A DNA stretch of 64,000 bases. Source: Alkalihalobacillus sp. AL-G (lineage in GTDB: Bacteria > Bacillota > Bacilli > Bacillales > Fictibacillaceae). The translations under genes were made by a program, and so were the position numbers. The DNA lies in assembly GCF_030643805.1 (NCBI RefSeq), contig NZ_CP094656.1:992001-1056000 (forward strand), given 5' to 3'. The notes under the pieces were generated by a model. It was not told the origin of the DNA, ran no database searches, and saw only the letters and a program-made list of their open reading frames with translations. Below are positions 1 through 64,000 of the stretch, in pieces (the stretch's first letter is position 1; each line of letters opens with the position of its first letter).

Positions 1-892
1 TGATTCCAAGGCTCGAACCAAGAATTTTTGGTTCAATGATCCTTCTGAAGATCGTAATAAGGAAAAACAGAACAATCAAGCCGATTGCAAGTCTTTGATC
101 GCCTGTATACAGATTGTACAACCCCCATGGGACAAGGAACGAACCTGTACCAAGGATGGGAAGAATGTCGACGATAACGATCAAAATTGAAAAGACCAAA
201 GCATACTCTACATCAAGAATCATCAAGCCGAACCATGCAATGATAAAGGTTAAAAAGCTTAGAATCAGCTGGGCACGTAAAAAGCCTACGAAAGCAAGCG
301 ACAATTGCTTCATAACCAACTCGACTTTTATCTTTGCCTTTTCAGAAAACATATTTAAAAAGCCATGATGAAGTCTTGGTAAATCAAGACTAATTAAAAA
401 CACCGAAACAAGGTATATCAACAATTGAATGAGCAGCACAGGCACAGCGGTTACAAAATTAACAAGACCTGCTGTTAATCCAGAAAGAAAATCAAGAGAA
501 AATTTACGTAAATCCTCTAAAGCATTTTGAACAGTGGATATGTACTCATTTGGAATTTCTTTATAATACTCCTCCATCTGTATCACAAAGCTCTCGACGT
601 TTTCAAAAATATATTGTGCGTACTGTGGCAGCAGTTGAGTAAACTCAATCACCTGCACAACAAGAGTCGTAACAGCCCAGTAGCATCCAAGTAGAAGCAT
701 TGCCAGAAATAAACTGAAACCAATTGTTACGCTCCACACCCTTTTAATCGAAAACGTGTTGATCAACAGTTTGATAAACGGCTCGAGGAGGATGGAGGTT
801 AAGAGAGCAAGTACGAGCGGTATGCTATATGGGATAAGAAAAACGACAATCCCTACAAGTAATAAAAATGGTATATATTTCTTTAATTCCAA
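1..892 (-). CDS. ytvI: YtvI-like sporulation/AI-2E family membrane protein (3' end cut by window)
   Basis: The reverse complement reads from a TTG at 892 (GGAG eight bases upstream) as an uninterrupted hydrophobic protein that runs off the left edge, about 297 residues visible. It opens LELKKYIPFLLLVGIVV and has repeated membrane segments, an amphipathic central part, and near the edge the segment VPWGLYNLYTG followed by EPKILGSSLG, which is typical of the AI-2E/PerM superfamily. Family knowledge: YtvI is a sporulation-associated integral membrane protein in Bacillus, of unknown transported substrate. The family match is clear; YtvI rather than another AI-2E member is an inference. The C-terminus is missing. 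Confidence 0.75.
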   Translation of the reverse strand, partial: MELKKYIPFLLLVGIVVFLIPYSIPLVLALLTSILLEPFIKLLINTFSIKRVWSVTIGFSLFLAMLLLGCYWAVTTLVVQVIEFTQLLPQYAQYIFENVESFVIQMEEYYKEIPNEYISTVQNALEDLRKFSLDFLSGLTAGLVNFVTAVPVLLIQLLIYLVSVFLISLDLPRLHHGFLNMFSEKAKIKVELVMKQLSLAFVGFLRAQLILSFLTFIIAWFGLMILDVEYALVFSILIVIVDILPILGTGSFLVPWGLYNLYTGDQRLAIGLIVLFFLITIFRRIIEPKILGSSLGI

Positions 893-1248
893 TATCTCTT
901 CTCCTTACTGAGCGGGAACCGTATTTTACGTATATCGGTTTCATCGAATGAAGTTAACAATATTATACCTTTTATTGAGGAAAAGGGCATCCATTACGAA
1001 CGAATTTAGTCGATTTTTCTTTTGAAACTTTTATTCAGATAGGTTGCAATATAACAAATTGCCCGAAGGGTAAATAGTTCTTTTATAGTAAAATAGTTTA
1101 GTCTGCAAAGTTATTTTTTAAACGGATGATGAGAAAGAACTGTTTCTATTCAACTATTTTTACCAAATTCATGAAAATTTGATAAGGGATCAAAAAATCG
1201 CCGACCTTTTCTGTTATTCTACAAATATAGCAATAAGAGGGGGGAAGA
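893..1248. other. Intergenic region between divergent genes
   Basis: No convincing gene is seen. The DNA is AT-rich and must hold the promoters of the ytvI-like gene (minus) and the small gene at 1249 (plus). A possible sigma-A pair for the plus gene is TTGCCC near 1060 with TATAGT about 19 bases further, but the spacing is poor and I give it little weight. Confidence 0.4.
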
Positions 1249-1539
1249 ATGTTGAAACTAGGGTTTGATCATTTTACTCAAATTAAAAAAGAGATCGTAG
1301 AGGGTACAAGTAAAACCTTTATTCAATCATTCGAGGATTTATGCGACTTGATAAATATCGGTAAAACTGTTTATTTTCAAACAGATGATGGTTATGGAAC
1401 TATTAAGAAGAGCAATGAGTCGAAAGTTTTTATTACTGTTGCATCAAGTAATGATGTCGATCAGTTTGAGGGGACCGCACGAAAGCTTCAAAAAATTTAT
1501 TTTTATCTACAAGGTGCATTCTTTATCATGCACGTTTAG
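1249..1539 (+). CDS. Hypothetical protein, 96 aa
   Basis: A small soluble protein starting MLKLGFDHFTQIKKEI, with ATG preceded by a very strong purine tract (GAGGGGGGAAGA). Mixed charged/hydrophobic composition, no signal peptide, and a hydrophobic C-terminus (LQGAFFIMHV). I do not recognise the family. The ribosome binding site and the clean open frame support a real gene. It stands alone, followed 110 bases later by a terminator-like hairpin. Confidence 0.6.
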   Translation: MLKLGFDHFTQIKKEIVEGTSKTFIQSFEDLCDLINIGKTVYFQTDDGYGTIKKSNESKVFITVASSNDVDQFEGTARKLQKIYFYLQGAFFIMHV

Positions 1540-1652
1540 AAACGGTGACTATTTTCTTTAGTAGTAACGCAAGGACAATGAACATTCCATAGCGTTAAAG
1601 GCTTTAGGACAATCAGCACTCATATATGGTAATGGCTACTATTTTCAAGGAG

Positions 1653-1710
1653 GACTGACCACAGTCATCAGCAAGTCGATAGACTGCACTGTGTCGGTCT
1701 TTCTTTTTTT
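1653..1710 (+). terminator. Rho-independent terminator
   Basis: Arms GACTGACCACAGT and ACTGTGTCGGTC pair with one mismatch, followed by TTCTTTTTTT. It ends transcription from the small gene at 1249 before the secreted enzyme gene begins. Confidence 0.75.
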
Positions 1711-1830
1711 ACCTCTTTGGCGAGCCTTTGATCTTTTTTATAAAAATAGGTTGTCAGCTTTACAAAATTCAGTGTAGTGTTTAATAGAGTGGTAGAATAT
1801 TTTGAATCTAAAACAAAGGGAGCAACTAGA

Positions 1831-3792
1831 ATGAAAAGATTATTGCAAATCCTAATTGTGACAACGCTTTCAATGACCCTTGTGAATCCGATGCAAAGTT
1901 TGAAGGAAGTTGATGCAGCGGCTAATGGTGAGGTTGTGATCAATGAAGCTGCCTGGATGGGTACTAATGTAAGCTACAACAATGAATGGATCGAGCTTTA
2001 CAATCCGACAGGAAATCCGATCAGCTTAGAGGGTTGGACCTTATCTACAGCGGATGGAACACCATCCATCTCATTATCCGGATCGATACCGGCTAAAGAC
2101 TATTATTTACTTGAACGGACAGCTGATAGCACTGTCTCAGCTGTAACAGCAAATCAAATTTATAGCGGTTCCCTAAGTAACTCTGGCGAACTACTTGTGT
2201 TAAAAGATGAATCCGGAATCGAGATCGATTCAGTCGACCAATGGTATGCAGGGGACAATGAAACGAAAGCAACGATGGAACGAATTGATCCAGCGATAAG
2301 TGGAACGACAGCTACCAATTGGAAAACTGCTACAGACAGTTACGAAGAAGGTCTTGGAACACCTGCAAGTGGAGCAATGTCTTCAGCTACAGGTTGTGAC
2401 ACATCAACTGAGCAAATCAATCAAGTATCTGAAACGCTCGGGGCAATCAATGTTTATTTTAACAAGTGTGCATTACCGATCTATGCAGACACAGGTAACA
2501 AGGCGAATTACAATGTTAACCTTGAGGATCGATTGATAAAACGATTAAATGAAGCGACGACAAGCATAGACTTCGCTACATACGAAATCAATCTAACTAG
2601 AGTAGCCGATGCACTGATTAATAAAGCCGCAGAGGGTGTCGATGTACGGGTCATCGCTGATTCGAAGGATGCAACAGACCCTCATTACATCGATCGTTTT
2701 AAAACAATGAGGTTATATGTAGAAAAAATGGTGCGTGGAGCCGATCTTGTTTTAGGAACAAATGATGATATCGAAGTGTTTTCAGACTCGCCGATGTTTG
2801 CGGTTGAAGATAAGACGCTAAGAAGTGATTATGGGCTTCCGACCTCAGCTAAAGACTTTCCTTATGTCACTACAACTGTTGGAAGTACAGAAACATCAGG
2901 TTATTTGTTTGTCGATGCTGAGCAAAAGTCAGATGGAACGTATTACTCTCCAGGAAACCAGATGCATAACAAGTTTGCATTGATTGATGACCGCTGGGTA
3001 TTTACCGGCAGCTGGAATTTTACGGTGACGGGACTATACGGGTCTGAAGAAAACATGCAGAATGGAATTTTGGACGGAAACCAAAACCATGTCGTCGAAC
3101 TACATTCTCCAGAGCTTGCTGGGATCTATGAAACAGAGTTCCATGAAATGTGGGGAGACACAGACCTGACTCCGGATCCGGTGAACGCAAATCTTGGTTC
3201 TAGAAAAATTGATAATACGCAGCATGTCGTCACAGTTGGCGGCAAAACAATCGAAATTTTCTTCTCGCCGGGGGATGATGCAGTCGGTAGAATGACTGAG
3301 ATTGTTAAAAATGATGCCGATTTGAACACCTATTTCACCATTTTTGCATGGTCTGATCAGGATCTTGTCAATGAGCTGAAATACAAATGGGAAGGCTCTT
3401 ATCAGGATTTGATGGGTACAAGAACAGGGTTTGATGTGCGCGGTGTGTATGATAGCAGTTTCTGGAACCAGTGGTGGTCTGCGAGTATCGAAATGACGGG
3501 ACGAACCGCTTCACAATCGAGCACGAACAACCCAAACATTCGCTGGGCAAATCCTGCACCCGTTTACGAGGATGCTGAAGTACGTAAGCTTCATAGTAAA
3601 ACGATGCTTATTGACACGGACACATCCAGTGACCCGACCGTGATTGTCGGTTCGACCAACTGGAGCACGAACGGAAACGATCATAACGATGAAAACATGC
3701 TGATCATTCATGATACACTGATCGCTAATCAATTTCTACAGGAGTTTTACGCAAGATATTCACAGGCAGGCGGAACAATACCGCTTCAATAA
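1831..3792 (+). CDS. Secreted lamin-tail domain / phospholipase D-fold enzyme
   Basis: A 653-residue exported protein. I place the start at ATG 1831 (AAAGGGAG upstream), because MKRLLQILIVTT...VDAAANGE is then a normal signal peptide; an upstream ATG at 1777 would bury it. Residues about 32-140 are a lamin-tail domain (INEAAWMG, NEWIELYNPTG, GWTLS). The rest is a PLD fold with two HKD-type motifs: H379-N-K...D with GSWNFT, and H588-S-K...D with GSTNWS. Family knowledge: PLD enzymes use the paired HxK motifs for phosphodiester cleavage, and bacterial lamin-tail domains occur on secreted nucleases. A secreted nuclease is the best inference; a phospholipase is the alternative. It is monocistronic and followed by tandem repeats. 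Confidence 0.85.
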   Translation: MKRLLQILIVTTLSMTLVNPMQSLKEVDAAANGEVVINEAAWMGTNVSYNNEWIELYNPTGNPISLEGWTLSTADGTPSISLSGSIPAKDYYLLERTADSTVSAVTANQIYSGSLSNSGELLVLKDESGIEIDSVDQWYAGDNETKATMERIDPAISGTTATNWKTATDSYEEGLGTPASGAMSSATGCDTSTEQINQVSETLGAINVYFNKCALPIYADTGNKANYNVNLEDRLIKRLNEATTSIDFATYEINLTRVADALINKAAEGVDVRVIADSKDATDPHYIDRFKTMRLYVEKMVRGADLVLGTNDDIEVFSDSPMFAVEDKTLRSDYGLPTSAKDFPYVTTTVGSTETSGYLFVDAEQKSDGTYYSPGNQMHNKFALIDDRWVFTGSWNFTVTGLYGSEENMQNGILDGNQNHVVELHSPELAGIYETEFHEMWGDTDLTPDPVNANLGSRKIDNTQHVVTVGGKTIEIFFSPGDDAVGRMTEIVKNDADLNTYFTIFAWSDQDLVNELKYKWEGSYQDLMGTRTGFDVRGVYDSSFWNQWWSASIEMTGRTASQSSTNNPNIRWANPAPVYEDAEVRKLHSKTMLIDTDTSSDPTVIVGSTNWSTNGNDHNDENMLIIHDTLIANQFLQEFYARYSQAGGTIPLQ

Positions 3793-3799
3793 TGCAATG

Positions 3800-4163
3800 T
3801 CCCGCAAATTGATTTTCCGGGACGCATTATCCTAAAATCTAGGAGGTTGAGTCCCGCAAATTGATTTTCCGGGACACATTATCCTAAAATCTAGGAGATT
3901 CAGTCCCGCAAATTGATTTTCCGGGACACATTATCCTAAAATCTAGGAGATTCAGTCCCGCAAATTGATTTTCCGGGACGCATTACCCTAAAATCTAGGA
4001 GATTCAGTCCCGCAAATTGATTTTTCAGGACACATTATCCTAAAATCTAGGAGGTTGAGTCTCGCAAATTGAATTTCCGGGACACGCTCTCCTAAAATCT
4101 AGGAGATTCAGTCCCGCAAATTGATTTTCCAAGCCAATTTACCTAAAATTCAGGAGATAATAA
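3800..4163. repeat. Seven tandem copies of a 52-bp unit
   Basis: Units start at 3800, 3852, 3904, 3956, 4008, 4060 and 4112, exactly 52 bp apart. The last is degenerate. Each carries two small inverted repeats: TCCCG...CGGGA around an AT-rich centre, and CCTA-aaatc-TAGG. Most differences between copies are single bases. There are no spacers, so it is not a CRISPR array, and no open frame runs through it. Confidence 0.95.
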
Positions 4164-4165
4164 TA

Positions 4166-4208
4166 GAAAAGATCAGGCTGATGACATGCTTCAGTACCTG
4201 ATCTTTTC
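4166..4208. terminator. Bidirectional terminator hairpin
   Basis: Perfect 12-bp arms GAAAAGATCAGG / CCTGATCTTTTC lie between the convergent PLD-fold gene and nifS. The A-rich left edge and T-rich right edge suit termination in both directions. Confidence 0.7.
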
Positions 4209-4353
4209 AATTTGGCAGGAAATGATGACGTTTTTAAGCTGAGAGAACGAGAATTCTAGACGGGACTCTACTCAAAAAAACTATGATCCCTTTAAATTGT
4301 AAAGTGGCGCTTTGAGGTGATCCGAGAAAATAAAAACAAATGGATAGTGAAGC

Positions 4354-5496
4354 TTATTTTACAGGGGAATTTCTGACTTTTTGATAAATTTCAGTAAGGG
4401 CATTGGCTGCAGCCTCGACGTCATCCAAGCTGGTAGGCGTTCCGAACGAAAGGCGAATCAACTCGCGGGCTTCATCATCATTCCGCCCCACAGCAAGCAT
4501 GGTTTTCGAGGGCTTTTGACTTCCGACTGAGCACGCAGATCCCGTTGAAATCGAGAATCCTCTCCTATTCATTTCGAGCATTATGAATTGCCCCTCGATC
4601 CCTTTTGTTCGAATACCTAAAATCGATGGGAGGTGTTCAGATGGGTGTCCCTCCACTACAAGATTGGATTGACCATCGACTATTTTTAAAAAGCTTTCGC
4701 GTATTTCCTTGAACCTTAACTTGTTTTGTTCCATCGATTTGATCAGTTCTCCGACTGCCGTAACAAAGGCAGCGATTCCAGGAACATTGACAGTACCTGC
4801 TCGGAATCCTTTTTCATGAGTAGAGCCGGGAAGATTCGATTTCCACGATATATTCGGTGAGATATAGCAAGCTCCTACACCCTTAGGTCCGTAAACTTTA
4901 TGCGCTGATATCGAAATGCTGTCCAACCCATGCTTCTGGACGTCAATCGGCTTTTTCCCAAATGTCTGAACACAATCACTATGAAAGAATATACCATTTT
5001 CTTTTAAAAGTTGACCGACCTCTTGGAGCGGCTGGAGTGTTCCGATTTCACTATTCGCGTGGCCGATACTTACTAAAATAGTATCAGTTTCGATTACTTG
5101 CCTCAGGTCTTCGACAGAAACCTGGCCATAGGAATCAACAGGAAGCTTCGTAACACGAAACCCTTCATTCTCAAGCAGATCAAAGGTATTAAGGACGGAT
5201 GCGTGTTCCGTTATAGTCGTGATCAGATGATTTCCTCTCGATTTATTAGCGCGAACAATCGAAGTGATTGCCAAGTGGTTGCTCTCTGAACCACCACTCG
5301 TAAAATAAATACCTTCTTGATGGCCGTTCATGTATTCTGCCAATTGGCGGCGACTCTCGGATAAAATATTCCGTGCATTATCTCCGATATCGTGCAGACT
5401 TTCTGTGTTGCCGAAGTAATTCAATGCCACTTCGGTATACACATGTAAGGCTGACTTTGAAATTGGTGTCGTAGCCGCATAATCTAGATAGATCAT
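4354..5496 (-). CDS. nifS: Cysteine desulfurase, NAD-cluster type
   Basis: A 380-residue class V aminotransferase-fold enzyme that releases sulfur from cysteine for Fe-S cluster assembly. Visible hallmarks are the N-terminal YLDYAATTP, the PLP lysine in SISAHKVYGPKG (near residue 200) and the active cysteine in GSACSVGS (near 325). The start has AAGGAGGG. It is divergent from nadBCA. In Bacillus the same neighbour supplies the Fe-S cluster of quinolinate synthase, so that role is inferred here. In B. subtilis nifS is followed by the NAD repressor gene (yrxA/niaR); none follows here. Confidence 0.93.
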   Translation of the reverse strand: MIYLDYAATTPISKSALHVYTEVALNYFGNTESLHDIGDNARNILSESRRQLAEYMNGHQEGIYFTSGGSESNHLAITSIVRANKSRGNHLITTITEHASVLNTFDLLENEGFRVTKLPVDSYGQVSVEDLRQVIETDTILVSIGHANSEIGTLQPLQEVGQLLKENGIFFHSDCVQTFGKKPIDVQKHGLDSISISAHKVYGPKGVGACYISPNISWKSNLPGSTHEKGFRAGTVNVPGIAAFVTAVGELIKSMEQNKLRFKEIRESFLKIVDGQSNLVVEGHPSEHLPSILGIRTKGIEGQFIMLEMNRRGFSISTGSACSVGSQKPSKTMLAVGRNDDEARELIRLSFGTPTSLDDVEAAANALTEIYQKVRNSPVK

Positions 5497-5621
5497 CTTC
5501 TGAATCCCTCCTTATAAATTGGTGCTTATATAAATAATCACACAAACTGGAAGTTAGTCAATCAACGTAAAAATACGGATAATGGAAAACCAGCATTTTT
5601 TAGCACACGTAGTAAAACTTC

Positions 5622-5667
5622 TTGCTTATAGTTTAATTTTATGTAAATATAGGTGTCAAGACATATG
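5622..5667 (+). promoter_or_regulatory. nadB promoter with NiaR-like operator
   Basis: TTGCTT at 5622 and TAAATA at 5644 (16-base spacer) form a sigma-A promoter. Directly after the -10 lies TAGGTGTCAAGACATATG (5650-5667), with core GTGTC-AA-GACA, which resembles the palindrome recognised by the niacin-responsive repressor NiaR (YrxA). Its position over the start point fits repression of nadBCA when niacin is available. The site assignment is from memory of the family motif. Confidence 0.55.
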
Positions 5668-5703
5668 TAAAGTTGTAGTTTACTAGAAATAGGGAGGTGC
5701 CCT

Positions 5704-7257
5704 ATGAACATACGTAAAACAGATGTGTTGATTCTCGGCAGCGGGTTGTCAGGGTTAATGTCAGCACAGCTTCTTTCTTCGGAAAAGAATGTGATTGTTC
5801 TCACAAAGAATCGTCTCGAGGACAGCAATTCGTATCTTGCCCAAGGAGGAATTGCAGCAGCAGTTCAAGCTGATGACAGCTGGTATTCACATTTTCTCGA
5901 TTCGATCCAGGCCGGGTGTCACCATAACAATAAGTCAACAACGAAAGCACTTGTTCGTGAAGGGCCGGCAATGATCGAAAAATTGATCGAATTCGGGGTT
6001 GGATTCGATCGAGATTCGGATGGCCATTATCAGTTTGGAAGAGAGGGCGCACATAGTCTGTCACGGATTTTGCATGTCGGTGGAGATTCAACTGGTAAAC
6101 ATGTGATCGAGGTACTCAAAAAGACTATATCGGAAAAAGACCTTGTCATTGAAGGGGAAACCGCGATTAAACTCATTATCCAAAATGATCGATGTCTTGG
6201 AGTGTGGAGCCTCAACGATAATGGGGAAATGACTGCGAATCTCGCTAGTGCAGTAGTGATTGCTACAGGTGGATATTCAGGACTTTATCCGCTTAACTCT
6301 AATGCTTCTACGATTACTGGAGACGGGGTCGCACTTGCTTATGAAGCTGGTACGTCGGTTTCAGACATGGAGTTCATCCAGTTTCATCCTACTTTACTTA
6401 TGAAAAATGGGTTAGGAATCGGTCTTGTTTCCGAAGCTGTTCGGGGAAAAGGAGCTGTTCTTATCGACGAAAACGGTGAAGCACTCATGGACGGACAGCA
6501 TCCGATGAAGGACCTGGCTCCAAGGGATATTGTTGCTCGTGTTCTGTACCGAACAAGGCAATGTGGAAAACAGACATTTCTCGATATTCGTAACGTACAA
6601 GATTTTCCACAGAAATTCCCGACAATCACCCAGCTTTGTGAGAAAAATGGAGTCTCACTTGAAAAAGGAATCATTCCTATCGCACCAGGTGCTCATTTTA
6701 CGATGGGAGGGATTGACGTTGATGGGTTTGGAAAATCAACTCTGAATGGCCTTTATGCGGTTGGTGAGGCAGCCAACACAGGAGTTCACGGTGCTAATCG
6801 ACTAGCGAGCAATTCCTTGCTTGAAGGACTGGTGTTTGCAAACCGTTTGGCCGGAAACCTGTTAAAGGAACCCTCCCGACGGCTCCCAGCAGAACTTGAA
6901 TGGAGCGGAATGGAAATCCTTAAGGAATCGCCTTCACATGCACACCTACGTGAAATAATGAACAAATACATTGGAATTGAGCGAAATATTGATGGTTTAA
7001 AAAAAGCAGCCGAGATATTCAATCAACTTTTACAATATACAAAACGTATTGAGGTGCCAAGCCTCGAGCAAGTTCAACTGAGAAATCAAGTACTCACTGG
7101 CTGGATCGTTGCGACTTCCGCACTACAAAGGACGGAAAGCAGGGGAAGCCATTACCGGACCGATTTTCCAGAAAAGGATGACAGACAGTGGAAACAAAGG
7201 CGAATTATAAGGAGGAAGCTTGAACATGAATCGATTAAAAGTTCGTCAGGAGCTTGA
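5704..7257 (+). CDS. nadB: L-aspartate oxidase
   Basis: A 517-residue FAD flavoprotein that oxidises L-aspartate to iminoaspartate, the first step of de novo NAD synthesis. The N-terminus has the dinucleotide motif ILGSGLSGLMSA, followed by YLAQGGIAAA. HFTMGGI and GANRLASNSLLEG are typical of the succinate dehydrogenase/aspartate oxidase family. ATG follows GGGAGGTG. Its last 32 bases overlap the nadC start, and the C-terminal tail is basic and variable. It is the first gene of nadB-nadC-nadA, read from the NiaR-like promoter. Confidence 0.95.
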   Translation: MNIRKTDVLILGSGLSGLMSAQLLSSEKNVIVLTKNRLEDSNSYLAQGGIAAAVQADDSWYSHFLDSIQAGCHHNNKSTTKALVREGPAMIEKLIEFGVGFDRDSDGHYQFGREGAHSLSRILHVGGDSTGKHVIEVLKKTISEKDLVIEGETAIKLIIQNDRCLGVWSLNDNGEMTANLASAVVIATGGYSGLYPLNSNASTITGDGVALAYEAGTSVSDMEFIQFHPTLLMKNGLGIGLVSEAVRGKGAVLIDENGEALMDGQHPMKDLAPRDIVARVLYRTRQCGKQTFLDIRNVQDFPQKFPTITQLCEKNGVSLEKGIIPIAPGAHFTMGGIDVDGFGKSTLNGLYAVGEAANTGVHGANRLASNSLLEGLVFANRLAGNLLKEPSRRLPAELEWSGMEILKESPSHAHLREIMNKYIGIERNIDGLKKAAEIFNQLLQYTKRIEVPSLEQVQLRNQVLTGWIVATSALQRTESRGSHYRTDFPEKDDRQWKQRRIIRRKLEHESIKSSSGA

Positions 7258-8062
7258 ACGTTTTTTCGTTGAAGACATCGGGGCTGCAGACCTTACTAGT
7301 CAGTTGCTCTTTCAAGTAAACCAACTAGGACATGGGTGGTTTTTCATGAAAGAGGACGGCGTTTTTTCAGGGGAACAAATCGTCCAAGAAGGCTATCAAT
7401 TAATCTCTTCGGAAGTACAAGTTGAGATGGCAGTTCATGACGGTCAGTTTTTAAAAAAGGGAGATACGATTGCGTTTATAAATGGTCCAGTCACATCCAT
7501 TCTCGAAGGTGAGCGGGTCATTTTAAATCTTATGCAGCGCATGTCTGGAATTGCAACGTTAACCCGGCAAGCAACAAAGCTAGTTGAAGGGTCAGGCATT
7601 AAAATTTGTGATACTAGAAAAACAACACCAGGACTTCGGATGTTTGAAAAATATGCAGTTCGTTGCGGTGGTGGAATGAATCATCGTCTGACATTGGACG
7701 GTGGGGTCATGATCAAAGATAATCATATCGCAATGTATGGGAACATCGGAAAAGCAGTTGAACAAGTGCGAAAGGAAATTGGCCCGATGACAAAAATTGA
7801 AGTGGAGACAGAAACGATCGAGCAAGTGAGAGATGCGGTAGAAGCCAACGCAGACATCATCATGTTCGACAACTGTACACCTGAAGATATTCAAGAACGG
7901 GTGAAGCTTGTTCCGAATCATATCGCAACCGAAGCGTCGGGTGGGATAACGTTTGAAACACTTCCTTCTTATAAAGAGTGCGGAGTTCAGTTCATTTCAT
8001 TAGGAACGTTGACACATTCGGTCAAAAGCATTGACATCAGCTTGGAATTGGAGGTCGATTAA
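7226..8062 (+). CDS. nadC: Nicotinate-nucleotide pyrophosphorylase (carboxylating)
   Basis: A 278-residue quinolinate phosphoribosyltransferase that converts quinolinate and PRPP to nicotinate mononucleotide. Motifs include [10 protein letters not shown] near the N-terminus, [35 protein letters not shown] and KIEVETET. I use ATG 7226 rather than TTG 7220 because GGAGG at 7211-7215 sits ten bases from the ATG but only four from the TTG. It overlaps nadB and is three bases from nadA. Confidence 0.95.
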
Positions 8063-8064
8063 CT

Positions 8065-9171
8065 ATGAGTGTGCTGGATATATTGAAAACAACACCTCGT
8101 TTGCCAGACCGTTATCGTAACCTTTCAGACGATGAGATGATTCGCAGGATTGGTGCGATCAAAAGAAGTATGGGAGAGCGCCTTTATATCCCTGGGCATC
8201 ACTACCAAAAGGATGAGGTCATTCAGTTTGCCGATGATACTGGAGATTCCCTGAAGCTAGCTCAGTTGGCAGCCGAAAACCATCAAGCGGAGTATATCGT
8301 CTTTTGCGGGGTTCATTTTATGGCAGAAACAGCGGATATATTATCTACTCCTGATCAAAAAGTGATTTTGCCCGATATGAGAGCAGGCTGTTCAATGGCA
8401 GATATGGCTGATATTCATCAGACGGAAAAAGCATGGTCCATTCTGATGGAGACATTCGGCGATACGATTTTACCGCTGACGTATGTGAACTCAACCGCGA
8501 GCATCAAGAGCTTTGTCGGTAAGAACGGCGGCGCAACAGTAACGTCATCAAACGCAAGCACGATGGTTGAATGGGCGTTGAAACAAAAGGAACGGATTCT
8601 CTTTTTACCGGATCAACACCTTGGACGAAATACTGCGTATGATCTTGGAATACCTTTGGAAGAGATGGCTGTTTGGGATCCGATTGAGGAGCGGTTGGAG
8701 TATTCAGGGCCAGTCGAACGCGTGAAGGTCATCCTCTGGAAAGGACATTGCTCGGTCCATGAAAAATTTACGATGGAGAATGTTCGTGAGGTTTGGGAAA
8801 ATATGCTCGGTGTTCAAGTGCTTGTCCATCCTGAATGTACATTCGATGTGGTGCAAGCAGCAGATCATAGTGGCTCGACCAAGTTTATCATCGATATGAT
8901 TGAAAATGCTCCAACAGGATCCAGCTGGGCAATCGGAACAGAGATGAACCTTGTAAATCGCTTGATCAACAACCATCCAGATAAAAAAATCGTCTCATTG
9001 AACCCAAATATGTGTCCATGTCTGACGATGAACCGAATTGATTTGCCGCACCTGTTATGGGCACTCGAATCCGTCGTCGTAGGAAACGTCGTCAATGAAA
9101 TTAAAGTTGACGCTGATACTGCGGGTTTTGCAAAAGCTGCGCTTGACCGGATGTTACAGCATTCGAAGTAA
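8065..9171 (+). CDS. nadA: Quinolinate synthase
   Basis: A 368-residue [4Fe-4S] enzyme that condenses iminoaspartate with dihydroxyacetone phosphate to quinolinate. Motifs: [26 protein letters not shown], and cysteines expected to hold the cluster in RAGCSMAD (C109), KGHCSVHE and [10 protein letters not shown]. Length and sequence match the long Bacillus-type NadA. It is last in the operon and followed at once by a strong terminator. Its cluster is presumably built with sulfur from the divergent nifS. Confidence 0.95.
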
Positions 9172-9180
9172 ACAGTAGTA

Positions 9181-9231
9181 AAGGACTGACCGGGCTTGTA
9201 ATGTATCGTACATCTCCGGACAGTCCTTTTT
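9181..9231 (+). terminator. nadBCA operon terminator
   Basis: Arms AAGGACTG and CAGTCCTT are followed by TTT. An internal partial palindrome (ATGTATCGTACAT) lengthens the stem. It begins nine bases after the nadA stop. Confidence 0.8.
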
Positions 9232-9263
9232 GTATTGGGTTACACAACAAATATTCGTGAATA

Positions 9264-9361
9264 GTTAAGTTACACGAGGAAATCGTAAGTTAAACGAGGA
9301 AAATCCGATTTACACGAGAAACTTTCGAATTACACGAGGAATTCGAAAGTTGCACGTCAAA
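9264..9361. repeat. Five degenerate copies of a short ACACGAG repeat
   Basis: About every 18-22 bp the pattern T-T-A-C-A-C-G-A-G-A/G-A-A recurs (GTTACACGAGGAAA, GTTAAACGAGGAAA, TTTACACGAGAAA, ATTACACGAGGAA, GTTGCACG). Similar clusters occur near 35.4, 54.1 and 58.0 kb. No coding potential was seen. Confidence 0.75.
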
Positions 9362-9378
9362 TGACCAAATTTCTGAAC

Positions 9379-9840
9379 TTAATCCTCATCCATTCTCTCG
9401 ACCGGAACGAAATAATCATCCTTTCGATACGCGAGTGCTTCCATTTTAGCAATTAATTCTCCGTCGCTCTCCACATTGATCGTATACCAGGATGTCCGAT
9501 GGTTCCGCTTATCCTCTGTGGCGACAGCACGCAGCTTTGATCCTTTTTTTCCAGGTGCCATAAAGTTTACCGTCGTAGACAGCCCTACTGTCGTTTTTCC
9601 GTAAGAGTTACATGCACATGCAAACACATAATCCGCGAGTGCAAATGTGATTGCCCCATGCACAGTATCGTGTGTGTTCAACATATGATCTTTAATTTCC
9701 AGCTCAGCCGTTGCAGTTCCCTCACCTAACTCAACCAGTCTCATACCAAGAAACTGAGCGTATGGCTCACTTTTCATCTTTTTAAAAATATCATTGTAAA
9801 ACTTTCTATGTATTTCCAGGTCGTCATATCGTTTTTTCAT
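9379..9840 (-). CDS. PaaI-like hotdog-fold acyl-CoA thioesterase
   Basis: A 153-residue protein with a single hotdog domain. The region NTHDTVHGAITFALADYVFA is the helix with the catalytic acidic residue typical of PaaI/4HBT thioesterases; this segment and VNFMAPGKKG are diagnostic. I start at ATG 9840, since an earlier ATG overlaps the GGGAGGCG ribosome binding site. The natural substrate cannot be told from sequence. It is convergent with nadA and alone in its transcription unit. Confidence 0.8.
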   Translation of the reverse strand: MKKRYDDLEIHRKFYNDIFKKMKSEPYAQFLGMRLVELGEGTATAELEIKDHMLNTHDTVHGAITFALADYVFACACNSYGKTTVGLSTTVNFMAPGKKGSKLRAVATEDKRNHRTSWYTINVESDGELIAKMEALAYRKDDYFVPVERMDED

Positions 9841-9970
9841 AGTAACGCCTCCCATTCTATTAATCTAATCATACAAAATTAAAGCTTTAGATGAAACAAT
9901 ATTAGGTCTGTACACAATCCTTCACTTTCACTCTTAAAGGTAAAGCATACTGACCTATTTAGGAAAATGT

Positions 9971-10618
9971 TTAGGCTTTTAAGGTTATGCCAGAGAAAAT
10001 GTGGTCCCACCATTGGTCGTTTTCAGGCTGGTTCGGCACTTTTAATGCACAAATGTTTTCTAATCCCCAATCAAGCAGATTGATCTTATCGATGTTGTTT
10101 ACTGGATTTAAAACAAGGATATGAATTTCCCCTTTGGTTAGCTGTGACAATACGGATCGTAGCTCCAATGCCTCCTTTTGTGTAGCTTTCCATCGGATGA
10201 ACAGCAAAGAATCACTGTTTTCAAGCACATATAATAACCGGTTTACCCGTCGATTGACTTTAACTTTAACTGCTGTATAGTTATGGGACCAATGTTGGTT
10301 CGGTAAAACAGGGAAATCATGAACGGAAATGATGTTGTAAAGGCAATCTTTTATGAAATAGGATTTGACAGGTTGTACAATTTCATTATCTACATAGACC
10401 GAAGACCCTTTAATGACTTGCAAATTCTGAAATTTCATATAATCCTTGAAGCGCTTACTAAATAGATTACAAATATCGGAAAGTGAATGCGAAACTACCC
10501 AATCAAAGGGTGCGGAAAACGTTCTTAATTTATGTCTTCTTAATTGTGCTGCTGGAGTGCATGAGTTTCCTAAACTAATAATTGCAGAATAGGTTTTTTT
10601 GATTTGACTAAACCTCAA
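9971..10618 (-). CDS. DUF1796 family putative cysteine peptidase
   Basis: A 215-residue protein with the DUF1796 opening: SLGNSC followed by AAQLRRHKLR and SAPFDWVVS. Family knowledge: these are predicted papain-like cysteine peptidases. The cysteine near residue 20 and a histidine in SVHDFP are candidate catalytic residues. No signal peptide, so probably cytoplasmic. Function is unknown. The start has a reasonable AGGAGGGA upstream. Confidence 0.75.
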   Translation of the reverse strand: MRFSQIKKTYSAIISLGNSCTPAAQLRRHKLRTFSAPFDWVVSHSLSDICNLFSKRFKDYMKFQNLQVIKGSSVYVDNEIVQPVKSYFIKDCLYNIISVHDFPVLPNQHWSHNYTAVKVKVNRRVNRLLYVLENSDSLLFIRWKATQKEALELRSVLSQLTKGEIHILVLNPVNNIDKINLLDWGLENICALKVPNQPENDQWWDHIFSGITLKA

Positions 10619-10912
10619 ATAATTCCCTCCTATACTATTTTTTCCATGGACACTCTATTAAATGCTTGTATCATTGCTTTTGACTGGATGAACGTAGTAC
10701 GGCTAGGGAAATATTTGAAACCAATCTAATGAAAAATCCTGCTAAAGAAGGAAGGAATACTCAGCTAGGTGACGAAGATTTAAAACAGGAACATACCTTT
10801 AAAGAAAACTTGGCAAAGCCAAGCCCTAGCGTAGGCTGAGCCTTAGTTGCGCTTATACTATAGAAAGTATTTATACATTCTTAACGTGCGAGGAAAACAA
10901 GGAGGACAACAA
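10619..10912. other. Intergenic region with a small untested ORF
   Basis: An ATG at 10729 opens 36 codons to 10839 (MKNPAKEGRNTQLGD...), polar and lysine-rich, and the same frame is open about 15 codons further upstream. There is no ribosome binding site before the ATG, so it could be a gene remnant. A short inverted repeat (AGCCCTAGCGTAGGCT, 10822-10837) follows it. Confidence 0.3.
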
Positions 10913-11848
10913 ATGAAACGGTTAGATGAACAGTCATTTAGAAAAGCGAAAGAGTATCTTTTCATACATGGTAGACGACTCGAGCAGGCCCTGTTTAACT
11001 ATCATTTTGAAAACGGATCAGAGGATGATGTGCTTGATGCTCTAAGGGAATTCCAAAATGAAGATGGCGGGTTTGGCAACAGGATCGAGCCGGATTTTCA
11101 ATTGGACCAATCTTCACCCATGGCAACAACATTAGCTTTTCAGATTTTCAAAGAGCTGAACTTATCCTCGGATCACCCAATGGTACGGGATGGAATGACG
11201 TATCTTTTGAAAACCTATCATTCTGAAAAAGGACGTTGGCATGCTTTGCCACCTGAAGTCAACAATGTACCACACGCACCATGGTGGCATTATGACAATG
11301 AAAAAGAACGAGTAATGGTTGAAGCGTCTTGGGGGAATCCGAACGCCGAAATTTCCGGCTATTTATTAAGGTACAAAGAACTCGTCCCTGAGGAAGTGGC
11401 AACGAATTTAAAGGGCCGCTGTCTCGCTCATTTTAAAGCGTTGGACACACTTGATATGCACGAAACGTTTTGCTTTTTAAGGCTAGCAGGCGAATTATCT
11501 CAAATTGAACGGGATCCTATCATCGAAAAGGTGAAAGAACATATCCCAGAGCTTGTCAATTTGAAACGGGAACAGTGGGCAAATTACGGTATGCAACCAG
11601 TCCAGCTTGTTAAAGGGGTGCAATCACCTTTTTATGAAATGATGAAAGAGAGTGTAGAGGAAAATCTTGACTATGTTATTGAGAAACAGCATAGTGATGG
11701 CTCATGGCACCCGAACTGGGAGTGGGGACAATACGAGAATGACTGGCCAGAATCGAAAGAGCTATGGAAAGGGATCTTGACCTACGAAAAGCTTAAATTG
11801 TTGAAATCACACGGACGATTAGAAACACAAACTGTAAAATCACAGTAA
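10913..11848 (+). CDS. Alpha/alpha-toroid (terpene cyclase/prenyltransferase-like) protein
   Basis: A 311-residue soluble protein with repeats of the squalene-cyclase/prenyltransferase fold: FQNEDGGFGNRIEPDF near residue 55 and KQHSDGSWHPNWEW near 265, both QW-like motifs. ATG 10913 follows AAGGAGGAC. No clear catalytic aspartate motif (DxDD) was seen, so terpene cyclisation is not supported. The fold assignment is an inference; the function is unknown. Confidence 0.6.
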   Translation: MKRLDEQSFRKAKEYLFIHGRRLEQALFNYHFENGSEDDVLDALREFQNEDGGFGNRIEPDFQLDQSSPMATTLAFQIFKELNLSSDHPMVRDGMTYLLKTYHSEKGRWHALPPEVNNVPHAPWWHYDNEKERVMVEASWGNPNAEISGYLLRYKELVPEEVATNLKGRCLAHFKALDTLDMHETFCFLRLAGELSQIERDPIIEKVKEHIPELVNLKREQWANYGMQPVQLVKGVQSPFYEMMKESVEENLDYVIEKQHSDGSWHPNWEWGQYENDWPESKELWKGILTYEKLKLLKSHGRLETQTVKSQ

Positions 11849-11968
11849 ATATTTCAAGCGCTAAGAGTCCCTTGGGTGTGGGGGCTGTCTTGCTTATGTT
11901 CTAATTTCCATACAGGTACATACTTTGTATATGCAGCATGTATATATTATATATTCTGGAGGTGCAAG

Positions 11969-13006
11969 GTGAACATACTCGTAATTGGAGGCACAAAGTT
12001 TTTAGGTCGTCATCTCGTGGAAGCAGCAATGAAACAAGGTCATAAAGTCACATTATTCAACCGTGGAAACAATCGGGATGTCTTTCCAGAGTTGGAACAA
12101 ATTACAGGGGACCGCCAGCATGATATCCAAGTGCTTGAAGGGAGTAATTGGGATGCAGTCATAGACACATGCGGCTACCATCCTCAAACGGTTCGAAAGT
12201 CTGTTCGAACACTCGCAAAAAAGACCAATCATTATGCGTTCATCTCAACCGGGTCAGTCTATGCGAACTTCTTAAATGAGGACAATGTAGATGAGCAATC
12301 AACCACACTAATGCTCAATTACGAAACGATTGCATCCATCAATGAGGGAGAAGAAATAGCTGCGGAAGCATACGGTCACTTAAAATATCATTGTGAACAA
12401 GTTGTCTATGAGGAAATGAAAGGTAGAGCCCTCATTATAAGACCTGGATTGATTGTAGGACCATATGATCCGACTGATCGGTTTACGTATTGGGCAAAAC
12501 GTCTGGCAGAGGGTCGTGAAATTCTTGCACCTGGAAGGAAAGACCGTAAAATTCAATTTATTGACGTGCGGGATCTTGCTGATTGGACGATCGGTATGGT
12601 CGAGAAACAAGCGAATGGCGTTTATAATGTGGTAGGCCCAGCGGAAAAATTGACAATGGAAACATTTATTGAAGAAGGAAAAGCTGTTTTTAATAATAAA
12701 ACGGATGTAACATGGGTCGCGGAATCCTTCCTGCACAAGCATGAAGTCGCGCCATGGATCGAGCTTCCACTGTGGATTCCTGAGACGTATTCACCAATGG
12801 AAGGTATAAAGCCTGCACATGGTGATATAGGAATATGTAACAAAAAAGCGATTGAGGCAGGACTGACTTTCCGGTCTTTCCATGAAACCTTGAAGGATAC
12901 ACACGACTGGTTTATTGAAGAGCGTGGAGAATTATCTGCGGCACAATTGACTGATGAAAAAGAACAAGAAGTATTAAAGAAATGGCTCCAAGCTGCAAGT
13001 GTCTAA
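11969..13006 (+). CDS. NAD-dependent epimerase/dehydratase family protein
   Basis: A 345-residue extended SDR. The N-terminus VNILVIGGTKFLGRHLVEAA carries the glycine-rich NAD(P) motif (GGTKFLG). FISTGSVYAN and RALIIRPGLIVGPYDPTDRF are typical of the epimerase branch. The usual YxxxK tyrosine/lysine pair is approximated by YGHLKYHCE. I choose GTG 11969 because GGAGG precedes it by six bases. The substrate is unknown. A strong terminator follows. Confidence 0.75.
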   Translation: MNILVIGGTKFLGRHLVEAAMKQGHKVTLFNRGNNRDVFPELEQITGDRQHDIQVLEGSNWDAVIDTCGYHPQTVRKSVRTLAKKTNHYAFISTGSVYANFLNEDNVDEQSTTLMLNYETIASINEGEEIAAEAYGHLKYHCEQVVYEEMKGRALIIRPGLIVGPYDPTDRFTYWAKRLAEGREILAPGRKDRKIQFIDVRDLADWTIGMVEKQANGVYNVVGPAEKLTMETFIEEGKAVFNNKTDVTWVAESFLHKHEVAPWIELPLWIPETYSPMEGIKPAHGDIGICNKKAIEAGLTFRSFHETLKDTHDWFIEERGELSAAQLTDEKEQEVLKKWLQAASV

Positions 13007-13028
13007 TTATATACGTTTAGAAAATGAA

Positions 13029-13060
13029 AATGACTGCCGAATTTATTTTCGGCAGTCATT
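13029..13060 (+). terminator. Rho-independent terminator
   Basis: Near-perfect 13-bp arms AATGACTGCCGAA / TTCGGCAGTCATT lie 23 bases after the epimerase stop. The T-run is short. Confidence 0.7.
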
Positions 13061-13086
13061 GAATATGTCAAGGAGGGAATACAGAA

Positions 13087-13448
13087 ATGATTAACAAAAA
13101 TTGCTACAGCAGCGGTTTATGTAGATGATTAACAGAAATCAAAAGCATTCTGGACGGAAAAAGCAGGATTCGAAGTGAAAACGGAACAACATATGACTCC
13201 AGAGGCAAGCTGACTGGAAGTTGGACCAAAAGGTGCTGAAACTGCTCTTGTCATATCCGAAAACAATGATGCAAGGTGCAGAAAATATGAAGCCTTCAAT
13301 CTTATTCGTATGTGACAATATCAAAGAAACATACAATATGATCAAAGAAAACCGTGTTTAGTTTGAGGGTGAACCAAATGAAATGGAATGGGGAACCTTT
13401 GCACAATTTTTTGATGAAGACGGATATATGTATGTGTTAAAAGGATAA
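13087..13448 (+). pseudogene. Decayed glyoxalase/VOC family gene
   Basis: After a good AAGGAGGG, ATG 13087 opens a protein whose pieces in different frames read ATAAVYVDD, KAFWTEKAGFEVKTEQ, LEVGPKGAETALVI, SILFVCDNIKETYNMIKEN and EMEWGTFAQFFDEDGYMYVLKG, in the order expected for one VOC domain. Several frameshifts and at least two in-frame stops (TGA for an expected Trp codon near 13210, TAG near 13358) interrupt it. It is a dead gene with its ribosome binding site still intact. Confidence 0.8.
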
Positions 13449-13465
13449 GGATAGAGACGATAAAA

Positions 13466-13500
13466 GACCTGAATGAATACAACCACTCAGGTCCTTCTTA
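13466..13500. terminator. Terminator between convergent genes
   Basis: GACCTGA...TCAGGTC with a loop of about 14 bases and pyrimidine-rich flanks, between the VOC pseudogene and the convergent protease gene. Confidence 0.55.
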
Positions 13501-13508
13501 TTGTACGC

Positions 13509-14507
13509 TTAACTTTTCGACGTTTGTAAAGTTTGTGATACGTCTTCTTCTTTATCGGGGTTGAACATTTCTGCGATTCTATCAACGAGTCCAAGGGTTA
13601 GAAGGCCATTTCCTTCACCTTGTTTTGTAAAACCAATCGGGGTTGTCCGCTTGATCAATTGAGCATAAATCTCTACTTCTGAAAACGATCGACCAAATTC
13701 TGATTTAGACAAATTAATCAATAATGCTAGTGCGCCTGAGACATGAGGTGTAGCCATTGATGTCCCAGTTAGACGAGCATATCGGTTTTCAGGAAACGTA
13801 GACAAGATCTTTACTCCCGGAGCCACGAGATCAATTTCAGCATTCGTATTCGTGAATTCAGTGAGGTTGCGTTGGAAATCAACCGCGCCAACCTGAATCA
13901 CCTCATTATAGGCGCCAGGGTAGGAAAACTCGTCCGTATTTTCACAATCGTCACCTTCGTTACCAGCAGCGCAAACGACTGAAACGTTGTGGTTGACCGC
14001 GTATTTTATTACCTCATGAAGCTCAGGAACATCTTGTGGTCCCCCGAGTGACATGGAAATCACCCGGACTTTTTCACCATTTGGTCCTTCCCAATCAACA
14101 GCGTATTGAATTGCCTTGATGATCCACTCAATTTTGCCACTTCCTTCATGTGTGAGGACCTTTAAAATTAAGAGATTTGCTTCCGGTGCAACACCGACGA
14201 CACCATTTCCAGTACCAGAAGCAGCAACAGTTCCAGCTACATGTGTACCATGACCATTATTATCTGAGAAATTTGATGCATCACCACCAAAATCAGTTGT
14301 GAAATTCCTGCCGCTGATAATTCGTTCTCTTAAATCGGGGTGGTCGGTTTGGCAGCCAGTATCGATGACAGCGACAACATTACCTTTACCTTTTTTAGAT
14401 CGATCCCACAAGGATGGAGCATCAATCATCTCAACGCCATCAGGAATGTTTGACAATTCTTCGATGATTTCTTCCACTTGGTACGGGACAAGACGAACAT
14501 CACTCAT
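13509..14507 (-). CDS. isp: Intracellular subtilisin-like serine protease
   Basis: A 332-residue S8 protease with no signal peptide. The triad is D49 (VAVIDTGC), H86 ([10 protein letters not shown]) and S250 (GTSMATPH), with oxyanion N183 (AAGNEG). The N-terminus [10 protein letters not shown] matches the short inhibitory extension (LIPY/F motif) of intracellular subtilisins, which is removed on activation. I start at ATG 14507 (AAGGAGGATTATT upstream). Family knowledge: Isp acts in the cytoplasm in late growth and sporulation. It is probably monocistronic. Confidence 0.92.
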
Positions 14508-14591
14508 AATAATCCTCCTTCGATTTAATAGAATCCAAGAAAAATAAAGCGTCATAATCCCAGTGAAGGTACTATACCACATTTCAGACAT

Positions 14592-14934
14592 CTATTTTCA
14601 GAAAAATCAATAAATAATCAAAAGGTCCTAAATATCATTTGTACACGTATTTGACATTAAAGTAAAAGTTGACTATGAAGAATGGTTGCAATAAAAAATG
14701 AAGGAAAAGCAGCAGTTAATTAATTCTGATTATCTTAGTAATGAAATGCTCGATCGAAGGTAATTGATGTAATTCGAAGACAAATAAATGGGGCTGTATC
14801 TATTTTTATATGACAGCCCATTTTATTTCCTACTGTTTAGTGAAATTTAAGGCGAACACTAGCAATGCATTTAAGTTTTCATTAAGGCTTGGTGAATTGT
14901 ACCGTTTTTTTTTATATGACATCCCCATTGACTA
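14592..14934. other. Intergenic region with terminator and gene remnant
   Basis: A hairpin at 14788-14828 (GGGGCTGT...ACAGCCC then ATTTTATTT) can end transcription in either direction. Around 14670-14760 fragments of open frame (YEEWLQ, MKEKQQLINSDYLSNEM) suggest the debris of an old gene. Nothing else was recognised. Confidence 0.4.
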
Positions 14935-15072
14935 TCAGCTGACCCGCCTTACTTCATCTTTGTGAACGAGTTGGATTTTGTAATCACCTTTTAACTCAAG
15001 AAAACCCGTATCGTAAATCCAAATCACGGTGTAGGTCTTCCCATTATAGATTACTATATCTCCTTTATGCAC
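14935..15072 (-). CDS. Small hypothetical protein, 45 aa
   Basis: GTG 15072 is preceded by AAAAGGAGG and opens a 45-residue basic protein containing GDIVIYNGKTYTVIWIY, with beta-rich composition suggesting an SH3-like or KOW-like mini-domain. A longer reading from 15135 lacks a ribosome binding site. It lies 62 bases downstream of the TPR regulator on the same strand and may be cotranscribed with it. Function unknown. Confidence 0.55.
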   Translation of the reverse strand: MHKGDIVIYNGKTYTVIWIYDTGFLELKGDYKIQLVHKDEVRRVS

Positions 15073-15134
15073 AAGGCGAATCCTCCTTTTCCTTAATCGA
15101 TTAGGAAGGTAAATCGTCATTCTTGCATAAAACA

Positions 15135-16466
15135 CTATTCAGTTACAGGAAGTTCAGTACTGATCAGAGCAATTTCCTTTTCCAACAAACGTTGATTCGC
15201 ACTAAAAAGATTTTGGAGCGCCATAGTCAAATCATTTAGTTTTTCATAACAAATGGCTAGTTCTGTTTTTACAAGGGAAGTCCACGGATCTTCATTGAGT
15301 AATTGAAATACATGATCCGCTTTTTTGAGGTTGGTAAGTGCCTCCTCATGCGAACCACGTTTTATGTTGACTTTACCGAGTACATAATGACACTGAGCAA
15401 AGACGTGTGAATTGCTTGCAGCTAGCCTTAAGCCATTGTTTGCATATTGTTCGGCCTGATCTAAATCGTCTGTATAAAGTGAAGTGAGTGCAAGTTCATA
15501 ATAGCTGTTGGTCGCAAGGTCGCGAAAATGATATTTGTTTGCTTTCTCTAAGCTATCATTCAAGTAATAAAACGATTCTTCAACACTTCCATGTTTTCGT
15601 TTCAATATTCCCATGTTTATTTGGGAACCGATATATTTTCTAGGCTCTTCTTCAAGTTTCAAATAATCAAGGGCAACCATGCTAGATAGAATTCCCTCTG
15701 CGTATTTTTTCATATACAGCTCGGCAAGTCCCTTCAGCATGTAAAAGTGACCATTGGAATACGAAACCTGATTGGCCTCCATAATTTCAATGGCCTTATG
15801 AATAACATCAAGCCCCTTTTGGAACTCCTTCACACGACAATAGCAAAGTGCCAAGTTATACAATATTTTGAACTGAAGCAGACATTCTATATCTACATAG
15901 CGTGAATTGATGAGGGCTGAAGCGTTTAATGCCGATTCTATTCCTCTTTTATAATCTTTTAATTTCCGGTTAGCAAGTGTTATGTAGTAATAGACTTCGA
16001 TGATTTCTTTTGTTTCCGTTGATGGGAGATAGGAGAGTGCCTCATTAAAGTGGTATAACGCTTTTTCATCTTGATTAAGCTTTTCATAGATTTGCCCGAG
16101 TAACCGATGCGCTAGCCATTTTTCAGGAAAAGGAACGGTTCGAATCTTAATAAGATCCTTTAGACGGGTTTTAGCTTCTACATATTTTTCAACCTTGAAA
16201 AGTGTCGTACAAATATTAAGGCCATTCTTTATTTCCTCGTAGGTGACTGTTTTTCCAGAGATGTGTTTTTTTTCTCCAAGTAAATCTCCGACTGAGACTC
16301 CAAGTTTGCTAGATAAATATTCGATTGTTCGGAGGGAGGGTGTGGTGAGATCTCTTTCAATAAGGCTTAACATAGCTCGACTTAGTTGATCCCCGGCTAA
16401 ATCCCCCTGGGTGAGCCCCAAATCTTTTCGTAAAACTTTTATTCGTTTACCAACTGAACTTTCCAA
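15135..16466 (-). CDS. HTH-TPR (RNPP-like) peptide-sensing transcription regulator
   Basis: 443 residues. Residues about 5-65 are an XRE helix-turn-helix (IKVLRKDLGLTQGDLA, LSRAMLSLIERDLTTPSLRTIEYLSSKLGV). The remainder is a series of TPR helices (for example ALYHFNEALSYL, YNLALCYCRVKEFQKGLDVIHKAIEI, LGKVNIKRGSHEEALTNLKKA). This is the architecture of RNPP receptors such as PlcR and NprR, which bind short imported peptides in the TPR groove. TTG 16466 follows AGGGAGGCG. The divergent neighbour at 16633 encodes a plausible peptide precursor. Peptide sensing is inferred from architecture and context. Confidence 0.8.
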   Translation of the reverse strand: MESSVGKRIKVLRKDLGLTQGDLAGDQLSRAMLSLIERDLTTPSLRTIEYLSSKLGVSVGDLLGEKKHISGKTVTYEEIKNGLNICTTLFKVEKYVEAKTRLKDLIKIRTVPFPEKWLAHRLLGQIYEKLNQDEKALYHFNEALSYLPSTETKEIIEVYYYITLANRKLKDYKRGIESALNASALINSRYVDIECLLQFKILYNLALCYCRVKEFQKGLDVIHKAIEIMEANQVSYSNGHFYMLKGLAELYMKKYAEGILSSMVALDYLKLEEEPRKYIGSQINMGILKRKHGSVEESFYYLNDSLEKANKYHFRDLATNSYYELALTSLYTDDLDQAEQYANNGLRLAASNSHVFAQCHYVLGKVNIKRGSHEEALTNLKKADHVFQLLNEDPWTSLVKTELAICYEKLNDLTMALQNLFSANQRLLEKEIALISTELPVTE

Positions 16467-16514
16467 TTCTTATCGCCTCCCTAACTTATTTTACCACAAA
16501 ATTATTCGAGATGT

Positions 16515-16595
16515 TAAAATATTTAAACTATTTTTCAAAATAAAATATTTTATTCAAAAAAGTTGTTGACAAACCCATGAGTGTAATCTTAGTAT
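16515..16595 (+). promoter_or_regulatory. Promoter of the peptide-precursor gene with palindromic operator candidates
   Basis: TTGACA at 16566 and TAGTAT at 16590 with an 18-base spacer form a strong sigma-A promoter. Twelve bases upstream lies a perfect 16-bp palindrome, AATAAAATATTTTATT (16539-16554). A related TTAAAATATTTAA sits at 16514-16526. Two like palindromes between a TPR regulator and its divergent partner are candidate binding sites. Confidence 0.6.
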
Positions 16596-16632
16596 AAAAT
16601 TGTAAAAAAATGAATGAAAATAGGAGGTATTT

Positions 16633-16998
16633 ATGTCAAAACCTGCAAAATCTACGTTCTTTTTGGTTGGTGGTGTCATTTTAGGTCTAGTGTTCCTGTT
16701 ATTCGTACAAGCCTATGAACTACCACAAAACAGTGGTCATTTGTTTGCTGAAAGTTTAGTAGACTCAGACCTGGCATGGCCAGGTGACCCGGATCCAGAA
16801 GATGATCCCGTATGGCCGGACTCCCCAGCACTTGTAAGTACAGAAGACCCGGTATGGCCAGATAGCCCAGATCCAGAAGATGATCCCGTATGGCCGGACT
16901 CCCCAGCACTCGTAAGCACAGAAGACCCGGTATGGCCAGATAGCCCGGATCCAGAAGATGATCCCGTATGGCCGGACTCCCCAGCATCAAATGTATAA
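16633..16998 (+). CDS. Membrane-targeted repeat-peptide precursor (candidate pheromone)
   Basis: 121 residues. A short basic N-terminus (MSKPAKS) is followed by one hydrophobic segment (about residues 9-27, FFLVGGVILGLVFLLFVQA), then an acidic, Pro/Trp-rich tail. The tail holds five exact copies of DPVWPDSP and one degenerate copy (DLAWPGDP), joined by DPED or ALVSTE linkers. ATG follows AGGAGGTATTT. The 78-bp repeats differ only at synonymous positions, and the two motif copies within one repeat use different codons for the same eight residues, so selection is on the peptide. I know no named family. Its place opposite an RNPP-like regulator suggests a secreted, processed signal. A cell-surface repeat protein is the alternative. 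Confidence 0.75.
   Translation: MSKPAKSTFFLVGGVILGLVFLLFVQAYELPQNSGHLFAESLVDSDLAWPGDPDPEDDPVWPDSPALVSTEDPVWPDSPDPEDDPVWPDSPALVSTEDPVWPDSPDPEDDPVWPDSPASNV
16792..16988 (+). repeat. 78-bp in-frame tandem repeat (2.5 copies)
   Basis: Units start at 16792, 16870 and 16948 (partial). The first two differ at three positions (CTT/CTC, AGT/AGC, CCA/CCG), all synonymous. Each full unit encodes 26 residues with two DPVWPDSP motifs. Confidence 0.95.
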
Positions 16999-17005
16999 GC
17001 ATGAA

Positions 17006-18292
17006 TTAAACACTCGTTTTTCCTTTAGCAGAAACAACCTCAATTTTAGAAGGTAAAAGTTCTTCTTTTCTCCACAACCACTTTTCAAGTATTGCGCCAA
17101 TTATTCCAATGCCACCAACGACGAAACCAACTGTTTGTATCACTTGGACAGCCCCAAAGGTATGAACTAGAATTCCACCGGTTACAGGTGCGATGATAAA
17201 TACAGCACTCATCACCGAGTTAGTGATTCCGAATACGCGGCCAACCATTTCCTTTGGGGACTCTTTTTGAAGTGCGAAATTATATGAAACCATCCAAATT
17301 CCGTTGCCGAACCCTACAATCAGGGCAAAGAAAATAGGGATGAGTAATGACATCTCCTCAGTGACGAACGCTACTCCCGCAAAGCCAAAACCAATCAAGC
17401 TCATTCCACCTCCAATTGCCCAACCATAGCGAATCTCTTTAAAGCGATTCATCCATGTTATCGTAATGATCGACCCGACTCCTGTCGTACTTAATAACAA
17501 ACCAAACACCATTGGATCCTTCATGTTAATCGATCGCAGAAGAACGGGGAACTGAAAATCGACGAGCTGAATGCACATAATTCCAATCAAGGAAAAAAGA
17601 ATGCTATTGAATATCACCCGAGTCTTAAGGACAAAAGCCCAACCTTCTTTCCAGGAATCTTTAAAGCTCAGTTTTTCTGTTCCTTGTTCATTTTTTGGAG
17701 CATTTGAATTCTCTTTGATTTTTCGAAGTGTTAGTAAAATAATGCCCGATATTAGGCTGCTGAAGGCATTAATAAGGATGCAAATCTTTGGGGATAGCAC
17801 GGTTAAAATTAAAGCCCCCAGGAGAGGTCCGACAATTTTTCCACTATTGTTCACAATCTGGTTATAAGAAGTGGCTTTCAATAATTGATCTTCAGGAACG
17901 ATATGTCGCGTAAGAGCTTGTTCAGCTGGCGTACTGATCAATCCAAGCGATGAACGTATAAACAAAATTGGCAGTACCCAATAGATATGATCGGCGAATA
18001 CGAGAAAAATCGTTAAAACGGCACTACTCCAATCCGAAATAATCATCAGGTTCACTTTTTTCGAACGATCAGCAAGCACACCTGCAAATGAGCCAAATAA
18101 GATACCTGGTAACGCAAAACAAACTGGAATTAATCCGATCAATATCGGATCCGAATTCCAGCCGTAAGCGACAAGTATTGAAATCGCAAGCATATCAAAC
18201 CAATCGCCATAAACTGAAATGGCATATGCAAGGAACATTTTTGTAAACGACTTATTTTTGAAAAGGGGGGTCGTACTAACTGTTTTATCCAT
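17006..18292 (-). CDS. MFS permease
   Basis: A 428-residue, 12-segment major facilitator of the MFS_3/macrolide-efflux branch (FKNKSFTKMFLAYAISVYGDWFDMLAIS; FGSFAGVLADRSKK at the first cytoplasmic loop). ATG follows GGAGGATTACTTT. It converges on the peptide-precursor gene with only seven bases between stops. Substrate unknown. Export of the neighbouring peptide is conceivable but has no direct support. Confidence 0.85.
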   Translation of the reverse strand: MDKTVSTTPLFKNKSFTKMFLAYAISVYGDWFDMLAISILVAYGWNSDPILIGLIPVCFALPGILFGSFAGVLADRSKKVNLMIISDWSSAVLTIFLVFADHIYWVLPILFIRSSLGLISTPAEQALTRHIVPEDQLLKATSYNQIVNNSGKIVGPLLGALILTVLSPKICILINAFSSLISGIILLTLRKIKENSNAPKNEQGTEKLSFKDSWKEGWAFVLKTRVIFNSILFSLIGIMCIQLVDFQFPVLLRSINMKDPMVFGLLLSTTGVGSIITITWMNRFKEIRYGWAIGGGMSLIGFGFAGVAFVTEEMSLLIPIFFALIVGFGNGIWMVSYNFALQKESPKEMVGRVFGITNSVMSAVFIIAPVTGGILVHTFGAVQVIQTVGFVVGGIGIIGAILEKWLWRKEELLPSKIEVVSAKGKTSV

Positions 18293-18397
18293 AAAGTAAT
18301 CCTCCTGTCATCAATCTAGCTTCATCATAGCTCGAGTACTAGACTGATTGAACGAGCGAAGGATTGAAATCAATTCCGACTAGAGACTGATTTCCAT

Positions 18398-19222
18398 TTA
18401 TACTTTTATATTACGGCGTTTCTTGAAAAGGAGGGCATTGATTGAACCCCCTAAAATTAAGATTTGAGCGGTTAAATATAACCAGATCATCAAAATAATG
18501 ATGGTTTTCACATTTCCGTAGATCACAGAATATTGGCTGTACCTCACATAAATGGAAAAACCAACGGAAATAAGCTGCCATAATATGGTTGCGAAAATGG
18601 CACCAGGGATTACATCTTTAAAGGTGTGCTTCGTCTTTGGAACAAAATGAAAAAGTACATAAAAAAACACAAGCAATACAACACTTCCAATACCCCACCT
18701 GATTGGATTTCCAAACGTAATGACAAACTGATAGAGCCACGCATCCTTTTCCATAAAGCTTAAAATCAACCGTTCGGCAACAGGGACAAGCACAGAAACC
18801 ACAACGACACTAATAAAAGCGACTGTAAGTAATAATCCTTCAAAAAGTTGAACGAAAAACGATCGTTTCGTCCTTTCGGGATAGCTTTCATTAAGTATTC
18901 GAGAAAACGCTTGGATTGCAAAAGAAGAAAGCCAAATCGAAGAAAGGAAGCCAAAGGTCAATAAGTTTTCCTCTTGATTCAAAAAAATCCCTCGTAATGT
19001 TTGACGAAGGAACTCCACCGTCTGTTCAGGTGCATATGGCTCAACCAAATCCAGGACAGATCCGGTGTCGATTGGCAGGTTGCTCGCAAGCGTGATTACA
19101 ACAATCAGAAAAGGAAATAATGAAAGCAGGAAATAATATGACATCTGAGCCGCGAGGTCATAAATTTTCCGATCCAAAAACTCTCGATACAACGCTTTTA
19201 CTAGCCATAAAAAATCCCGCAT
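18398..19222 (-). CDS. YihY/BrkB family inner-membrane protein
   Basis: 274 residues with six membrane segments. The N-terminal signature ALYREFLDRKIYDLAAQMSYYFLLSLFPFLIVV is the YihY/UPF0761 (formerly ribonuclease BN-like) pattern, and IPGAIFATILWQLISVGFSIYV lies near the C-terminus. The start has TGAGGATGG upstream. The nuclease assignment for this family was withdrawn in E. coli, so the function is unknown. It lies downstream of the integral membrane gene at 19306, with 83 bases between. Confidence 0.85.
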   Translation of the reverse strand: MRDFLWLVKALYREFLDRKIYDLAAQMSYYFLLSLFPFLIVVITLASNLPIDTGSVLDLVEPYAPEQTVEFLRQTLRGIFLNQEENLLTFGFLSSIWLSSFAIQAFSRILNESYPERTKRSFFVQLFEGLLLTVAFISVVVVSVLVPVAERLILSFMEKDAWLYQFVITFGNPIRWGIGSVVLLVFFYVLFHFVPKTKHTFKDVIPGAIFATILWQLISVGFSIYVRYSQYSVIYGNVKTIIILMIWLYLTAQILILGGSINALLFKKRRNIKV

Positions 19223-19305
19223 GATTAACCATCCTCAATGCCAGAACATTTGCCTTCTAGCAATGGTATCTCCAATCTGCGGGATTTCATTCTGTTTAGT
19301 GGTTT

Positions 19306-20094
19306 TTAGTAGACGGTTTTTACATTCAGATATGATCTGTACACATACATAAGCAAAAGCGGAATACCGATCGCACTGATAAACAAGGAAATAATTTGAC
19401 CGAGAATCGGGATCAATAAAAGGACGAAATTAATTACAATTAAGATAAACGTGACAAGTAAAAAAGTCCCGAGGATGCGAATATATTTTGAAAATGGAAG
19501 TTTAAATGCCTTCCCGATACTTTGAAAAACAGCATCGTGTTCCTCGAAGTAAATGATAAATCCCATAAGGAAAACCAAGCTGAAATAGATATAACAAACA
19601 CCCAAAACAAGCAATACGAAAAAAACGACGGCATCCCCAGCTATGGCAAAAAGACTGATCAATACGACTGAAGCAATAATAAAAACGATAAACAAGGCGA
19701 AGACGCTGACTGTAAACTTAAACGTCCTTGTAAAGTTAGATTTACCGCTGGAAAAGAATTCTGACCAGTTGAACTGTCGGTCATCTGAATGATAAAACGA
19801 TCGAATGAGCCCGATATAACCTGCATAAAGATAAACAGCCATTATCAACAATAAAAGCATCATGGCAAAAAACAAAAATAAATCAGAAACGAATCCATCT
19901 GGTGAAGAAAAATACGAAACACCTACATCATTAAAGCCGTTGTGCAGCATCATTTGAGCAAAATGCTTTCCCGCAAAAATCCAAGTGGCTGCAAACACGA
20001 TAACAAAGGTAATCAATTGATAAAGGATGGCGGGTACTAAAAGTGACGGATTTTTCGATAAATCTTTAAGAACCTTAGGAAGGGTTTTCATCAT
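19306..20094 (-). CDS. Integral membrane protein, 262 aa
   Basis: Six or so hydrophobic helices (FVIVFAATWIFAGKHF; LFFAMMLLLLIMAVYLYAGYIGLI; FVLLVLGVCYIYFSLVFLMGFIIYFEEH). The segment FQSIGKAFKLPFSKYIRILGTFLLVTF resembles the DUF975/glycerophosphodiesterase-associated membrane domain style, with helices flanked by paired-basic loops. The family is not firmly recognised. Two adjacent ATGs (20094, 20091) follow AAAGAGGTGG. It may be cotranscribed with the YihY-like gene. Confidence 0.65.
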   Translation of the reverse strand: MMKTLPKVLKDLSKNPSLLVPAILYQLITFVIVFAATWIFAGKHFAQMMLHNGFNDVGVSYFSSPDGFVSDLFLFFAMMLLLLIMAVYLYAGYIGLIRSFYHSDDRQFNWSEFFSSGKSNFTRTFKFTVSVFALFIVFIIASVVLISLFAIAGDAVVFFVLLVLGVCYIYFSLVFLMGFIIYFEEHDAVFQSIGKAFKLPFSKYIRILGTFLLVTFILIVINFVLLLIPILGQIISLFISAIGIPLLLMYVYRSYLNVKTVY

Positions 20095-20279
20095 CCACCT
20101 CTTTCTTTAATGTTAGTTAACCATATGAAACAATTTCCATTTATATCGACAACTATTAAATAAAATTAATAAATGCAAAAAGCTGAATCCGTACCGAAAT
20201 AAAAATGGAACGCATGGATTGAGGGCATGCGAATAATTGAGGGCTGATATGCAGTGAAAATCCAAATCCATCACCATTT

Positions 20280-21500
20280 TTATTCCGATAACGAAGGGTG
20301 TAGGTAAATAACTGATGCAAGAGTGGAAAATATACCTCCCATCATAATGGTATTGCTCGTCCCGATCTGTTCAGCCATAACTCCTGATACAAAAGCGGCC
20401 ACAGGTATGAGTGTCCAAGTCATAAATCGGCTTGTAGCCTGTACCCGTCCTATTAAATAATCTGGTGTGAGTGTCTGTCGAATGGTTTTGATACATGGGT
20501 TCATCATTGCAGCTGCACACGTTCCGATTCCATTTGCAAGCACGAGCCAACTATATGTAGCAGAAAAACCAAATAGGATGATCGACAAACCACCTACAGT
20601 GGAAGCGATAAATAAAATGCTTCGATATGTATATCGTTTCTTCAAGACATTTGTCACAAGTGCACCAATTATCGCACTTACTCCGCCTATGGAAAGCAAC
20701 CAGCCAATGTGTTGAGCATCAAAGTCCATTGTATCTTTGAGGTGAAAGATCATCATGGTTAAAAAAAGAGTTGTACCAAACACGGATCCAATCATTGCGA
20801 TGTTCGTCATCAAAATTGCCTTCGTTTGTATGACGAAATGAAACCCTTCTTTTAAATCTGTAAAAAATGGTTTTCGCTCGGCAGCAAAATCGGTTTTTAA
20901 TGGGACACTTAAAACCGTCATGAACGCAATCAAAAAGCTGAAGCTGTTTATAAGTAATGCATATCCAGGGTTATACAGGCTGATTGCTAAACCACCGAGT
21001 CCGGGTCCCGCCATAACCGCCGCATTAAACAAACCAGAATCGATTGAATTGACAGCCTGAAGATCTTCTTTTCGAACTAAACTTGGAACGGATGCGAATT
21101 CTGAAGTGTTGTAAAGCTGAGTAAACATACCAACCAATAAAGCACCGGAATAAAGCTGCCACATGTGCAAACCATTTAGTATAAAAAGAACTCCAAGACC
21201 CCCAACAACCAAACATCTTCCCAAATCGCAGACTAATAATATTTTCTTTCGATTAAATCGATCAGATAAAACACCAGCAAACGGTTGGAGTAAAACAGGT
21301 AATCGCTCGAGAGCAGCTACGATCCCCATACTGATTGGAGAACCTGTAAGTGCTAAAACTATGAGTGGAAAAGCAATCAAGTATATCTGATCCCCGAAAA
21401 AGGAAATCAAATTGCCACCCATAAATCTGAAAACAAGGTAATTCTTTTTAAGAATAGGTAGATTGGTTTCTTTCGGTAAAGCTAGAGCCGGTTCAGCCAT
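20280..21500 (-). CDS. MFS efflux permease
   Basis: A 406-residue major facilitator with the loop motif FAGVLSDRFNRKKILLVCD and a C-terminal half that opens with AQHIGWLLSIGG. ATG 21500 overlaps the 3' end of the upstream regulator (GATGGCTGA), so the two are translationally coupled. Efflux of a compound sensed by that regulator is a reasonable inference. Substrate unknown. It is a distant paralogue of the MFS at 17006. Confidence 0.85.
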   Translation of the reverse strand: MAEPALALPKETNLPILKKNYLVFRFMGGNLISFFGDQIYLIAFPLIVLALTGSPISMGIVAALERLPVLLQPFAGVLSDRFNRKKILLVCDLGRCLVVGGLGVLFILNGLHMWQLYSGALLVGMFTQLYNTSEFASVPSLVRKEDLQAVNSIDSGLFNAAVMAGPGLGGLAISLYNPGYALLINSFSFLIAFMTVLSVPLKTDFAAERKPFFTDLKEGFHFVIQTKAILMTNIAMIGSVFGTTLFLTMMIFHLKDTMDFDAQHIGWLLSIGGVSAIIGALVTNVLKKRYTYRSILFIASTVGGLSIILFGFSATYSWLVLANGIGTCAAAMMNPCIKTIRQTLTPDYLIGRVQATSRFMTWTLIPVAAFVSGVMAEQIGTSNTIMMGGIFSTLASVIYLHPSLSE

Positions 21501-22560
21501 CAAAAACCACCTGATTTTCTCTGTATAAGAAGTGCTCCAATTCTTTTGCTAATGCAGTTATCGACGACTTCTTTAAGGTGTATTTCGAATCACGAACCTC
21601 TACGATCCGTGCCGATCGGAGTATTTTCAGATGATGATGGATGGTTGATTTTCCAAGCTCCAATTGTTCGGTCAGTTCTTGGAGTGTTCGAGCATGCTCT
21701 GATAAAAGCTTAACGATTCGTAGTCTCACCTCATCACCTAGTGCTTTGTGTTTTTGTACGAGAAAATATCCAGGAGTATAGGCGTCACCAGGATGGATAC
21801 TTTCATTCGCGACGGGATAATAAAATACTTTAGTTCCTTCAATGTCTGCCTCAATATTCCAAGGACGGTAGATGTACTGCGGGATTAATAGAACATTTTG
21901 CACATTCGGTTCCGGAGGATAGCTGATCCCACCAGTCGCCCATTCGACGAGCTCCTCACTTTTCATTTTCATCTTCATGTTTTGTTTGCTGACCGTGTCC
22001 GTTTTTAATATAGATGAAAGATTATCGGCCGTAGGTTCAATAACTGTTTGATACCAACCTTCCATTACAGTTACGAGGTGTTCTTTTAATGCCTGTACAT
22101 CGTAAGTGCAAATAAATTCAATGTAGGTAGGGAAGAAAATATTGTCTTTGGTAAGCGATTGTAGTTCATGTATTGCAGTCGGATCACCATTAGAAGCTTG
22201 GCTGCGGATTTCCTGAAACTTTGACCCTACATACGGTATACAAATAAAACGCAGCTCCTCAACCGTGAGGGAATCTATGTAAGTCTGAAAGGTGTTTAAA
22301 TCAGAAAATGACTTTTGATGAAGTAATTGTAACAGTGCTTTCCACGTGTTGTTTTTCTCAACAAAATTCAATTGCTCAATCATCTCATCAGACAAAGACT
22401 GTCTAATCCGTTCCCAATAGTTGTCAGGTTGATCCAACGTTTTTAAAAGCCGTTTATTCGTAATTGCAGCAATGCCAAGCGCACACTCCCACAATAACGA
22501 AGACTCGATGCGAACCTCATACGTTTCTCTCTTTCTACCAGTTGTCTGAATAACGTCCAT
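21493..22560 (-). CDS. ArsR-like winged-helix regulator with large N-terminal domain
   Basis: 355 residues. The C-terminal third is an ArsR/HTH_20 winged helix (HKALGDEVRLRIVKLLSEHARTLQELTEQLELGKSTIHHHLKILRSARIV). The N-terminal 230 residues are a separate domain rich in Trp and charged residues, of the type fused to ArsR regulators in Bacillales. Its stop overlaps the MFS start by eight bases, so it most likely controls that exporter. It lacks the metal-binding cysteines of true ArsR, so the ligand is probably not a metal. Confidence 0.8.
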   Translation of the reverse strand: MDVIQTTGRKRETYEVRIESSLLWECALGIAAITNKRLLKTLDQPDNYWERIRQSLSDEMIEQLNFVEKNNTWKALLQLLHQKSFSDLNTFQTYIDSLTVEELRFICIPYVGSKFQEIRSQASNGDPTAIHELQSLTKDNIFFPTYIEFICTYDVQALKEHLVTVMEGWYQTVIEPTADNLSSILKTDTVSKQNMKMKMKSEELVEWATGGISYPPEPNVQNVLLIPQYIYRPWNIEADIEGTKVFYYPVANESIHPGDAYTPGYFLVQKHKALGDEVRLRIVKLLSEHARTLQELTEQLELGKSTIHHHLKILRSARIVEVRDSKYTLKKSSITALAKELEHFLYRENQVVFDG

Positions 22561-22741
22561 AAAAACACCCCATTTACTTCTTTTACTACATTCTATATTT
22601 ATAGAATAATAAATTCAACTCTTATGGAACCACTTAATAAAAAAGGTTTTGATTCCTGTTTGTGGAAGATGGATATGTGAAATTATGTTTATAAATCAAG
22701 CATAAGATGATAACAACATGGAGTATTGAGAGGGGAAAGCG

Positions 22742-23173
22742 ATGAAGTCAAAAAGGAATCGAATATTATTTTATCTTGCATATTTGATCGGTATCTCAAT
22801 ATTTTTATTTGTAGGATCCAAAGTCGGGATGGCCGTTAAAAATTATCAACAAGAGTTTTATAGGGTTCTACCATTAGCTGTTTTTTCAGTATTTTTTTAT
22901 ATCAGTTTAGGTATTGTTTTTGCAGTACCGAACTTTGTACGTAATTATTTGAAAAGCGGAAAATGGAAATATGATTGGACACAATTCATTATAATTTGCG
23001 TGCCAGCTTCGCTCATTACTTTTTCATTTATAACCACTTACGTCTTCGGGGCTAAGTTAGGGTTGTACAAAATAACATCTTCATTATGGGGCATAGACAT
23101 AATTACAATATGTGGGATTGTAGCAGGATACACGCTTATTACGAGTTTGAGAAGAGAAGTAGAGCAGAGATAG
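22742..23173 (+). CDS. Small integral membrane protein, 143 aa
   Basis: Four predicted membrane helices (ILFYLAYLIGISIFLFVGSKVG; LPLAVFSVFFYISLGIVFAV; FIIICVPASLITFSFITTY; IDIITICGIVAGYTLI) with a basic N-terminus MKSKRNR. ATG follows GAGGGGAAAGC. The family is not recognised; similar proteins occur as unknowns in Bacillus. It is divergent from the ArsR-like regulator. Confidence 0.7.
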   Translation: MKSKRNRILFYLAYLIGISIFLFVGSKVGMAVKNYQQEFYRVLPLAVFSVFFYISLGIVFAVPNFVRNYLKSGKWKYDWTQFIIICVPASLITFSFITTYVFGAKLGLYKITSSLWGIDIITICGIVAGYTLITSLRREVEQR

Positions 23174-23264
23174 GGAGGGTATCAATAAAAATAAAGGAAC
23201 ACATCTCCTATTAATGGAATCAAATAAGAGAGTAGTTTTCCTATATTAAGGAGGGTTTCAATTG

Positions 23265-23408
23265 ATGGAAAAGCTGCTGCAATTTGAGAAATCAAAATAT
23301 GGAGTAGAGAAAGATGGTCTGATTGTTGCTCCAAGTATCTTTAAGGTGTTCAAAATCGTTTTTCGAACTAATAAAGAGAACACGAAGTCACGCAATATAT
23401 CTTCCTGA
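23265..23408 (+). CDS. Small ORF with strong RBS, 47 aa
   Basis: ATG 23265 (or the adjacent TTG 23262) follows AAGGAGGG and opens MEKLLQFEKSKYGVEKDGLIVAPSI... ending NISS. It looks like the N-terminal piece of a larger protein, so it could be a truncated gene. A weak hairpin with a T-run (GCGG...CCGC, TTTTTTT, 23459-23483) follows. Not recognised. Confidence 0.4.
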   Translation: MEKLLQFEKSKYGVEKDGLIVAPSIFKVFKIVFRTNKENTKSRNISS

Positions 23409-23511
23409 CCGGATTTCTCACCAAATTTACAGCAACTTTTTATAGGTGATTTTAATTTGCGGAGTAGATGCCGCATTTTTTTGTTTGTTCATTTTTTGAA
23501 AGATTTACACA

Positions 23512-24093
23512 TCACTTTGCTAGGGGTTGTTCCCATTCCTCCCTCAACATACCCATTTTGATAGAGTCAAAGTATTCCCCGTTTACGACTCTGGCTTTTC
23601 GTATTCGACCTTCTTCAAGCATTCCGATCTTTTGTGCGAGGCCAATCATCCGTTCATTACCCGACCATGTTGAAATGCCGACACGAACGACATCCATGTG
23701 GTCGAAAATGTAATTTGTCCAAAGTGAAAATGCATCTGTCCCATACCCGCCAGACCAGTAAGTCGAATCATATATCGCGATTCCGTTGCAAAGCCAATTC
23801 GTAACTTCATCCACCCAATACCAGCCAACAGTCCCGATTAATTTTCCATCGACTTCAATAACAAGAGAATTCCTCGGAGTTCCAGTTCCGATACGTGCGA
23901 GCTCTTCTTGATGATCAGCTAAAAATTCCTCACGGTTTTTTGTGGGCAGTTTATAATAAGGGCCATTCCAATTTAGGTGTTCCCGGTCATCCGCTTCATA
24001 TTTCCAATAGTAGATATCAAGAACATCCTGCTCAGTCAAATCTCGTAATATTACTTTTTTACCTTTTATACAAACATGTTTAGTGGTTTTCAT
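23512..24093 (-). CDS. GNAT acetyltransferase, RimJ/RimL-like
   Basis: A 193-residue acetyltransferase. Acceptor-side motifs are KKVILRDLTEQDVLDIYYWKYE at the N-terminus and GTVGWYWVDE in strand 4. The acetyl-CoA pyrophosphate loop is unusual, YWSGGYGTDAF in place of Q-x-x-G-x-G/A, and is followed by ISTWSGNERMIGLAQKIGMLEEGRIRKAR. ATG follows AAAGGAGTCG. Substrate unknown (protein N-terminus or small molecule). Confidence 0.8.
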   Translation of the reverse strand: MKTTKHVCIKGKKVILRDLTEQDVLDIYYWKYEADDREHLNWNGPYYKLPTKNREEFLADHQEELARIGTGTPRNSLVIEVDGKLIGTVGWYWVDEVTNWLCNGIAIYDSTYWSGGYGTDAFSLWTNYIFDHMDVVRVGISTWSGNERMIGLAQKIGMLEEGRIRKARVVNGEYFDSIKMGMLREEWEQPLAK

Positions 24094-24242
24094 ATCACTC
24101 GACTCCTTTACTTTTGTTCAAAACAAATTCTAGTATAACAAATTGATTGAGTATTATGAAAAAAATAACAAAAATGATAGAATGAAGTATTGAACTTTAA
24201 ATGAAGAATAATAGATCAGATTGTAGATTTGGGGGACATTTT

Positions 24243-24638
24243 TTGATTGAAGAAATATGTACACCAGAAATCACAAATGTCATCAGGAAGCTCTTAACCC
24301 AAGCAACTTCAGCAGATAAGGTCAACAATGTTTATCAACAGTATCTTAAAAGTACATCTAAAAGTCTCTATAGTTATGTGGTTGATGGGGAAATCGTTGC
24401 ATGCATCGGAATCGAGATTAAATCGAACAATATTGCTGAAATATTGCATATTGCCGTTTGTGCTAGTGAAAGGGGAAAGCATATCGGAAGTGCTATGATT
24501 CAAGCGATTTGTAATCAATATGCTCTTAAAAGAGTCTTCGCAGAAACAGATCAAGATGCAGTAGGATTTTACGAAAAGTGTGGATTTAAGATTATTAGTT
24601 TAGGAGAAATGTATCCAGGTGTCGAGAGATTTAATTGA
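24243..24638 (+). CDS. GNAT acetyltransferase, small
   Basis: A 131-residue GNAT domain with HIAVCASERGKHIGSAMIQAI, the acetyl-CoA binding loop, and a C-terminal FYEKCGFKII. I prefer TTG 24243 because GGGGGAC lies seven bases upstream; an ATG at 24201 has no ribosome binding site and would add a non-family extension. It ends 38 bases before the TIM-barrel gene and may be cotranscribed with it. Confidence 0.7.
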   Translation: MIEEICTPEITNVIRKLLTQATSADKVNNVYQQYLKSTSKSLYSYVVDGEIVACIGIEIKSNNIAEILHIAVCASERGKHIGSAMIQAICNQYALKRVFAETDQDAVGFYEKCGFKIISLGEMYPGVERFN

Positions 24639-24676
24639 GATTTGTCATTAAAAGGATAAATTGAAAGGAGCGTATT

Positions 24677-25495
24677 ATGTCACATCGGTTAGGGATATCG
24701 GGGAGTACGATCATGACAGATCCAGAACAGTTTGGAAAGCTATTTAGCAAGGATATTCCACACATCGAAATCGGTGAATTTCCTAGCGAATCGGCTTTCA
24801 ATGAATTTGTAAAATTAGTAAAGGAAAACGGTGTATCTTTCGGGCTGCACTCTCCGCTTTATCGGAATCAAAGCAAGTACGATTTACTTGAAAACGTACA
24901 ATTTAAACCGGAACAGGCATGGGAACAATTTGAAGCAGAAGTCGAACGAATGTCTAATCTAGGAGCAGAATATATCCTCGTACATTTTCCTTATTTTAAA
25001 GGAGGGCCTGTTGATAATGTTAATCAGATTATTGAAAAGGGACTTCAAAAGCTTAGTTCACTGCAAGAAAAATACTCCATTCCGATTGTCTGTGAACCGA
25101 AGCTCGGTTTAAACCGTTCTCGAGTTGGTATTGATTTTCTGCATGATTTTCCTTTGGAGACATGGGAAAAGTATGAACTCAAGCTCTGCATTGATATTGG
25201 GGATTACCTTTTGGCGGTCGGGAAGGAAACTTTAGAATATATCTCGAAATGGAAACAATACATAAAAGTCGTTCATATGCATAATGTCGAATTCCAGGGT
25301 GACCGGTACATTTGGGTTCCTGTCCACCCTTCCCATGAAAGGGATGAAAACTACTTCAATATTGAAGAAATTGTTCTCTTTTTATCAAATTGCGAGAATG
25401 TCACCTTCGTATTGGAGCATACTCCACACTCTAATCCTACCAACCAGTTTGTGGAGGAAGGGATCCATTGGGTCAGAGAATTGATTGGAGAATGA
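24677..25495 (+). CDS. Sugar phosphate isomerase/epimerase-like TIM barrel
   Basis: A 272-residue xylose-isomerase-like (AP endonuclease family 2) barrel: IPHIEIGEFPSE, FGLHSPLYR, YILVHFPYFKGG, IVCEPKLGLN, LCIDIGDYLL, VVHMHNVEFQGD and FVLEHTPHS mark successive strands, with Glu/Asp/His residues placed for a metal site. ATG follows GAAAGGAGCG. The reaction cannot be assigned. Confidence 0.75.
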   Translation: MSHRLGISGSTIMTDPEQFGKLFSKDIPHIEIGEFPSESAFNEFVKLVKENGVSFGLHSPLYRNQSKYDLLENVQFKPEQAWEQFEAEVERMSNLGAEYILVHFPYFKGGPVDNVNQIIEKGLQKLSSLQEKYSIPIVCEPKLGLNRSRVGIDFLHDFPLETWEKYELKLCIDIGDYLLAVGKETLEYISKWKQYIKVVHMHNVEFQGDRYIWVPVHPSHERDENYFNIEEIVLFLSNCENVTFVLEHTPHSNPTNQFVEEGIHWVRELIGE

Positions 25496-25543
25496 TTTCG
25501 GTAGTGCAAACCATCTATAACATATTAGAAGGGACCCTTTAAC

Positions 25544-26683
25544 ATGGATATCCTCATCGACAAAAAATATTTCACAAAAGCCGTATCAGAAGTTAGCAAA
25601 GCTATACAGTCCAATCCTTTAGAGCCTATCTTTTCTGGCATTAAATTAGATGTCACTACTAAAAGGGTTACTCTACTAGGGGTTAATGGTGATTTGTTCA
25701 TCGAACGGTTTGTTTCTGAAAGCATTGATGGAAGAAAGGTGGTAGAAATCAACGCGACCGGATCGATTGTCGTTCCAGCGAAAGCATTTCATGACATTTT
25801 AAAAAAGCTTCCCAATCCGATATCGATCAAAACAAATCAACAATCCATCCTGATTGAGTCAGCCGAAATATCGACCACTTTACATAGCTATCAATCAGGA
25901 GATTTTCCGACTCCACCCACTTATCATCACGATAAAGTAACCACAATATCAAATGATGATCTTTCTAATGCGATCAAACAAACAATATTCGCTACTTCAA
26001 ATAATGAATCAAGACCTGTACTGACAGGGATAAACATGATTTTTGAAGAAGGGCAACTGACCTGTGTCGCAACCAATTCTCAAAGACTAGCAAAATCGGA
26101 AAAAAGCATCGAAGGCAACGGTCAAGGTTCCTTCATCGTTTCTGGATCAAGTCTAAACGAGCTAGTAAAATTGTTGGATTCTGACACAGGAAAAGTGAAG
26201 GTCATTACGACAGATAATTTCCTTATCTTTAAAAGTGGTGCAGTTACGGTGTTTTCTAGATTGATAGCAGGGAATTATCCGGGTGTTTCTGGTCTTATTC
26301 CGAGAGATTTCCACACGGTCCTATCGATAAAAACAAAGCAACTTTTAGAAGGGATAGAGAGAGCCTGTTTGTTCACGAACGAATCGAAAAACAATACGGT
26401 TCATTTAAAACTCGTTGAAGGTACAAAATTGAAAATTTCATCGAACTCGACGCAAACTGGTAAAATATCGGAGACACAAGATCTCGTATCATTAGAGGGC
26501 GAGGGGGAACTAAATCTATCTTTTGATGGAAGGTTCCTGTTGGATGCTTTGAAAACGATCAAGCAAGAAGTGGTTAAAATGAGTTTTGGCGGTACAATGC
26601 GGCCGGTCTTAATGGAACCGACCAACGACACCTCATTAGTCCATCTCATTTCACCTGTACGCACTTCAGGATACTCTGAGTAA
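25544..26683 (+). CDS. Accessory DNA polymerase III beta subunit (sliding clamp paralogue)
   Basis: A 379-residue clamp with three repeated domains: MDILIDKKYFTKAVSEVSKAI, VVPAKAFHDILKKLP, ESRPVLTGINMIFEEGQLTCVATNSQRLA, FIVSGSSLNELVKLL, and the C-terminal FGGTMRPVLMEP...LISPVR. Length and layout match DnaN. It is not beside dnaA, recF or gyrB, so it is an additional clamp rather than the chromosomal dnaN, as known in the B. cereus group. The start has AGAAGGGACC. It stands after a sugar-isomerase-like gene, with nothing to suggest a phage. Confidence 0.88.
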   Translation: MDILIDKKYFTKAVSEVSKAIQSNPLEPIFSGIKLDVTTKRVTLLGVNGDLFIERFVSESIDGRKVVEINATGSIVVPAKAFHDILKKLPNPISIKTNQQSILIESAEISTTLHSYQSGDFPTPPTYHHDKVTTISNDDLSNAIKQTIFATSNNESRPVLTGINMIFEEGQLTCVATNSQRLAKSEKSIEGNGQGSFIVSGSSLNELVKLLDSDTGKVKVITTDNFLIFKSGAVTVFSRLIAGNYPGVSGLIPRDFHTVLSIKTKQLLEGIERACLFTNESKNNTVHLKLVEGTKLKISSNSTQTGKISETQDLVSLEGEGELNLSFDGRFLLDALKTIKQEVVKMSFGGTMRPVLMEPTNDTSLVHLISPVRTSGYSE

Positions 26684-26803
26684 AAAGGAGTAATTTCTTT
26701 AAAATACAAAACAATATGAACAAGACAGTAAATTCGAGACAAGAAGAGTGACATACGGATTTCATCGGGTAGATGTTTTAAAGTAAGGAAGGAGCAACTG
26801 TAA

Positions 26804-27064
26804 ATGGATCTTCAGCTAAGGGGTAAAAGTGTCATTGTAGCTATCGGTACCGATCGAGTTGCAGAGCTTGATGAGATCCGAGCCGGACAACTAGGAATCT
26901 CATACGAAGAGCATGTGGAAAATACCGAACAGAGGATTCCACTAAAACGCTACGGAACTCCTGAGGAGTTTGCAAAAATGGCTGTTTTTCTAGGTTCTGA
27001 AGCGAACACGTACATCACAGGACAATCCCTACTCATTGATGGTGGCATGGTCAAAGCACTGTGA
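26804..27064 (+). pseudogene. SDR oxidoreductase with large internal deletion
   Basis: The 86-codon frame starts after AAGGAAGGAGC with MDLQLRGKSVIVA, the usual first strand of a FabG-like SDR, then jumps in frame to IGTDRVAELDEIRA...KRYGTPEEFAKMAVFLGSEANTYITGQSLLIDGGM, the normal SDR C-terminus. The glycine-rich motif, catalytic Ser-Tyr-Lys and about 170 residues are gone. It cannot be an active enzyme, although it is still readable. Confidence 0.8.
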
Positions 27065-27192
27065 TTATTTTTTGATTATAGCGATGTTGTCTTTCTAAAA
27101 GAGAGAAGAGACCCCCTTGAGCTTTTACCCGGTTTTCTGGTAATCTCTTCTCCATAATAGCTTACCCCTTTGAGGGAAATGTATCGTATATT

Positions 27193-27226
27193 GACCGTCA
27201 GTGGCAGGGACACTGACGGTCTTTTC
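27193..27226 (+). terminator. Rho-independent terminator
   Basis: Perfect 10-bp arms ACCGTCAGTG / CACTGACGGT, then CTTTTC. A second inverted repeat (GAGAAGAGA...TCTCTTCTC, 27103-27151) precedes it without a T-run. Confidence 0.8.
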
Positions 27227-27269
27227 TATTAAATGCTTATTTACTATTTACCATAATTATGAACAATAG

Positions 27270-27421
27270 TGAAACGTTTCAATAACAACCTTTTTATAAT
27301 AAATGCAACTGATAGACTTAAAACTTGATATGAGTAGCGTAGTTTATTTTTAGAAAATTGCTACAAAAGTAATGTTTACGCTTACATTTATCAAAGTTAC
27401 AATTTAATTGAAACGTTTCGA
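27270..27421 (+). promoter_or_regulatory. CcpA cre site and two LacI-type operators
   Basis: TGAAACGTTTCA at 27270-27281 is a perfect palindrome. GAAACGTTTC recurs at 27410-27419, just before the ribosome binding site of the hydrolase gene. Between them TGTTTACGCTTACA (27373-27386) matches the CcpA cre consensus on the reverse strand. The three sites suggest repression by a LacI-family sugar regulator plus carbon catabolite control. Confidence 0.65.
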
Positions 27422-27449
27422 CGACAATTAGTGAAGGGGAGAGATACGT

Positions 27450-28799
27450 ATGAAGAAACTATTATCCATCATGCTCTCAGTTGCTCTACTCACCTGTTTA
27501 AGTCTTCCTGCGGGAACTCAGGCTAATGCATCTGTAAAAGGAAAGGAAACAGCACGATATCATCAATTGCAATCGATTGCTAAAAAGACGTATCGTTATT
27601 TCGAGGAGTTCACCGACAAAGAGACCGGATTGCCGTATGATGCTGTTCGCGTTGATGGAGAAGTTGAAACGAAGCAATATACATCACCAACAAATATCAG
27701 CATGTATTTTATGAGTACGGTTGCTGCAGAAGAACTCGGAATCATTTCAGAAAAAGAAGCTGTAGCAAAAATCAAAAAGACACTAGGTACACTTAAATCA
27801 CTTAAACAATGGAACGGTCTTTATTATAATTGGTACAACACTGAAGACGGTTCGTTAAAGAAAGACTGGGGCCAATTCATTTCCACAGTTGACAATGGTT
27901 GGCTTTCTGCCGGATTGATCGTGGTCGGCCAAGCTTATCCTGAACTCTATGATCAAACGCATAAGCTCGTTGAAGCAATGGATTATTCCACCTTATACGA
28001 CCCTGAAGTAGGACAAATGAGAGGTGGATATGATGTAGCCGCAGGCCAAATGACTGCTCACCATTATGGTACATTCTACACTGAACCTCGTGTCGCAAGC
28101 TATATTGCGATAGGTAAAAAAGATGTGCCTAAAACGCATTGGTGGAAAATGTTCCGAGTGATGCCGAAAGAATGGGATTGGCAATCTCAAACCCCAGAAG
28201 GTTACACAACCACATACGACGGGGTCGAAGTGTATGAGGGGCATTACAGTTACAATGGGATAAAATTCGTACCAAACTGGGGCGGAAGTATGTTCGAAGC
28301 ATTAATGCCTTCTCTAGTTTTAAAAGAAAAGGAACTCGGCAAACATGCACTTGGGCTAAATAACAAACGACATGTCCAAATTCAAATCGCATACGCGAAG
28401 GAACTAGGTTATGACGTTTGGGGAATGTCGCCTGCCGCAACACCAGATGGTTATTCCGAGTTTGCAGCAACTCCACTGGGCATTTCAGGCTATAAAAAAA
28501 GTCATGTCGTTACACCGCATGCGACATTTTTAGCTTTAGAATATGCACCGAGTGAAGCAATTGAAAATATCCATGATTTAAAAGATATGAACACGTATAG
28601 CAAATATGGGTTCCTCGATTCTGTTAATGTAGAAACAGGTGAAGTAACACAAGCATACCTGGCCTTAGACCAAGGGATGATCATGGTTTCAATCGCAAAC
28701 TTCCTTAAAAACGGAGTGATTCGAGACTATTTCCATCAAGATAAAATTGGCGAATATCCAGAGGACTTACTAATTAGAGAAAGATTTTCCATCCACTGA
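27450..28799 (+). CDS. Secreted glycoamylase-family glycoside hydrolase
   Basis: 449 residues with a signal peptide (MKKLLSIMLSVALLTCLSLPAGTQANA). The mature part begins with the helical SIAKKTYRYFEEFTDKETGLPYD. It contains YYNWYNTEDG, ISTVDNGWLSAGLIV, GGYD, and near residue 290 VPNWGGSMFEALMPSLV, close to the SGSMFEYLMP motif of the Glycoamylase (PF10091) domain found in GH144 and cyclic beta-1,2-glucan synthases. An (alpha/alpha)6 hydrolase acting on a beta-glucan such as sophorooligosaccharide is inferred. ATG follows GAAGGGGAGAG, behind cre and LacI-type operators. Confidence 0.75.
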   Translation: MKKLLSIMLSVALLTCLSLPAGTQANASVKGKETARYHQLQSIAKKTYRYFEEFTDKETGLPYDAVRVDGEVETKQYTSPTNISMYFMSTVAAEELGIISEKEAVAKIKKTLGTLKSLKQWNGLYYNWYNTEDGSLKKDWGQFISTVDNGWLSAGLIVVGQAYPELYDQTHKLVEAMDYSTLYDPEVGQMRGGYDVAAGQMTAHHYGTFYTEPRVASYIAIGKKDVPKTHWWKMFRVMPKEWDWQSQTPEGYTTTYDGVEVYEGHYSYNGIKFVPNWGGSMFEALMPSLVLKEKELGKHALGLNNKRHVQIQIAYAKELGYDVWGMSPAATPDGYSEFAATPLGISGYKKSHVVTPHATFLALEYAPSEAIENIHDLKDMNTYSKYGFLDSVNVETGEVTQAYLALDQGMIMVSIANFLKNGVIRDYFHQDKIGEYPEDLLIRERFSIH

Positions 28800-28863
28800 T
28801 TAACCCCAGGAAGCAACTTTTAACGGGTTTACTTCAGAGGTGCAAACAAGTAAATATCAAAGC

Positions 28864-28907
28864 AAAACGCACTGGGTTTTACTACGAAATTCACAGTGCG
28901 TTTTTTA
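28864..28907 (+). terminator. Rho-independent terminator
   Basis: Arms AAAACGCACTG / CAGTGCG followed by TTTTTT, about 65 bases after the hydrolase gene. The remaining stretch to 29310 holds intergenic repeats but no gene. Confidence 0.8.
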
Positions 28908-29100
28908 TTGTTTTATCAATACTAATCAGAATTTTTGTTTATTAATCTAATATGAATTCACATACCACTTCATAAGAGAAGATAAAAATTGGAAAGTTGT
29001 GAATTTTGGTGCGATTTACGTTGCGATTTTAAAAGCGAAAACGAAGGGCGCTAGAAAAATATGTTAAAATATAGATATGAAACATTGATGGTCGTTATGC

Positions 29101-29171
29101 AACAAACGGGCAGGATTCTGGAATAAGAGCTTCCTATATTTAATCCACAAAAGGGCCTATTCTGGAATAAG
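29101..29171 (+). repeat. Intergenic repeat family, two half-units
   Basis: AACAAACGGGCAGGATTCTGGAATAAG and AATCCACAAAAGGGCCTATTCTGGAATAAG share the motif (A)CAA-x-GGGC-x-TTCTGGAATAAG, which recurs eight more times up to 43.4 kb, always on this strand. Confidence 0.75.
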
Positions 29172-29310
29172 AGAATGAAATAGAAAGTGAATAGAATCTC
29201 AAAGTAATTTAATTAACGAGGTATAGAGATTAATAACAAAAAATTTATATTTTTTTAAAGGAATACCTTGCAATATATAGTATACATATTATACAAGGGT
29301 GGTGAAAAAT

Positions 29311-29652
29311 TTGGAAATTAATAAAGAGGTTTTAAAAGGTCATATTGATACATTGATTCTTTCGCTTTTACATACAAGGGACATGTATGGCTATGAGTTA
29401 GCTAAATTTGTTCGTGAAAAAAGCGAAGGACAATTTGAATTAAAAGAAGGGACGCTTTATTTATCTTTAAAGCGATTAGAAAAAAATAAATGGATTTCTT
29501 CATACTGGGGTGATGAACAAGGGCCAGGGGGGAGAAGAAAATATTATAAACTCACTGAATTAGGTGAAGAAGGTTTCGTAATAAAGCGTTTGGAATGGAA
29601 GTTTGTTAAAGAAGTTATTGATTCATTTGTGGAAGGGGGAGAAAAAGCATGA
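29311..29652 (+). CDS. PadR family transcriptional regulator
   Basis: A 113-residue winged-helix repressor: LKGHIDTLILSLLHTRDMYGYELAKFVREKSEGQFELKEGTLYLSLKRLEKNKWI...GGRRKYYKLTELG is a full PadR domain. I place the start at TTG 29311, seven bases after GGTGGTG; GTG codons at 29299 and 29302 form the ribosome binding site itself. Its stop overlaps the next gene (ATGA), the usual PadR/HAAS pair. Confidence 0.88.
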   Translation: MEINKEVLKGHIDTLILSLLHTRDMYGYELAKFVREKSEGQFELKEGTLYLSLKRLEKNKWISSYWGDEQGPGGRRKYYKLTELGEEGFVIKRLEWKFVKEVIDSFVEGGEKA

Positions 29653-30485
29653 AGCAAATTGAAGCGTTTGTTAATGAAGTTTATCACAGTGTCGGTGGAA
29701 ACAAAAAAGAAATTGAAGAATTAAAAGCTGAAATGAAAAATCATTTGTTAGAAGCTGTTCATGAATTGAAATCAGAAGGAAAATCGGAACAAGAGGCGAT
29801 TAATGTTGCCATGGAACGATTTGGTGGAGAAAAAGAAATGCGTTCTGTTGTGGGCCAATTATTTAAAGTGCAAAAGGTATTTGCAAAATGGGTGCTTAAT
29901 TTAGCTTTAATAAGCTTTTTCACTACTGCTATTGTGTTTGGAGTTATATGGTCAACAGAAGAACAAAATGCACATGAAAATTCCATTGTTGCTACTTATA
30001 TTTTTGATGTGTTGGAGGGTAAAGAAGTAATCTCAGAAGATATGGAAGAAGAAATAATAGATTTGGTTCGAGAAACAGACCAAATTTCAAAAGTGAAAAT
30101 TTTTAATGTCAGAGATCTGAAAAAAGAATCGGAAAACTACTCATCCATATTCGAATATATCAAAAATGCAAAACCAAACTATCAATATCAAAGAGCTGTA
30201 TGGGCTCCCGAATGGTTACTTGTTGACTTTTTCCCCTATGGAAACGGAGATTCAGAATGGTATGTTGAAATGGAAACAAGGCATATTGGTTCTTTTATGA
30301 CTTTAGTTTTATTTGTAGGTGTTACGATTTATGTAACCTTGTTTACGATTTGGGCAACAATTAACGCTTATCATCATAGACGATTGAATGCTGGTTGGGT
30401 TATTGCTTTTGCTTTATTCAATATTGTTGGATATTTGGTTTATTACTTAGTAGGAAAGAGAAAACAACTGTTTAAAATCGGATAA
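29649..30485 (+). CDS. HAAS domain membrane protein, PadR partner
   Basis: 278 residues. The N-terminal 70 form a HAAS/permease-prefix helical domain (EIEELKAEMKNHLLEAVHELKSEGKSEQEAINVAMERFG). One membrane helix follows (ALISFFTTAIVFGVIW), then an extracytoplasmic region of about 110 residues, then two C-terminal helices (TLVLFVGVTIYVTLFTIW; AGWVIAFALFNIVGYLVYYLVG). It overlaps the padR gene by four bases. Family knowledge: PadR/HAAS pairs are thought to sense membrane or envelope state. The signal is unknown. Confidence 0.8.
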   Translation: MKQIEAFVNEVYHSVGGNKKEIEELKAEMKNHLLEAVHELKSEGKSEQEAINVAMERFGGEKEMRSVVGQLFKVQKVFAKWVLNLALISFFTTAIVFGVIWSTEEQNAHENSIVATYIFDVLEGKEVISEDMEEEIIDLVRETDQISKVKIFNVRDLKKESENYSSIFEYIKNAKPNYQYQRAVWAPEWLLVDFFPYGNGDSEWYVEMETRHIGSFMTLVLFVGVTIYVTLFTIWATINAYHHRRLNAGWVIAFALFNIVGYLVYYLVGKRKQLFKIG

Positions 30486-30524
30486 GAAAATCAGTTTTAT
30501 TATTTCTAATTTTATTAAACTAAA

Positions 30525-30600
30525 GGGGGCACTTCTGCAATAAAAGGCGTTCGTTTTCTATATAAGGACCATATTCTTGAACAAGGTGTTAGCCATCAAG
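30525..30600 (+). repeat. Intergenic repeat family copy
   Basis: AAAGGGGGCACTTCTGCAATAAAAGG followed by GTTCGTTTTCTATATAAGGACC, a divergent copy of the GGGC...TTCTGGAATAAG family and its upstream module. Confidence 0.6.
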
Positions 30601-30651
30601 TAGTTTATATATAAGTAAATGACTATGTACATTTATCTTATGATACGATAG

Positions 30652-30679
30652 GGCGTGTTTCTATAGGACACGCCTTTTT
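30652..30679 (+). terminator. Rho-independent terminator
   Basis: GGCGTGT...ACACGCC with an eight-base loop and TTTTT. A group II intron fragment begins four bases after it. Confidence 0.8.
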
Positions 30680-30682
30680 CAT

Positions 30683-30836
30683 GTGCCAGGCATAGGACGT
30701 AAACTTGACGGTCAAAGTCTATCGTTGGGATATGCGAACCATTAGTAGAAGGCAAGGGTGTGACGTGAAATCTGAAGGAAGTCCTAGACCCATTTCTTCG
30801 ATTGAGGAACACGAATCACATTTGAGGTTCCCCCTT
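30683..30836 (+). mobile_element. 5' fragment of a second type of group II intron
   Basis: The stretch beginning GTGCCAGGCATAGGACG, with ACTTGACGGTCAAAGTC, AGTAGAAGGCAAGGG, TGACGTGAAATCTGAAGG and GAGGAACACGAATCAC, matches the domain I order I know from bacterial group II introns unlike the one at 32.6 kb. No ORF or domain V follows; the ECF sigma promoter begins 18 bases later. It lies directly behind a terminator hairpin, the site preferred by group IIC introns. Identification is by recall of conserved motifs. Confidence 0.5.
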
Positions 30837-30853
30837 TGATTAATTTATTTTTT

Positions 30854-30882
30854 TGAAACGTTTTTGTAGTATTAAATGTCTA
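30854..30882 (+). promoter_or_regulatory. ECF-type promoter of the sigma factor gene
   Basis: TGAAAC at 30854 and TGTCTA at 30877 with a 17-base spacer resemble -35 and -10 elements used by extracytoplasmic-function sigma factors, which usually read their own gene. Confidence 0.6.
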
Positions 30883-30907
30883 ACGGTTAGAAAAAAGAGG
30901 TGAGCTC

Positions 30908-31423
30908 ATGTCAATTGAGAAAAAAATAAAGAAGGCAAAACGAGGAAACGAAAAAGCATTTCAAGAGTTAATTCAAGATCAAAAGAACAAACTCTTTCGT
31001 ATGGCCTATTTATACGTAAAAAATGAGGATGATGCCCTTGATATCGTACAAGATACGATTTGCAAAGCTTTTATATCAATCAAACAACTAAAAGATCCTC
31101 ATTATTTTTCCACTTGGATATCAAGAATTTTAATTAATGCGGCTTTAGATTTTATTAAGAAAAATAACCGTGCGATTCCATTTAGTGATGTTGATGGATT
31201 TCGCAAGGATCAGAATCTTCGAATTGAAGAAAAATTGGACTTATTAGAAGCAATTGAACGATTAGAGGTGCAATATAAAACAGTGATAATTTTTAGATAT
31301 TACAAAGACCTTTCTATAAAACAAATTGCTGAAGTATTAAAATGTCCTGAGGGAACTGTCAAAACCCGATTGCACAGAGCCATTAATCAATTGAAATCCG
31401 ATTTAAAAGAGGAGTGTATCTAA
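30908..31423 (+). CDS. ECF RNA polymerase sigma factor (SigV/SigW-like)
   Basis: A 171-residue sigma-70 family protein with region 2 (LFRMAYLYVKNEDDALDIVQDTICKAFISIKQL) and region 4 (RLEVQYKTVIIFRYYKDLSIKQIAEVLKCPEGTVKTRLHRAINQLK). ATG follows AAAGAGGTGAGC. Its stop overlaps the anti-sigma start (TAATG). It probably autoregulates from the TGAAAC promoter. The stimulus is unknown. Confidence 0.92.
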   Translation: MSIEKKIKKAKRGNEKAFQELIQDQKNKLFRMAYLYVKNEDDALDIVQDTICKAFISIKQLKDPHYFSTWISRILINAALDFIKKNNRAIPFSDVDGFRKDQNLRIEEKLDLLEAIERLEVQYKTVIIFRYYKDLSIKQIAEVLKCPEGTVKTRLHRAINQLKSDLKEECI

Positions 31424-32445
31424 TGAACGAATATTTATCCAGCAACGTTAAAAAAGAGGTGGACAAAATAAAAATCCCTGAAGACAAATTGGATCAAACG
31501 ATTGAACATGGCCTTAAAAGAGGTAATAAGAGTCAACGAGGTCTGGGTAAGAAAGTGCTCTACACTTGTAGCGCAGCCGTTCTTTTATTTAGCATTTTAA
31601 TAGGTTCAGCATTCGTTTCTCCAGCCATGGCAAAGATCGTGTCCAAAATTCCTTATTTGGGACAAATTTTTGAATCTAAGGATGATATAGTTAAAGTCAT
31701 TTCAAAAGAACTAAGAGCAAAAGGTTACAACACCAGTGGAGCAGGAGTTTCATTTCCCGAAAAGGAAATATATATAGGAATCAAAGGTTCGGAAAAGTAT
31801 TTTGATACCGTTAAAGGTGATGTAGAAACTATTGTGAAGGACATATTACATTCTAGAAATTATGATGCCTACACACTTAAAGTGAGTAGATATAAGGAAC
31901 GCAAGGTTGAAATAGATAAGAAAGAAGAGAAAGAAATGAAAGAATTTTATATTATCTCTACTGTTATTACTAAAGAGTTAAAAAAACAGAATTATAACGT
32001 ATTAACATTTAGTATGGGGCATAATCCTAAGACAATTAAATTAGAGATCCCTAATACGGAGACTAGGATCGATGAGATGAAGCAAGTGATTAATGATGTT
32101 CTTCAAACAAATAAAATCGATCCTATTCCATTAAACATTAAGAAAATAGACATGAAAAAAAGGGAACAAGATAAAAGGTGGAGAGAAATTCTTGATATTG
32201 TTGAGGATGATATATTAGGAAAAAAGGAGTACAAAGTTAGAATGGTTGGATATTCTATCCATCCAGAACCAGAGATTCAGGCGTTTATTACTTTACCTAG
32301 TTCAGATGAAAATGCGAAAGCTTTTGCTCAACAGCTTGAAAAAGTTATTGATGACTTTCTTAAATCAGAAGAAATGAAATCAAAAGTTAAAAACGATCCC
32401 TACCACATTACAATATTTAGTAAAGATGACAAGATAATAAATTAA
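31423..32445 (+). CDS. Membrane anti-sigma factor with DUF4030-like extracellular repeats
   Basis: 340 residues. A short cytoplasmic N-terminus (MNEYLSSNVKKEVDKIKIPEDKL) precedes one membrane helix (VLYTCSAAVLLFSILIGSAFVSPAMA), then a long exported part with three related alpha/beta segments (VISKELRAKGYN..., VITKELKKQNYN..., ILDIVEDDILGKKEYKVRMVG). The start is ATG 31423, coupled to the sigma gene; the longer reading from 31414 would lie inside the sigma ORF. The arrangement is that of DUF4179/DUF4030 anti-sigma proteins. Confidence 0.8.
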   Translation: MNEYLSSNVKKEVDKIKIPEDKLDQTIEHGLKRGNKSQRGLGKKVLYTCSAAVLLFSILIGSAFVSPAMAKIVSKIPYLGQIFESKDDIVKVISKELRAKGYNTSGAGVSFPEKEIYIGIKGSEKYFDTVKGDVETIVKDILHSRNYDAYTLKVSRYKERKVEIDKKEEKEMKEFYIISTVITKELKKQNYNVLTFSMGHNPKTIKLEIPNTETRIDEMKQVINDVLQTNKIDPIPLNIKKIDMKKREQDKRWREILDIVEDDILGKKEYKVRMVGYSIHPEPEIQAFITLPSSDENAKAFAQQLEKVIDDFLKSEEMKSKVKNDPYHITIFSKDDKIIN

Positions 32446-32459
32446 ATGGAATTAGGTAG

Positions 32460-32488
32460 GACGATACTTTTATAGAAGTATCGTCTTT
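32460..32488 (+). terminator. Rho-independent terminator
   Basis: Perfect 10-bp arms GACGATACTT / AAGTATCGTC with a five-base loop, then TTTG, just after the sigma/anti-sigma operon. Confidence 0.8.
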
Positions 32489-32573
32489 GCCTTTGACTAT
32501 ATGGTTGCAACAGTTCCATTTTTAACGACTTTAGTTTAATATTTGTAGGCATATTCAGCAGCCCTTTGTACTA

Positions 32574-32640
32574 CTGTAATCTTCAACAATCGGGCGCAAA
32601 TTTGGTATTTGAATGCGATCGTTATTCCATATAAGGGGGC
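32574..32640 (+). repeat. Intergenic repeat family copy at the intron edge
   Basis: AATCTTCAACAATCGGGCGCAAATTTGG then TTGAATGCGATCGTTATTCCATATAAGGGGGC, a near-complete copy. The group II intron is inserted at its 3' end. The first 20 bases equal the reconstructed target of the IS110 element. Confidence 0.75.
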
Positions 32641-32641
32641 C

Positions 32642-35260
32642 GCTCGACAAGTTCTGTTATAAGTGCTTTGAAGCGTGAAAAACAGAGGATTATCTTGATG
32701 AATCCTAACTTTACAACGGAGGATGGGAATGACGGAACCATGTTTCCCGAAACCATCCCGTCAATTCTCCTGCGTGCGTCATGAATGACAGTTCATGGGG
32801 TTCGAAGAACAGGTGGAGTCGGCAGAAGGAAGGCTAGAGCCATACCGTTTTGGTAAAGGTATGCTAACTGATATGCCGCATGGCTGAAAACTGGATATGG
32901 TGAGAATCGTTCTTTGAGATAGGAACTGACGAACTTCCGAAAGTACGGGTCTAGATTTTCAACATGGGGAAACTCATGTCCCATCTTACGATGGGGTGAG
33001 TGGCGTAGAGTAAAAGTGCCCCCTCTGAAATACGCTATACCGAACGATGGCGGTATCCAGCTCACAGGCTTACAGGAAGCACTTACGTCTAGAATGAATA
33101 GCTACGTTGTAAGGTACTTGGAAAGCAAGGGACGTTGAAACAAGGGCTGTCAACCGAAACGGTTGCTATAAGGCAAAGCCGAAATGCATTTATCCTTGTG
33201 AGGGTAGGGGCATGACTGATGAACCTCCTGTAATGGGAGTGGAGGAATAGCCCCAAGTCTAGTAAATGAAACGATTATTTTCCAAATGTGAATGGCACCG
33301 ATCGGGTAGGAAAGTGGGAACATCACTTCCGTAAGGAGGGATGCCACAGTGCCAACGCTACGACACTGGGATTATTACGGTATGACGGAGACGTTTACGG
33401 AACTGTATGAAAAAGCTAGACTAGGAGATACGTTTACGCATCTTTACGACACTATCATATCCAGAGAAAACATCCTGCTAGCTTATCGGACAATCAAAAC
33501 CAACAAAGGTTCCAAAACGCCAGGCACCGATGGAAGAACCATCGATGACATGAAAGAGCTGACGGAGAACGACCTTGTTACTGAAGTCCGAAACAAGCTC
33601 AAAAACTATCGCCCGAAAAAAGTGCGAAGGAAATGGATTGAAAAAGAAAATGGGAAATGGAGACCTCTCGGTATCCCATGTATATTGGATAGAATTATCC
33701 AACAAAGCTTTAAACAAGTCCTCGAGCCCATCGCAGAAGCCAAGTTCTATAAACATAGTTATGGATTCAGACCACTTCGGTCCACCCATCATGCTATGGC
33801 AAGGATACAATCTTTGATTAACCAAGCGCAACTGCATTTCGTAGTGGATGTTGACATCAAAAGCTTCTTTGATAACGTGAATCATACACTACTGAACAAA
33901 CAATTATGGAATGTGGGTATACAAGACCGGAAGGTTCTTGCTTGTATAGCCAAAATGGTTAAAGCAGAGATTCATGGAGAAGGAATCCCGGAAAAAGGGA
34001 CACCGCAAGGCGGGATTCTATCTCCTCTCCTTTCAAATATTGTACTGAATGACTTGGACCAATGGGTGGCAGGGCAATGGGAGTTATTCCCCCTCACCAA
34101 ATCGTTTAAATCAGATGTTGGAGCACGACTTGCGAAGAAGCGAACCAATTTGAAAGAGGGATACCTCGTCCGCTATGCGGACGACTTCAAGATTCTCTGT
34201 CGGGATGGAAAGACTGCCCAGCGGTGGTACCATGCCGTACGACTTTTCTTGAAAGAACGTCTGCACCTAAACATTTCTCCAGAGAAATCTCAGATTGTCA
34301 ATCTGAGAAAAAGAGAGTCCGAATTCCTAGGATTCACAATTCGTGCGAATAAAAAGGGTGAAAAACGTGTAGCACATACGGGCATTGTCTCTTCTAAAAA
34401 GAAGAAAATCAAACAGGAAGCCAAAAAGATTATCAAACGGATCAAAGCTTCCCCTACTGCTCAAAATGTCCAGCGCTTTAATAGCTTTGTGTTAGGGCTT
34501 CATAATTACTTCAAACGAGCGACTCATGTTAGCCTAGAGTTCTCACGTCTTGCCTTCGATTTAAAACCATTCTTGTATAACCGCCTTCGACAGATTGGCA
34601 CAGAGGAACATCCTTTTAATCCCCCGCCTATTTATAAGAAGCTTTTTAGCTTAATGACGAAGACAATCAAGATAAATGATATGCATCTCTTTCCAATAGG
34701 TAACGTGAAAACTGTCAATGCGATGAACTTTAGTCCAAAACTTACGCTTTACACCCGTGAAGGAAGAGAGTGCTTCTACAAGAAACTTCGACCGGATATT
34801 CAAAATGAAGTCAGTCAATTGATGAAAGCAGTACTTCCCCAGCGAAGTATAGAATACTTGGATAACCGCATAAGTCGATACAGTATGAAATTGGGAAAAT
34901 GCGAGATTACAGGGCAGTATCTGTTTGCCCATAATGTCCATTGCCATCATTATCTCCCGACACATCTCGGAGGTAATGACCAGTTTCAGAATCTCCGTAT
35001 CCTCCATGAAGATGTTCATCGCTTAATTCATATGAAGGATGATGAAAGGATTGACTCATTCCTCTACAAGCTGGGAATAAATCAACCGATGCTAAACAAG
35101 ATTAACCAATACCGTAAGGTATGTGAGTTGGATAGCATCGAATTATCCCGTCTCGAAGGGTAACAAGGAACTTATAATCTAATACATTTTATTAGATGGA
35201 GCGCCGAATGCTGGGAAACCAGCACGTTCGGTGTTGAGCAGGGGAAAAGCCGGAGATAAC
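32642..35260 (+). mobile_element. Complete group II intron with reverse transcriptase
   Basis: About 700 nt of ribozyme domains I-III, an ORF in domain IV (33349-35163), then domain V (35199-35239, GAGCGCCGAATG, GAAA tetraloop, CACGTTCGGTG) and domain VI ending ...GGAGATAAC. The ends were inferred by alignment with the ORF-less copy at 38.9 kb: shared sequence begins near GCTCGACAAG and stops after GATAA(C/T). The 5' edge is uncertain, because the first 20 shared bases resemble the host repeat and the intron could start at GTGCTTTG (32663). It is probably mobile. Confidence 0.85.
33349..35163 (+). CDS. ltrA: Group II intron reverse transcriptase/maturase with HNH endonuclease
   Basis: 604 residues. 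The RT core includes TPGTDGRTIDDM, KWRPLGIPCILDRIIQQ, YGFRPLRSTHHA, GTPQGGILSPLLSNIVLNDLD and the catalytic YADD (RYADDFKIL). The maturase/X domain spans about 330-500. The C-terminal HNH endonuclease has CEITG, HCHHYLPTHLGG and NLRILHEDVHRLIH. GTG 33349 follows AAGGAGGG eight bases upstream. The frame is intact and all catalytic motifs are present, so it could splice and move its own intron and perhaps the ORF-less relative downstream. Confidence 0.93.
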   Translation: MPTLRHWDYYGMTETFTELYEKARLGDTFTHLYDTIISRENILLAYRTIKTNKGSKTPGTDGRTIDDMKELTENDLVTEVRNKLKNYRPKKVRRKWIEKENGKWRPLGIPCILDRIIQQSFKQVLEPIAEAKFYKHSYGFRPLRSTHHAMARIQSLINQAQLHFVVDVDIKSFFDNVNHTLLNKQLWNVGIQDRKVLACIAKMVKAEIHGEGIPEKGTPQGGILSPLLSNIVLNDLDQWVAGQWELFPLTKSFKSDVGARLAKKRTNLKEGYLVRYADDFKILCRDGKTAQRWYHAVRLFLKERLHLNISPEKSQIVNLRKRESEFLGFTIRANKKGEKRVAHTGIVSSKKKKIKQEAKKIIKRIKASPTAQNVQRFNSFVLGLHNYFKRATHVSLEFSRLAFDLKPFLYNRLRQIGTEEHPFNPPPIYKKLFSLMTKTIKINDMHLFPIGNVKTVNAMNFSPKLTLYTREGRECFYKKLRPDIQNEVSQLMKAVLPQRSIEYLDNRISRYSMKLGKCEITGQYLFAHNVHCHHYLPTHLGGNDQFQNLRILHEDVHRLIHMKDDERIDSFLYKLGINQPMLNKINQYRKVCELDSIELSRLEG

Positions 35261-35396
35261 TTCAAACGCTTACCTATTGCTGACGATTACCGCACAAAGG
35301 ATCGCCCCTCTTACATAAGAAAAGGGTGGCATTGTGGAAGATCCATTTAAGAATCATGAGGTAGTGATTACACTAAAAACGATTTTGACGGACAGA

Positions 35397-35520
35397 TTAA
35401 GGGTTATTCGTACCGCGAAACTGGAGATTTGGCAGTATGACGGTCAGAGAAAGGCAATATTGTACCGCTAAACCAAAGATTTAGGAATGTGACGAGAGAA
35501 AGGCGATATCGTACCGTGAA
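35397..35520. repeat. Degenerate GTACCGCGAAA repeats
   Basis: TCGTACCGCGAAA, GCAGTATGACGGTCAGAGAAA, TTGTACCGCTAAA, TGTGACGAGAGAAA and TCGTACCGTGAAA recur about every 20-30 bases. They resemble the ACxCGAGAA clusters at 9.3, 54.1 and 58.0 kb. The rest of 35261-35678 shows no gene. Confidence 0.55.
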
Positions 35521-35678
35521 AATGACAAAAACACAGATTTTGATGGTGGGCAGTGTAGTGGAAGAAGGGGTTTCATTTATTTTATGACTAAGAGGCATTT
35601 ATCCTAAAGGATTAGTGCTTATTTGTGTGGAATTATTTTAGAGTAATGACCCTTTGGGTTAGATATGGAGGGGTTGAA

Positions 35679-36494
35679 ATGAAACCATTGCTAGGGAAGA
35701 TTGCTGTTGTCACAGGCGCATCTCGTGGAGCGGGCAGGGGAATTGCTTTCGAACTAGGAAGTGCAGGTGCGACGGTGTATGTAACAGGTCGGAGTGTAAA
35801 GGGAGCGACAACCGATAATCGACAAGAAACCATTGAGGATACTGCCGCAAGTGTCACTTCACGCGGTGGCAAAGGCATAGCAATACGTTGTGATCACACA
35901 AGCGACGTTGATGTGAGAAACCTATTTAATCAAATTGTAAGGGAGCATGGTCGGATCGATATTTTAGTCAATAGTGTATTTGGTGGCTCTGAAAGTACTC
36001 TACCATCAGGAGAAGGACGGCTTTTTTGGCAACGCCCACTAGAGCATTGGGATGCTATGATGGTTGCTGGACCGCAAGCTTACTTGTTGACTACTCGATA
36101 CGCTGTACCGCTGATGACACCACACCGTAAAGGGTTAATTGTAAACATCACATTTTATATCAAGGACAAAATTTCAGGTAATTTATACTACGATTTAGCC
36201 ATGAATGCTATCAATCGAATGACATTAGGAATGGCAAAGGAATTGAAGGACTTTAACGTTTCTGCAGTTGCTGTTTCCCCAGGTTGGATGCGAACTGAAA
36301 GAGTTACAGATTCAGGTTTTGGTCCAGAGGATGGAACAACGGAAACAACCGCGTATGTAGGTCGTGCTGTTGTGGCATTGGCATCTGATTCCGCGGTATC
36401 TAAGCTTTCTGGTGATGCAATAACGGTTGCTGAATTAGCAAGAAATTATGGATTTGCCGATGTCGATGGAACTCAACCTTTACCGTTTGAATGA
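35679..36494 (+). CDS. Short-chain dehydrogenase/reductase with altered active site
   Basis: 271 residues. KIAVVTGASRGAGRGIAFELGSAGATVYVTGRS is a normal NADP-binding motif, followed by DHTSDVDVRNLF and IDILVNSVFGG (usually NNA). The catalytic segment is LYYDLAMNAINRMTLGMAKEL, where the expected YxxxK lysine aligns with Met or Asn. It resembles DHRS1-like SDRs. I start at ATG 35679 (GGAGGGGTTGAA upstream). It may be inactive as an oxidoreductase or use another residue. Confidence 0.8.
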   Translation: MKPLLGKIAVVTGASRGAGRGIAFELGSAGATVYVTGRSVKGATTDNRQETIEDTAASVTSRGGKGIAIRCDHTSDVDVRNLFNQIVREHGRIDILVNSVFGGSESTLPSGEGRLFWQRPLEHWDAMMVAGPQAYLLTTRYAVPLMTPHRKGLIVNITFYIKDKISGNLYYDLAMNAINRMTLGMAKELKDFNVSAVAVSPGWMRTERVTDSGFGPEDGTTETTAYVGRAVVALASDSAVSKLSGDAITVAELARNYGFADVDGTQPLPFE

Positions 36495-36600
36495 TAATCC
36501 TCTTCCTGTACTATCGGGTGCTTTAATATTAATGTGGATTTATAAAAAATTGTTCGTTTATAATAAAGTTTGGACTAAAAATCCTGTATCAAAAGCATGA

Positions 36601-36650
36601 TCTTTCTTGTTCAGCAAAAGGGCGCGATTATCCAATAAGGGGTAGTCATT
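36601..36650 (+). repeat. Intergenic repeat family copy
   Basis: TCTTGTTCAGCAAAAGGGCGCGATTATCCAATAAGGGG, a divergent copy of the GGGCGC...TTCTGGAATAAG family. The rest of 36495-36766 shows no gene. Confidence 0.6.
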
Positions 36651-36766
36651 CCTTAATTAAGAATTGGTGGATTATAGAGGAAAGCTATGCCTTTTTAAAC
36701 TAACGAGGCAGGAATATTGAGGATTTAATCAAACAAAGGTATTTTTGACTGTGGGAGCCTTATCAG

Positions 36767-36901
36767 GTGGAAACGTTAGGGCTTATATTAGCTGTTTCAT
36801 TTAATTTGGATATTTTGAATAGTATCATAATTATTGGTGTATTAATTTTATTTGGACTAATTGTTTTAGCAATTTTAAACTTCCATTATCACAAAAGCTA
36901 A
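36767..36901 (+). CDS. Tiny membrane protein, 44 aa
   Basis: GTG 36767 opens a 44-residue, single-helix protein (VETLGLILAVSFNLDILNSIIIIGVLILFGLIVLAIL, then NFHYHKS). A weak GGGAG lies upstream. It is followed after 32 bases by another small membrane protein. Not recognised; a toxin-like or accessory peptide is possible but unsupported. Confidence 0.4.
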   Translation: METLGLILAVSFNLDILNSIIIIGVLILFGLIVLAILNFHYHKS

Positions 36902-36933
36902 ACAGCAGGATTTAAAACGAAAGAAGTGATTTA

Positions 36934-37287
36934 ATGGGTTGGTTTTATCTTGAAGCTAATGATATAGAAGGTATAAAGTTTAGAATAGTCATTTCAGTAG
37001 GAATTTATCTTTTCATAGTGTTTTTTGCTATATTTTATTCTCTGTACAAAATTTCAATGATTTCACATAACAAGCGATTTAAAAACATTTTTTTATTTTT
37101 AATGAGTTTTCTTTTGCGTACTCCGTTCCAAAAAGTTGAAAGTATTGTTGGGGAAAAAGAGGAACTTACTATTAAAAGGATTTGGAAAGAAATAAGGATG
37201 GAAGTTTTAATCGTATTTTTTACAACATTGTGGTTAGTTGGAGCGTTAATAACGGGACTTAATCAAATTCAAGAATTTAAACAATAA
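36934..37287 (+). CDS. Small membrane protein, 117 aa
   Basis: Two or three helices (FRIVISVGIYLFIVFFAIFYSLYKI; FKNIFLFLMSFLLRT; MEVLIVFFTTLWLVGALITGL) with a basic loop of 30 residues between. ATG follows GAAAGAAGTG. Very AT-rich, like its neighbours. Family not recognised. Confidence 0.6.
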   Translation: MGWFYLEANDIEGIKFRIVISVGIYLFIVFFAIFYSLYKISMISHNKRFKNIFLFLMSFLLRTPFQKVESIVGEKEELTIKRIWKEIRMEVLIVFFTTLWLVGALITGLNQIQEFKQ

Positions 37288-37307
37288 CTATTATCAGTGT
37301 TTTTAAG

Positions 37308-37333
37308 CTAAAGGGGGTACTTGCTGAATAAGC
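37308..37333 (+). repeat. Intergenic repeat family copy (short)
   Basis: AAAGGGGGTACTTGCTGAATAAGCA matches the 3' module GGGGGC-ACTTCTGGAATAAG with four changes. Confidence 0.5.
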
Positions 37334-37654
37334 AACTGGCTCAACACATACTAAAGTGATTTGCAGTTATCAGAATGGATGAAGGATTGTAAAATTGAGA
37401 TTAGAAAAATATATATGTAATCTAGCCATTACATTGCAGAAGTTATTTGGGAAGAACTAATGAAAGAAAAAGACACCACTTTCTACAGCTAACGGATAGC
37501 GTTACTGTAATAAAGCTAACGCGGATAAGACTAATAACGATCTTCCACAAATGGGGGCAAGAATTGAAGAACGGGGTTGCTGCGGCAACTCCTTTGCTTA
37601 TTGAACAAACACAGCAGAAGTGTTGAAGAAGGGATAGTTAACAAGGGGGTAAAT
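37334..37654. other. Intergenic region with gene debris and a repeat copy
   Basis: An open fragment ending SHYIAEVIWEELMKEKDTTFYS before TAA (about 37422-37492) looks like a gene remnant. GATCTTCCACAAATGGGGGCAAGAATTG (37540-37567) is another copy of the intergenic repeat. GGGGTTGC-tgcg-GCAACTCC (37573-37592) is a strong small hairpin. No complete gene was seen. Confidence 0.4.
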
Positions 37655-38020
37655 ATGAGAAAAAAATTATTTAGTACCCTACCGTTATTGATGTTTCTTT
37701 TAATTGTAGGCTGTAGACGTGAAGATGATAATGTATACGATGCCGACTTTCAAGGTGCAATACTTGAAGTAAAGGAAGATAGTATCATCGTAGGAGAAGA
37801 CGATATAGACCCAGAAGCATCTTATCCAACATATGTAATTATTATTGATGATAAGACAAAGTTTAGTGGGGAGGTTGAAAGATTTGAGGATTTAGACAAA
37901 TTTGTAAGCCAAACAGAGCATCCGGAGCATGTGATTGTGCATTTATGGGTAATTGATAAAGGGAAAAATAACGAAATTGACAAAAGAGTAGCTAGTAAAG
38001 TTATTGTTGAAAAGGAGTAA
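37655..38020 (+). CDS. Lipoprotein, DUF3221-like
   Basis: 121 residues with a lipoprotein signal (MRKKLFSTLPLLMFLLIVGC; Cys20 lipobox). The mature part is acidic, with FQGAILEVKEDSIIVGEDDID, YVIIIDDKTKFSG and HVIVHLWVIDKGKNNEI, a small beta-rich domain like those of Bacillus DUF3221 lipoproteins. I start at ATG 37655 (AAGGGGGTAAAT upstream). Function unknown. Confidence 0.65.
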   Translation: MRKKLFSTLPLLMFLLIVGCRREDDNVYDADFQGAILEVKEDSIIVGEDDIDPEASYPTYVIIIDDKTKFSGEVERFEDLDKFVSQTEHPEHVIVHLWVIDKGKNNEIDKRVASKVIVEKE

Positions 38021-38065
38021 TCCTTAGCGGATAACTTATTCAACGGGGGCGAGAGTGGAAAATAG

Positions 38066-38107
38066 AAGAACCGGTCTCCCTTTTATGTTGAGAGAACCGA
38101 TTCTTTG
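38066..38107. terminator. Terminator between convergent genes
   Basis: AAGAACCGGTCTC pairs with GAGAGAACCGATTCTT with one bulge, followed by TTTG. It serves the lipoprotein gene and possibly the convergent gene at 38161. Confidence 0.65.
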
Positions 38108-38160
38108 TTTACATAAATTGGTTTAGTGATCGATATCCGAATTTTGCTGGTTATACCACT

Positions 38161-38631
38161 TTATTTGAATTTACTTAAATGTATTTCTGATATAGTGTTG
38201 GTACCGTTTAAAATAAGCAGGGTAGCGCCAAGTGCATTTTCTTTCACTCTTTTTAACTCGGCATCATTTTTAATTTTGTATTCGAGGTGGAAGGATGCTT
38301 CCTTTCCGGGTAATAGTGCACCTCCTCCTCCGCCCCTGAATTGCATTTTCCTATATTTTGTGTATTTTTCCATTACCATTAAAGAGGTCAATTTTTTATC
38401 TGGTCTAACTGCAAGGTTGATTCCGATGTGATCATGACCTGGATAATCAATATGATCTAGTCTGGAATCTCCTGTATTTTTAATTTTGAAATCATATCGA
38501 AGAATTCGTTCGGGTTCAATAATTGTGATATTAGCATCAGTTACAATAAAGTTTTTATCTTCTTTGTTAAAATCAAATGCTGTTAAGGTTAAAATCGTCA
38601 AGGCTAACAATGACCATATCCATTTTTTCAT
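38161..38631 (-). CDS. Secreted protein of unknown function, 156 aa
   Basis: The signal peptide MKKWIWSLLALTILTLTAFDF precedes a beta-rich exported domain (FIVTDANITIIEPERILRYDFKIKNTGDSRLDHIDYPG). A glycine run (FRGGGGGALLPGKEASF) sits near residue 100. The style suggests an immunoglobulin-like fold. It is alone on its strand. Not recognised. Confidence 0.6.
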   Translation of the reverse strand: MKKWIWSLLALTILTLTAFDFNKEDKNFIVTDANITIIEPERILRYDFKIKNTGDSRLDHIDYPGHDHIGINLAVRPDKKLTSLMVMEKYTKYRKMQFRGGGGGALLPGKEASFHLEYKIKNDAELKRVKENALGATLLILNGTNTISEIHLSKFK

Positions 38632-38694
38632 AAATGTCCTCCAAGATGTCTTTTCGTATAAGATTTGTTGTAATTACGATTGCTATTCACGAAG

Positions 38695-38911
38695 AGGTTC
38701 CCAGACGCCTATGCCTGATCTGTCAATTGAAGTCTATGATCTCGACGATGAGCTTACTCGCTGAAAGAAGGGATTAAAATTAAGTATGGACCAGCTGAGG
38801 AGCTAAGGGGGGATTCGGCGATTTGTATAAGGGATCCATCCCATCCCAGGAAGCTTATCAATGAACCATCTGTGAATAAGTTAATAGGTGTGTCTAGCAA
38901 GAACACAATTT
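38695..38911 (+). pseudogene. C-terminal remnant of a second VOC/glyoxalase-like gene
   Basis: Two adjacent frames together read SQTPMPDLSIEVYDLDDELTR and then LKEGIKIKYGPAEELRGDSAICIRDPSHPRKLIN, the order and spacing of a glyoxalase C-terminal half (x-IRDPxGxxIN). One frameshift near 38760 separates them. No N-terminal half or start is visible. Confidence 0.55.
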
Positions 38912-38941
38912 AATTTTTAAAGTTCTTCTGTTATAGGGCGC

Positions 38942-39782
38942 GCGCGACAAGTTCTGTTATAAGCGTATTGCGCGAAAAACAGGAAGTTTAATACATTAGA
39001 CTTCAACTTTACAACGGAGGATGGGAATGAAAGAGCCATGTTTCTTGAAACCATCCCGTCAATACTCCTGCATGCGTTATAACTGACAGGTTATAGGGTG
39101 TGAAGCACAGGTGGATTCGGCAGAACGAAGGCTGAAGCCAGAAAGGTATGCCAACGGATATGCCGCACGGCTGAAAAACTAGATATGGTGAGAATGTTCT
39201 TTGAGAAGAGAACTGACGAACTTCTGAATGTACAGGTCTAGATTTTCAACATGGGGAAACTTATGTGTCATCCAACGATGACGTGAGTGGTGTGGAGTAA
39301 AAGTGCCCCCTCTGAAACACGCTATACCGAACAAAGGCGGTATCCAGCTCACAGGCTTATAGGAAGCACCTAAATCTAGAATGGATAGCTACGTTGTAAG
39401 GGACTTGGGAAACAAGAAACGTTTGAAACAAGGACTGTCATCCGAAACGGTTGCAATAAAGTAAAAGCAGAAATGCATTTATTCTTGTGAAGGTAGGGGT
39501 ACGACTGACGAATCTCTTGTAATAGGAGTGGAGGAACAGCCCCAAGTCTAGCGAAGTGGAATGATTATTTTCCAAGCGTTCATCGCACCGATCGGGTAGG
39601 AATGTGGGAACATTGCCTCCGACAGGAGGGATGCCACAGTGCGAGCTTTTAGCAGGAAACATAAGTATTTCCTGTCTAAAGGTAACGAGGAACTTATAGT
39701 CTAGTACATATCGTTAGATGGAGCGCCGGATGCTGGGAAACTAGCACGTTCGGTGTGGAGCAGGGGAAAAGCTGGGGATAAT
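38942..39782 (+). mobile_element. ORF-less group II intron, relative of the 32.6 kb intron
   Basis: Aligned with the intact copy it has about 700 nt of domains I-III, the former ribosome binding site and GTG (39639), then in place of the 1.8-kb ORF a 37-nt hairpin (CTTTTAGCAGGAAA / TTTCCTGTCTAAAG, 39646-39681). Domain V (39721-39761) and domain VI ending GGGGATAAT follow. Differences in domain V relative to the intact copy turn A-U into G-U and C-G into U-G pairs, so pairing is kept. The ribozyme looks intact and would need an IEP supplied in trans. Confidence 0.88.
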
Positions 39783-39856
39783 ATAGATGTTGTTTTGAGT
39801 TAGATTTAGTTAATTCCAGATAATTCTAGATTTAGTGCATTAAAGAGAGGTTAAAT

Positions 39857-40033
39857 ATGGAAATACTTGATAAGTACAAATTGATAGTTGTAGTCCATTA
39901 TATTTATGCGATTTTCTGGTTTCTTGGTGATTTTCCATTTCCGATTTACAAGTATGTAGAATATGCAGATTATATAGTGGCCTTATCGGCTATTACCTGG
40001 ATGTTTGTTTTCTATAAGAAAAAAGAACATTAG
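39857..40033 (+). CDS. Tiny membrane protein, 58 aa
   Basis: MEILDKYKLIVVVHYIYAIFWFLGDF followed by YADYIVALSAITWMFVFYKKKEH: two hydrophobic helices and a basic tail. ATG follows AAAGAGAGGTTAAAT. It lies 75 bases after the ORF-less intron and 15 bases before the next small gene. Unknown family. Confidence 0.5.
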   Translation: MEILDKYKLIVVVHYIYAIFWFLGDFPFPIYKYVEYADYIVALSAITWMFVFYKKKEH

Positions 40034-40048
40034 AAAGGGGAATAAACA

Positions 40049-40300
40049 ATGGTACCCATATCGATAGAAGCGTATGTAAATAAGCATTGCGAAAATAATT
40101 CTGGGGAAAATCCGAATCAGTTAAGAGAAAATCTTAAACAGGCAGTTAAAGATAAGAAAAATGGAGCAACTTGCCACAACTGCGGTCAGGAAATCTGGGC
40201 GATTGGTAGTGCCGTCGCCTATCAAGGATGTTTTTCGTGTATAACTGGGGAAGCAGATTCCTCGGAAGACTATGAAGTCAACGAGGTGTGTTGGTCATAG
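40049..40300 (+). CDS. Small zinc-ribbon-like protein, 83 aa
   Basis: 83 residues containing two paired-cysteine motifs, ATCHNCGQEIWAIGS and QGCFSCITGE, that could bind zinc, and an acidic C-terminus (ADSSEDYEVNEV). ATG follows GAAAGGGGAATAAAC. Unknown function; probably cytoplasmic. Confidence 0.6.
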   Translation: MVPISIEAYVNKHCENNSGENPNQLRENLKQAVKDKKNGATCHNCGQEIWAIGSAVAYQGCFSCITGEADSSEDYEVNEVCWS

Positions 40301-40325
40301 AAGAAATTTCCCTTTTTTAACTGAT

Positions 40326-40448
40326 GTTCATGAATCGGACGCAATTCAGAAGTCTTGAAATGTGTTCGTTATTCAAGAATTGGGGGCACTTCTGGAATAA
40401 GAAGGTGTCCGTTTTCCATATTAGGGCTAGCTTCTGGATTAAAAGAAG
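40326..40448 (+). repeat. Intergenic repeat family, longest copy
   Basis: The full element is visible: ATCGGACGCAATTCAGAAG, TTGAAATGTGTTCGTTATTC, AATTGGGGGCACTTCTGGAATAAG, then a second half-unit TTTTCCATATTAGGGC with TTCTGGATTAAAAG. It serves as the reference for the other copies. Confidence 0.8.
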
Positions 40449-40519
40449 GTAAAAATACAGATTGGTAGAAGAATTTAATAATGTCTTTTTATGAATTAAT
40501 CCTGGGTAGGAGATATAAA

Positions 40520-41107
40520 ATGTTAATTAGAGAATATGTAGCAAGTGATGAGAAGGAATGGGTTCGATGCCGAACATTGGCTTTTTTAGATACTGCATAC
40601 TTTGACGATGTCAGAAGGGAAAAAGAAAAATATGAAAACCCAGCCATTGAATTAGTCGCAGTTATTGAAAATCAAGTCGTTGGCTTAATTGACATCGAGT
40701 ATGAACTTGAAGAAAACACAGTGTGCCCTAAAGGTAAAGGACTTGGAGGTATGATTTGGAATGTTGCTGTTCATCCTGACCTCCAAAGACATGGGATTGG
40801 GACTCAACTATTGTATGAAGCTGAAAGGATAGCTTTAGAAAAAGGTTTAAATCGACTTGAAGTTTGGACAAGAGACGATGATTGGGTGAATAAATGGTAC
40901 GAAAAAAATAAATTCACTAAGGTTGATTCTTATTTTCATGTATTCATTGAAGGTTCAAAAGCAGTAAAACATGTCATACATAGTGAAAGTCCCGAAATAA
41001 AACCGGTTCAAATTTTTGCACATTATACAGGTAAAGATCTATCTTATATAAAAAATCGGTTTAAAAGAGTACATGAATGTAATTGTTACCAAAAAAATCT
41101 AGTATAG
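40520..41107 (+). CDS. GNAT acetyltransferase
   Basis: 195 residues. MLIREYVASDEKEWVRCRTLAFLDTAYFDDV at the N-terminus, then GMIWNVAVHPDLQRHGIGTQLLYEAERIALEKGLNRLEVWTRDDDWVNKWYEKNKF, a complete acetyl-CoA site (Q-R-H-G-I-G). The C-terminal 50 residues extend beyond the GNAT fold. ATG 40520 follows GTAGGAGAT. Substrate unknown. Confidence 0.8.
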   Translation: MLIREYVASDEKEWVRCRTLAFLDTAYFDDVRREKEKYENPAIELVAVIENQVVGLIDIEYELEENTVCPKGKGLGGMIWNVAVHPDLQRHGIGTQLLYEAERIALEKGLNRLEVWTRDDDWVNKWYEKNKFTKVDSYFHVFIEGSKAVKHVIHSESPEIKPVQIFAHYTGKDLSYIKNRFKRVHECNCYQKNLV

Positions 41108-41135
41108 ATTTTTAATTGAAGTTACACTGGTTTTC

Positions 41136-41212
41136 CTCAATCGGGGCGTAATTCAGAAGTATTGGAATGTGTTCTTTGTTCCACGATCGGGGCTATTATG
41201 TAATAAAAAGTA
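41136..41212 (+). repeat. Intergenic repeat family copy
   Basis: TCAATCGGGGCGTAATTCAGAAGTATTGG and GTTCCACGATCGGGGCTATTATGTAATAAAAAG, close to the 40.3 kb copy. Confidence 0.75.
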
Positions 41213-41245
41213 GTCTTCTTAAATTATGGATGTTCCCTTACAATA

Positions 41246-41278
41246 AGCATTACTTCAAGAAGGAAGAATGCTCTTTTT
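41246..41278 (+). terminator. Weak terminator
   Basis: AGCATT...AATGCT with TTTTT following, upstream of the Nudix gene. The short stem makes this uncertain. Confidence 0.4.
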
Positions 41279-41318
41279 ATGGAAGTTAATCTGTAAAATC
41301 TAATGGAGATGTAAATCA

Positions 41319-41729
41319 ATGAAAAAACTTGTAAAGATCTTGGTTGTGAATGATGAAAATATCATACTTGTAAAGCAATATAGAGAACAAATACAACGTT
41401 ATACAATTGAGTTACCTGGCGGGAAGGTTAAAAGAGGGGAAACGTCAAGTGAAGCTGCAGTTAGAGAACTAGCTGAGGAAACAGGGATTCAAACTGATAG
41501 TTTAATTGATCTTGGGAGTTACATAAATAGTCAAAGATCGATTATGGTTAGTTTTTTCTTTACTGATAGTATCTTAGAACATTCTCAACAAAAACTTGAT
41601 AATGATGAAGATATCCAAGTATTGAGTTATTCTATGCAGTCAGTAATTAATAACCTTTCAACCAAAGAGTGGAATGACTTAAGGATTTCAATGGCGTTAT
41701 CTATATCAAAATCAAAAGGACTAATATAG
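41319..41729 (+). CDS. Nudix hydrolase
   Basis: 136 residues with the Nudix box LPGGKVKRGETSSEAAVRELAEETGI (G-x5-E-x7-R-E-x2-E-E-x-G). The N-terminus KKLVKILVVNDENIILVKQYREQ is typical of ADP-ribose pyrophosphatase-like members. ATG follows TAATGGAGATG. Substrate unknown. Confidence 0.85.
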   Translation: MKKLVKILVVNDENIILVKQYREQIQRYTIELPGGKVKRGETSSEAAVRELAEETGIQTDSLIDLGSYINSQRSIMVSFFFTDSILEHSQQKLDNDEDIQVLSYSMQSVINNLSTKEWNDLRISMALSISKSKGLI

Positions 41730-41922
41730 AGATGAATTTATTACAAAATTTAAGTTGTTAGTGTTGTATTTATGATCTTCAACAATACCAGCTAATAGAA
41801 GGTCAAGTGGTAGAACTAAAAAAGATGAAAAAGTCATGTTACAATAAAAATGAACATACCAAACAAGCTTCAAACGTATGTATTTGAAGTTATTGGAATA
41901 ATTGTATTTTTTTAGAATTTTA

Positions 41923-43122
41923 CTAGACTTTGAAAGCCTCTTTACGTTTTAATATCGCGTAAATCCAGTGAATTAACTTGTTTACACAAGCAATAATCGC
42001 TACTTTATGTGGTTTGCCTTCTTTACGCTTTTTATCATAGTGAGCTCTAAGTTTTGGGTTTCGATCCTTTGTTATGCCACATTGCACTGCTGTATAAAGT
42101 GATTGTCGAAGTCGAGACGATCCTCTTTTTGTAATCCGGTTGATTGTGGCTCTGAACTTACCAGATTCATGAACACTGGGATCGACTCCAGCGTAGGCAA
42201 CCAATTTTTTCGGGTGGGTAAACTGATCAACCTCCCCAATTTCGGAGATGATTGTGGCGGCAATCTTCCCACCTATACCGGGGATTGATCGGATAATCTT
42301 ATAATCTTCAAATTCTTCAGCCAGGGCATCTATCTCTTCAAGTAGTTTTGATAGGTGCCTTTGGTGTTGAAGAAGAATTTCGATGTACATCGTTAGTGTG
42401 ACAATATGGCTCGTATATAAATTGCGTTTAAAAGGATCTCTATCTGCAGCTTGTTTAAGCATATGCGCTTTCTCCAATGCCCACTTGTAAGAGCGTTTAG
42501 CGCCTTGTTTGAGAATCACTTCAGCGATTTGTTCAACGGACTCACCCATAACACCTTGAGGTGTTTGATAGTGGCGTAAGGTAGATAACGATGTCGGAGA
42601 ATAAAGAGCTCCGAAGACTGCTTTATACTCCGGAAATACTTGATCCAAAATCGTCTGGAACTGCAGTTTGATTTTTACATAGGTTTCAGTAAGAGAATCA
42701 TGTTGACGTGTTAAATTACGTAAGTTCATATGCTCAATGGTCTTCTTCTGAAAGGGCTGAAGGTCATCATATTGGTAATAAAGTTCTCCCAATCGAAAAG
42801 CGTCAATAGCGTCTGTCTTAACTTTCCTTAAGCTCATCTTTTTCGCTTCGTGAGAGAGAACTGGGTTGATTAGATAATAGACGATACCACGGTCTTCTAA
42901 AAACTGTAGTACAGGCTCATGGTAATGACCTGTGGATTCAAAAACGACTGCTGGGGATAGTCCTGCAGCTTCTTCAACCTCTCGATAGAACTGATAAAAA
43001 TCCTGTAACCCCAAAACATTGTGTTCGAATACAAAGCTCTTCTTGTAAGGGGTTTTCTTCTGTAAAAAGGCTTGAACTTGGCTTTTCCCTTTAGCGACAT
43101 CCAGGCCAATCACTGGATCCAT
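41923..43122 (-). CDS. IS110-family DEDD transposase/recombinase
   Basis: 399 residues. The N-terminal RuvC-like DEDD domain shows GLDVAKGKSQVQAF (first Asp), VVFESTGHYHEPVL (Glu) and KVKTDAIDAFRLGEL (the Asp pair). The C-terminal Tnp domain has IRSIPGIGGKIAATIISEIGEV and GVDPSVHESGKF...KRGSSRLRQSLYTA, with the expected catalytic serine in RGSSRLR. ATG 43122 follows AAAGGAGATTG. The frame is intact, so the element is potentially active. Confidence 0.95.
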   Translation of the reverse strand: MDPVIGLDVAKGKSQVQAFLQKKTPYKKSFVFEHNVLGLQDFYQFYREVEEAAGLSPAVVFESTGHYHEPVLQFLEDRGIVYYLINPVLSHEAKKMSLRKVKTDAIDAFRLGELYYQYDDLQPFQKKTIEHMNLRNLTRQHDSLTETYVKIKLQFQTILDQVFPEYKAVFGALYSPTSLSTLRHYQTPQGVMGESVEQIAEVILKQGAKRSYKWALEKAHMLKQAADRDPFKRNLYTSHIVTLTMYIEILLQHQRHLSKLLEEIDALAEEFEDYKIIRSIPGIGGKIAATIISEIGEVDQFTHPKKLVAYAGVDPSVHESGKFRATINRITKRGSSRLRQSLYTAVQCGITKDRNPKLRAHYDKKRKEGKPHKVAIIACVNKLIHWIYAILKRKEAFKV

Positions 43123-43140
43123 AGGTTATCAATCTCCTTT

Positions 43141-43359
43141 ATATAGTTTTTGCCGGTAGCCCCTAAACTATCTTGCAGTGTCATAGCTTCGCTTGTTATG
43201 CGGGATCAGTGTCCCAACCAGCCTCAAACATGTTTCTACAAGTAGGGGGTGGACAGTATAGCGGACGGGATCATGTCCCACGGGGGCTTACGTCCTACCC
43301 CGGCTACCTAAAGCATAACCTATAAAAAATAGGTCAACCAGAAATGACTGGCTGACCTT
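43141..43359 (-). ncRNA. Bridge RNA of the IS110 element
   Basis: Read on the minus strand, the region upstream of the transposase begins with an 11-bp stem (43358-43331, AGGTCAGCCAG / CTGGTTGACCT). It then has two look-alike hairpins, GGGACATGATCCC (43279-43267) and GGGACACTGATCCC (43215-43202). On the plus strand each hairpin is followed by A and a guide: CGGGGGCTT (43281-43289) equals the target flank 43370-43378 next to the AT core, and ACCAGC (43217-43222) equals the element's own end 41787-41792 next to the other AT core. This fits a target-binding and a donor-binding loop. RNA limits are approximate. Confidence 0.75.
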
Positions 43360-43405
43360 ATAATACGATCGGGGGCTTTAATGGAATAAATCATTACAAA
43401 GAAAT

Positions 43406-43438
43406 GGGCTTAGAGGAGGTTTTCCTCTAAGCCTTTTT
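43406..43438. terminator. Rho-independent terminator
   Basis: GGCTTAGAGGA / TCCTCTAAGCC with a short loop and TTTTT on the plus strand. The other strand has a shorter T-run (TTTC), so it may also serve the minus-strand oxidase/MFS operon. Confidence 0.75.
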
Positions 43439-43609
43439 GATGTTAATTATACTATGAATCATTACACGAATACTGTGTGATTTCCCTTACGATTTGGTCT
43501 GTATTTTTAAATTATGCACCACACAAGTGAACCCGTTAAGCAACTATTCCTGGGGTCATTCATTTTTAAGGCACTATGCTAAATTTTCGGGTCACACCAC
43601 AGTTTTTCA

Positions 43610-44173
43610 TCATTTTACCTCCGGAATCCAAGCCTCTAACTTTTTCATGACTAAACCCCCGCTCAAAAAGTAAATGACAGAGCTCATATAGAAAATGATA
43701 TGGATGGTGAAGTAGTCTGCCAGGAATCCACCTGCAATAATGGCCATCGCTGAAAAAATCGATGTCCAAAAATGATAGCGTCCTATTTTCGCTCCTCGGT
43801 TTGTTCCATCTGTAAAATCAGCAATGAGCACTTTTTCACCATGCTTTTGCAACGCACCCAAAATACCAAGTAACAACTGGATCCCATATACTTGTAAAAT
43901 CGAAGTAATGTGAGGGAACAGCAAGAGTAGAGCCGCCATGCCAAACGAATGGATGATGAGAAAGAGCCCCTGATCAACCTTCTTAGATAACCGGCCGAGT
44001 AATGGATGAACAAGCGCCGCGCTAAGTCCGAATATCCCATAAGATAACCCGAACTGGCTGAAGCTTGTTCCGACATTTTTAATGAACAGTATATAAAAAG
44101 GAAAGATGAGGCTGCTCGCAAAAAAGACACTGCTTTGCGATAAAATAAGAACTTTTAGCTTCTTGTTATCCAT
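43610..44173 (-). CDS. Half-length MFS-like membrane protein
   Basis: 187 residues with six helices: LKVLILSQSSVFFASSLIFPFYILFI, SYGIFGLSAALVHPLLGRLSKKVDQG (the loop 2-3 motif), and so on to VMKKLEAWIPEVK. This is only the N-terminal half of a major facilitator. No second half is visible in the 240 bases downstream, which end in a terminator and then the IS110 element. ATG overlaps the stop of the oxidase gene (TAATG), so the two are translated together. Truncated relic or a genuine half-transporter. Confidence 0.65.
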   Translation of the reverse strand: MDNKKLKVLILSQSSVFFASSLIFPFYILFIKNVGTSFSQFGLSYGIFGLSAALVHPLLGRLSKKVDQGLFLIIHSFGMAALLLLFPHITSILQVYGIQLLLGILGALQKHGEKVLIADFTDGTNRGAKIGRYHFWTSIFSAMAIIAGGFLADYFTIHIIFYMSSVIYFLSGGLVMKKLEAWIPEVK

Positions 44174-45606
44174 TATTTGTACCTCTCATAAAATAGGCTG
44201 TAAAACCGTTCGTTCGGATCATACTTAAGCTTCTTTTTGAAAAATTCCTCGGCTCTAGGATAGGCATGATACATCTGCTTTTTTGTTGGATATAACATGT
44301 AAGGCAAATAATAGCTTCCATTATGCTTCAGTGTGATATCGACCATTTTCTGGACAATCCTTTTCGTTTCTTTTTTATCTTTATCAGATAATCCTTGGTT
44401 GATGAGAAGAACAAGTGCAAACATATCATCCTTCGCGTAAGACAATACTGCATCCTCGTCCTCGTTCACATAGCGGATGGTAATGTTGATTAAATTGAGA
44501 TCTTCCTCAGAAAGCAACTCGCGTAAATCATCAATATAAGTAGAAAAGTTTTCAACAGGGACAAAATATTCCTGGAGTACATCGGTATCGTTTTTGCTGT
44601 CATACTCTAAAAAATCAGATTCAGAGCGCATGACATTGTTCCGGGTCATCAACTTTCCGCTCGTCTCCAAAAAGTATTTTTTCTGAGCTTCCCAAAAAAC
44701 ATTTTTCCCCCAGTCGAAGTCTCGGGCCAATCCGAGGGCAAACTTGGTGACAGCGGTATAACGCTCGCCCTTCAGCTCGTTATATTGCTCGAGCTGTTGT
44801 TCAGCAGCCAATTCATAATTCGTTACATACATCTCGGTTAAAAACGAATCCGGAGCGGTTGAAATTCGTGCTAGGTGCATCCGAACATCAGGGTTTTCTT
44901 TTACATTGTTTATAAAATAATCGCTATATTCTTTGTAGTCGATCTCTTCCGTCTCCAGCTTATAGAGCTCATCATCAGTTAGTCCAAGGGTCACATCAAG
45001 GATTACACCGAACAGACCATAACCCCCGAGTGCAAGGTAAAAGAGCTCCTCATTCTCCTCACGGCTGACATTAAGAGTTTTCCCGTCAGCGGTCAAAAGA
45101 CGAAACGATCTCACCGTATCAATCAACGACCCATATCGAATATCCCGTCCGTGTGCATTAACGCTGATCGAGCCGCCGATGGTAAAAATGTTTTGCGATT
45201 GCATAACCTTGATTGCAAGACCATGCGGATTTATGTACTGCTGGATATCGTCCCAAGTCGTGCCGCTTTGAACGGTTATCGTCTTCCCTTCAGAATCAAA
45301 ATCTAAAATCTGATTGTAGCTCGTCATATCGAGGACGACGGAATTTTTATAGTAGGTATGTCCTCCCATGCTATGCTGCTTTCCAGCAATCGATATTTTA
45401 AGGTTCTTTTCGTTCGCTTCCTCAATGACTTGCTTGATGCTTTCTAGCTCATGTCCTTGAACAACCTCTTTCACTTTTACCGGCATCAGGTTACTCACAT
45501 CGGTTATGACTAAGTCAGGGTTGGTTGTTGTTTCTTGATGTATTGAAGTCATAAACATAGTTATATAGACTACAATACAAACAAGTAGGATGATCATTCG
45601 TTTCAT
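44173..45606 (-). CDS. Membrane-anchored FAD-dependent oxidase (FAD_binding_4 family)
   Basis: 477 residues. I start at ATG 45606 (AAGGGAGAGAG upstream), giving an N-terminal helix [21 protein letters not shown] as signal or anchor. The FAD domain has [63 protein letters not shown] and [17 protein letters not shown], as in GlcD/aldonolactone oxidase-like proteins. The C-terminus [14 protein letters not shown] resembles the alditol/gulonolactone oxidase end. It probably acts outside the membrane. Substrate unknown. Confidence 0.8.
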
Positions 45607-45766
45607 AAAACTCTCTCCCTTAATTTCTGCATGGTGTAATATTACACTATATGTGATATTTTTCAAGAGAGAGCTAGCTTCAAATTTTATGCATAAAAAA
45701 ATTCCTCAATACAGTTTTGCAAATGGTAAACTATGTATAAAGGTGAAAAATTTAGGGGTTGATTCC

Positions 45767-46120
45767 ATGTGTTTGATTGCGAGAGGTATAGGGTTTGTAG
45801 CTTCAATAAGCAGTATAGTGTTGTGGATAATCATGATTTTTTTAAATCCATATAGTCCTGGTACCTCATTAGACGTCGTGATCAATACTTTTGTAACACT
45901 TTTAACACCTGCATGCGTCGTACTTATCGGAACTTACTTCAACCATTCGCCTGCAATCTACATCGGATTCGTAATCTCACTCCCGATAAGCCTATATTTA
46001 CTCGGCACACCAGGTATCTTTTTGTTCTTTGGAGTAACTTCATTTTTGTATCTCATCACGGCCGTATTATTTACAGTTCATAACCGATTCAACAGCCATC
46101 GGGAAAAGACGTTTCAATAA
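45767..46120 (+). CDS. Small integral membrane protein, 117 aa
   Basis: Four helices from MCLIARGIGFVASISSIVLWIIMIFLNP to IFLFFGVTSFLYLITAVLFTVHN with a basic tail. ATG 45767 follows AGGGGTTGATTCC. A longer reading exists upstream (ATG 45689) but lacks a ribosome binding site. Unknown family. Confidence 0.6.
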   Translation: MCLIARGIGFVASISSIVLWIIMIFLNPYSPGTSLDVVINTFVTLLTPACVVLIGTYFNHSPAIYIGFVISLPISLYLLGTPGIFLFFGVTSFLYLITAVLFTVHNRFNSHREKTFQ

Positions 46121-46154
46121 ACTTAATACTAAAGAAAAAATGGGAGGTGGATGT

Positions 46155-46715
46155 ATGCCTAAAAAAATCAGTATGTTTCTTCTTTTAAATATAGCTTTAT
46201 TACTTTTTACTTTAATGGCTCCTGCACCTGTACAAGCTTGCTCCTGTGCAGAAACAAATAGTGTAGCAGATGAACTGAATAGGTCCGATGTCGTTTTCAG
46301 CGGTAATGTCGTCAATGTAGATAGGGGTGGTGGATTTTTTGGTCCAAATAGAAAGTCGGTAAAGTTTAAAGTCTCCAAAACATGGAAAGGTACAAAGCAA
46401 AAATCGATTATTATTACGACAGGTTTTGGAGGGGGAGACTGTGGATTTGAATTTGAAGCGGGCAAGGAATATTTGGTTTATGCAATTCATTCATCAACGT
46501 ATGATGGAAAACTCACAACAGGTATCTGTGATCGGACGACTGAATTATCAGCTGCAGCTGAAGACCTCATTATACTTGGTGAAGGTGATGAACCTACAAT
46601 CGAGAGTAAACCCGAGAGCAAATTCGCCAATGGATATCTATGGGGGAGCATTATTCTAGGGCTCGGTATTCTCGGTTATTTGATCTGGAGAAAAAACAGA
46701 GGTGCCCAAAATTAA
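46155..46715 (+). CDS. TIMP-like/netrin-domain surface protein
   Basis: 186 residues. The signal peptide ends APAPVQA, leaving CSCAETNSVADELNRSDVVFSGNVVNV, the Cys-x-Cys start and OB-fold strands of TIMP/NTR domains, with further cysteines at GDCGFEF and GICDRT. A C-terminal helix (YLWGSIILGLGILGYLIW, RKNRGAQN) anchors it. I start at ATG 46155 after GGGAGGTGG. Family knowledge: bacterial TIMP-like proteins exist, with unproven inhibitor function. It overlaps the next gene by 14 bases. Confidence 0.75.
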   Translation: MPKKISMFLLLNIALLLFTLMAPAPVQACSCAETNSVADELNRSDVVFSGNVVNVDRGGGFFGPNRKSVKFKVSKTWKGTKQKSIIITTGFGGGDCGFEFEAGKEYLVYAIHSSTYDGKLTTGICDRTTELSAAAEDLIILGEGDEPTIESKPESKFANGYLWGSIILGLGILGYLIWRKNRGAQN

Positions 46716-47124
46716 AAGACTAATATTCATGGTAATGCTCCTACTTTTAACTGCATGTGTGGGAGAAGAGACGATTCGTAACCAAACGTTTGAAAAAGCG
46801 ATTAATTCCGAATTGAAAAAAGCGGGGACTACCGAAATCCGATTAAAGGAACACACAGATTTTCCTTGGGACAAGGCTTTTGTTTTCACTCCGTATACAT
46901 CAAATGAACAAATCCAAGAACAGCTGGCTGATAATGATATCGACAGCAAATTAGAAAGCAGTATTGAATACCTAGACGGCTTTAACCTGATCGTTTTTAC
47001 GAATGATGGTGAGGTCGTTCAGTATGCTGAAGTTTCTCGAAAATACGGTGATCTAAAGGTTAAGGAAAACAATGGATTTACTCCTGAACACGATGAAGTA
47101 CCAGTTCAATTACATAATAGTTAA
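46702..47124 (+). CDS. Lipoprotein, 140 aa
   Basis: A GTG start at 46702 inside the end of the TIMP-like gene gives the signal VPKIKRLIFMVMLLLLTAC with a lipobox cysteine. The mature part FEKAINSELKKAGTTEIRLKE...DKAFVFTPYTSNEQIQEQL resembles small Bacillus lipoproteins of unknown role. Translation is probably coupled to the upstream gene. An ATG at 46729 is an alternative start but would cut the signal. Confidence 0.65.
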   Translation: MPKIKRLIFMVMLLLLTACVGEETIRNQTFEKAINSELKKAGTTEIRLKEHTDFPWDKAFVFTPYTSNEQIQEQLADNDIDSKLESSIEYLDGFNLIVFTNDGEVVQYAEVSRKYGDLKVKENNGFTPEHDEVPVQLHNS

Positions 47125-47145
47125 TACGATAACCTGGAGGCTTTT

Positions 47146-47991
47146 ATGGCAAATTGGCAAACACAAATGATTGATACGAATCGTGGTAGTTTTGAAGTTT
47201 TTATAAAAGGTGAAGGGACACCGGTTTGCGTTACTCATCATTATTCTGAATTCAATTCGAGCGGGGACTATTTTGCAGACTCTTTTACAGACAATCATAA
47301 AGTCTATCTCGTTAATCTAAGAGAAGCGGGGAACTCCGAAAAAGCACATGAATCGTATCAGTTGAGCATGTTTGAGGCTGTTTTAGACCTGGAAGCGATT
47401 CGAGATGCTCTCGGTTATTCCACTTGGACATTTGCAGGCCATTCAACTGGAGGGATGATCGGGGTTCTTTACGGCATTCATTTTTCCGCCTCATTAGATT
47501 CTCTCATTATAGTTGGAAGTGCCGCGAGAGAATTTGCCTCTTCCTCAGCAAAATGCATCTACAACAGGGAGCACCCGGAATATCAAAACATGCAGGATTT
47601 AATTGAGGAACTTAAGGATCCGAAACTCACCAAAGATGAACGGGGTGAGCTTTCCAAAGAACGTACGAAACTTTCCCTGCATAATCCGGAGCAATACGAT
47701 GTCTATTTTTCGAAACCAACTCATAAAAAGATGTCAGCAGTGCGGATGAACTTTTTTGTAAGGGAAGCATTAATATTCGATGTAACCCGTCAACTCAAAA
47801 AAATTACGGCAGACACCTTAATTATATGCGGAGAGCATGATGTGCAATGTCCGATTGAATTTTCACAGGAAATGCATAGGCTAATCCCGAATTCTGAATT
47901 AGTAGTCTTTGATCAAAGTAATCACTATCCATTTCTGGAGCAGAGAAAGTTGTTTCAAAGAGTGGTCCATGAGTACTTAACAATCAACTAG
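47146..47991 (+). CDS. Alpha/beta hydrolase
   Basis: 281 residues. The nucleophile elbow is GHSTGG with Ser100. ICGEHDVQCP (Asp) and QSNHYPFLEQ (His) complete the triad. The N-terminus RGSFEVFIKGEGTPVCVTHHYSEF has HHYSE in the oxyanion position, as in prolyl aminopeptidase-like hydrolases. ATG follows CCTGGAGGC. Substrate unknown. Confidence 0.85.
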   Translation: MANWQTQMIDTNRGSFEVFIKGEGTPVCVTHHYSEFNSSGDYFADSFTDNHKVYLVNLREAGNSEKAHESYQLSMFEAVLDLEAIRDALGYSTWTFAGHSTGGMIGVLYGIHFSASLDSLIIVGSAAREFASSSAKCIYNREHPEYQNMQDLIEELKDPKLTKDERGELSKERTKLSLHNPEQYDVYFSKPTHKKMSAVRMNFFVREALIFDVTRQLKKITADTLIICGEHDVQCPIEFSQEMHRLIPNSELVVFDQSNHYPFLEQRKLFQRVVHEYLTIN

Positions 47992-48012
47992 GTTGGTAGA
48001 AGGGGGATCCGT

Positions 48013-48594
48013 ATGATTCCTATAGTACATATGTTGTGGATAATAGTCAGTTATTTTATAGGTTGCATGAATGGTGGTTATTATTTGGTACGTTTGTTAA
48101 GAAAACAGGATATACGTCAGTTTGGTAGTGGGAATGCAGGTGCTACGAATACGGGTCGATTGCTTGGAAAAATTGGTTTTGTTGCTTCTTTTTTCATCGA
48201 TATCGCGAAAGGACTCTTGGTTTTGTGGGTTCCACTAGTTCTTGAATGGGGCGAGGTAATTTGTGTGTTAGCTGGGATTGCTGTTGTTGTAGGTCATATT
48301 TGGCCAGTTCAACTCCAGTTTCGTGGCGGAAAGGGTATTGCTGTATTTCTTGGTGTACTGTTACTACTAGATGTTTGGACAGTTGGGATCATCTTACTCG
48401 TATTCTTATTGCTATACTTTTTTTATAGAAGGTTTGTGATAATGGGGCTAGCCGCACTGGCACTTTCCCCATTTGTGATGTTCCTCCTAGATGACGTTGG
48501 GTCCATTACGATAATCGGAACAGCTATCATAACCGGTATTGTAATTTATGCACACCGAAAAAATATTCGTGAAGAGTTCGATAGGATTATTTAA
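48013..48594 (+). CDS. PlsY-like glycerol-3-phosphate acyltransferase
   Basis: A 193-residue polytopic membrane protein with the PlsY motifs GSGNAGATNTGRLLGK and RGGKGIAVFLGV. Family knowledge: PlsY acylates glycerol-3-phosphate from acyl-phosphate. GATNTGR in place of GATNxxR-type plsY sequence suggests a paralogue. ATG follows AAGGGGGATCC. Its TAA overlaps the start of the GNAT-aminotransferase gene (TAATG), so the two are coupled, and a shared lipid-related product is plausible. Confidence 0.85.
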   Translation: MIPIVHMLWIIVSYFIGCMNGGYYLVRLLRKQDIRQFGSGNAGATNTGRLLGKIGFVASFFIDIAKGLLVLWVPLVLEWGEVICVLAGIAVVVGHIWPVQLQFRGGKGIAVFLGVLLLLDVWTVGIILLVFLLLYFFYRRFVIMGLAALALSPFVMFLLDDVGSITIIGTAIITGIVIYAHRKNIREEFDRII

Positions 48595-50219
48595 TGGAAG
48601 TTGGAGTGATACACATGAATGTTACCTCACCCCTGATCTTTAAAATCGCAACAGATCCAAAAGAGTTTGAGCAAATCCACCAATTAAACTACCAAACATT
48701 CGTAGATGAAATTCCACAGCATGAATCAAATGATACGGGACATTTAATAGATAAATTTGACGATGAGAATACATATATTATTTGTTTGAACGGCGACAAG
48801 CTTGTTGGAATGATGGCGGTACGGGCGAAACGACCTTTTTCATTAGATAAAAAACTTGTAAACTTAGAATCTTATTTGCCGAAAAACCGTTCAATTTGTG
48901 AGATTCGCCTGCTTGCTGTTCAGAAAAGCTACCGGAACGGTCGTGTGTTCTTTAATCTATCAAGACGACTTATCGAATTTTGTAATGATAACGGATTTGA
49001 CTTAGCGATTATTTCTGGAACAGTGAGGGAACAAAAGCTTTATCGCCACCTTGGATTTGTTCCATTTGGTCCATTGGTCGGAGAAGATGACGCGCAATTC
49101 CAGCCGATGTTTTTAACAAGAGAAGCTTTTGAGCAAAAAGGAAAACTGTTTTGGAAAATTGAAGAACGATCACAAAGAAAAAAGAAAGTGAATGAAAACT
49201 TTTTGCCTGGACCCGTCAAGCTTCGCAAGGAGGTCTTGAATGCGTTCCAGAAAGAACCAGTATCTCATCGGGCAAACACGTTTTTAGATGAATTCGAGCA
49301 AACAAAAGAGCGGTTGCTGCAAATTACGAATGCTAAGCATGTTGAAATCCTTCTAGGGACAGGGACGCTCGGTAACGATGTCGTTGCAGGTCAGTTGGCT
49401 CTGTTAAACAAGCATGGTCTCATTTTAGTAAATGGGGAGTTCGGCGAACGTCTCGTCGATTATGCTACTCGATTCGGGCTTTCGTTTCAAACAGTTGAAT
49501 ATGAGTGGGGACAGTCCTTCGATAGAGAAGAAATTGAGGAAGTATGCTGGAAGAACCCCGACATTCGATGGATCTGGGCGGTACATTGTGAAACCTCGAC
49601 AGGTCTTCTCAACGATATGGAGATGTTGAAGGCGATAAGTGCAAATGGGGAATATAAGCTTTGTTTGGATTGCTGCAGTTCGCTCGGCAGTGTCCCTGTT
49701 AACCTTGAGGGGGTTTATCTGGCTTCATCCGGAAGTGGAAAAGCACTAGGATCATTTGCAGGGCTATCGTTCGTCTTTTACAATCATAAAGTCAAGCCCG
49801 ATCATTCGATTCCACGCTACATTGATCTTGGGTATTATCGAGAAAAAGGGGGCGTACCTTTCACACACTCCTCAAATCTTGTACATGCTCTGAATACTGC
49901 AATAACAAACTTTGAACGAGAAAATGTTTATGAGAAACAACAGGAACTAGCGGATTGGTTAAAACAAGAGCTTACACGTAATGGGTTCCGTATAATCGGA
50001 ACATCACCGAGCATCGTAACGATAGCTTTATCTCATCAGCAATCTTCCGGAGAAATCGGTGAACAATTAGATAACAAAGGGTATCAGCTCAGTTACCGCA
50101 GCGACTACTTAATTCAGAAAAATTGGATTCAAATCGCATTGATGGGACACATCAGCAAAGAGAAAATCATCCCACTTCTCGATGAATTGTGTATTGTTGC
50201 TAAGTCGCCGACGATATGA
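48594..50219 (+). CDS. GNAT-like / class V aminotransferase fusion enzyme
   Basis: 541 residues. Residues 1-195 are GNAT-like (DPKEFEQIHQLNYQTFVDEIPQ; ICEIRLLAVQKSYRNGRVFFNLSRRLIEF; LYRHLGFVPFGPLVG), resembling N-acyl amino acid synthase-type GNATs. Residues about 200-535 are a class V PLP enzyme (NFLPGPVKLRKEV, LLGTGTLGNDVVAGQL, PLP lysine K383 in SGSGKALGS). The start could be ATG 48594 or ATG 48615. The gene is coupled to the PlsY paralogue. A two-step acyl/amino-group chemistry is inferred; the product is unknown. Confidence 0.85.
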   Translation: MEVGVIHMNVTSPLIFKIATDPKEFEQIHQLNYQTFVDEIPQHESNDTGHLIDKFDDENTYIICLNGDKLVGMMAVRAKRPFSLDKKLVNLESYLPKNRSICEIRLLAVQKSYRNGRVFFNLSRRLIEFCNDNGFDLAIISGTVREQKLYRHLGFVPFGPLVGEDDAQFQPMFLTREAFEQKGKLFWKIEERSQRKKKVNENFLPGPVKLRKEVLNAFQKEPVSHRANTFLDEFEQTKERLLQITNAKHVEILLGTGTLGNDVVAGQLALLNKHGLILVNGEFGERLVDYATRFGLSFQTVEYEWGQSFDREEIEEVCWKNPDIRWIWAVHCETSTGLLNDMEMLKAISANGEYKLCLDCCSSLGSVPVNLEGVYLASSGSGKALGSFAGLSFVFYNHKVKPDHSIPRYIDLGYYREKGGVPFTHSSNLVHALNTAITNFERENVYEKQQELADWLKQELTRNGFRIIGTSPSIVTIALSHQQSSGEIGEQLDNKGYQLSYRSDYLIQKNWIQIALMGHISKEKIIPLLDELCIVAKSPTI

Positions 50220-50260
50220 TTTCTACAAAGATTAATAAAAATATAAAGGGTGATCGTAAT

Positions 50261-50644
50261 ATGTTTGATAGTCTTTTGCAAACGAATATTAGAGTGAGAA
50301 ATCTTGCAAAAGCGGTTGATTGGTATCAGGAGGTTCTCGGATTAAGATTGATTAATGTTTATGAAGATACTACCGCACTATTAGATTTTGGAATCAGGGA
50401 GGCTGACACGCAGAACCCGATTATCTGCCTAATCAAACTATCAGAAAATGAGGAGCAGATAACTGCGGATACAATCACTTATCCTGTTTTTAAAATAGCA
50501 GATGCAAAGATAGGGACGATCTACGATGAATTGAAACGAAAGGGCGTCCGAGTTGAAGAAACACCTGCGAATAAAGCGCATTTCAAATTTTATGATTGTG
50601 AAGGTAATTTGATAGAATGCTTTCATCCGAAGGCTTATGAATAA
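50261..50644 (+). CDS. VOC/glyoxalase family protein
   Basis: 127 residues: LLQTNIRVRNLAKAVDWYQEVLGLRLI, IICLIKLSENEEQ, and HFKFYDCEGNLIECFHPK form one intact VOC domain with His/Glu metal positions. I start at ATG 50261 (AAAGGGTGATC upstream). It follows the fusion gene by about 40 bases and may be the last part of the same operon. Function unknown. Confidence 0.8.
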   Translation: MFDSLLQTNIRVRNLAKAVDWYQEVLGLRLINVYEDTTALLDFGIREADTQNPIICLIKLSENEEQITADTITYPVFKIADAKIGTIYDELKRKGVRVEETPANKAHFKFYDCEGNLIECFHPKAYE

Positions 50645-50660
50645 TTGTGAGGTGGCCGAG

Positions 50661-50894
50661 TTGGGTAGTATTGATAAACGAAACCGATTGGATGAAGAGG
50701 TATTTACTTATAGAGTTTCAAAAAATAATACAGTTTTTATCGACTGGAATGGAAAACAAGCCAAGATGCTTAAAGGAAAAGAAGCAGACAAACTTTTAAA
50801 GAAAATCGACCAAGCTAATAGTGAAAAAGACGTACAGCTACTATTGGCAAAAGTAACAGGCAACTTCAAAAGAGGGAACGAACGGAAAGAGTAA
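50661..50894 (+). CDS. Small conserved hypothetical protein, 77 aa
   Basis: TTG 50661 follows GAGGTGG. The protein LGSIDKRNRLDEEVFTYRVSKNNTVFIDWNGKQAKMLKGKEADKLLKKI is a compact basic protein of the kind found as unknowns in many Bacilli. It ends about 65 bases before a strong terminator. Confidence 0.65.
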   Translation: MGSIDKRNRLDEEVFTYRVSKNNTVFIDWNGKQAKMLKGKEADKLLKKIDQANSEKDVQLLLAKVTGNFKRGNERKE

Positions 50895-50959
50895 ATTTAA
50901 TTGATGGTAAAAATTCACTCTATTATACCTAACTGTATTTCAAAACATGGGAAAGATGA

Positions 50960-51008
50960 AAGCGATTTATTCCTGTCATTTTCAAGAGGAAAAATCGCTT
51001 TTTTTTTT
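50960..51008. terminator. Strong terminator between convergent genes
   Basis: AAGCGATTT / AAATCGCTT with nine T residues, serving the small gene at 50661 and placed at the end of the M3 peptidase gene. Confidence 0.8.
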
Positions 51009-52695
51009 AGTCTAATACATCCCCTTGTTCAATCCATTTTTCCACACTCTGTAGAAGTGGTTGCAGACTGTTTTCTTCAAACGGGGAGGTTAAGTTTGCG
51101 TCAGTTATTAATTCCAAATACGATTTGCTTCCCCCTATTTTGCACATTTTTATAAAGCTATCCCATGCCAGTTTCGGGTTCTTACTACTGAGGTCCCAAA
51201 ACTGTACAGAACAGAAATGAGCCAGTTCATAATCCATGAAATAGAACGGTGTTGTAAACATGTGGCCAATTTCGTAAAAACCTCCGCCCCGCTCAAGAAA
51301 CTGGTCCCCATTATAATCACGTTCAGGCAAATAGGTTTGTTCTAATTCCCTCCATTTTTTTCTCCTATCATCAGGTGAAGCATCGGGTTCTTCATAGATA
51401 AAGTGCTCGAACTCATCTACTACACAGGCGAGAGGCATATAATGAAACGCATTAGTAAGGTGGGCAAATTTATATTGTGCTGTATCTTTCGTGAAAAACA
51501 TTTCCATCCATGGCCAAGCAAATCGCTCCATCGTAAAAGAGAATAGCTCTGCTGAATCATATGGAATAATGTATTCTGGTATATTCCAATGTCTACTCAT
51601 ATAAAATTGAAATGCATGCCCAGCTTCATGAGTGAATACGCGTATATCATTGGATGTCTTATTAAAATTCGCGAATATGAAGGGGTTATTGTTCTCACCT
51701 ATGTAGGTTGCAAATGCCCCACCCATTTTTCCACTACGGGATTCCAAGTCAAACATTTTCCCATCTACCAACTCATTAAAAAATGCTTCAGTTTCGGGAG
51801 ACATCTGCACAAACATTCGCTTGAATCCTTCTAGTATATTTTCAATTTCGCCTATTGGTTCTGGTTGTCCTTTTGGGAATTTGAGTTCTTCATCATAGTA
51901 CTTCAATCGATCAACACCAATGCGTTTGCACTGTTCCCTCTTAAGAGATGATACAAAAGGTACACCATATTCTCGGACTTGTTTTCGATAATTTGATAAT
52001 TCGACGGAAGTAAAGCTAGTCCGACTCATTCGATCATAACCAAGCTGGATAAAAGATGAATACCCTAGTTTTCTAGCGATAGCAGTTCTTGTTTTCACAA
52101 GCTGATCTAACAGTCGATCAAATTCGAATCTGTGTTGTTCAAAATAGAAGCTCTTAGCTTCAAAGGCCTGTTTTCTAATCTTTCTATCCTTAGATCCTAG
52201 GTATGGTGAAAGAGTAGAAAAGTTTAGTTCTTTCCCTTGAAACGTAAAAGAAACCTTACCTAATAATTGCTGGTATTCGGAAACCAATTTGTTTTCATAC
52301 TGCAAATCCTTAACAACTTCTTCTGAGAAGGTCTTGACCTTAACATCGGCTAGACGAAACAACTGCTTTCCCCATTGTTCTTCTAGTTGAGGTCGGAATT
52401 TCGAACTAAGTATAACTTGGTAATACTGAGCTACTAAGTTTAAATAGTTCGGTTCTATTTGATTGAAGAATGTGTACTCTTTTTGGAAAAATACGTCTTC
52501 GAGGTTTTGAAAATATTGTAGCCTTACAAAGTTTTGGGTTGTTTCAAAAAGGAAACGGTGCTTGTTTAAATCTTCAAACCAATGATTTTGCTCACTAAAG
52601 GTGGTTGAGGACTCTAGTTTGTTTAATAAATTAAGAAATCTCTTTGAGTAGTCCTCTATTTTTAGTCTTTTAAAGCTCATTTGATTAGTTCTCAT
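51007..52695 (-). CDS. M3 family oligoendopeptidase (PepF-like)
   Basis: A 562-residue zinc metallopeptidase with the HExxH motif in RVFTHEAGHAFQFY and the downstream glutamate in YDSAELFSFTMERFAWPWMEMF. FDLESRSGKMGGAFATY and CVVDEFEHFIYEEPDASPDDRRKKW are typical of M3B oligoendopeptidases. ATG follows TGGGAGGTTC. Cytoplasmic peptide degradation is expected. Single gene. Confidence 0.92.
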   Translation of the reverse strand: MRTNQMSFKRLKIEDYSKRFLNLLNKLESSTTFSEQNHWFEDLNKHRFLFETTQNFVRLQYFQNLEDVFFQKEYTFFNQIEPNYLNLVAQYYQVILSSKFRPQLEEQWGKQLFRLADVKVKTFSEEVVKDLQYENKLVSEYQQLLGKVSFTFQGKELNFSTLSPYLGSKDRKIRKQAFEAKSFYFEQHRFEFDRLLDQLVKTRTAIARKLGYSSFIQLGYDRMSRTSFTSVELSNYRKQVREYGVPFVSSLKREQCKRIGVDRLKYYDEELKFPKGQPEPIGEIENILEGFKRMFVQMSPETEAFFNELVDGKMFDLESRSGKMGGAFATYIGENNNPFIFANFNKTSNDIRVFTHEAGHAFQFYMSRHWNIPEYIIPYDSAELFSFTMERFAWPWMEMFFTKDTAQYKFAHLTNAFHYMPLACVVDEFEHFIYEEPDASPDDRRKKWRELEQTYLPERDYNGDQFLERGGGFYEIGHMFTTPFYFMDYELAHFCSVQFWDLSSKNPKLAWDSFIKMCKIGGSKSYLELITDANLTSPFEENSLQPLLQSVEKWIEQGDVLD

Positions 52696-52841
52696 TAATT
52701 GAACCTCCCATATATGTTATTACCTTAAATAGTAAATTAGATTACTCTATAAAGTAAAGAAAAACTTTTGGAAGGATATAAATAGCTGTGAAAGAATTAC
52801 TAGTAATGGAATGATAAGTTAATTGAAATGGGGTAATTCAA

Positions 52842-53599
52842 TTGTCCGACAATATATTAGAACTTAACAAACAATCGTGGGAGCGTGCATCTTCTGAATT
52901 TTTTGGGGTCGATGCGTTGCCAAACTATGGTCCTTTTCACCTACAGAAGATGAACTGCAGATCTTTGGTGAAATTGCCGGTAAAAAGGTGCTGGAATTAG
53001 GGTGTGGAAGTGGACATTCTCTCAAGTATATGGCGGATCAGCATGCAGCGGAACTATGGGGTGTCGACCTATCCGAGAACCAAATTAAAACAGCAAAAGA
53101 AATATTACAACGCGAAAATCCAAACCTGCTTTGTGCGCCAATGGAAGAGGATATCGGCCTTCCAAAGGGCTATTTTGATATTGTTTTCTCTATTTATGCC
53201 TTAGGGTGGTCTACGAATCTAGCACAAACGCTAAGACTTATTCATTCGTATTTAAAACCAAATGGTAGTTTCGTTTTCAGCTGGGAGCATCCATTTTACT
53301 TACGAGCCAATAGCGATCAACTGATTGTTGACCAATCCTATCATGATGAAGGGCAAAGACGCTTTGATTCTTTTAAAATTGAGGACAATCCGGTCGTTTT
53401 TCAGCAACGCAAGCTTAGTTCCTACATCAACGAGTTAGTTCCAGCTGGTTTTATTATCGAACGAATTGAAGAACCTGAAGTATCAAATGAATTAAAGGAC
53501 GTGGTTGATCAAACGCCTGAACGATATTATTCACTTTCAAAAGCAAGGATGATTCCGACGACGATTATTATCAAAGCTAGAAAATGCTGCCCAAACTAA
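52842..53599 (+). pseudogene. SAM-dependent methyltransferase with N-terminal frameshift
   Basis: From TTG 52842 the frame reads LSDNILELNKQSWERASSEFFGVDALPNYGPF, then must shift at TCCTTTTCACC (52931-52940, one T short) to SPTEDELQIFGEIAGKKVLELGCGSGHSLKYMAD and on to the normal C-terminus. Motif I is VLELGCGSG. The C-terminal 203 codons (52988-53599) are open. It is a single-base lesion in a T-run: a recent mutation, a phase switch, or an assembly error. Confidence 0.8.
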
Positions 53600-53610
53600 A
53601 CAACTGAAAA

Positions 53611-54087
53611 GTGGTGATTCCAATAGACATTCGATTAGAACAAGTAACAAGGGATAATTGGGAAGTGGCACTTCGATTAAAAGTAAAGGAAGAGCAACGT
53701 CAGTTTGTTCCAGAAGTTTCTGTATCTCTTGCAAAGGTGTACATCAAACCAGACGGTGACAATGTTGAATATATCCCATTTGCGATTTATGACGGTGAAA
53801 AGATGGTTGGTTTTGTCATGCATGCCTATGAAGCGGATACAACCGACATGTATTGGATTAACGGATTCATAATTGATGAAAGATACCAACGGAGAGGTTA
53901 TGGAAGAGCAGCCTTAACTGAGATCTCTAAATGGATCGTCAATCGTTTTCCAAAATGCAAAGAAATTCGTCTTACCGTATATAAAGAAAATCATGGAGCA
54001 CGGGAACTATATAAGAGATTCGGTTTCGAACCAACGGGTGATGTTTATGGAGAAGAAGATGCGTGGCGGCTTTTAGTAAATAAATGA
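53611..54087 (+). CDS. GNAT acetyltransferase, BltD/PaiA-like
   Basis: 158 residues: IRLEQVTRDNWEVALRLKVKEEQRQFV, YIPFAIYDGEKMVGFVMHAYE, YWINGFIIDERYQRRGYGRAALTEI (acetyl-CoA loop RRGYGR) and HGARELYKRFGFEPTGDV. It resembles spermidine/spermine acetyltransferases of Bacillus, so a polyamine substrate is a fair guess. GTG 53611 or the following GTG is the likely start; the ribosome binding site is weak. Confidence 0.8.
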   Translation: MVIPIDIRLEQVTRDNWEVALRLKVKEEQRQFVPEVSVSLAKVYIKPDGDNVEYIPFAIYDGEKMVGFVMHAYEADTTDMYWINGFIIDERYQRRGYGRAALTEISKWIVNRFPKCKEIRLTVYKENHGARELYKRFGFEPTGDVYGEEDAWRLLVNK

Positions 54088-54422
54088 ATGATAAACAGAG
54101 ACACACCCTCGTTAAAAAGGTTGAGAAGTAATGGTAGACGCGAAGATCATATAGTTAGACGAGAAATTTCGAAATTGGACGCGAAAAATGTAATTTACAC
54201 GAGAAACGATCCATAATAGATGAAGGGCCTGAGTGAAACAGTCCCTTTTCTAATGTTTTGGTTGATTTTTTCCTGATCTTTTTGCTTCACGATGATTTTG
54301 TATGGTTTATTTTAAACGAGACCCTGGATTTCCTCTTCATTGAAGAATTGATTAACGTCTTTTTCAATTTTGACTGAGAAATAAATTGAAAATAAAAGAT
54401 ATTTTTAAAAGAGTAAAAATAA
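54088..54422. other. Intergenic region with short degenerate repeats
   Basis: 54131-54207 holds four copies of a GAC/CAC-GCGA/GAGAA-type repeat (GGTAGACGCGAAG, GTTAGACGAGAAA, TTGGACGCGAAAA, TTTACACGAGAAA), akin to those at 9.3 kb. The remainder is AT-rich, with no gene and no clear terminator. Confidence 0.55.
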
Positions 54423-54474
54423 TTACGTTTCAAGGTAAAAAATAATTGCATTTGAACGTAAACTAAATTACTAT
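54423..54474 (+). promoter_or_regulatory. Promoter with inverted-repeat operator upstream of the HTH-F1 beta gene
   Basis: TTGCAT (54446) and TACTAT (54469) are spaced by 17 bases. TTACGTTTCAA (54423-54433) and TTGAACGTAA (54452-54461) are inverted repeats, one arm upstream of the -35 and one inside the spacer. This placement fits repression, possibly by the HTH protein itself. Confidence 0.55.
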
Positions 54475-54496
54475 ATGAAGTAAGGAGGGTGAATGA

Positions 54497-55549
54497 ATGG
54501 AAAGCATTGAAAGTATTCGTTTAAATGTCGCTTTGTTGCGCAGACGGGTTCCGAATTTGACCAGCGCAGCCCGATCTGTAGGTTTACGGCCAGCAACGGT
54601 CTCCAATTTGTGCAATGGCAAAATTTCGGTAGGTCGAGCAGAAGTTCGTACCTTGGTCGCTCTTGCAACACTCGCGGAATGCAGTTTGGATGAACTGATT
54701 ATTAGAGGGGAGAAGATCGAAATGATCGAAACAAAGATTAAGACATTGGATTTGTTTGCGCCGCTTGTCAAAGGTGGAACGGTCGGGTTAGTCGCCCGTC
54801 CGGGAATGGGTCAGCTCGTCATCTTATCGGAGCTTTTCCATCGATTGAAAAAGGAAGGCTATCTCACCCACCTCCTCATGCCGGAAGGGGAACATCCAGA
54901 GGTGAAGGATACGCTGGATTTTGTCGATACCGTCACACATTCAATCGATGAAGCGTATGAGAAAATTGCTGCTGCTGGTAAAACAAAGGACATCATGTTT
55001 GCTGCCGATCGTGCTCATGTCATTACAGGCGAAATTACAAAGCTTCAAGAACGATTACAAGATATCGGGATCGAAAACGTGACAACTCTATTGGTCGATT
55101 TAAAAGGGGAAGCGGTGGATGAAGAAGTACCGTACGGACCGCTTGAAACTCTTTGGCAATTTGATATTGATCTAGCGATGAGACATAAGTTTCCTGCCGT
55201 CAACCCGATTTACTCAACATCATCCGTACTTGAAGGGACGCATGTCGATCAAAGTCATTTTACTACACAACAGCGTGCACAAAAGCTGTTGAGGAGATAC
55301 CGTGAATTACGTTCGGTAGTAAGTGTAAGAGGAATTGAAAGCGTTCCAACTGCAGAGGTTCAATCATACAAACGAGGAGAACTTCTTGAAGCGTACCTTA
55401 CTCAACCGTTTTATGTCGCAGAGGAATTCACCGGTACAAAAGGGGAAGCGGTCAGTGTCCAAGATACGTTATCAGATGTACAAAAAATCCTAGACGGTGC
55501 AATGGACTCGAAGGAAGTTGATCAACTGGCTTATATCGGAAAACTTTAA
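54497..55549 (+). CDS. XRE-type helix-turn-helix fused to a degenerate F1-ATPase beta-like domain
   Basis: 350 residues. Residues 1-70 form a helix-turn-helix (LTSAARSVGLRPATVSNLCNGKISVGRAEVRTLVALATL). From residue 80 the sequence follows AtpD: IKTLDLFAPLVKGGTVGLVARPGMGQLVILSEL, then FPAVNPIYSTSSVL, AQKLLRRYRELRSVVSVRGIES, and YLTQPFYVAEEFTGTKGEAVSVQDTLSDVQKILDG to the end. The Walker A lysine-threonine (GKT in AtpD) is replaced by G105-Q106-L107, so ATP hydrolysis is not expected. The N-terminal beta-barrel and part of the middle are missing. ATG follows AAGGAGGGTG. A transcription regulator built on a dead F1 beta fold is the inference; I know no characterised member. Confidence 0.8.
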   Translation: MESIESIRLNVALLRRRVPNLTSAARSVGLRPATVSNLCNGKISVGRAEVRTLVALATLAECSLDELIIRGEKIEMIETKIKTLDLFAPLVKGGTVGLVARPGMGQLVILSELFHRLKKEGYLTHLLMPEGEHPEVKDTLDFVDTVTHSIDEAYEKIAAAGKTKDIMFAADRAHVITGEITKLQERLQDIGIENVTTLLVDLKGEAVDEEVPYGPLETLWQFDIDLAMRHKFPAVNPIYSTSSVLEGTHVDQSHFTTQQRAQKLLRRYRELRSVVSVRGIESVPTAEVQSYKRGELLEAYLTQPFYVAEEFTGTKGEAVSVQDTLSDVQKILDGAMDSKEVDQLAYIGKL

Positions 55550-55561
55550 AATAAAAACACG

Positions 55562-55598
55562 AAAGGCATTACTTCGAGTACGAAGTGATGCCTTTTTT
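55562..55598 (+). terminator. Strong terminator
   Basis: AAAGGCATTACTTCG / CGAAGTGATGCCTTTTTT, a 15-bp stem with one mismatch and a four-base loop, directly after the HTH-F1 beta gene. Confidence 0.88.
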
Positions 55599-55661
55599 GC
55601 AGGATTCAATATTGATAGACTAGAATTAAACAGAAGGAGAGCAAATAATTGGAGGCGACTA

Positions 55662-56096
55662 ATGAAACGGGTAGATGTAGTAAGTTCGATACTTATCGAT
55701 GAAGAAAATAAAAAAATCGTGCTCGTACAGAATAAAAAAGGCGATACAAGCTACTGGAGCTATCCAGGTGGTGCAGTTGAAGAAGGCGAAACATTAGAGC
55801 GAGCGGTCATCCGTGAAACAAAAGAAGAAGCAGGGCTGGATATTGAACTGACTGGCGGCATACAATCTGTTCGTGAGGCATTTTTTCCTGAGAAAGGCCA
55901 CCATGTTGTGTTTTTTAGCTTTTTTGCGAAAATCATCGGCGGGGAAATGAAACCGATCGACCCTGACGGTGAAGTGGTCGATGTACGTTGGTTTGATTTT
56001 CAGGAAGCTGAGAACCTACTTACCTACATAGCAGAAGAAGCTAAGTTGAAATTTGATGGCCAGCAATCGTTCGCGCCATATTATTTTCAAAAATAG
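55662..56096 (+). CDS. Nudix hydrolase
   Basis: 144 residues with the Nudix box YPGGAVEEGETLERAVIRETKEEAGL. KRVDVVSSILIDEENKKIVLVQNKKGD opens the fold. ATG 55662 follows TTGGAGGCG. It is 20 bases from the SRPBCC gene and probably cotranscribed with it. Substrate unknown. Confidence 0.85.
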   Translation: MKRVDVVSSILIDEENKKIVLVQNKKGDTSYWSYPGGAVEEGETLERAVIRETKEEAGLDIELTGGIQSVREAFFPEKGHHVVFFSFFAKIIGGEMKPIDPDGEVVDVRWFDFQEAENLLTYIAEEAKLKFDGQQSFAPYYFQK

Positions 56097-56115
56097 GAAG
56101 GAGTAGTGAAAAGTA

Positions 56116-56523
56116 ATGGAAATGTTCAGATCGAAAACGTTATCCGTCTCAATTGATAGAGCAGCGAATGAAGCGGAGGAATTCATCCGGAACCCTGAGA
56201 ACCTGCCATTATGGGCAACTTCCTTTGCAAAAGCAGTGAGAAAAGTAAACGATCAATGGATTATCGAAACATCGGACGGACCGATGAACATTCGTTTTGT
56301 TGATAAAAATGAATACGGAGTGCTCGACCATTATGTCACGGTTTCACCGGATCATACAATCTTGAATCCGATGCGAATCATCCCGATTGGAGACGGTTGC
56401 CAGGTCTTTTTCACGCTATTCAAAATGGATGGTATGACCGAGCAACAATTTTCCGAGGATATGCAAATGGTTCAGCAGGATTTGAAAAATTTGAAAGCAT
56501 ATTTGGAAGACAGACGCCCTTAA
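56116..56523 (+). CDS. SRPBCC (START-like) domain protein
   Basis: 135 residues of the polyketide-cyclase/SRPBCC fold: KTLSVSIDRAANEAEEFIRNPENLPLWATSFAKAV, then beta strands (WIIETSDGPMNIRF; LDHYVTV; CQVFFTLFKMDGM) and the long C-terminal helix FSEDMQMVQQDLKNLKAYLEDRR. ATG follows AGGAAGGAGTAG. Ligand unknown. Confidence 0.8.
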   Translation: MEMFRSKTLSVSIDRAANEAEEFIRNPENLPLWATSFAKAVRKVNDQWIIETSDGPMNIRFVDKNEYGVLDHYVTVSPDHTILNPMRIIPIGDGCQVFFTLFKMDGMTEQQFSEDMQMVQQDLKNLKAYLEDRRP

Positions 56524-56666
56524 TCGGATACTTTTTTGAAAAAAAGTCTCCCAATTGAATGTTTTTCAGATAAACGTGATCTGAATCATCCTGTGAACTG
56601 CGAAATTCGGCTGGGCCCCCTTATTTTGGACACATGCCCAGCCATTCTCCTTCTATCGTAGAATTT

Positions 56667-57631
56667 CTATAATTTCACTTTTGTGCTCGGGATCTGCCCT
56701 CTTCGAGATAAGTCATAATACTTCTGAGGCGTGTGTGGCTTCAAGCTTCCGTGATAACGAGAATGGTTATAGAAAGCGATATATTGATCCACATAATAAA
56801 AGGCTTCTTCGTAAAATCCAAATGCATATCGGTCAAAACACTCTCTCTGTAACACACTGTGAAAGGACTCAATATAAGCATTCATGTCTGGTGTCTTCTT
56901 TGGAATTCGCTCATGATAGACCTTGTGATGGTCACAAAAGTTGCCAAAGTCTTCGCTCACAAACTGGGGTCCGTTATCGGTTCGAAGAATCAGCTTCTTC
57001 TCAAATTCCCCAGATTTAAAGTGCACTTTCCGACGTATAAGTGCTTTTGTCAACATCGTTGTAATATGTTTCGCCTTACAAACCGATCCACAATAATAAC
57101 CAACAATGGTTCGATCATAAACGTCAATCGCACTACACACGTAAAAGAAGGCGTTGGAATCCGTTATGTTTCCATATTTGATGTCGACTTGCCAGAGTTG
57201 ATTCGAGCCTGTAATCGTACGATTTCTCGCAAGTTTTCTTGGGTGTTTTGCTTTTTTTGTGTTCGGTTTTTTTAGAATTCCTAGCCCTTTACACATCCGG
57301 TACACTTTATGCTTACTAATGATCAGGGAGTGGTGGTCTTTTAGATATAGGGTCCATTTTTTGTAGCCCATAGCTCCCAACCACTCGTCCCAATAAAGTT
57401 CCATCAGATATTCTGCGATTTGCGCATCCGGAATCTTTTCCCCTTGATTGGATACCGAGTAGCCCGGAATCGGCCGCCCTCTTTTTTTCACGTCCTCTTT
57501 GCCCCCTTGGCCTCGTAATAATAATAGAGTGACCTGGTGAAGTTGAAAGCCTCTGTCGCTTTGATCACAGAAAACCCTTCTTGCACCCACATTTTGATTT
57601 CTTCAAGCTGCACTAGTATGGGGATTTGTTT
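56667..57631 (-). pseudogene. IS3 transposase OrfB, frameshifted
   Basis: The main frame (to about 57590) holds the integrase core: WQVDIKYG (Asp), LRTDNGPQFV (Asp) and NAYIESFHSVLQRE (Glu). Its true N-terminus lies in another frame (QIPILVQLEEIKMWVQEGFSVIKATEAFNFTRSLYYYYEAKG), which hits a stop. The switch lies at a run of five G (57502-57506 on the plus strand as CCCCC), where six would restore the frame. Confidence 0.8.
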
Positions 57632-57927
57632 TTTTTAAGAAGTTCCCTCAACATCGCTACTTCTAATTCTTTTTCGCCTAGTAGCTTCATGGCATGATCA
57701 TATTTCTTTTCTAATTCTTTTCTGGATGTTTGTGGGGTTAAGGCCTCTGTTCCTTCAACTTCCATTTCATCTCGAACCTCATCTTCATAGGTCCTCATCC
57801 ACTTTCGGAGGGTCTCTGTGGAAATCCCCGCACCCTTTGCCGTGGAACTCATCTTATTGGTCTCGAGGGCCATCCGGACATATTGTTTTTTTACTTCCTC
57901 TAATACCTCAATTTTTTTCTTCGGCAT
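57613..57927 (-). CDS. IS3 transposase OrfA
   Basis: 104 residues with a helix-turn-helix (QYVRMALETNKMSSTAKGAGISTETLRKWMRTYEDEV) and a leucine-zipper-like tail (LEKKYDHAMKLLGEKELEVAMLRELLKKNK). ATG 57927 follows GGGAGGTGATTGG. Its end contains a run of eight A then C, a typical slippery site for the -1 frameshift that makes OrfAB. Confidence 0.85.
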   Translation of the reverse strand: MPKKKIEVLEEVKKQYVRMALETNKMSSTAKGAGISTETLRKWMRTYEDEVRDEMEVEGTEALTPQTSRKELEKKYDHAMKLLGEKELEVAMLRELLKKNKSPY

Positions 57928-58027
57928 AACCAATCACCTCCCCCAAGTAGCTAAAATAGCTTATTTTTAATATAAGGGAGAATGATTTTGGTGTCTAAAT
58001 GATTTAGGGGGCCTAAAAGAATTAAGA

Positions 58028-58084
58028 TGGTTTACTGCGAAAAATGAAAATTAACTGCGAAAATCAAAAAAGAACTGCGAAAAT
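58028..58084. repeat. Three copies of a short ACTGCGAAAA repeat
   Basis: TTTACTGCGAAAAA, TTAACTGCGAAAATC and GAACTGCGAAAATC, spaced by about 22 bases, just outside the IS3 end. Related to the clusters at 9.3, 35.4 and 54.1 kb. Confidence 0.65.
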
Positions 58085-58122
58085 CTATTAAATAGAATGT
58101 AATCAATGCAAGGAGGTAGTTT

Positions 58123-58596
58123 GTGGGCTACATTGAGGATTTACGAGCAAAGGTTGGACAGAGCCCTGTTATACTTGTTGGGGCAGTAGCCGTAATTGTC
58201 GACGAACAAAATCGAATTTTACTCCAACAACGAAAATTTCCCAAAGGAGTGTGGGGAGTTCCAGGTGGGTTAATGGAATTAGCTGAATCGACTGAAGATG
58301 TTGCAAAACGGGAGGTTTACGAAGAGACGGGGTTGGAAATAAGTGACCTCAAACTAATCAATGTTTATTCAGGATCTGACCATTTTATAAAAGCTCAAAA
58401 TGGTGATGAATTTTATGTCGTCACGGTGGCTTATTTTACCCACAACTTTGAAGGAGAAATGAAAGTAGATACAAGCGAATCAATAAAGTATGAATTCTTT
58501 TCACCCGACAAATTACCAAAAAATATGGTCAAAAGCCATAGACTCATCCTTGATGAATATTTACATAAGCACTACTCAACGTATGATTATAAATAG
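58123..58596 (+). CDS. Nudix hydrolase
   Basis: 157 residues with the Nudix box VPGGLMELAESTEDVAKREVYEETGL. The N-terminus GYIEDLRAKVGQSPVILVGAVAVIVDEQNRILLQQR is typical of the Bacillus YjhB/MutT-like subgroup. GTG 58123 follows AAGGAGGTAG. Substrate unknown. It is followed after ten bases by the lipoprotein gene. Confidence 0.85.
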   Translation: MGYIEDLRAKVGQSPVILVGAVAVIVDEQNRILLQQRKFPKGVWGVPGGLMELAESTEDVAKREVYEETGLEISDLKLINVYSGSDHFIKAQNGDEFYVVTVAYFTHNFEGEMKVDTSESIKYEFFSPDKLPKNMVKSHRLILDEYLHKHYSTYDYK

Positions 58597-58606
58597 GGGT
58601 GGTTTT

Positions 58607-59008
58607 TTGAAGTTTCGTAAAGGGGTATTCATTATATTTGCAGGCTTGATTGTTTTATCAGGCTGCTCAAATAATGGGGAGAATCAACCAGTACTTATTG
58701 TTGAAAAACCTGCCGAAATTGGAGAGGGATTCGAACAATTCAAGGAAATAGATGATAGACAGAATGTTGAAACAGCTAAAGAACTGGTCGGAAATATTCG
58801 CTGGGCAAATGGTAACCCTACGTGGATCCATCACCCAGACTATCTGTTTTATTTTAAAGACAACAAAGAAAAGTATTATATTGGGATAACTCCTAATAAA
58901 GAACAGTTAGAATTGGAAGTAAAAGAACAAGATAAATTTGTGAAATTAACCAAGACAAAATCTAACGAATTGTATCAAATTTTAACTGGAGAAAAACTAT
59001 CTGAGTAA
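58607..59008 (+). CDS. Lipoprotein, 133 aa
   Basis: TTG 58607, six bases after GGGGTGG, opens LKFRKGVFIIFAGLIVLSGC, a lipoprotein signal with cysteine 20. The mature part (QNVETAKELVGNIRWAN, WIHHPDYLFYFKDNKEKYYIGITPNKEQLELEV) is a small domain shared with unknown Bacillus lipoproteins. A longer frame from 58490 lies inside the Nudix gene and is not real. Confidence 0.75.
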   Translation: MKFRKGVFIIFAGLIVLSGCSNNGENQPVLIVEKPAEIGEGFEQFKEIDDRQNVETAKELVGNIRWANGNPTWIHHPDYLFYFKDNKEKYYIGITPNKEQLELEVKEQDKFVKLTKTKSNELYQILTGEKLSE

Positions 59009-59038
59009 TTTAAAAGTGTGGATCAGGAGGTAGATTCC

Positions 59039-59419
59039 ATGGATTATCATGACCATAAACATATCAAATCGGAAAAAGGCAAGAAATTATTGAAGAAAAC
59101 AAGAGATATCTGCATGAAGTTTCCAGAGGTTGAAGAACAGGTCGATAAGTTTGGTCATACATCCTTTCGTGTAAAGGACAAGCCATTCGTCATGCTAGGC
59201 GAAAATCTTGAGGAGCCTTCCATATCAATCAAAATGCTGAAGACGACACAGGAAATGCTCCTTCAACAAGATGGATACACGAAAACACCTTACATCGGTC
59301 AACACGGGTGGACGTCATTCGATACGAACTCATTGAACTGGAACGAAATCGAAGACTATATTCTGGAGGGCTATTTAAGAACTGCCCCGAAAAGTCTCAT
59401 AAAACAAGTGCAACAATAA
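59039..59419 (+). CDS. MmcQ/YjbR family protein
   Basis: 126 residues: KGKKLLKKTRDICMKFPEVEEQVDKFGHTSFRVKDKPFVML, then QHGWTSFDTNSLNWNEIEDYILEGYLRTAPKSL. This is the MmcQ/YjbR fold (CyaY-like double-wing DNA-binding motif). I start at ATG 59039 (CAGGAGGTAG upstream). Function unknown. Confidence 0.8.
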   Translation: MDYHDHKHIKSEKGKKLLKKTRDICMKFPEVEEQVDKFGHTSFRVKDKPFVMLGENLEEPSISIKMLKTTQEMLLQQDGYTKTPYIGQHGWTSFDTNSLNWNEIEDYILEGYLRTAPKSLIKQVQQ

Positions 59420-59445
59420 CTAGAAACTAAGGCGGTGTATACACC

Positions 59446-60429
59446 ATGAAATTAGGTACAGTAGGAACAAGCCGGATTACAAATTCATTTATTGAAGCAG
59501 CAGGGAAAAGTGGGAAATTAACATTGAATGCTGTCTATTCACGTTCGTTTGAAAAGGCAAGGCAAATCGCCGATACATATAACGCACCTTATACATTTGA
59601 TGATTTAGAACAAATGGCAAAAAGTAATTACATTGAGATCGTTTATATTGCTTCACCTAACTCTCTACATTATGAACAAGCTAAACTGTTTTTACAGCAT
59701 AAAAAGCATGTCATTTGTGAAAAACCAATCTTTTCGAATACAAAGGAATGGGAGGATGCTTATCAAGTTGCTGAAGAAAATGGAGTGTTTTTGTTCGAGG
59801 CAATGCGTAATATCCATTCACCGAACTCTAAAATCCTCAAGCGACAAATCGGAAAAGCAGGGAAAATACGGAGTGCGATGTTACACTACATCCAATACTC
59901 CTCACGCTATGATTTAGTTTTAAAAGGAGAAGAACCGAATATTTTTTCGCCACGGTTTTCTGGAGGGGCACTCGTCGATTTAGGTGTCTATCCGACTAGT
60001 CTCGCTGTTTCCTTATTTGGTGAGCCTGATCATATTACCTACTATCCGGTTATGTTACGAAGCGGAGTTGATGGAAGCGGAACTCTGATTTTAAAATACG
60101 ATGGGTTCATATGTACAATCCTATGCTCGAAGATTTCCCACTCCCACATTCCTTCAGAAATCCACGGGGAAGAAGGTTCATTTGTCCTAGATCATGTAGC
60201 ACCTATTACGAACATCAAGTTTGTCGACAGACATTCCAAAAAGAGCCACAATCTTGAAGAGCCTCGGTATGAAAACGAAATGATCTACGAGGTTGAAGAG
60301 TTCGTACGGATTATTAAAACAAATGATCAACAACAGTATGAGGAATTGAAGGGTATAGGTCGAATGGTTCTGACGGTAACCGAAACCGCTCGTCAACAAA
60401 ATGATATTGTATTTGAAAATGAAAAATAA
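59446..60429 (+). CDS. Gfo/Idh/MocA family oxidoreductase
   Basis: 327 residues. The N-terminal Rossmann motif is LGTVGTSRITNSFIEAA. IVYIASPNSLHYEQAKLFLQHKKHVICEKPIFSN contains the family EKP lysine. GGALVDLGVYPTSLAVSLFG lies in the C-terminal domain. The opening is the GTSxI variant of GxGxxG. ATG follows AAGGCGGTG. Substrate (a sugar or inositol derivative) unknown. Confidence 0.88.
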   Translation: MKLGTVGTSRITNSFIEAAGKSGKLTLNAVYSRSFEKARQIADTYNAPYTFDDLEQMAKSNYIEIVYIASPNSLHYEQAKLFLQHKKHVICEKPIFSNTKEWEDAYQVAEENGVFLFEAMRNIHSPNSKILKRQIGKAGKIRSAMLHYIQYSSRYDLVLKGEEPNIFSPRFSGGALVDLGVYPTSLAVSLFGEPDHITYYPVMLRSGVDGSGTLILKYDGFICTILCSKISHSHIPSEIHGEEGSFVLDHVAPITNIKFVDRHSKKSHNLEEPRYENEMIYEVEEFVRIIKTNDQQQYEELKGIGRMVLTVTETARQQNDIVFENEK

Positions 60430-60433
60430 AAGA

Positions 60434-60462
60434 CATCTCCCGATAATAATCCGGGAGATGCT
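60434..60462. terminator. Terminator between convergent genes
   Basis: CATCTCCC / GGGAGATG with an 11-base loop and CTTATT, between the oxidoreductase and the ABC permease. Confidence 0.7.
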
Positions 60463-60468
60463 TATTAC

Positions 60469-62427
60469 TTACCGATTCACGATTTTGTTGTAGGAATTGA
60501 CAGTGAAAACGTAATAGATAAGGTAAATAATCACATATGCTGTCATCGAAATGAGGATCGGCAAGATTACATTTACACCAATCAAATTTGAGAAGAGATT
60601 CGTGCATATATTTACGATCATGGTGCTATGCAAAACGCCGACTACCAAAGGCAATGCAAAAACGACAAACAGCTGCTTCATGAGTGAAAAGCGAATCGCT
60701 TTTCTACTTACACCAATCTTTCGTAAAATTTCATAACGATCTTTATCCGAATTCGCTTCTGTCAGTTGTTTGAAATAGATCATACTTCCAGTGGCAGCTA
60801 AAAACACAAGCCCCAAAAATCCGAAAGTAAAGAGATATAACCCCTTTCCTTCCAAACCTTCCTTATATTCAGTATAAAAGGAAGTCAGTTGATTCTTCTC
60901 TTCTGAAGCGAGTTTCGTTAGTCTTTCAGTCGTGATCTTTATATCCTTTTCACCAGCTACTTCATAGGCTTTGTAGACAATTGGGGTCAATTGATTTTCA
61001 ATGTCGGCAAAAACTGAGTCACTGATTACGATATAAACATCTGGATAACTCCAGCTCACGACCCGATTATCTATCATCTCGACGAATTCGAGCTTTCGAC
61101 TTCCTTCAGGTGTTTCGACCTTGATCGAATGCCCTTCATAGTCCGAAAAAGACTCATCCGTGTACAAAGGCTTTATAATGGCTGCCTTATTACCAGTAAG
61201 CTCAACAGTTTCCTTACGTTCTAATTTTTCAGCAACAGTATTGAACGTACTTTCAGAGACAAGCTTAAATGGTTTTTCCTTTGCGAATTCATCCATAATA
61301 TGCGCCATGTAGTCAGGAACAGTTCCATCTGAATCGTCCAATCCAACTTTTATGACAGGGATATCCATTTGTGCAGTGATCGGATGTTCTTCATCAGATT
61401 CAATAATTTGTGCCACTTTTTGATTAAAGGCTTTATCGGCCGACATGTGTGTATAACTGAATGGAGCAGCACGGTTGGCATGAATTGCATTGCTATAATA
61501 TTGGCTGAAAATAATACTGATTGAACTTAATGTTATTGCACTCAGTAACGCTATAATCGTGAACGTTCGGGAATTCCCTTTGATACGGAACATTAAATGA
61601 GAGGTCCCGATTAGATTCAGTCCACGGTAATAACGGGATTTATTTTTTTGTGCCGTTCGTAAAAGAAATACGGTGACTGATCGGAATAATAGAAAGGTTC
61701 CAATGACAATTCCGGCTAATATCATCAAAAGATTCGTTAATAAATACTCGTTCGTAAGGTCGGTTGGAAATGGCTTTAATGCCAACCAATAACTCGTAGC
61801 GAGTAGAACCACACCAATACCAGCGGCAATGACAGATGCTTTAGGAGCTTGTTCTCCTTCTTTATCAGCCTGAAATAACTCTATTAACTGAAAGCGGTAA
61901 ATCAGACGATACCCTTGAATCGAAGTAAATAAAATCAGGACTGCAAATACAATACTTGTATTAATGATCGCCTCTATAGAAAAATTCAATCCGACTTCGA
62001 CCTCAGAACCAAGAAGCTTGATCAACATCATCGAAAACAATTTGGAAAGCAGTGTACCGAGAAAGACTCCTGTCACAAGGACGACAGCCCCCATAATCAA
62101 GTTTTCATAAAACAACATTTGACCGATTTTCTTTTTCCGAACACCGAGCAATGAATAGAGTCCAACTTCCTTTTTGCGCTTTTTCATGAAAAAAGAATTG
62201 GAATAAAGGATGAAGACAGCGACGAATAAGATCAAGATGACAGACGCGATTAAAAAGGTAGACTGCATCGTTTGGGATAACTCCAGGCTTTTCTGGATTT
62301 CCTTACTGTATTGTAACGAAACAAAGGTAAAATAAATGACGACACTTAACAGCATGGAAAAGAAATAGATTACATAGTTTTGCAGGTTCCCTTTGATGTT
62401 TTTCTTCGCGATACTAAATAACGTCAT
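60469..62427 (-). CDS. BceB-like ABC transporter permease (FtsX fold)
   Basis: 652 residues. About ten helices, with a large extracytoplasmic domain (roughly residues 310-520, for example SYTHMSADKAFNQKVAQIIESDEEHP...) between helices 7 and 8, as in BceB-type antimicrobial-peptide resistance permeases. FMKKRKKEVGLYSLLGVRKKKIGQMLFYENL and the C-terminal RKIGVSRKAIRFSLMKQLFVVFALPLVVG are FtsX segments. It overlaps the ATPase gene by 14 bases. Confidence 0.9.
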   Translation of the reverse strand: MTLFSIAKKNIKGNLQNYVIYFFSMLLSVVIYFTFVSLQYSKEIQKSLELSQTMQSTFLIASVILILFVAVFILYSNSFFMKKRKKEVGLYSLLGVRKKKIGQMLFYENLIMGAVVLVTGVFLGTLLSKLFSMMLIKLLGSEVEVGLNFSIEAIINTSIVFAVLILFTSIQGYRLIYRFQLIELFQADKEGEQAPKASVIAAGIGVVLLATSYWLALKPFPTDLTNEYLLTNLLMILAGIVIGTFLLFRSVTVFLLRTAQKNKSRYYRGLNLIGTSHLMFRIKGNSRTFTIIALLSAITLSSISIIFSQYYSNAIHANRAAPFSYTHMSADKAFNQKVAQIIESDEEHPITAQMDIPVIKVGLDDSDGTVPDYMAHIMDEFAKEKPFKLVSESTFNTVAEKLERKETVELTGNKAAIIKPLYTDESFSDYEGHSIKVETPEGSRKLEFVEMIDNRVVSWSYPDVYIVISDSVFADIENQLTPIVYKAYEVAGEKDIKITTERLTKLASEEKNQLTSFYTEYKEGLEGKGLYLFTFGFLGLVFLAATGSMIYFKQLTEANSDKDRYEILRKIGVSRKAIRFSLMKQLFVVFALPLVVGVLHSTMIVNICTNLFSNLIGVNVILPILISMTAYVIIYLIYYVFTVNSYNKIVNR

Positions 62428-63181
62428 TCGTACCGCCTCCTAGTACTGCCAGTACATCCAATACTTTATTGAAAAATTCCTTTCGGGACGAATTGCCTTT
62501 CACGAGTTCCGTGAAAATCTTTCCATCCTTGATGAATAAAACTCGTTTGCAGTAGCTTGCGGCAAATGCATCATGGGTGACCATCAAGACCGTCGCGTTA
62601 TTTTGTTCATTCAGGCTTTTCAAGCTTTCAAGCAAATCGGTCGCTGATTTTGAATCCAGTGCACCGGTCGGCTCATCTGCAAGTAATAAGCTGGGGTTGG
62701 AAACAATCGCACGGGAAGCAGCTGTTCGCTGCTTTTGTCCCCCGGAAATTTGATACGGGTATTTTTCCAACAACGGACGGATCCCGAATGTATCCGCGAT
62801 CGCATCAACCCTGCGTTCCAATTCCTTCGGGTTCACTTTTGCAAGTGCGAGCGGAAGGATGATGTTCTCTTTGACAGTTAACGTGTCCAACAGATTATAG
62901 TCCTGGAAAAGGAATCCGAGCTTATCACGACGGAATTCCGATAACTGCTCTTCATTCATTTTTAAAATACTCATTCCATCAATCACGATGTCACCGGATG
63001 TAGGCTGATCGATCGTCGCCAACACATTCAGTAATGTCGACTTACCAGCACCGGAAGGTCCCATAATCCCGACAAACTCGCCTTCATGGACAGTCAGGTC
63101 GATTTCATCAAGAGCTGTAAACACATTCCCTTTTGCACCGTAGACCTTTTTTACTCGTTTTGCTTCTACAACAGATTTCAT
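62414..63181 (-). CDS. BceA-like ABC transporter ATP-binding protein
   Basis: 255 residues with Walker A GPSGAGKST, signature ISGGQKQRTAASRAI, Walker B LLLADEPTGALD and H-loop VMVTHDAF. It belongs to the MacB/BceA branch and is coupled to the permease. ATG follows ATGGAGGAATTT. The pair is probably induced by the divergent response regulator. Confidence 0.93.
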   Translation of the reverse strand: MKSVVEAKRVKKVYGAKGNVFTALDEIDLTVHEGEFVGIMGPSGAGKSTLLNVLATIDQPTSGDIVIDGMSILKMNEEQLSEFRRDKLGFLFQDYNLLDTLTVKENIILPLALAKVNPKELERRVDAIADTFGIRPLLEKYPYQISGGQKQRTAASRAIVSNPSLLLADEPTGALDSKSATDLLESLKSLNEQNNATVLMVTHDAFAASYCKRVLFIKDGKIFTELVKGNSSRKEFFNKVLDVLAVLGGGTNDVI

Positions 63182-63431
63182 TTATAAATTCCTCCATGGG
63201 TTTGATTAATGATGATAACCTTATCCTACGATGCTTACAGGGTTACAACCATCGAATCAACTTACAACTATGTATCGCAACCTTACATTTTTGTCATGAT
63301 AATGAAAACATCTCGATAAAGGAATATACTAACAATATACACGAACCACGAGTTAAAATAGAAACCGTGCGGAATAACTTAGGAGTATTCAACGTGTTAC
63401 AAAGGTTGCACTGATCGGAGGGAAGTCGGAA
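63182..63431. promoter_or_regulatory. Divergent control region of the Bce-like module
   Basis: The 250 bases between bceA-like (minus) and the response regulator (plus) should hold both promoters. Near bceA, CTTACAGGGTTACAACC...CTTACAACTA...CCTTACATTTTTG carries repeated CTTACA/GTTACA half-sites that could bind the regulator. The exact boxes were not resolved. Confidence 0.35.
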
Positions 63432-64000
63432 ATGAAGATCATGATTGTGGAAGATGAGAAGACCATTCGGGAAATGGTCGCAGAAACAATCGGAAAATGG
63501 GGATTTGAAACCGTTCAAGTTGCGGACTTTGACAATGTTTTCAGGCAATTTGTAAGAGAGGATCCACACCTCGTATTGATGGATATCAATTTGCCTTCAT
63601 TCGATGGATTTTATTGGTGTAATAAAATACGGGAAGTTTCCAAGGTTCCGATCATTTTCCTTTCCTCCCGCAATACTCCAATGGATATGGTGATGTCAAT
63701 GAATACGGGTGGGGATGATTACATACAAAAACCGTTCTATTCGGACGTACTTGTTGCAAAGATCAATGCATTGCTTCGCAGGACCTATTCCTATACAGAT
63801 TTTCAGCCGAACGTCATTGAGCACGATGGTGTGGTGTTGAATCTTAAGGATGGGGACGTACTCCACAAAGAGCAAAAAGCTGAGCTTACAAAAAACGAAT
63901 TCAAAATCCTGCATATTCTTTTGCAGCACGCTGGTTCTGTAGTGAGTCGTGAAAAGATCATGCGTAGTCTGTGGGAAGATGAAAGCTTTGTCGATGATAA
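63432..64000 (+). CDS. OmpR-family response regulator, BceR-like (3' end cut by window)
   Basis: 189 residues visible. The receiver domain has MIVEDEKTIREM, phosphorylated Asp in LVLMDINLPSFDG and conserved Lys in YIQKPFYSDVLVAK. The winged helix follows (AELTKNEFKILHILLQHAGSVVSREKIMRSLWEDESFVDD) up to the edge. ATG follows GATCGGAGGGAAG. A BceS-like kinase would be expected next. Divergent from the transporter genes. Confidence 0.93.
   Translation, partial: MKIMIVEDEKTIREMVAETIGKWGFETVQVADFDNVFRQFVREDPHLVLMDINLPSFDGFYWCNKIREVSKVPIIFLSSRNTPMDMVMSMNTGGDDYIQKPFYSDVLVAKINALLRRTYSYTDFQPNVIEHDGVVLNLKDGDVLHKEQKAELTKNEFKILHILLQHAGSVVSREKIMRSLWEDESFVDD

Follow-up and report, generated by a model that had tools for sequence, protein, structure and literature searches.

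What is encoded by two divergent genes of Alkalihalobacillus sp. AL-G, one for a helix-turn-helix (HTH) regulator and the other for a small protein that repeats a single short motif six times behind a hydrophobic leader? Both lie in the window, a 64,000-nt stretch corresponding to positions 992001–1056000 of the single-contig, 4.16-Mb genome (code G000). An earlier note had proposed a pheromone precursor with several copies, transcribed divergently from its receptor, and this proposal is supported by the presence of the pair throughout the genus, by a conserved core in the repeats and by the profile relation of the regulator to PlcR and NprR. Judged from sequence, the best explanation is a chromosomal RRNPP-type peptide pheromone (quorum-sensing) pair, with a probability of roughly 85%.

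The precursor gene (16633–16998, forward strand) encodes 121 aa, has AGGAGG directly 5' of its ATG start, and is separated from the divergent regulator gene by 166 nt. Its product has no match in Pfam or NCBIfam. Rereading of the ORF and its coordinates agreed with the features originally noted: an N-terminal hydrophobic segment, five exact copies of DPVWPDSP (24 nt each, starting at 16804, 16846, 16882, 16924, and 16960) and one decayed copy, DLAWPGDP (24 nt, starting at 16768), all on the forward strand in a motif region spanning 16768–16983. The leader was called hydrophobic by hydropathy alone (the value shown, 3.1, is for the Pseudalkalibacillus decolorationis orthologue), and the spacers between the motifs are acidic. 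Three sites, all synonymous, distinguish the two full 78-bp units, and the 78-nt repeat family was also recovered independently of the ORF reading. Within a unit, the reported difference of six bases in 24 holds for motif copies 1 and 2; copies 3 and 4 differ at seven, and the same eight residues are encoded despite these 6–7 differing bases. These synonymous changes had been taken as evidence of selection on the peptide. Because near-identical 78-bp units alone could reflect recent duplication, changes within the gene are the weaker basis for that claim, and the comparison between species provides the stronger one. At the DNA level, paired DP[IVM]WP copies 10–40 nt apart occur in 4 of 397 genomes of the order and the backwards-pattern control gave 0; the motif pairing exceeds chance.

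The regulator gene (15135–16466, reverse strand, TTG start) encodes 443 aa and is a likely peptide receptor. Its description as an XRE HTH plus TPR protein was confirmed by Pfam (HTH_3, 27.1 bits against a cut-off of 23; TPR_12, 73.6 bits against 30.1) and by an AF2 model built from an 11-row alignment (pLDDT 87.1, pTM 0.73), whose DSSP listing gave nine helix pairs after the HTH. RNPP_C reached 18.8 bits, under its cut-off of 26.5. In searches of the PDB, a profile of ten regulators matched PlcR (2qfc, residues 3–276, E 1.6e-16) across both domains and NprR (4gpk, 73–416, E 1.9e-14) across the TPRs only, with designed and eukaryotic TPR proteins scoring above both. Another regulator profile matched RapF more weakly (4.5e-8), and the window regulator as a single query returned, at E below 1e-4, only HTH proteins, ComR, and 5jub. 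Of the top 50 Foldseek matches for the model, most were generic TPR proteins, and Rap_pLS20 ranked 42nd; as such generic matches dominate, fold search was rejected as proof of family. By profile, the regulator appears to be related to PlcR and NprR. It has most of the testable RRNPP sequence and architecture features: the RRNPPA traits present are an N-terminal HTH, nine TPR pairs in 443 aa (the range being five to nine pairs and 250–500 aa) and an adjacent precursor gene.

A single groove residue was also compared, in an alignment that held the pLS20 TPR protein, which we take to be Rap_pLS20, and not RapF. The column of Asn284 is Asn in 44 of the 46 members of the receptor class delimited below, in 19/20 NprR-like controls, and in the pLS20 protein (N219); in 20 PlcR-like controls it is mostly Lys or Arg, not Asn. 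One peptide-binding Asn is described as common to RNPP receptors in the part of PMC3601957 consulted (N227 of RapF), and N219 is not named in the consulted part of PMC7430634. Asn284 may be the equivalent of the RNPP peptide-anchoring Asn.

Conservation of the pair was examined in eight genomes of the genus, the window genome and seven others. The regulator is present in all eight (orthologues 59–75% identical in the seven others), each time with a divergent leader ORF 139–167 nt upstream. Seven of the eight carry an intact precursor with 3–11 motif units: 6 in the window (one decayed), 11 in G001, 8 in G003, 5 in both G006 and G007, and 3 in both G005 and G002. In G004 a stop at codon 38 interrupts the frame, and a single motif copy lies past it. 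Besides the 121 aa of the window, precursor lengths are 182 aa in P. decolorationis, 139 aa in one other, and 79–109 aa or less in the rest. The regular occurrence of the repeat protein without the regulator had been named beforehand as evidence against a signalling pair; when the precursor was used as a query, it matched 8 of 60 relatives, and all eight matches divergently adjoin a class regulator. The 41 motif copies of the seven intact orthologues have D in 41, P in 40, V in 32 (I in 8, A in 1), W in 41, P in 41, and D in 40; S (24) and P (28) are the commonest residues of the next two columns and the remaining columns vary. The octapeptide DPVWPDSP, put forward earlier as the conserved unit, did not hold up in this comparison, with only D-P-[VI]-W-P-D near-constant across the genus.

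To find more distant members, the ten-regulator profile was searched against 397 genomes of the order. Thirty-seven matches fell below E 1e-60, and the next were 9e-41 and weaker. The class set of 46 combines 9 genus rows, 32 from this search (its 37 matches after removal of 3 genus rows and of 2 copies of a stretch that is duplicated in G324), and 5 from other searches. The G324 stretch, in which two class regulators face each other, occurs twice with equal match scores about 83 kb apart (G324:C17 39592–42508 and 122653–125569), and is either a large duplication or an assembly artefact. Forty controls, 20 NprR-like and 20 PlcR-like, were hand-picked from the weaker matches of the same search; the NprR-like ones score 1e-38 or weaker, against below 1e-60 for the class. 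Each locus was scanned for an ORF whose hydropathy peaks at 2.0 or more and which contains D..WP or D.{1,3}LPW, located within 650 nt divergently or 300 nt downstream; G245, control L203, and a few other loci offered less than 650 nt of upstream DNA. Such an ORF adjoins 22/46 class regulators, always in divergent layout, vs 0/20 NprR-like and 0/20 PlcR-like controls. Two precursors missed by the rule, in G346 and G288a, were found by eye, bringing the count to 24/46, and rule and eye together found no motif-bearing precursor beside the other 22. Some class regulators of this latter kind face permease-like genes (L262, ABC permeases by Pfam; L127, L128, and L152, by eye) and may be receptors that have no signal of their own. 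Of 79 named-genome loci, 38 were scanned for precursors, the remainder being mostly HTH-only or actinobacterial by listing.

Rule-positive genomes belong to nine family codes (f1, f3, f15, f25, f30, f31, f40, f44, and f45), with D..WP in eight and DP[VI]WP in five (f1, f3, f15, f30, and f45); near-duplicate rows (G194/G219; G114/G346) mean that these counts overstate independence. On the receptor tree the WP label clusters, with 8 changes vs 16.4 after shuffling and 0/500 shuffles as low, a result helped by the near-copies. DP[VI]WP occurs in both halves of the tree, in which the class is not resolved as a clade separate from all controls. Distant receptors only ~20–27% identical still face tiny precursors ending in DPVWP or DPIWP, or carrying variants such as DEIWP. 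The signalling reading is strengthened because relatives keep the same core beside similar receptors. A viral origin was also considered and rejected: the ORFs beside the regulators of two relatives on viral contigs, L161 and L162 (2 of 20 inspected), lack the WP motif.

The distant precursors bear on two other readings of the repeats. They are 26–57 aa long and carry a single copy close to or at the C-terminal end, where RRNPP pheromones usually lie; they share little else with the window precursor, yet keep the core. The repeat protein could instead be an intact secreted or membrane-anchored acidic protein under a divergent regulator, with the repeat serving in binding or structure. Repeats behind a hydrophobic N-terminus are common among surface proteins, the leader, known by hydropathy, could be a membrane anchor, and the residues between the window motifs are acidic. 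One-copy precursors of 26–57 aa are, however, too small for structural repeats, and the spacers vary freely while the core stays fixed and copies range from 1 to 11, so that we regard an intact repeat protein as improbable. A second question is the extent of the mature peptide within a pheromone pair. The single-copy precursors of G385, G291, and G077 end exactly at DPVWP or DPIWP, that is, at the P of WP; most others run 2–10 residues beyond the core. This last observation and the genus copies, in which D follows the core in 40/41 cases and is itself followed by S in 24/41 and P in 28/41, would suit a longer peptide such as DPVWPDSP. Against that stand the three precursors that stop at the core, the variable residues before its D, and the orthologues without SP after the second D (G003 and others), and a longer signal seems rather unlikely. 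If the locus encodes a pheromone pair, DPVWP or DPVWPD is favoured as the mature signal, which is thus probably about five or six residues long and not an octapeptide. Variant words are also present (D-E-I/V/E-W-P, D-D-T-W-P, D-x-I-L-P-W, and D-A-L-P-W).

Further copies of the core occur on plasmids of Priestia. In all seven fetched, a class regulator faces 1–3 leader ORFs of 28–49 codons that are absent from the gene tables and end in DPVWP, DPVWPRV, or, once, DPAWP. With repeats inside the gene in one lineage and repeats of the gene in Priestia, copy number has been raised in two ways. A related regulator, 91–94% identical to Priestia megaterium plasmid proteins, lies on a contig (L029) filed under Sphingomonas sp. 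PsM26; because of this identity, that assembly is probably contaminated. No phage record matched the L029 receptor.

The earlier suggestion that the motif might covary with the TPR groove was assessed in 13 receptors of peptides with P at position 2 and 8 receptors of peptides with an acidic residue there. Twenty columns separate the two sets, three of them in a charge-fitting manner: columns 220, 250, and 251 are basic in 8/8 receptors of E/D-position-2 peptides and 0/13 of P2 peptides. This pattern hints at covariation. The number of separating columns was rejected as evidence, since a control made it meaningless: columns in common with the tree's other half numbered 1 for the group under study and 0, 2, 4, 4, and 14 for five other groups.

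The neighbours of the pair were also examined. In the window, the intracellular-subtilisin-like protease gene at 13509–14591 (reverse strand; match to the intracellular subtilisin 2x8j/2wv7, E 2e-139) is linked to the pair in 8/8 genus genomes and is a possible target; a YihY-like gene, named by eye, is linked in 7/8. A 66-aa ORF (...YNGKTYTVIW..., 14935–15135) lies just downstream of the regulator, with relatives in three other genus genomes by BLAST and in G007 by eye. No biosynthetic cluster adjoins the pair in the window. In a survey of 13 distant class members (9–14 kb each), 12 of which have a precursor, biosynthetic genes follow in the precursor's direction in 5/12: a radical SAM gene (G291), PLP and ATP-grasp enzyme genes (G398), a nucleotide-sugar dehydrogenase gene and then one for an NRPS condensation/carrier protein (G077), SDR and two KAS III genes (G288), and YcaO-TfuA (G100). 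Elsewhere, a peptide-type ABC transporter (G355) or a malate/lactate dehydrogenase (G016) lies beside the pair. Counter-cases are G025, where an integrase gene comes next and radical SAM and methyltransferase genes lie on the opposite side; G063, with a transposase gene next and a phosphopantetheinyl transferase gene on the opposite side; and G194, G324, and G005b. In 7/7 Priestia plasmids the annotation of the following gene is RCCLKC-tail radical SAM, and the two longer stretches also hold an arsinothricin-resistance N-acetyltransferase. The tiny genes of these plasmids (L243–L249) sit between the regulator and the radical-SAM gene, in an arsenical biosynthesis/resistance region; density control of a putative arsenical antibiotic is possible. 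Neighbouring biosynthetic genes are likely targets in some relatives.

An alternative raised by these neighbourhoods is that the precursor belongs to a peptide antibiotic or multi-core RiPP, with the divergent gene encoding the regulator of its cluster. Multi-core RiPPs have repeated core peptides with variable spacers, and the precursor resembles them; some class members, moreover, adjoin YcaO-TfuA, radical-SAM, or ATP-grasp genes. This is nonetheless the least probable of the alternatives, and a very improbable one: no recognised modification enzyme was found among the window neighbours read (8–24 kb), the same core stands beside unrelated enzyme sets, the precursor leaders look Sec-like, and the regulator is related to peptide-receptor families. 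For arsinothricin, the radical-SAM enzyme of its synthesis is described for Burkholderia as ArsL (PMC8552651, consulted in part).

The region between the two genes was searched for control elements. A promoter-like site of the precursor gene (16566–16595, forward strand; TTGACA, 18 nt, TAGTAT) is one of six sites in 16400–17100, where shuffled sequences gave 1.5, and its TTGACA is invariant in the eight aligned genus genomes. The regulator gene has its own promoter-like site (16488–16517, reverse strand; TTAACA, 18 nt, TAAAAT). Between the two -35 boxes lies a weak, AT-rich imperfect palindrome (16526–16567), a possible operator, and a block enclosed by the two promoter-like sites is also conserved in 8/8 genus genomes. 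The best inverted repeat of the window intergenic region has p 0.07; across 11 systems, inverted repeats upstream of -35 reach p <0.05 in two, and the right arm ends 3–4 nt before -35 in five. No second operator-like site was found in the genome, the best match outside the locus having E 0.07. On these inverted-repeat and genome-match statistics the palindrome was rejected as a proven operator and retained as weak support; its position just upstream of -35 suggests activation.

Taken as a pheromone pair, the locus would work as follows. The precursor would be made from its own promoter and, given the leader seen in its sequence, exported; extracellular proteases would cut the variable acidic spacers to release several short peptides with the conserved core D-P-[V/I]-W-P, perhaps with a further D. 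An oligopeptide permease would re-import the peptide, which, by homology, would bind the HTH-9TPR regulator in its TPR groove, where Asn284 would anchor the peptide backbone. The regulator, sitting between two promoters, would then alter transcription of the precursor gene and its targets; in the simplest case it would activate them, with positive feedback. Internal repeats would raise the dose of one signal, for which relatives use one, two, or three tiny genes. We infer density sensing as the role.

The pair was compared with known systems, using the parts of the cited papers that were available. RNPP precursors had been said to hold usually one copy. This needs correction: several-copy precursors have already been described for AimR, NprR, Rap, and PlcR, with up to six copies in PMC9765709 and up to eight in PMC11343458, and repeats were present in 17/17 oversized NprR propeptides and 3/15 oversized propeptides of PlcR systems (PMC9765709). 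As a kind, the multi-copy RRNPP precursor is already known. NprR-NprX is alike in its HTH and nine TPRs, adjacent small secreted precursor, multi-copy forms, and Asn column, but genes of the NprX type are found downstream in the same orientation (PMC9765709), where the window pair is divergent, and the peptide word differs, the WP motif being found in 0/20 NprR-like controls. Among Rap-Phr systems, Phr3T and Phr105 similarly have identical or similar pheromone copies per propeptide, cut by extracellular proteases (PMC11343458); Rap, however, lacks the HTH and has a three-helix bundle, whereas the receptor here is DNA-binding and its precursors hold up to 11 copies. PlcR-PapR, an HTH plus TPR system, is the best full-length RNPP profile match to the regulator, but PlcR has five TPRs in ~290 aa vs nine helix pairs in 443 aa, and a WP precursor was found in 0/20 PlcR-like controls. 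AloR-AloP of Paenibacillus polymyxa likewise combines an HTH-TPR receptor and a small secreted peptide encoded next to it, but aloP is just downstream of aloR (PMC7425212); this likeness is by description, not sequence. The window receptor fits the nine-TPR clan that PMC12700828 describes with QssR, NprR, and Rap.

Published propeptide screens were limited to 10–100 aa (PMC10075063) or 20–120 aa (PMC9765709) in the parts consulted. The 10–100 aa criterion delimits a search and does not describe the biology. Precursors of 121, 139, and 182 aa exceed these limits and shorter ones do not. The receptor class, its divergent layout, the D-x-x-W-P word, and a precursor of 11 copies were not found in the literature searched, figures and supplements aside, and none of the papers there that contain DPVWP, DPIWP, DEIWP, or similar words was, by its title, about bacterial signalling. 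The class may be among the 21 novel clusters of PMC10075063.

Other multi-copy precursors were encountered in different layouts. The window genome holds a second multi-copy system at 294500–300500 (L157), with a 418-aa HTH-TPR regulator and, downstream on the same strand, a 124-aa precursor of six HDDTPDL-type units; similar downstream layouts occur in G020 (L159, HDDSPKI x5) and G006 (L158, IDELPPM x4). In G147 (L156 3327–3539; L160 5319–6578) a 70-aa precursor with three DPIWPPA units has a different XRE-TPR protein upstream on the same strand, in a gene run with GTP cyclohydrolase II, FGE-like, and WD40-like (by eye) proteins.

A broader proposal, which we advance tentatively and hold to be doubtful, is that D-P-V-W-P is the shared word of an RRNPP class unnamed in the literature searched, with a nearly fixed core, three copy-number modes, and talk across genera. 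Across five Bacillales family codes the core has hardly changed (D-x-x-W-P recurs in eight) as receptor identity dropped to ~20–27%, and it is carried as up to 11 internal repeats, in tandem tiny genes, or as one terminal copy. Phr codes diverge fast, and a nearly fixed D-P-V-W-P would be the reverse. The longest multi-copy precursors would escape screens with a ceiling of 100 or 120 aa. The pair offers a short, defined peptide that could be synthesised and then tried in bacteria of soil and marine type, where the divergent promoter would serve as a built-in reporter. The findings suggest one signal in several genera and predict an inducing cue for some biosynthetic clusters; if the broader proposal is true, there would be cross-talk between genera, including induction of the plasmid-borne arsenical clusters of Priestia by the peptides of other species.
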